The translations under genes and the position numbers were made by a program. From positions 1 to 20,565 of the IMG/VR virus record IMGVR_UViG_3300018065_000083: a stretch of DNA of 20,565 nucleotides; one strand, 5' to 3'. Shown here one piece after another: positions 1 through 20,565 of this stretch; position 1 is the first letter of the stretch; each line of letters begins with the position of its first letter. The notes below the pieces were generated by a model. The model made no database searches and was not told the DNA's origin. It saw only the letters and a list, made by a program, of their open reading frames with translations. The stretch comes from a virus.

Positions 1-456
1 AACGACAAGATCTACAAGCCGACGCGTAACACACGCGGAAAGGGACAACAGCGAACGGATCCGTTGACCAAGGCAACGGTGGTGGGCGACCCTGATCTCC
101 CAGGCGTCACCAAGGAAAGCCTGGTCGGCGCAAATTACGACCAATGGACCAAGGTGCAGGTTGGTACGACCAAGGACCGTGAGGGTCGAGACGTACCGCT
201 GGAGCGGATGGTGATGGTCAAACGCACCGGGCGCCGCGGAAACCGGCCATACGAGGTGACTTATGACGAGGGCTGGGACAAGCACGCTGCCGCACTACGA
301 GAAATGCGGAACCGTGTTATGACTCCGCAGCGAGAGGCCCTGCGCAGAGAGCGCTCGGTAACCGCTCTTGGGACCAAGGAAGCCCAACCGAAACCCAGCA
401 CCGGCCGCGTCAAGAAGCGCAGGCGCTCGGCAGCTCTACTAGGCCAAGAGGAATAA
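1..456 (+). CDS. 3' end of an uncharacterized phage gene upstream of the portal region (partial)
   Basis: The reading frame is open from the first base of the window to the TAA at 454-456, so this is the C-terminal 151 codons of a longer gene. A TTG at 64 is not needed as a start. The visible protein is hydrophilic. It ends in a strongly basic stretch (GRVKKRRRSAALLGQEE) that could bind nucleic acid, although that is inference. A phrase near the middle (VTKESLVGANYDQW) looks like a folded segment but I cannot assign it to a family. In phages of this layout the large terminase subunit often lies just upstream of the portal region, so a terminase C-terminus is possible. No ATPase or nuclease motif falls within the fragment, so this remains unproven. 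The next gene begins three bases after the stop. Confidence 0.6.
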   Translation, partial: NDKIYKPTRNTRGKGQQRTDPLTKATVVGDPDLPGVTKESLVGANYDQWTKVQVGTTKDREGRDVPLERMVMVKRTGRRGNRPYEVTYDEGWDKHAAALREMRNRVMTPQREALRRERSVTALGTKEAQPKPSTGRVKKRRRSAALLGQEE

Positions 457-459
457 TAC

Positions 460-681
460 ATGTGTATGAATGTCAAAAGTCCAACGCCTCCGCCGCTGCC
501 AGAAGCGCCGCCGCCTGATCCGAAACCGGTAGCGGAAGGTGTGAAAGCTGCGCGTGCGAAAGACAAGCAGACGGCCGCATACCGAGCCAACCAGGCTAAG
601 GGCGCGTCCAAGTCTGCTGCATCCGGGCTATTGACGCCGGCCACCACTGCCCAGGGAACGGGGACCTTGATCGGTGGCTGA
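460..681 (+). CDS. small proline-rich phage protein
   Basis: A 73-residue protein with a proline-rich N-terminus (about residues 8-23, PTPPPLPEAPPPDPKP), a basic Ala/Lys-rich middle and a Gly/Thr-rich tail. A purine-rich ribosome site (AGAGGA, 447-452) precedes the ATG at 460; a second in-frame ATG at 466 is also possible. Short proline-rich proteins of this kind are common beside terminase and portal genes in podoviruses, but I know of no proven function. There is no signal peptide, lipobox or membrane segment. Its stop (679-681) lies inside the portal gene, an 8-base overlap that suggests translational coupling. The tight fit between two genes and the good ribosome site support it as real. 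The function is unknown. Confidence 0.65.
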   Translation: MCMNVKSPTPPPLPEAPPPDPKPVAEGVKAARAKDKQTAAYRANQAKGASKSAASGLLTPATTAQGTGTLIGG

Positions 682-2404
682 AACAGATCTCAGAGTCCGC
701 CTGAACAAGCGCATGACAGAGCTTGAGAAGGACCGTTCCAGCTACATTGGTCACTGGAAGGAGCTTCAAGAGAACATCCTGCCGCGCCGCGGACGCTTCC
801 TCGATACCGATCGGAATGACGGTACCAAGAGGCACAACAACATCATCGACAACAGCGGCACCCTGGCCGCTCGAACCCTTGCGTCTGGAATGATGGCCGG
901 GCTAACGTCTCCGGCCCGGCCGTGGTTCCGCCTTGATACGCCTGACCCGGAAATGAAGCAGTACGGACCTGTCCGTGACTGGCTCTACGCCGTGGAGATC
1001 CGCCTTCGCGAGATCCTGGCACGCTCGAACTTATACAACACGCTGCACACCGTGTACAAAGAGATAGGCGTGTTTGGCACAGCACCTGCGAACATCATCA
1101 CGGACTACGATGACGTGATTCGTGGATTCCCGATAACTGTCGGTTCGTACGCTCTTGGCCTTGGCGCTAATCTGCAGGTTGACACGATCTACCGTGACAT
1201 CCCGATGACGGCAAAGATGGTAGTCGAGAAGTTTGGCCTTAAGCGCGTTAGCGCCTCGGTCAAACAGCAGTATGAGAACGGGAACTACAACCAACCGGTG
1301 ACCGTTCGCCATGCACTCGAGCCAAACCTGGACGACCTTGGGTATGACGGGCCAGAGTCTGGGTTCGTGGCAGACAAACCGTGGCGCTCCGTATACTGGG
1401 AGAAGCGCGGTGACACGACCGACTACCCGATCTTGCAGCTCAATGGCTTCCAGGAGAAACCGTTCGTTGCCCCTCGTTGGGACGTGAACGGAACCGACAC
1501 GTATGGAGCCTCACCTGGCATGGACGCCCTCGGTGATGTTGTTCAGTTGCAGACCATGCAGCGCTGGAAGGGTGAAGGCATTCACAAGCAGGTGCGTCCG
1601 CCAATGGTGGCACCGACCGCGTTGCGCCACACGCACAAAACTACCGTACCTGGCGGCGTAACCTATTACGACGGCCAGCAGGGCATGCGCGGATTCGAAC
1701 CAGCGTTCAACGTACAATTCGACCTGCGCAACCTCATTGAAGACATCGCAGAGACTAAGCACCGCATCAGTCGTGCGTTCTACGAGGATCTGTTCCTCAT
1801 GTTGGCGCGTTCCGATCGCCGTGAGATCACCGCTCGTGAGATCGAGGAGCGTCATGAAGAGAAGCTGATCATGCTTGGCCCGGTGCTTGAACGCCTGGAA
1901 GACGAGCTGCTTGATCCGGTTATAGATCGTGTCTTCCAGATCGCATTGCGCGCTGGCTTGGTCCCGCCTCCGCCGCCTGAGTTGGACGATCAGGACCTGA
2001 AGGTGGAGTACATCTCCATCCTGGCGCAAGCACAGAAGGCCATCGCCATAAACTCCCTGGAACGCACGGCCACCTACCTGGGTGGACTCGCGCAGATCCA
2101 AGCTGCCTCTGGTGAGGCGCCGGGTGTACTTGACAAGTTCAACTTCGACGAGGCTATCGAGGAGTACACCGACTCTATCGGTACCACCCCGAAGCTGATC
2201 CGTGAAGACGATGAAGTCGAGGAGATCCGCAAGGGTCGTGCTGAAGCCGCTGAGCAGCAGAAGCAGATGGCCATGATGGCTGAGTCCGCGAAGGCTGCCG
2301 CTGCAGCTGGATCGATCAAGACTGACGAGCGCAACGTGGTAGCTGACGCCGTGCAGCAGGTCACCGGTGTAGGTAACCAACCTGGTGTGGGTCAACCGCA
2401 GTGA
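674..2404 (+). CDS. portal (head-tail connector) protein
   Basis: A 576-residue protein of the podovirus head-to-tail connector family, in the position and size range of T7 gp8 (536 residues). Portal proteins form a twelve-subunit ring at one capsid vertex, through which DNA is packaged and ejected and to which the tail attaches. Family-like segments include the N-terminal region LEKDRSSYIGHWKELQE, then NIIDNSGTLAARTLASGMM (about residues 56-74) and the PARPWFRL motif just after it. The C-terminal third is rich in charged helices and ends in a Gln/Gly-rich tail. The start is a GTG at 674: a stop at 668-670 in the same frame rules out anything further upstream, and a GGGGA stretch lies about 10 bases before it. 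A later ATG at 713 would trim 13 residues. The stop overlaps the next start in a GTGA arrangement. Confidence 0.88.
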   Translation: MAETDLRVRLNKRMTELEKDRSSYIGHWKELQENILPRRGRFLDTDRNDGTKRHNNIIDNSGTLAARTLASGMMAGLTSPARPWFRLDTPDPEMKQYGPVRDWLYAVEIRLREILARSNLYNTLHTVYKEIGVFGTAPANIITDYDDVIRGFPITVGSYALGLGANLQVDTIYRDIPMTAKMVVEKFGLKRVSASVKQQYENGNYNQPVTVRHALEPNLDDLGYDGPESGFVADKPWRSVYWEKRGDTTDYPILQLNGFQEKPFVAPRWDVNGTDTYGASPGMDALGDVVQLQTMQRWKGEGIHKQVRPPMVAPTALRHTHKTTVPGGVTYYDGQQGMRGFEPAFNVQFDLRNLIEDIAETKHRISRAFYEDLFLMLARSDRREITAREIEERHEEKLIMLGPVLERLEDELLDPVIDRVFQIALRAGLVPPPPPELDDQDLKVEYISILAQAQKAIAINSLERTATYLGGLAQIQAASGEAPGVLDKFNFDEAIEEYTDSIGTTPKLIREDDEVEEIRKGRAEAAEQQKQMAMMAESAKAAAAAGSIKTDERNVVADAVQQVTGVGNQPGVGQPQ

Positions 2405-2694
2405 GCGTTGATCACAACACAGAGCGGCGTCGCATCCAGGCGCTGATGAAAACTGAAGACGGCAGGGCCTGGGTGTGGGACCACCTGTCCATGTGTGGGG
2501 TGTTCCAATCATCCTACGCACCTGAACCAACTGACACCGCATTCAACGAAGGTCGCCGGTCTATCGGGCTCCGGCTAATTGCTGACCTTCACGAGCACGC
2601 CATGGCGTCCTATCAACTGATGGAACGCGAAGCGATAGCACGAGCACAAGACGAAAACGATGAGGTAGACAACGATGTGGCAGAAAATTCTTAA
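2401..2694 (+). CDS. Bbp19-like small phage protein
   Basis: A 97-residue protein starting with GTG at 2401 and overlapping the portal stop by four bases (GTGA), which implies coupled translation. The central part (WVWDHLSMCGVFQSSY, then TAFNEGRRSIGLRLIADL) resembles the small proteins called Bbp19 after the Bordetella phage BPP-1 gene, which sit between portal and scaffold or capsid genes. Their role is not established; the position suggests head assembly. The C-terminus is acidic (QDENDEVDNDVAENS). The last 20 bases overlap the start of the scaffolding gene. The family assignment rests on recognised sequence pattern and gene order, not on a search. Confidence 0.7.
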   Translation: MSVDHNTERRRIQALMKTEDGRAWVWDHLSMCGVFQSSYAPEPTDTAFNEGRRSIGLRLIADLHEHAMASYQLMEREAIARAQDENDEVDNDVAENS

Positions 2695-3409
2695 CGATTC
2701 CATGTTTCCGCTTTTTGACGAAGAAGCCGGTGGCGAAGGCGACGGCGCCGGAGCTGCTGGTGGATCTTTGATTGGTGGAGTCGAGGAAGGTTCCGGGGCT
2801 GCAGGTGACGGCAATCCGGATGGAGGCGCTGCAGCCGACGACGCGGGCGGCGAAGGCGCAGGCGAAGGGCAGCCTGGTGATAAAGGCAAACCCAGTGAAG
2901 GTGAAGGCGAAGGCGAGGGCGACGGGGAAGAGGAGTACGAAGGCGCCCCAGAATCCTACGAAGACTTTGAAGTACCCGAAGGATTCAACATCAATCCCGA
3001 GGCCCTGGAATCTTTCCAGGAGTTCGCGAAGGAGTGGGACCTTAGCCAAGAGCACGCACAAGAGCTGGTTGACTTCCACGCGAAGGAAGTCAAGTCGATG
3101 ATGGAAGATCAGCAGAAAGCCTGGACTGAAACCCGTGAAACGTGGGTCAAGGACGCTCGCAACGATGAGGAGTTCGGAGGCCAAGCCTTCAACGAGAACA
3201 TGAAACACGTGGCCACTGCGGTCAACGAGTTCGGTTCCCCGGAGTTGCGTCAAGTCCTTAACCAGACCGGCCTGGGCGATCACCCAGAGTTGGTGCGTTT
3301 CTTCTACCGCGTTGGGAAGCTCGCTGGGGAGGGTAACTTCCACACCGGACAAGGTGGCTCTTCAGGCGAAACTGATCCCGCAAAAACCCTGTACCCTGAT
3401 ATGAACTGA
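2675..3409 (+). CDS. capsid scaffolding protein
   Basis: A 244-residue acidic protein immediately upstream of the capsid gene, the place of T7 gp9 and other scaffolds. Scaffolding proteins direct capsid protein into a procapsid of the right size and leave before or during packaging. The N-terminal half (about residues 10-95) is low complexity, made of Gly, Glu, Asp and Ala with a repeating Glu-Gly pattern, and is probably disordered. The C-terminal half is helical and charged (ALESFQEFAKEWDLSQ, then VKSMMEDQQKAWTETRE) and ends in KTLYPDMN, a tail seen in scaffolds of this type. The start at 2675 has a GAGG nine bases upstream; the ATG at 2702 has no ribosome site. No protease triad is apparent, so I favour a plain scaffold over a scaffold-protease. 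Confidence 0.8.
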   Translation: MWQKILNDSMFPLFDEEAGGEGDGAGAAGGSLIGGVEEGSGAAGDGNPDGGAAADDAGGEGAGEGQPGDKGKPSEGEGEGEGDGEEEYEGAPESYEDFEVPEGFNINPEALESFQEFAKEWDLSQEHAQELVDFHAKEVKSMMEDQQKAWTETRETWVKDARNDEEFGGQAFNENMKHVATAVNEFGSPELRQVLNQTGLGDHPELVRFFYRVGKLAGEGNFHTGQGGSSGETDPAKTLYPDMN

Positions 3410-3421
3410 TCTAAACCGACC

Positions 3422-3427
3422 AAGGAG
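3422..3427 (+). promoter_or_regulatory. strong ribosome binding site of the capsid gene
   Basis: AAGGAG lies six bases before the ATG at 3434. It is among the best Shine-Dalgarno matches in the window, which fits the high expression needed for the major capsid protein. Confidence 0.75.
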
Positions 3428-3433
3428 TAAACC

Positions 3434-4423
3434 ATGGCGACTATCGGAAACAACAACCCTACCTACGCTGACGTAGCAAAGCGCTCTGACCCGGATGGTA
3501 AGGTTGGCACCATCGTTGAAATGCTCAACGAAGACAACGAAATCCTCAACGACGCCACTGTCGTAGAGGGCAACCTTCCCACTGGCCACCGTACCACTGT
3601 TCGTACCGGCCTCCCGTCCGCAACCTGGCGTAAGCTGAACTACGGTGTTGCGAAGTCGAAGTCTCAGACCGCGCAGGTCCAAGACTCCGCAGGCATGCTG
3701 GAAGCATACGCCGAAGTGGATAAGGCCCTGGCCGATCTGAACGGCAACACCTCCGCGTTCCGTCTGTCCGAGGACCGTGCGTTCCTGGAAGCAATGAACC
3801 AGGAGATGGCCTCCACCCTGTTCTACGGTGACACCGACGTGAACCCTGAGCGCTTCATGGGCCTGGCCCCGCGCTTCAACTCGCTGTCCGCCGAGAACGG
3901 CGTGAACATCATCTCTGGTGGTGGTTCCGGTTCTGACAACACCTCCATCTGGCTGATCAACTGGGACCCGAACGTGGCCCACTTGTTCTACCCGAAAGGT
4001 TCCAAGGCTGGCTGGCAGCACAAGGACCTGGGCGAGGACACCCTCGAGGATGGCGCAGGCGGCTACTACCAGGGCTACCGCACTCACTACAAGTGGGATC
4101 TCGGTTTCACCCTGCGTGACTGGCGCTATGTCGTTCGCATCGCGAACATCGACATCTCCGACCTGACCGCTGACAAGTCTGGCTCGTCTGCGGACCTGGT
4201 TGACCTGTTGATTCAGGCGCTGGAGCAGGTCAAGGGCATGCGTGGTCGTACCGTGTTCTACGCGAACCGTACCATCACCTCCTATCTGCGCCGTCAGATC
4301 CTGAACACCACCAACGTGCGTCTGAGCATGGAAGAGGTGTACGGTAAGAAGTCTGTCGCGATCGATGGTGTGCCCATCCGCAAGACCGACGCGCTTCTGA
4401 ACACCGAAGCCACTGTCAGCTAA
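3434..4423 (+). CDS. major capsid protein
   Basis: A 329-residue protein of the family that forms the shell of BPP-1-like podoviruses and is expected to adopt the HK97 fold. The N-terminal segment TYADVAKRSDPDGKVG followed by IVEMLNEDNEILND is characteristic, as are the segments RTGLPSATWRKLNYG, FLEAMNQEMASTLFYGD and GMRGRTVFYANRTITSYL. It follows the scaffold gene and precedes a cement protein gene, the usual order. Translation starts at the ATG at 3434 behind a strong AAGGAG. The codons look biased toward C-ending, frequent ones, as expected for the most abundant virion protein. A very stable hairpin follows the stop. I see no evidence for a frameshifted long form such as T7 gp10B. The family identification is firm; the fold is inferred. 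Confidence 0.9.
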   Translation: MATIGNNNPTYADVAKRSDPDGKVGTIVEMLNEDNEILNDATVVEGNLPTGHRTTVRTGLPSATWRKLNYGVAKSKSQTAQVQDSAGMLEAYAEVDKALADLNGNTSAFRLSEDRAFLEAMNQEMASTLFYGDTDVNPERFMGLAPRFNSLSAENGVNIISGGGSGSDNTSIWLINWDPNVAHLFYPKGSKAGWQHKDLGEDTLEDGAGGYYQGYRTHYKWDLGFTLRDWRYVVRIANIDISDLTADKSGSSADLVDLLIQALEQVKGMRGRTVFYANRTITSYLRRQILNTTNVRLSMEEVYGKKSVAIDGVPIRKTDALLNTEATVS

Positions 4424-4430
4424 CCCGTCC

Positions 4431-4450
4431 CCCTCCCCTTCGGGGGAGGG
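4431..4450 (+). terminator. UUCG-loop hairpin after the capsid gene (terminator or mRNA stabiliser)
   Basis: A perfect 8-bp stem (CCCTCCCC with GGGGAGGG) closes on a TTCG tetraloop, a C(UUCG)G arrangement known to be exceptionally stable. It starts eight bases after the capsid stop. No T-run follows (ATCGTAC), so it is not a classic intrinsic terminator. It may attenuate transcription, or block 3' exonucleases and keep capsid mRNA abundant. T7 has its major terminator at the equivalent place, after gene 10. Confidence 0.6.
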
Positions 4451-4483
4451 ATCGTACAACTGATCAATATCTGGAGTTAAACC

Positions 4484-4894
4484 ATGATCATCGATAAGGA
4501 ACTTGAACTCTCGGACGGCCAGGCAATCACCGCTGACGCCGCTTCCACCAACGTAATCGACTTTGGCCAGGCCACCGATGTCGCACCCGGTGTACCGCTG
4601 CAGGTACGCTTCCAGGTCGACACCGCCCTGTCCGGTGGTTCTTTCTCGGCACTGACCGTCAACCTGCAGACCGACACCGTCGAGAACTTTGCCTCTCCCA
4701 CCACTCTGCTGTCCTTCACTGCACCGAACGTAGCCGGCGACGACTACATCGTGAAGATCCCTGAAGGCTGCCAGCAGTACCTGCGTCTGCAATACGACGT
4801 GGACAACAACCCGACCGCGGGTGCAGTGTCTGCCTTCGTTGAAGTCTACCAGGCACCTGAAGGCAACATCGGTAACATTCCGGGCAACCTGTAA
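4484..4894 (+). CDS. Bbp16-family capsid cement protein
   Basis: A 136-residue protein matching the cement protein family named for BPP-1 Bbp16, which decorates and stabilises the expanded capsid from outside. The family-typical opening is clear: MIIDKELELSDGQAIT, then AASTNVIDFG. It is followed by LTVNLQTD, FASPTTL and the QYLRLQYDV strand. The pattern of short beta strands with Gly/Asn/Asp turns fits the jelly-roll fold reported for Bbp16. A GGAG ribosome site lies seven bases before the ATG. The gene sits directly downstream of the capsid gene, separated by the UUCG hairpin, and is followed by two more hairpins. It may thus be transcribed and decay semi-independently. There is no cysteine-rich or enzymatic motif. 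Confidence 0.85.
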   Translation: MIIDKELELSDGQAITADAASTNVIDFGQATDVAPGVPLQVRFQVDTALSGGSFSALTVNLQTDTVENFASPTTLLSFTAPNVAGDDYIVKIPEGCQQYLRLQYDVDNNPTAGAVSAFVEVYQAPEGNIGNIPGNL

Positions 4895-4936
4895 TATAGG
4901 CAGCCTATAGCATGGTCAGCCCCTGCTGGGGCTGGC
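4895..4936 (+). terminator. tandem hairpins after the cement gene
   Basis: Two inverted repeats lie directly after the cement stop codon. The first is TATAGG/CCTATA (4895-4900 and 4904-4909) around a three-base loop. The second is GTCAGCCCC/GGGGCTGGC (4915-4923 and 4928-4936) around TGCT, with one G-T pair. No T-run follows, so they may stabilise or process mRNA rather than end transcription. The second ends six bases before the GGGAG ribosome site of the next gene. Confidence 0.5.
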
Positions 4937-4952
4937 TACTCGGGAGAATAAT

Positions 4953-5195
4953 ATGGGCACTAAGGTAGTCGCCACACGACGGGGATACTACGGACAACTG
5001 CTTGAAGAAGGGCAACTCTTCGAGCTCGAAGACGAGAAGCACTTCAGCGAGCGCTGGATGCGCAAGTTCGACACAAAAGCCGACAAGGGCGTAAAAGCTG
5101 CACCGAGGCGTCGCGCACGCAAGACCTCAAAGGTCATCGAACAAAACCCTGAGACCCTGGCTGAGGCCGGTGAGCAGGGCGAAGACTGGACCTGA
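4953..5195 (+). CDS. hypothetical 80-residue head-tail region protein
   Basis: A short basic protein with a clear GGGAG ribosome site (4942-4946) ahead of its ATG. The first 40 residues (VVATRRGYYGQLLEEGQLFEL, with an aromatic-rich stretch after it) look like a small beta-barrel-like module. The Tyr-Gly-rich turn and FSERWM end resemble small proteins often seen between capsid and tail genes of podoviruses. The second half is a basic patch (PRRRARKTSK) followed by an acidic tail, probably flexible. No enzyme motif or membrane segment is present. Its place between cement and tail tube genes suggests a virion or assembly role, but I do not recognise a characterised family. Confidence 0.65.
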   Translation: MGTKVVATRRGYYGQLLEEGQLFELEDEKHFSERWMRKFDTKADKGVKAAPRRRARKTSKVIEQNPETLAEAGEQGEDWT

Positions 5196-5211
5196 AACAC
5201 TGGAGCGATAG

Positions 5212-5886
5212 ATGGCAACGAAAGTAGACATTGTAAACCTCGCGCTCTCAGGCCTTGGGTCCAAGCAAACGATCCAAGACATCGAGAGTGATCAGAGTGT
5301 GGAGGCACGCACAGCACGTCTTCACTACAGTGTCGCGTTGCTCACTTGTCTCTCTTACGCTAATTGGTCGTTCGCAACCACCTGGGCTACCAGTGCGAAG
5401 CTTGCAGACGACCCGCCTGGTGACTGGGCGTACATGTACGCTCAGCCAGCCAACAACGTAAAGGTCATTGAGATCATCGACAGTCTGAACTCGCGTCGGA
5501 ATCGTCCAGCGAAGTTCGTCAAAGCCAACCACAATGGCCAGATCGTGTACCTGACAGACACAGAGGCGCCGGTGTGGCGCTATGTGTTCAAGAACGAAAA
5601 CCCGGCCACTTACACGCCGCAGTTCGTTGACGCCCTGGCAGCTCAGCTGTCCTCGCGGATGGCTATGCCGCTGACACGCAAGGTCGACTTGGTTAAAAGT
5701 GCGCAGGATACCTACGCACGACTGATCGAGATCGCTGATGCTGCAGACGCGAACGACCAGATGACCCTGGAAGAGCCGGACTTCACCGCCCCGTGGCTTG
5801 AAGCTCGTGGCTACGCTGACTCGTCACAACGGTTCTTGTACACCGATGCGGATGGCAACATCCAAGAGATGGTCGGGAAACTCTGA
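5212..5886 (+). CDS. tail tubular protein A (gp11-like tail adaptor)
   Basis: A 224-residue protein of the T7 gp11 type (196 residues in T7). It forms the ring joining portal and tail nozzle. The opening KVDIVNLALSGLGS, the aromatic helix SYANWSFATTWA, and the segment TPQFVDALAAQLSSRMAMPLT are typical of this family of helical adaptors. The C-terminal APWLEARG-type ending also fits. A TGGAG ribosome site (5201-5205) precedes the ATG. Its stop codon overlaps the ATG of the following nozzle gene by one base (TGATG), so the two partners are probably made in a coupled way. The gene order with the next reading frame is the same as gp11-gp12 in T7. Confidence 0.82.
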   Translation: MATKVDIVNLALSGLGSKQTIQDIESDQSVEARTARLHYSVALLTCLSYANWSFATTWATSAKLADDPPGDWAYMYAQPANNVKVIEIIDSLNSRRNRPAKFVKANHNGQIVYLTDTEAPVWRYVFKNENPATYTPQFVDALAAQLSSRMAMPLTRKVDLVKSAQDTYARLIEIADAADANDQMTLEEPDFTAPWLEARGYADSSQRFLYTDADGNIQEMVGKL

Positions 5887-8048
5887 TGAAAGTCGGACAG
5901 CCGTCGTTCACATCTGGCGAGATTGATCCCTCGCTGCACGCGCGTGCCGATCTGCCGTTGTATAAGACGGCGCTTGAAACGTGCCTGAATTACATCATCA
6001 TGCCGCAGGGTGGGGCGCGTAACCGCACAGGGACCGCATACCGCGGCGCAACGCGTAACAACAACCAGGCACGCCTGGTTGCCTTCGCGTACAACGATGA
6101 TGACTCGTATTTGCTGGAGTTTACCGAGTACCGTTTCCGCGTGTATCGCAACGGTTCTCAGGTACTCCTCCCAAGCACCCCCGCAGCTTGGGTCACAGCC
6201 ACTGCTTATAGCTATGGTGATTTCGTGAGCAACGGCGGGACCAATTACAGTTGTCGCCTGGCACACACCTCAGCGGCAACCGATGAGCCTGGCGTTGGTG
6301 CAAACTGGGAAGACTACTGGATCGCCCTTGAAGACGACATCGTAGAACTATACCAGCCATTCACCTATGCCCAGCTACAGTACATGGACTACGACCAGAG
6401 TGCAGACACCCTGGTGCTCACGCACTCGTCCGCGTACCCGTTGAAGTTGACTCGCAGTGACCACCACGTGTGGGACCTAACAACGCCAGGCTACGCGCCG
6501 TCTACGGCAGCACCAACAGGGCTGTCCGGATCCGGTGGCACCGGTACGACCTACACCTATGTGGTTACGGCTGTGAACGCTGAAACCCTGGAAGAGTCCG
6601 TGGCTTCGGCCAGCACCACCATGGCCGAGGATGGCGGGACACTTACCTGGACAGACGTAGCCGGTGCCGGCAAGTACAACGTGTACAAGCAGGAGCAGGG
6701 CATCTTCGGGTTCATTGGCCAGTCCAGTGACGGGACGACCGGATTCACGGACGCAAAGTACATCGCGGAAACTGAAGACACGCCTCCAGTGGCGCGTGAC
6801 CCATTCGCTTCTACGGCCAAATATCCTTCAGCTGTAGCCTGGCACGAGCAGCGCTTGTGCTTCGGTGGAGCAAACCCGCAACGCATAAACACCAGCCAGG
6901 TTGGAACCTACTTCAACTTTTCGGTGTCTGAGCCCGCCAGTGACGGCGATGCGTTGACGCTGGATGTCGTCACCAACAAGGTGGCTGACATCCGATACTT
7001 GATAAGCCAGATTGATCTGCTTGTGTTCACCGCAGGCGCGGAAGTCCGTGTGACCTCACACGACAGCGCGTTCGTGTTGGACAACCTAAGTCGTAAGACC
7101 CAGAGCGCATACGGGTGCCAGGCTGGGGTAAAGCCGCAGGTAGTTGGCGACAAAATTCTGTTTGTACAGCGCGGTGGTACCGCGGTGCGTGACTTTGCGT
7201 ACAGCCTGGAAGCCGATAAATTCACCGGCGGTGACCTCAGCATCATCGCCAAACACTTGTTCAGCGAAACCTCGGTTGTACGCTGGGCGTATGTAAGTGA
7301 ACCGGAGCCTATCGTGTGGATGGTTACCACGGCTGGCAAACTCATCGGCATGACCATCGCACCAGAACATGAGGTCCTGGCGTTCCACCAACACGAGTTA
7401 GCCGATGATGGCGTTGTTGAAGATGTAGTCACCGTCCCTGAAGGTGACACCACTGCGGTGTACTTTGTAGTGAAACGCACCAAGGTAGGCTCACCTGTAA
7501 GGTACATTGAGAAGCTGTCGACATGGGTTGGCGACCCTACCGAAGACGCCACATTCTTGGACTGTCATTCGACCGGCACCATTACTGGTTCCAAGATCAT
7601 CAACCTTGACCACCTGGAGGCCAAGAACGTCACTGCGTTAATCGACGGTGACGTTGTGTCGAACTTGAACGTGGCAAGCGGGGAGGTCACGCTGCCACGC
7701 ACATACACCAACGCGAAAGCCTGTGTAGGCCTGCCGTATGTGTCGCGCTTGAAGACGTTAGAGCCGCCTATCCAGGACGCCTATGGCAACGAGATGTCGG
7801 TGTCGCGCCTACAGCTCCGCGTGCTCAAGACACGTGGCATTTGGGCTGGCCCAGACGAAGACAACATGACCGAGTATCCTACCAGGCTCTATGAAGACTG
7901 GGGTGACCCGGCTACTACGCACACCGGCGTCATTGAGATCGTAATCGAGCCGACGTGGAGCGGCCGCGGCAAGGTAGTTGTGGAACAGCCAGACCCGCTA
8001 CCGTCGTTTATTTTGGCGCTGGTGCCAGATGTCGAAACCGGGGGTTAA
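5886..8048 (+). CDS. tail tubular protein B (gp12-like tail nozzle) with sugar-binding-like and FN3-like insertions
   Basis: A 720-residue protein in the place of T7 gp12 (794 residues), the hexameric nozzle of the short tail. The N-terminus (FTSGEIDPSLHARADLPLY, then MPQGGARNRTGTAYRG) is a signature of this family of podovirus nozzle or stabilisation proteins. Two insertions stand out. Residues about 102-148 start with WVTATAYSYGDFVS and end in a GANWEDYW motif, resembling chitin-binding CBM5/12 modules. Residues about 210-300 form a fibronectin-III-like domain (APTGLSGS, then TYVVTAVNAETLEESVAS). Both could contact cell surface glycans or fibres, which is inference. The remainder is rich in beta strands. 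The ATG overlaps the preceding stop by one base. The next gene begins inside its last 20 bases. Confidence 0.82.
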   Translation: MKVGQPSFTSGEIDPSLHARADLPLYKTALETCLNYIIMPQGGARNRTGTAYRGATRNNNQARLVAFAYNDDDSYLLEFTEYRFRVYRNGSQVLLPSTPAAWVTATAYSYGDFVSNGGTNYSCRLAHTSAATDEPGVGANWEDYWIALEDDIVELYQPFTYAQLQYMDYDQSADTLVLTHSSAYPLKLTRSDHHVWDLTTPGYAPSTAAPTGLSGSGGTGTTYTYVVTAVNAETLEESVASASTTMAEDGGTLTWTDVAGAGKYNVYKQEQGIFGFIGQSSDGTTGFTDAKYIAETEDTPPVARDPFASTAKYPSAVAWHEQRLCFGGANPQRINTSQVGTYFNFSVSEPASDGDALTLDVVTNKVADIRYLISQIDLLVFTAGAEVRVTSHDSAFVLDNLSRKTQSAYGCQAGVKPQVVGDKILFVQRGGTAVRDFAYSLEADKFTGGDLSIIAKHLFSETSVVRWAYVSEPEPIVWMVTTAGKLIGMTIAPEHEVLAFHQHELADDGVVEDVVTVPEGDTTAVYFVVKRTKVGSPVRYIEKLSTWVGDPTEDATFLDCHSTGTITGSKIINLDHLEAKNVTALIDGDVVSNLNVASGEVTLPRTYTNAKACVGLPYVSRLKTLEPPIQDAYGNEMSVSRLQLRVLKTRGIWAGPDEDNMTEYPTRLYEDWGDPATTHTGVIEIVIEPTWSGRGKVVVEQPDPLPSFILALVPDVETGG

Positions 8049-8496
8049 GTTAGCAAGGGCAGAGGCCTCTGATGTGCTACACATCGTGCACAACCTGCGC
8101 GACGAGGATGCCGCAGAGGTGGCAGCGTCACACGGCCGCAACGCAGAGAGCTTGATCCTGCGTGCTGTAGAACAACACGAGACAACGGTTGCACGCTGTT
8201 ACGGTGAGCCGATCGCCATGTGGGGAGTGGTTCCCGGCCCAATCCTGGTTGGCGGTGGTGTGCCCTGGTTGCTTGGCACTGACAAGATAGTTGAACACCA
8301 GGTGCAGCTGTTACGCGAAAGCCGACCTTGGGTGCAGGACGCACTGGCAGAGTATAAGTACCTCGAGAACTACGTTGACGATCGCAACGAGACCTCAAAG
8401 CGGTGGCTTAAGTGGTTGGGCTTCGAGTTTGATGAACCTGAAAAGTACGGCGTCGAGAACAGACTTTTCCGCCGTTTCTACACCGGAGAATTGTGA
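8029..8496 (+). CDS. internal virion protein A-like (T7 gp13-like, GNAT fold)
   Basis: A 155-residue protein resembling T7 gp13 and related phage proteins with an acetyltransferase-like fold. I chose the ATG at 8029, which gives the start MSKPGVKLARAEASD expected for the family and overlaps the nozzle gene by 20 bases. An in-frame TTG at 7978 would add residues without family character. Supporting segments are GEPIAMWGVVP, VPWLLGTD, LENYVDDRNETSKRWLKWLGF and a final YGVENRLFRRFY, the layout seen in this group. GNAT enzymes bind acetyl-CoA through a Q/RxxGxG/A loop; I see no clear copy here, so activity may be lost. T7 gp13 is needed for infectious particles although its exact role is unclear. 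The ribosome site is weak, suggesting coupling to upstream translation. Confidence 0.75.
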   Translation: MSKPGVKLARAEASDVLHIVHNLRDEDAAEVAASHGRNAESLILRAVEQHETTVARCYGEPIAMWGVVPGPILVGGGVPWLLGTDKIVEHQVQLLRESRPWVQDALAEYKYLENYVDDRNETSKRWLKWLGFEFDEPEKYGVENRLFRRFYTGEL

Positions 8497-8975
8497 TGTG
8501 CGGACCAGCGTTAGCTGTAGCAAGTTTGGTGATGACAGGCATGGGGGCTATACAGCAGTTCCAAGCTGCGAACGCCCAGGCTGAATACGCAGAGGCAGTA
8601 CAGCGCAATAATGACATCATGGCCGATCGCGCGAAGAAGGACGCGATCAAACGTGGCAAGCGCGAAGAGACACTGCGTCGCATGCAGATCAAACAGGATG
8701 TTGGCACTGCCAGGTCAAAGCTGGCTGGTGGTGGATTCGACGTCAACACAGGCAGCGCCCTGACTCGACAGAGCGACATCACGGCAATGGGTGGTGTAGA
8801 GGCGCTGACCATACGCAACAACGCGCAACGTGAAGCCTACGGCATCGGTGTTGATAACTACCGCGAGCGGGCGGCTACGCGCAGTCAGGTTGCGGCGTCG
8901 AAGAACAGAGCAACAAGTTCGCTTATCTCCGGGGCGTCTAGCGTCGCCAGCGGAGCGTACAACTACTTCGGGTAA
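8496..8975 (+). CDS. internal virion protein B-like (gp14-like)
   Basis: A 159-residue protein starting MCGPALAVASLVMTG, the opening typical of T7 gp14-type core proteins. An N-terminal hydrophobic stretch (about residues 4-20) is followed by a long charged helix and a Ser/Ala/Gly-rich C-terminus (SSLISGASSVASGAYNYFG). In T7, gp14 is ejected first and sits in the outer membrane as part of the DNA conduit; a similar role is inferred here. The ATG at 8496 overlaps the previous stop (TGATG) and has GGAG seven bases upstream; a GTG immediately before it (8493) is a less likely start. It is slightly shorter than T7 gp14 (196 residues). Confidence 0.78.
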   Translation: MCGPALAVASLVMTGMGAIQQFQAANAQAEYAEAVQRNNDIMADRAKKDAIKRGKREETLRRMQIKQDVGTARSKLAGGGFDVNTGSALTRQSDITAMGGVEALTIRNNAQREAYGIGVDNYRERAATRSQVAASKNRATSSLISGASSVASGAYNYFG

Positions 8976-8980
8976 CAACG

Positions 8981-10594
8981 ATGGCAATCCGTATCCCCCA
9001 AGTACAACAACGTGGCCTACCGTCAACCACCGGCGTGCGCACACCAAGTGCTGATGCGTTCGGTGCAGGTGTAGGGAGCGCGCTACAGGGCGCCGGCAAT
9101 GAGCTGATGAAGATCGCCCTGGATGAGCGCAACCGCGAAGACGAGACCAGGGCACGCGAAGCGGACACGCTGTACACCCGTAAGCTGAACGATCTTAAGC
9201 GCGGGTACTCGCAACAGAATGGCAAGGTTGCTTTCGAGTCTCAGGAGGACTACCAGAAGGCAGTCGACGAAATCCGGCGCGAGGCGATGGACGGTCTAGC
9301 GAACGACCGCCAGCGCACAATGTTCTCACCCCTGGCTGACCGCAAGCATGGTGAGGCCATCGAGTTCGGTAAAACCTACGCTAGCAAGGCGCTGAAGGAG
9401 TGGGAGATCGGTGAACTGACAGCCCAGGGTGAGATGCACCTTGAGTCTGCTGCGAGTTCATACGGAACACCTGAAGGCGAACAAGAGATGCAGGCCCTGA
9501 TGGAAAACATCGAGGACCTGGGTGAACGCTCAGGCTGGGCACCTGACGTCATAGCGTTGCAAAAACAGAAGATGACCAGCTCTGCTGTTACGAAGAAGAT
9601 CGACAGCATGCTCGAGTCAAACCCGTACGCAGCGCAGCAGATGTTCAAGGACAACCGTGACAAGTTGACCATGGGCGACGCAGCGAAGCTGGACAACAAG
9701 GTCCAGACGTACGTCGACAAACGTGCGGCATTCGACCAGGCAGATCGCATCCTGGCAGAAACTGATGGCGATGCTACGGCAGCGTGGGAAGCAACAAAGG
9801 ACATCCAGGACCCAGAGCGCCGCTCAGCTGTGCAGCGCCTGGTGAAAGAAGACATCCGCATGCGCGACATCATCGAGAAGGACGCGAAGCGGCGCCTGGC
9901 TGATGCAGAGTGGAACAAGATCCTGCAGAGTGAGCGCCCATCCATGCGCGACCTGCCTGTACCTGGGACAGTTGACCCGGCCGTGTACATTTCCATGGAG
10001 AAGTACATCAAGCACAAGCAGGAGAACCCTGGCCGCGACATCAAGACCAACGACGTCCTGATGAACAAGCTGCTGCTGATGGACCGTGATGAGCTTAACG
10101 GCGTAGACCTGAACCAACACCAGCACGAGCTGTCCCCGACGGACCTCGGTAAGCTGAAGAAGTTGCAGAGCGGTGACCCGGAAGAGGTGCGCATCCAGAC
10201 CACCATGTCTGAATTGTACAAGCGCGGATTGGCCGGGGTCGGCATCAACCACAAGAAGGCACCCAAGCGCGCCGCTGAGTTTAAGAGCGACGTTGACCTC
10301 GCGCTCCAGGAAGCCACCGAGGCCAAAGGCAACAAACTCAACGCAGCTGAGCAGAGCAAGATCGTCAACGAAGTGGTGTACCGCCACAAGACGAAGATCA
10401 AGCAAGGCGGCTGGTGGCCGTTCGACGAAGAAATCACCCTGGCCGAGTTCAAGAAACAGCTCCCAGTGGATGCGAACGGCAACACCCTTGCGGACGATGA
10501 GATAATGGCCATCGTTGATGCCATTGAAGCAGAAGACATGGTGGCAACCCCAGAGCGGGTTATCACGTACCTGAAGAAACGCTATACGAGGTAG
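8981..10594 (+). CDS. internal virion protein C-like (gp15-like core protein)
   Basis: A 537-residue, largely helical and highly charged protein between the gp14-like and giant genes, the position of T7 gp15 (747 residues). The N-terminus IRIPQVQQRGLPSTTGVRTPSADAFGAGVG, given here in two parts (residues 3-20 and 21-32), is typical of such proteins, with a flexible start before long helices. Repeated amphipathic helices fill residues about 40-300. In T7, gp15 joins gp16 in a tube that crosses the periplasm during genome ejection. I infer the same role from position and composition. No lysozyme, transglycosylase or peptidase motif is visible, and no membrane segment. The ribosome site is weak (GGGTAA just upstream), and the gap to the previous stop is only five bases, which suggests coupled translation. 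Confidence 0.75.
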   Translation: MAIRIPQVQQRGLPSTTGVRTPSADAFGAGVGSALQGAGNELMKIALDERNREDETRAREADTLYTRKLNDLKRGYSQQNGKVAFESQEDYQKAVDEIRREAMDGLANDRQRTMFSPLADRKHGEAIEFGKTYASKALKEWEIGELTAQGEMHLESAASSYGTPEGEQEMQALMENIEDLGERSGWAPDVIALQKQKMTSSAVTKKIDSMLESNPYAAQQMFKDNRDKLTMGDAAKLDNKVQTYVDKRAAFDQADRILAETDGDATAAWEATKDIQDPERRSAVQRLVKEDIRMRDIIEKDAKRRLADAEWNKILQSERPSMRDLPVPGTVDPAVYISMEKYIKHKQENPGRDIKTNDVLMNKLLLMDRDELNGVDLNQHQHELSPTDLGKLKKLQSGDPEEVRIQTTMSELYKRGLAGVGINHKKAPKRAAEFKSDVDLALQEATEAKGNKLNAAEQSKIVNEVVYRHKTKIKQGGWWPFDEEITLAEFKKQLPVDANGNTLADDEIMAIVDAIEAEDMVATPERVITYLKKRYTR

Positions 10595-10599
10595 TTTCA

Positions 10600-13500
10600 A
10601 TGCCCCTTGACTATAGTGACCTGCGGAGCGATCTGGGCCTCGACACGGAGCAACCCACTCTCTCTGACACGATCAAGTCAACACCAGACTTCAGCCCGGA
10701 ACAGCATGGCCAGGACCTAGAGCTTGGCCGCAAGCTGAACCTGCCGGCAGAAGTTGTACGTGACAACCGCGACCAGGCAAAGCTGGACGTACAGTTCGTT
10801 GATACTCCTGAAGAGGACATCAAGCAGTCTGCTGGCGTCCTGTATAAGCGACTCCGCGAAGATCCCGACTTCGCCGTCCTGACCAAGGACGACATCGCAG
10901 CCATGAAGAGTGTCACCGAACAGGCCGGCCACTGGGACAAGTGGGTTGGCCGCCAAGGCGGCATGCTGCAGAAGCAGCTCGGCGGCACCCAGACCTTCGG
11001 CGGTATCGCCGGCATGATCACTGACATACCCCTGGCAGGCTTGGCCGAGATCACCGGCGAAAGCGATGCCATGAAGGAACATCGCTCTGCGGCCTTTGCA
11101 GAGATGATCCAATCTGGTGTGCGCAACGTACGTGAAGGTCAGAAACTCCTGCAAGAAAACGCAGCTAACGCAGAGCCAGGCAGCCTCCACGAGCTTGCCA
11201 CTGACGTAGCCGATGCACTCCCTCAATTCGCTGTGATGCTGGGCATGGGCATGACCATGGGTCCGGCGGGCAGCGCCGCCGCCTTTATCCCAAACTCTCT
11301 TGGTACCTTCGGTGAATCGATCGCTGAGGGAGAAGATCCAATCGGCGCATGGCGCGATGCCGGCGTGAACTTTGCCACTGAGTACCTGCCCGAACGTATC
11401 CCTCTCAAGATCTATCTCGGCCCGAAGGGTGGCAAGAGCCTCCTCAAGCGTGGGGTTGAAGGCACCATCGCAGAGGGACTGACAGAAGGCCTGACAAACA
11501 TCTTGCAGTCTATGTGGGATGCTGGCACCGTCGACGAGAATGCAACTGTTGGTGATGCAATCGCTGTCCTGTTCAACTCCGAGATGTGGGCTAACACCTG
11601 GCGGGCTATGAAGGCCGGTGGCGTCCTGGGCGCTGGCGGCGCGGTGGTCACCCATCCGTTTGACCCGGAGGTCAAGCAGGAGAAAGCCAACCGCATCATC
11701 CAGGAGGGCATCCAGGAGGCAGAGTCCGCAGAGAACACTGTCGAGCAGCTGAAGCAGCTGGGGCAGAAAGTCCAGCAGACAAAGTTGTTCGGTCGCAACC
11801 GTGAGATCCTGGGCGAGTTCATCGAGGAAGCCTCGGACAGCAAGAACATCTATGTCGACTCCGCAGGCATCAGTGAAGTCTACCTGCAGCTTGGCCAGGA
11901 AGCTGGCGACCAGCTGTTGCGTGACATGGGCATCGATCAACAGGTCGAGGAGCTGAACGCGACCAACGGCGACTTCGTGATGCCGTTGCGTAACTTCGCC
12001 AAGATCATGGACAACCCGTCGTTCGAGCAGCTGTTGCCGCACATGCGCAAGACCGCAGGTGAGCCTACCCTTAACGAGGTGCAAACCCGCCAGGCTGAGA
12101 TCCAGGCAGAAGCGGACAACATCATCACTGAGATCGGTGAAGACTCCGACACCTACGCCAGCGCTGAGCGAGTGCGTATGTCGATCCAGACCGACCTTGA
12201 GCAGACCGGGATGTCTCCGGAAGACGCAGCCGCCAACGCGCTGTTGCACCGGAACTTCGCCCTGGTTGCATCTAAGTGGACCGGCCTCTCCCCTGAAGAG
12301 GCGCACGGCGGCGTACGAGTGGAGCGTGCCGTACAGACCGAAGAAGACACCCCGACCGACGACGGCACCGTCCTCACATCTACTGAAGCCGCAGAGGTCG
12401 CGGCTGACCTGGGTTTGGCTCAACAGACCAAGTTGAACGACACCATCTCGCGCTTACCTGCGTCCCTGCGCGAAGAGATCGACTACGTCAACACCGGCTT
12501 CGAAGACGGTCCAGACCTAGCCGACGCCTTCGAGGATGTCCTCGATCGCGTAGAGTCTGGCGACTTCGAAGTGAACCACCGCCAGCGCCGGGCACTGCGC
12601 GAGGCTGCCATCGAGATGGGCATCTACCGCCCCATCAGCGAAGAAGAGCTGGCGCGTACCGATGTGGTATCGCCTGGCGGCGCGGCAGGGAAGGCGTACG
12701 ACTTCGTACACAACAAACAGAAATACGTCTTCAACAAGCACATCAAAGATGTACCCGCAGCAGCCGATGAAGAGATCGAGTTCGACGAGCTTGAACTGGA
12801 TGAGATCACCCTGGCGCAGAGTGCATCCGTGCGCCGCGGCAATGAGACCCTGAAGAAGTGGGGACTGAATCCTGGCCAGCGCTACCGCACCCGCGAAGTA
12901 GCTATCGCCCTGGAAGCCCGCCAGGCCGCGAAGTACGGTCGCATTGGACTCAAGGACCACAGCACTGAAGCCGAGAGCAAGATTGCCAGGTGGATGGCTG
13001 AAGAAGTTAAGTTCGAGCTAGAGCATCCGGAGACCTCCGGTGTCGGCTGGTACAGCGAGAAGTGGCAGAACGCCATCAGCAAGTTCGCGAAGATCTACCC
13101 AGAGCTGGGTAGTGACCAGGACGCCAGGAACATGTTCACGCTGTTCATGGCCATCACCTCTGACGGCCAGCGCGTGTACAACAACTTCAACCTGGCAACC
13201 AGGCTGTACAGCGAGTACCGCACGGATGGTCGTCTTGATGAAGGATTCAACAGCGGTGGTAAGTCCAACGCATCCATGGTTGGGAACATCAAGCTGATCA
13301 ACAGGCTCCTGGCCGAGAAGTCTCCCGCTGAGATCCACACGTGGCTCCTTGAAGAGCACACCGTCAAGGACCTGAACGCCATGGCCAGGGCTGAGGGCAT
13401 TAAGTTCAGCTCTGGTTACCTGTCAGATGTCAAGCTGCCACGTGCAGCTGTGATGCTGGGTCCGAAGCTGGGCGCCTTCTATGCCAACCTGATGGGCAGC

Positions 13501-16500
13501 CACGGCTACCTGACCATGGACTTGTGGTGGACGCGTACCTTCAACCGCTATCGTGGACAGATGACCGAGCGCCCGACCGAACAGGGCATCGCTCGGTACC
13601 GTAAACTGCTGGATGAGGCAGGCATCGATGTCGCTGAGTACAGCGACGAGGACGTGCTGCTAACCACGATCACTTACGCCAGGACCTACAAGGCGAAGAA
13701 CTACAAGAACGGTAGCGAGATCGAGCGTGCGGCCAATACCTTGTACAAGGCAGCATACGAAAACATCCGCCAGGCGCCGGAGAACGCGTCTGACCGGTCA
13801 TTCATGCTCGCCGCCACCAGGCGTGCCCAGAAGAACCTGAAGCGCAGCGGTGTGGACCTGTCCATCGCTGACCTGCAGGCCATCCTGTGGTATTACGAGA
13901 AGCGCCTGTACGGTGAGCTTGGTGCCAGACAGACCGATGACATCAGCTACGAAGAAGCAGCTGAGCGCGTCGTCAACGAAACAGCAGAACTGAACACTGA
14001 AACGATCGAGGGACCGGAAGGTCAGATCTTCGAGCTGCCAGGTGACGCAGGATTGAACCTGGAAGTCGCACCTGACCCGCACGACATCAACCTGGACTCT
14101 GCTTTCGCAGAACTGTCGTATCAGAACCGCCTAGATGCCACTGTGGAAGTGGCCAATGCAACCGTTGAGAAGGTTGTGGCGGACATGGGTCTCCCCGAGG
14201 TGTCCATTGAGTACACTGCAGGGGGCTACCTCGACCGTGTAAACCCGAGCATGGTCATTCGTTCTCCAGGTCTCAGTCAGGACGACCTGGTCGACCTTGG
14301 CCGGGTCCTGGGGGACATTTTTTCACAAGATTCCGTGGTTGTGTATGACGAGAGCAACACTAACCCGGAGACTTCGGTCAATCACGTACGCATCGCTGGA
14401 TCTCGTGAGCTCTCCGGGGCCGAACAGCAAAAGGTGTACGATCACTTGCGTACCGCCGTGGGCGGCGTAGAGGGCTTCGCAAGCCGTCAGGGCGCCATGG
14501 TGATTGGCGACTTCACCGGCATCGGTGAAACATTCCTGGACGACATCAAGGCCGCCCTGGAAACACTGGATCTGGATGTCAGCCTGAGTCTGAGCCAGAA
14601 ATCATTCACAAGTAGCCTGGAGGACATCAATCGTGGCCAAGGTGAGCGTGCACAAATTGAAGAAGGGCGAGACGTTCTTCGGAGGCGGTCAGGGAATCCA
14701 GATGCGGAGCTTGACTCGTATCGGCGGGACGCAGAAAGGATCCTCCGGCAGCGTCTCCAGACGACCTACGGGCAACCGGTTGCCGCTCAGCCGGTAGATC
14801 ACCCGAGTATCTCTCGCGACAGCCAGGGCGTCCTGCGTGTCGACAAGGAGGGTATGGTCCCGCTGACCCACTGGTCACAACAGGAAGAGCTCAGCACGAT
14901 CTCCCCTGAAGCCGCTGGTACCGGTGTTGACGCCCTGCGCCGCCGGAGCAACCAGGGGCGCCAGCGCGTCACCTACTGGGGCCTGCCTGGCTACCGTGTT
15001 GAGTCCGGGGTAATAACCCTGGCAAAGAGTCGCTACTTCACCCGTGTGAAGCCTGAGAGTCTGTACCACATCTCTGAGGATCCGGACGGCATCTACGATC
15101 GCCTGAAGGCGGAGAACCCTAAAGCGTACCAGCACCAGCTACAGGCCATGTATGAGCAGGCCATCGAGGACGCAGGGTACATGGGCTACTGGGGACAGCA
15201 GGGTAACAACGGCCCGGTCGCAGCGCTGTTCCGCCCGATCGAGGTTGACCAGCCGTATCACACCCACGTCAAGCACAAGGACAAGCACTCGTGGGTGGCA
15301 GGGTACGACCCAGAAGGTAACCACCTGGATGACATGGTCCTTGGTCAGCCAGCTTGGCACGGTAGCGCAAGCGAGTTCGATAGCTTCAGCCTGGAATTCC
15401 TCGGCACTGGTGAAGGTGCACAGGCCTACGGGTGGGGGCTGTACTTTGCGGAAGAGCAGGAGGTCGCTAACTGGTACAAGGAAAAGCTGACCGAGTACGG
15501 AGACGAGGAAGGTCGCCTGTACCGCGTAGACATCGATGTCTTAGAAGACCAGATGCTGATGTGGGACCGCCCCTTGGCTGCTCAGAGCGAGCAGGTGCAA
15601 CGTGTTGTCGAAGAGGCACAGCTTGGCGTCTACACCCACGAAGGGCAGACCGGTGCCTGGACAAGCCTGGAGAACATGAAGGCTGCCGCACGCTTTGGCC
15701 GCTGGAACCTGGACAAGAACAAGGTCAAGCACGTTACGCCAAGCACAGGCCGTCACGTGTACGAGGCCCTGAAGAGCCGCATCGGCAGCGACAAAGACGC
15801 AAGCCTGTGGTTGGCGGAGCGTGGCATCTTAGCCATCAAGTACAAGGACGGCATGAGCCGCACCCGTACCGATCGCTGGACCATCGATGACTCCGCCCTT
15901 GTTGGCGACCAGGCTGCAAGCGGTGAGCTTGCTGCTGTCCTTGAGCGTGCCAACCTGGAGAACGAAGGGTCCGTGCGCAGTCGCCGCATCGATAGCGTAG
16001 GCAAGCTGCGTGCGTTCGTGCGCGCCAAGGCGCCGAACCTGATTGACGAGTTCAACACCCTGGTTGCTGCCGACTTGATCCGCAGCGAAGACAACGCCGC
16101 CTACAACTACGTCGTGTTCGACGCCAGCAAGGTGAGCATCACTGATTACGAGCAGAGCAAGGACCGTCTGCGCGGCAACATCCGCTTCACCCGTGGTGGT
16201 GGCCAACAGGCAGTTATTCGTCTTTTCGAAGAAGCTGACATGTCCACCTTCATCCACGAGAGTGGCCACTTCTTCCTGGAGCGCATGCGTACCCTGGCTG
16301 ACGCCTCCCCGGAGGCTGCCAGGGAGCTGGACAAAATAGTCAAGTGGATGGGCGTTTCTCACCCTGGTGACATCGGTGTCTACCAACACGAGATGTTCGC
16401 GCGCGCATTCGAGGGGTACCTGCGGGAAGGCAAGGCGCCTATCCCTGAGCTGCGTTCAGTGTTCCAGCGTTTCCGTGAGTGGCTGACCAACCTGTACAGC

Positions 16501-19500
16501 GACGTGAAGGCCCTGGATGTGGACATCACTGAGGACATCCGTGAGGTGTTCGACGTGCTGCTCACCGTTGACACCGTGTACGCGCAATCTGAGCGCGACC
16601 TGGCAACAGATCCGCTGTTCGAGGACATGGAACAGGCCGGCATGAACGAGGCCGAGTGGAAGGACTACATAGAGAAAGTTCAGACCTCTCGCGAGATCAG
16701 CCGTGCGAAGCTGGATTCAGAGATGGTGAAGGACGAGATGCGCAAGCAGTCGGCTGACTTCAACCGCAAGGTGGCAGCTGCGCGCGAGGAGATCACTGAT
16801 CAGCTGGTTGGCAACCGCACATACACGGCGCGTAAGTTTCTACAGACTGGAGAAGGCTTCGAGTACAAGCCGTTCAAGTTGAACCGTGAGCAGGTAATCC
16901 GCGACTACGGTGAGGACATTCTGCTGACCCTGCCACGCGGCAAGAACTCCATCCTGGCTGACGACGGCATGGACCTGGATGCGGCTGCTGAGTTGCTTGG
17001 CTACGGTTCCGGCGACCAGCTCATCAAGGACCAGGCCGAGTACGGTGACATCAGCCGAGAAGCGCTGAAGCGCGCACGCGCCCAGGTGGAGCAAGAGATG
17101 GGCTTCACGCCGAAGGACCAGGAAAGCGTGAAGGCGGCAGCGCAGGAAGCACTGATGAACCGTGACCGTGCGGATGTTGTGTACCAGGAGCTGCGAACCC
17201 TGGACCGCCTGACCGGTGGTGTTGGCATACCTCGCAAGATGCTGAAGCGACAAGCACAGCGTCTCATCGGCGAGATGACCATCGGAGAGCTGCGCCCGAG
17301 TCAGTATCTCAACGCATCAATCCGCAAGGCGCGCGATGCTGGCCGATACCTGCGTGCGGGTGATACCGCCAACGCCGCGAAGGCGAAGCGTGCACAGATC
17401 CTGAACCACCTGATGTACATCCAGGCTCGCGACGCACGCAACAAGTCCGAGAGCCAGCGGAGGTATTTCAAGAAGTTCCTGCGTCCTGGCGTGCAGAAGA
17501 ACATCGACAACACATACCTCGATCAGATCTTCAACCTGCTCGAGAACTTCGACTTCAAGGTGGCAACAAGGAAGGAACGTGAGAAGCGAAAAGCACTTGC
17601 ACAATTCGTTGCGGAAAAGATGGCGGCAGGCGAAGAGGTTCTGGTCCCACCGGGCATCATCGAGCAATCTGGTCGCCGCAACTTCAAGGACCTTACGGTC
17701 AACGAGCTGCGTGATCTACAGGACTGGGTCAAGAATCTCGAGCACCTGGGTCGACTGAAGTCGAAGTTGATCGGCGCCAAAACCGCACGCGAATTCCAGG
17801 AAGCCAAGAACGAGATAATCGCCAGCCTGCGCGCGAACAACAAGTGGCATGACCCTGTGCCGGATCGCCGTCGCGACATCGCGAACCGCACCAAGCGCTA
17901 CGTGAAGCAGGCGTACGCGCACCTGCTTAACATGGAGTTCGCCTTCATGAAGCTGGACGGCGATAAGCGCGGCGTCATGTTCGACACCCTGTTCCGCCCG
18001 ATCAGCGAGGCGCAGGACGTCCTGGCCGTTCGCAAGATGGAGGTTACGCAAGACCTGAAAGAGATGAACACCAGGCACGGTATCACTGCCAGGGGGTTGA
18101 AGAAGAAGACCTACATCGAAGAGATCGACGAGAGCTTGACCAAAGAAGAGATCCTGTCCCTGGCCTTGAACTGGGGCAACGAACTCAACCGCCAGCGCGT
18201 ACTGTCTGGCGGCCTGGCGAAAGACGGCAGCGTGTGGAACGAGGGGCAAATCGAGTCTATCCTGGCCAAGCTGAGTAAAGAGGAATGGAACTGGGTACAA
18301 GAGACCTGGGACTATATCAACAATGAGTTCTGGCCTGATATAGCAGATCTCGAGAAAGAGCTGTCAGGTGTTCCACCTGATAAGGTTGAGCCGATGGAGG
18401 TGAACACCCCGTACGGTAAACTGAAGGGCGGGTACTACCCGTTGAAGTACGACGGGGATCTGAGCGAGGTGGCCTACAAGTACGACGAGAAGGCCAGCGT
18501 GCAGGAGATGTTCGGCGGCAACTGGGCGCGTGCAGCAACCCGCCGTGGCCACACCGAGAAGCGTGTTGAGAACCTGGAACGTGCCATCCGCCTGGACCTG
18601 GGTGTCCTGGACCAGCACATCAGCGAGGTGTTGCTTGACCTGACTCACCGCAAGCCAGTTATGGATGCAGTGAAGATTATCAACGACCCTGAGATACAGC
18701 AGGCGATCAAGGCCACCGGCGGCAACGAGATGTACCGCTTGATCAACCCCTGGTTGCAGTGGGTCTCAGGCAGCTACAAGTCGAAGCCTGCCATGTCGTT
18801 CGCTGATGCTTTCTTCCGGCACCTGCGTATCGGCACCAGTGTTGTCGGCATCGGCTTCCGTGTAAGCACCGCGCTGATCAACTTCACCGGTATCTTCCCG
18901 GCGTTTGCTGAACTGCGCAACCCAACGCTGATTCCGAAGCACGCTGCGTACGTCGCCAAGAACCCAATTAAGACATGGGAGTTTATCACCGAGCGCTCTG
19001 AGATGATGAAGACGCGGTCTAAGGTGTTTGACCGCGAAGCGTCGGAACAGCTGAAGAAGCCAAACGTCAACATCGCGATCTGGTACAGCCTGATCGCCAA
19101 GGTCGACCAGATGGTCACGATGACAACCTGGATGGCTGCCTATGAGAAAGGCATGGCAGACAACATGAACGACGAGGCTAAGGCGATCACGTATGCCGAC
19201 AGTGTCGTGCGCACCACACAGTCTTCGTCTCGTGCTGCTGACCTGTCGCGCATCCAGCGCTCTGACAGCGAGCTGAATAAGCTGGTCACCGTGTTCTACA
19301 GCTACTTCAACATGGTGTTCAACCGTCTCGGCCTCGCCGGTCGAAAGATCGCAAAGGGTGACGTGATCGGCTTCACTGGTGATGTCCTGGCTGTAGTCAT
19401 CCTGCCGGCTATCATAGGCGAACTGATCGCAGGCCGCGGCCCGGATGAGGAAGACGAGGATGAGTCAACTGTAGGGTGGGCGGCGAAGTCTGTACTCAGC

Positions 19501-19806
19501 TACACGACTGGCACCATCCCGATTCTGCGTGACATCGCACAACCGTTCATCAGCGGCTTCCAGGCCAAGCCCACTCCCCTGGCTGGCTTCTATGACAACG
19601 TGTCACACATCGCAGGTAAACTGAACAGCGAAGAAGGGGTTGAGCCTGCTGACTTGCGCAAGCCTGTCGTGAACGTGGTTGGCTATCTCGGACACCTACC
19701 AGCTGGGCAGGTTAATAAAACACTCGACTACCTCCTGGATGAGTACCCGGAAGGCGAGGAATCTTTCAACGCATGGCATGCCCTGATGGGCAAACCGAAG
19801 GAGTAA
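10600..19806 (+). CDS. giant polyvalent ejection protein (gp16 position) with ADP-ribosyltransferase-like, zincin and possible HhH domains
   Basis: A 3068-residue protein in the gp16 slot, more than twice the length of T7 gp16 (1318 residues). Order by residue: hydrophobic segments about 128-150 and 206-240, then helical linkers. A globular region at about 800-1030 holds GPKLGAFYANLMG and LTMDLWWTRT (Asp974), similar in layout to HhH-GPD DNA glycosylases. An unassigned alpha/beta region spans about 1165-1335. A possible ART-like domain lies at about 1420-1548 (LTHWS, His1424, then PEAAGTG). A clearer polyvalent-type ADP-ribosyltransferase domain lies at about 1580-1850 (WHGS with His1587, GAQAYGWGLYFAE, ending NYVVFDASKVSI). 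A zincin-like peptidase at about 1870-1970 has HESGH (1886-1890) and HEMFARAFEGYL (1930-1941), which can supply the third zinc ligand. Helical or coiled regions follow to about 2600, then GGYYP (2610-2614), hydrophobic segments about 2740-2770 and 2925-2946, and a conserved-looking VVRTTQSSSR and FYSYFN block. No transglycosylase motif is seen. GAGG sits eight bases before the ATG. Expected to be packaged and ejected into the host, with domains acting early. Family calls are by motif only. Confidence 0.85.
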   Translation: MPLDYSDLRSDLGLDTEQPTLSDTIKSTPDFSPEQHGQDLELGRKLNLPAEVVRDNRDQAKLDVQFVDTPEEDIKQSAGVLYKRLREDPDFAVLTKDDIAAMKSVTEQAGHWDKWVGRQGGMLQKQLGGTQTFGGIAGMITDIPLAGLAEITGESDAMKEHRSAAFAEMIQSGVRNVREGQKLLQENAANAEPGSLHELATDVADALPQFAVMLGMGMTMGPAGSAAAFIPNSLGTFGESIAEGEDPIGAWRDAGVNFATEYLPERIPLKIYLGPKGGKSLLKRGVEGTIAEGLTEGLTNILQSMWDAGTVDENATVGDAIAVLFNSEMWANTWRAMKAGGVLGAGGAVVTHPFDPEVKQEKANRIIQEGIQEAESAENTVEQLKQLGQKVQQTKLFGRNREILGEFIEEASDSKNIYVDSAGISEVYLQLGQEAGDQLLRDMGIDQQVEELNATNGDFVMPLRNFAKIMDNPSFEQLLPHMRKTAGEPTLNEVQTRQAEIQAEADNIITEIGEDSDTYASAERVRMSIQTDLEQTGMSPEDAAANALLHRNFALVASKWTGLSPEEAHGGVRVERAVQTEEDTPTDDGTVLTSTEAAEVAADLGLAQQTKLNDTISRLPASLREEIDYVNTGFEDGPDLADAFEDVLDRVESGDFEVNHRQRRALREAAIEMGIYRPISEEELARTDVVSPGGAAGKAYDFVHNKQKYVFNKHIKDVPAAADEEIEFDELELDEITLAQSASVRRGNETLKKWGLNPGQRYRTREVAIALEARQAAKYGRIGLKDHSTEAESKIARWMAEEVKFELEHPETSGVGWYSEKWQNAISKFAKIYPELGSDQDARNMFTLFMAITSDGQRVYNNFNLATRLYSEYRTDGRLDEGFNSGGKSNASMVGNIKLINRLLAEKSPAEIHTWLLEEHTVKDLNAMARAEGIKFSSGYLSDVKLPRAAVMLGPKLGAFYANLMGSHGYLTMDLWWTRTFNRYRGQMTERPTEQGIARYRKLLDEAGIDVAEYSDEDVLLTTITYARTYKAKNYKNGSEIERAANTLYKAAYENIRQAPENASDRSFMLAATRRAQKNLKRSGVDLSIADLQAILWYYEKRLYGELGARQTDDISYEEAAERVVNETAELNTETIEGPEGQIFELPGDAGLNLEVAPDPHDINLDSAFAELSYQNRLDATVEVANATVEKVVADMGLPEVSIEYTAGGYLDRVNPSMVIRSPGLSQDDLVDLGRVLGDIFSQDSVVVYDESNTNPETSVNHVRIAGSRELSGAEQQKVYDHLRTAVGGVEGFASRQGAMVIGDFTGIGETFLDDIKAALETLDLDVSLSLSQKSFTSSLEDINRGQGERAQIEEGRDVLRRRSGNPDAELDSYRRDAERILRQRLQTTYGQPVAAQPVDHPSISRDSQGVLRVDKEGMVPLTHWSQQEELSTISPEAAGTGVDALRRRSNQGRQRVTYWGLPGYRVESGVITLAKSRYFTRVKPESLYHISEDPDGIYDRLKAENPKAYQHQLQAMYEQAIEDAGYMGYWGQQGNNGPVAALFRPIEVDQPYHTHVKHKDKHSWVAGYDPEGNHLDDMVLGQPAWHGSASEFDSFSLEFLGTGEGAQAYGWGLYFAEEQEVANWYKEKLTEYGDEEGRLYRVDIDVLEDQMLMWDRPLAAQSEQVQRVVEEAQLGVYTHEGQTGAWTSLENMKAAARFGRWNLDKNKVKHVTPSTGRHVYEALKSRIGSDKDASLWLAERGILAIKYKDGMSRTRTDRWTIDDSALVGDQAASGELAAVLERANLENEGSVRSRRIDSVGKLRAFVRAKAPNLIDEFNTLVAADLIRSEDNAAYNYVVFDASKVSITDYEQSKDRLRGNIRFTRGGGQQAVIRLFEEADMSTFIHESGHFFLERMRTLADASPEAARELDKIVKWMGVSHPGDIGVYQHEMFARAFEGYLREGKAPIPELRSVFQRFREWLTNLYSDVKALDVDITEDIREVFDVLLTVDTVYAQSERDLATDPLFEDMEQAGMNEAEWKDYIEKVQTSREISRAKLDSEMVKDEMRKQSADFNRKVAAAREEITDQLVGNRTYTARKFLQTGEGFEYKPFKLNREQVIRDYGEDILLTLPRGKNSILADDGMDLDAAAELLGYGSGDQLIKDQAEYGDISREALKRARAQVEQEMGFTPKDQESVKAAAQEALMNRDRADVVYQELRTLDRLTGGVGIPRKMLKRQAQRLIGEMTIGELRPSQYLNASIRKARDAGRYLRAGDTANAAKAKRAQILNHLMYIQARDARNKSESQRRYFKKFLRPGVQKNIDNTYLDQIFNLLENFDFKVATRKEREKRKALAQFVAEKMAAGEEVLVPPGIIEQSGRRNFKDLTVNELRDLQDWVKNLEHLGRLKSKLIGAKTAREFQEAKNEIIASLRANNKWHDPVPDRRRDIANRTKRYVKQAYAHLLNMEFAFMKLDGDKRGVMFDTLFRPISEAQDVLAVRKMEVTQDLKEMNTRHGITARGLKKKTYIEEIDESLTKEEILSLALNWGNELNRQRVLSGGLAKDGSVWNEGQIESILAKLSKEEWNWVQETWDYINNEFWPDIADLEKELSGVPPDKVEPMEVNTPYGKLKGGYYPLKYDGDLSEVAYKYDEKASVQEMFGGNWARAATRRGHTEKRVENLERAIRLDLGVLDQHISEVLLDLTHRKPVMDAVKIINDPEIQQAIKATGGNEMYRLINPWLQWVSGSYKSKPAMSFADAFFRHLRIGTSVVGIGFRVSTALINFTGIFPAFAELRNPTLIPKHAAYVAKNPIKTWEFITERSEMMKTRSKVFDREASEQLKKPNVNIAIWYSLIAKVDQMVTMTTWMAAYEKGMADNMNDEAKAITYADSVVRTTQSSSRAADLSRIQRSDSELNKLVTVFYSYFNMVFNRLGLAGRKIAKGDVIGFTGDVLAVVILPAIIGELIAGRGPDEEDEDESTVGWAAKSVLSYTTGTIPILRDIAQPFISGFQAKPTPLAGFYDNVSHIAGKLNSEEGVEPADLRKPVVNVVGYLGHLPAGQVNKTLDYLLDEYPEGEESFNAWHALMGKPKE
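19798..19803 (+). promoter_or_regulatory. ribosome binding site of the tailspike gene
   Basis: AAGGAG ends immediately before the stop codon of the giant gene and lies six bases ahead of the ATG at 19810. It sets the tailspike start and lets the two genes be translated nearly back to back. Confidence 0.7.
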
Positions 19807-19809
19807 GCA

Positions 19810-20565
19810 ATGACTGTTGCAAGTAACGTCAACAAGAGCGGACCCTACGAAGGCGACGGTGCCAACACCTCCTTCACCTACGGGTTCAAGATTTTCGACA
19901 AGAGCGAACTGCGGGTTGTCCACACTGATGCCGATGGGGTAGAAACAGATCTCGTCGTCGACGTTGACTACACCGTCAACAACGTAGGCTCAGCCCCGCC
20001 GGGGAACACTATTGACTACCCGGTATCCGGGTCACCGCTTCCATCCGGGGAGTACCTCACCATCGTCCGGGACATGCTGTTCACCCAGGCTGTTGACCTG
20101 GAGAACCAGGGTGGCTATTACCCGGAGGTTGTGGAGAAGATGGTCGACCGCAACGTGATGCGGTTGCAACAGCTTAAGGAGGCAGTGGACCGCGCTGTAA
20201 AGGTCGACGTGTCCTCTGACACAGACCCTGATGACCTCATCGACAACCTGGAAGCCTCTGAGGCTGCAGCAGTAGCCAGCGCCGCCGCTGCCGCAGCCTC
20301 TGCAGCCGCTGCAGCTAACACGTACGGGTACCTGAACGAGGTTAGCCTGGACGAATACGGCGTGGCCAAGGATGGTGTGACTGACGACACGGCCGCCATC
20401 ACCTCCGCAATGGTTGCACGTGCCGCAGCCAATGCCACCCTGGTTGTGCCGCCAGGTTCATACCTATACAACGGAACCGTTTACACCGTAGACGATACCT
20501 TCCGGTGGATGGACTCCGCCTTCAGCGTCGGTGTGAACCCAATTAGCAGCGCCCAGAATTCGAAC
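19810..20565 (+). CDS. tailspike / tail fibre protein, N-terminal part (partial)
   Basis: The frame runs from the ATG at 19810 to the end of the window, giving 252 codons with no stop, so the 3' end is missing. Residues 1-150 or so resemble the T7 gp17 N-terminal domain that anchors fibres to the tail (GPYEGDGANTSFTYGFKIFD, then YLTIVRDMLFTQAVDL and the helix EKMVDRNVMRLQQLKEAVDRA). An Ala-rich low-complexity linker (ASAAAAAASAAAAA) follows. The segment YGVAKDGVTDDTAAITSAM is the usual opening of pectate-lyase-superfamily right-handed beta-helix blades. Such tailspikes bind and often cleave capsule or O-antigen, which helps set host range; the sugar specificity cannot be read here. It follows the giant gene by three bases, matching the gp16-gp17 order of T7. 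Confidence 0.85.
   Translation, partial: MTVASNVNKSGPYEGDGANTSFTYGFKIFDKSELRVVHTDADGVETDLVVDVDYTVNNVGSAPPGNTIDYPVSGSPLPSGEYLTIVRDMLFTQAVDLENQGGYYPEVVEKMVDRNVMRLQQLKEAVDRAVKVDVSSDTDPDDLIDNLEASEAAAVASAAAAAASAAAAANTYGYLNEVSLDEYGVAKDGVTDDTAAITSAMVARAAANATLVVPPGSYLYNGTVYTVDDTFRWMDSAFSVGVNPISSAQNSN

Follow-up and report, generated by a model that had tools for sequence, protein, structure and literature searches.

The giant protein encoded in the window, the whole 20,565-base stretch of viral DNA analysed here, is, on comparison with its relatives, polyvalent in its architecture, with conserved N- and C-terminal chassis around a variable cargo slot. One domain in the slot, module A, is related to DUF7178 and probably has an HhH-GPD fold of the Ogg2 type. 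Taken jointly, the chassis-slot architecture and the HhH-GPD identity of module A are fairly likely. The original prediction had described a multi-effector polyvalent protein, and it is supported in part: an ADP-ribosyltransferase (ART) domain, a zincin, a probable glycosylase-like domain and LPD22 are present in one chain within a virion gene block, while entry into the host and action ahead of phage gene expression are predictions. The ART, zincin and glycosylase-like signatures are conserved features of the family and not chance motifs.

The giant frame is uninterrupted on the plus strand, with an ATG at 10600 and a stop at 19806, and its translation has 3068 residues. It makes up 45% of the window, in line with the earlier statement that almost half of the window is a single frame. 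A Shine-Dalgarno-like GAGG is located upstream of the gene, and the next gene begins 3 nt past its stop. A second, independent metagenome contig encodes residues 1-1714 of the protein at 99.9% identity. The frame is confirmed as a real gene.

The gene order in the window is portal (PF12236, 1.6e-157), Bbp19-like, GP7-type major capsid protein (6e-143), Bbp16 cement protein (3.8e-17) and two tail proteins, and then the ejection genes. A tailspike with a pectate-lyase-like fold begins 3' of the giant gene. These matches indicate that the window is the virion gene block of a BPP-1-like podophage. The ejection genes are as follows.

8493 to 8975, plus strand: T7 gp14-like internal virion protein (PF24072 3e-7, phrog_418)
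8981 to 10594, plus strand: gp15-position protein, 537 aa, with a phrog_10475 match at its N-terminus
10600 to 19806, plus strand: giant polyvalent protein of 3068 aa, third among the ejection genes (gp16 position), by translation and gene order

The earlier assignment of a gp16 position is correct, because the gene order puts the giant protein third in the ejection cluster, after the gp14 and gp15 counterparts. The protein also resembles T7 gp16, a virion protein delivered with the DNA, in being the third and large product of the ejection genes and in having a hydrophobic segment near its C-terminus. However, no sequence homology to T7 gp16 and no SLT or peptidoglycan hydrolase domain was detected in it with Pfam or PHROG, where only phrog_9880 matches the chassis; therefore, the likeness to T7 gp16 is positional only. 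The gp16-like proteins surveyed previously range from 609 to 1337 residues, with membrane segments close to the C-terminus, and the hydrolase is absent in some of them (PMC8954989). The position after the gp14 and gp15 counterparts, the size and the hydrophobic segment fit a gp16-type ejection protein.

Other genes of the block have features of their own. The gp15-position protein lacks a lysozyme or transglycosylase domain, while SLT (5e-29) is present in the protein at the corresponding position of Pseudomonas phage AF. Since neither this protein nor the giant protein contains such a domain, a peptidoglycan-opening activity was not located in the window. The nozzle-like tail protein (5886-8048) has a carbohydrate-binding module (PF02839 CBM_5_12, aa 101-137) above its cut-off. 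Between the nozzle and gp14-like genes, a protein of about 155 aa (7978-8496) has no Pfam match and looks like a GNAT acetyltransferase by eye.

The architecture of the giant protein was mapped as follows.

10600 to 12489, plus strand: N-terminal chassis, aa 1-630, with phrog_9880 matches at aa 25-117 and about 410-630
10669 to 10914, plus strand: LPD22 (PF18834), aa 24-105, below the curated cut-off
12490 to 16170, plus strand: variable cargo slot, aa ~631-1857, differing in length and content among relatives in the architecture map
13990 to 14832, plus strand: unassigned stretch X of the slot, aa 1131-1411, with homologues in L003 and L010 and otherwise only in near-identical contigs
16630 to 19803, plus strand: remainder of the C-terminal chassis, aa 2011-3068 (about 1,050 residues), with a phrog_9880 score of 1020 bits
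19363 to 19419, plus strand: hydrophobic segment, aa 2922-2940, from a Kyte-Doolittle scan

The slot has the order A-X-B-ART: the DUF7178-homologous module A (~395 residues), X, a possible second ART-like domain and ART-PolyVal. Stretch X has no match in Pfam or PHROG. Pfam searches of slices matched LPD22 (E=1.9e-5) and ART-PolyVal (7e-6), but both are under their curated cut-offs. The whole protein had no phmmer match in the PDB, and the gene had no megablast match among phage records. PADLOC and NCBIfam scans gave nothing useful.

The chassis is found widely and the slot between its parts changes. The C-terminal chassis (about 1,210 residues; the query was the C-terminal 1268 aa) has homologues in 43 phage records, including BPP-1 (Bbp10), Pseudomonas phage AF, Caulobacter phage Jess A, Xanthomonas phage CP2 and Vibrio phages. 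In the ORF numbering used for the segment mapping, its first residue is 765 in BPP-1 and 799 in Vibrio phage 1.021.A; in Caulobacter phage Jess A it is 832, in AF 1018, in CP2 1269 and in Cobetia phage Carin1 1625. The value for this protein is 1858, and that for L023 is 3008. The hydrophobic segment is about 130 aa from the C-terminus, and the distance is similar in several relatives. The family phrog_9880, for which no function is assigned, covers both ends of the protein and has only ~225 positions at the slot, versus ~1,230 residues here. Its member Bbp10 of BPP-1 occupies the same gene position, and its C-terminal chassis and zincin are homologous (31% over ~1,180 aa). Bbp10 has 2,052 residues, and segment mapping detected no module A, module B or ART in it; its slot of ~130 residues is about 10 times shorter.

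The cargo also differs in kind and order. In contrast to A-X-B-ART here, the modules are arranged as B-ART-A in L024, B-A in L012 and ART-A in L023. A Pfam scan of 17 giant proteins, this one included, found LPD22 in all 17 (best 2e-18), ART-PolyVal in nine (best 2e-46), PBECR5 in three, and one match each to a methyltransferase and to ASCH. Transglycosylase and C5 DNA methylase were found with Pfam in a more remote set of giants. Judging from these matches, the slots of the relatives carry ART, PBECR5 RNase or methyltransferase cargo. One giant in the 17-protein scan also weakly matches Mycobacterium phage L5 gp82 (PF25735), which may be another relative. The divergence of module A correlates weakly with that of the zincin over 20 loci (Mantel r 0.22, p 0.09), a result which fits cargo exchange without proving it.

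The protein could also be a structural ejection protein in which the cargo consists of non-catalytic passengers or spacers and the zincin acts in assembly. Its gp16-position context and the hydrophobic segment close to the C-terminus, which gp16-like proteins also have, would suit this, as would ART and LPD22 scores under the cut-offs. However, active-site residues are kept across very divergent relatives, and cargo sets are swapped between conserved chassis, which is unexpected of inert filler. The matches are also not restricted to structural ejection folds, with ART, zincin and DUF7178-related domains present. It is therefore very unlikely that the protein is purely structural.

Compared with the phage-type polyvalent proteins surveyed by Iyer et al. 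2017 (PMC5512222), the chassis-plus-cargo protein is similar in being very large, multidomain and encoded among virion genes, and it has LPD22, ART and an HExxH zincin in common with them. It differs in having a DUF7178/glycosylase-like domain and a chassis in the podophage ejection-protein position. The word glycosylase is absent from the text of that survey (PMC5512222). The one paper found to name both DNA glycosylase and polyvalent protein treats the two separately, and no mention of DUF7178 was found in the literature search. The combination of domains, earlier suggested to be perhaps new, is not unique: polyvalent proteins often pair ART with a zincin (PMC5512222), and ART occurs together with the DUF7178 module in other, related uncultured phages as well.

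Module A and its proposed catalytic residues are located as follows.

12805 to 13989, plus strand: module A, aa 736-1130 (~395 residues), DUF7178-related by hhalign, AlphaFold2 and Foldseek
13465 to 13467, plus strand: Lys956, proposed catalytic lysine (GPK), identified from its invariance and the Ogg2 sequences
13519 to 13521, plus strand: Asp974, proposed catalytic aspartate (TMD), 18 residues past Lys956

An hhalign comparison of module A with DUF7178 resulted in E=1.5e-8, and in 9.5e-15 once free-standing members were added (0/80 shuffles). The protein itself scores 14.0 bits against PF23802 (DUF7178), under the cut-off of 27, while the relative L025 passes with 32.1. In the module A alignment, 27 of the 36 members match PF23802, mostly weakly. 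Free-standing DUF7178 proteins, such as Gordonia phage WilliamBoone gp181 and Mycobacterium phage prophiGD54-2 gp151, have the WY, GPK, D.W and QA..W motifs in common with module A. They are about 200 aa long and stand alone, whereas module A has large insertions and is inside a giant protein. Other annotators deposited free-standing DUF7178 proteins of Gordonia and Mycobacterium phages as glycosylase, N-glycosylase or N-glycosylase/DNA lyase. One free-standing DUF7178 protein, in Tunturiibacter phage Tunturi_3 (L131:2902-3498), is annotated as a portal protein and is probably misannotated.

The middle of the giant protein found 39 IMG/VR loci, and further ones in bacterial genome contigs and plasmid records. 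On a Bosea plasmid (L092:4854-6455), a relative of module A accounts for the greater part of a 533-aa protein. Since no phage genes are listed near this copy, the domain also occurs in cellular replicons. Among predicted structures of uncultured phages, module A has strong matches that bear the names ART-PolyVal or large polyvalent protein. The record of Limnohabitans phage DC33 (L091, PQ492659.1) gives Inoviridae, but the genome is 39 kb with a giant podophage-type protein, so the taxonomy looks wrong.

The AlphaFold2 model of module A is all-helical and confident (pLDDT 88). By probability, its top Foldseek match in the PDB is 3knt, at 0.54, with the next at 0.12 among the 50 matches listed. 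Entry 3knt is the M. jannaschii Ogg2, an archaeal 8-oxoguanine glycosylase/lyase. A remote DUF7178 domain from other giant phage proteins, with different sequences, was also modelled (pLDDT 75), and 3knt was again the match of highest probability (0.47, next 0.28 among the 50 matches listed); human OGG1 is listed as well. No PDB match is significant, 3knt included (E about 1.2, TM 0.39-0.44, with 0.39 for the remote model). The DUF7178 profile scored 26.6-35.4 against Ogg2, and sets of 80 shuffles reached at most 15.9 and 19.3. For the score of 35.4, the column shuffles have a mean of 12.3, an SD of 2.2 and a maximum of 19.3. This signal consists of 39-48 columns at the C-terminal helix, away from the catalytic segment. 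Direct hhalign comparison of module A with Ogg2 was not significant, with the best full-length Ogg2 alignment falling on the Lys-Asp segment, and neither was that with 29 EndoIII/MutY-type glycosylases. Sequence searches of the PDB with the module A and DUF7178 profiles returned chance matches only.

Lys956 and Asp974 correspond to the catalytic Lys (of bifunctional enzymes) and Asp of HhH-GPD glycosylases. All 54 of 54 sequences have both residues, and DUF7178 has an invariant equivalent pair. The module A segment LGPKLGAFYANLMGSHGYLTMDLWWTR aligns with a 28-residue segment of 3fhf, and the Lys and Asp are 18 apart in both. The entry 3knt has Gln at the position equivalent to Lys956. Module A resembles the Ogg2-type 8-oxoguanine DNA glycosylase/AP lyases (3knt, 3fhf, 3n0u, 9o00; sequences taken from PDB alignments) in its G.K-(18)-D pair and C-terminal Trp helix. 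Ogg2 is its top-probability fold match, yet the TM-score is below 0.5 and module A has no direct sequence significance. An HhH-GPD fold is probable because the two models, the DUF7178-Ogg2 score, the invariant Lys and Asp and the deposited names combine, and no single test settles the matter. The same lines of evidence suggest that the DNA-glycosylase-like domain of the original prediction was probably a right guess. Whether module A is an active glycosylase is evenly balanced on these residues and comparisons.

An attack on nucleic acids, as had been proposed, is not the only way to read a glycosylase-like domain, which may instead repair or protect the incoming phage DNA or modify bases. Module A may have the HhH-GPD fold but repair or protect the incoming phage genome, for example from oxidised or UV-damaged bases, with no role against the host. 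The nearest match by structure is to a repair enzyme, phage T4 has a repair glycosylase in its endonuclease V (PMC7824862), and the contigs come from environmental viruses. Free-standing DUF7178 genes are located outside virion blocks, and the Tunturi_3 copy is directly 3' of an annotated DNA ligase gene. However, the companion cargo domains, ART and PBECR5, are effector types, and a repair role is a possibility of somewhat less than even weight.

It is less likely, and on the whole improbable, that module A derives from HhH-GPD proteins but modifies bases or only binds DNA, for example as a relative of amino acid:DNA transferases. The viral structure library also gives an amino acid:DNA transferase domain-containing protein (probability 0.35), and C5 DNA methylase is present in the giant protein of one relative. 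On the other hand, no modification gene is seen in this partial window, and mere binding would not need an absolutely conserved Lys-Asp pair with Ogg2 spacing. Amino acid:DNA transferase was rejected as the prime identity of module A, because the structural match is weak and no literature was found, and is kept only as a rival.

The ART region contains two features, of which the first is the better matched.

15352 to 16143, plus strand: ART-PolyVal (PF18760), aa 1585-1848
14833 to 15264, plus strand: module B, aa 1412-1555, with a conserved H.S...GTG...DP..L...AGY.GY, from its homologues and a weak ART match

The domain slice is below the curated cut-off for PF18760, as noted above, and matches phrog_873 at 4e-14. 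Together with the PF18760 matches in relatives, this supports the ADP-ribosyltransferase motif reported earlier. In the Tox-ART-HYD2 clade, the His is on strand 1, the Tyr on strand 2 and the Asp on strand 5 (PMC5512222). The proposed H-Y-D residues here are His1587, Tyr1615 and Asp1842, with Asp1842 the least certain. Of the 140 positions of PF18760, the match spans only 10-98, and ~85 extra residues precede Asp1842. Module B has homologues in L012, L024, L025 and L091 and in Nostoc/Microcystis phages. It has a weak 21-column match (H.S...GTG) to the ART alignment, with a score of 21.1 against a shuffle maximum of 16.5 (0/60 shuffles), and may be a second ART-like domain. A search of IMG/VR with the B-ART stretch recovered only one near-identical contig.

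The zincin adjoins the slot.

16171 to 16629, plus strand: zincin-like metallopeptidase region (aa 1858-2010), conserved across 30 homologues, Bbp10 of BPP-1 among them

The HESGH motif is at aa 1886-1890 (16255-16269, plus strand). Its His, Glu and His are kept in 28-29 of the 30 aligned homologues, and an HE..A...E.Y pattern farther along the chain is invariant in 30/30, so the zinc peptidase motif noticed earlier is well conserved. The third zinc ligand is probably Glu1931, which is conserved among the homologues. Since the region matches no curated family, the grounds for calling it a zincin are the motif, its conservation and how often MPTase domains occur in polyvalent proteins.

The polyvalent-protein survey suggests that the MPTase processes the chain, at a stage that varies: P1 DdrB, the N4 RNA polymerase and plasmid proteins differ in whether this happens ahead of packaging, inside the head or within the host (PMC5512222). 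The N4 virion RNA polymerase is similar to the giant protein in combining MPTase and effector-like domains; the giant protein has no RNA polymerase. The zincin may process the chain before or during packaging so that only part of it enters the virion and the cell, as P1 DdrB, with a C-terminal MPTase, is processed before packaging (PMC5512222). However, the N4 virion RNA polymerase also has an MPTase and is packaged unprocessed (PMC5512222), and early processing is somewhat unlikely.

In the proposed course, the giant protein would be made late, together with the virion proteins, and packaged as a third internal virion protein. The gp14- and gp15-position proteins would then thread it into the host along with the DNA, and the C-terminal chassis would insert in, or pass, the inner membrane. 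The zincin adjoining the slot could cut the chain in cis and free the cargo. In the cell, the ART domain would ADP-ribosylate a host protein. Module A would act on DNA as a glycosylase and perhaps also as an AP lyase, with Lys956 and Asp974 allowing excision of a specific damaged or modified base. Packaging is very likely and delivery into the cytoplasm reasonably likely, while the prospects for and against cis cleavage by the zincin seem equal. The literature search found no virion proteomics on the giant protein or any homologue. The most specific form of the proposal, a virion-delivered DNA glycosylase/AP lyase that is exchangeable podophage ejection cargo and is used beside ART on host or competitor DNA early in infection, is rather unlikely.

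Polyvalent proteins and ART and zincin cargo are already known, and the ART and DUF7178 combination is recurrent and not unique to this window. DUF7178, a family without assigned function, gains a likely fold and candidate catalytic residues and is placed among the effectors that phages probably inject. The BPP-1-type giant protein, which has no assigned function in nearly all records examined, becomes a chassis-plus-cargo system. Since the slot can be read by comparison of relatives, new phage effectors may be found between LPD22 and the zincin.
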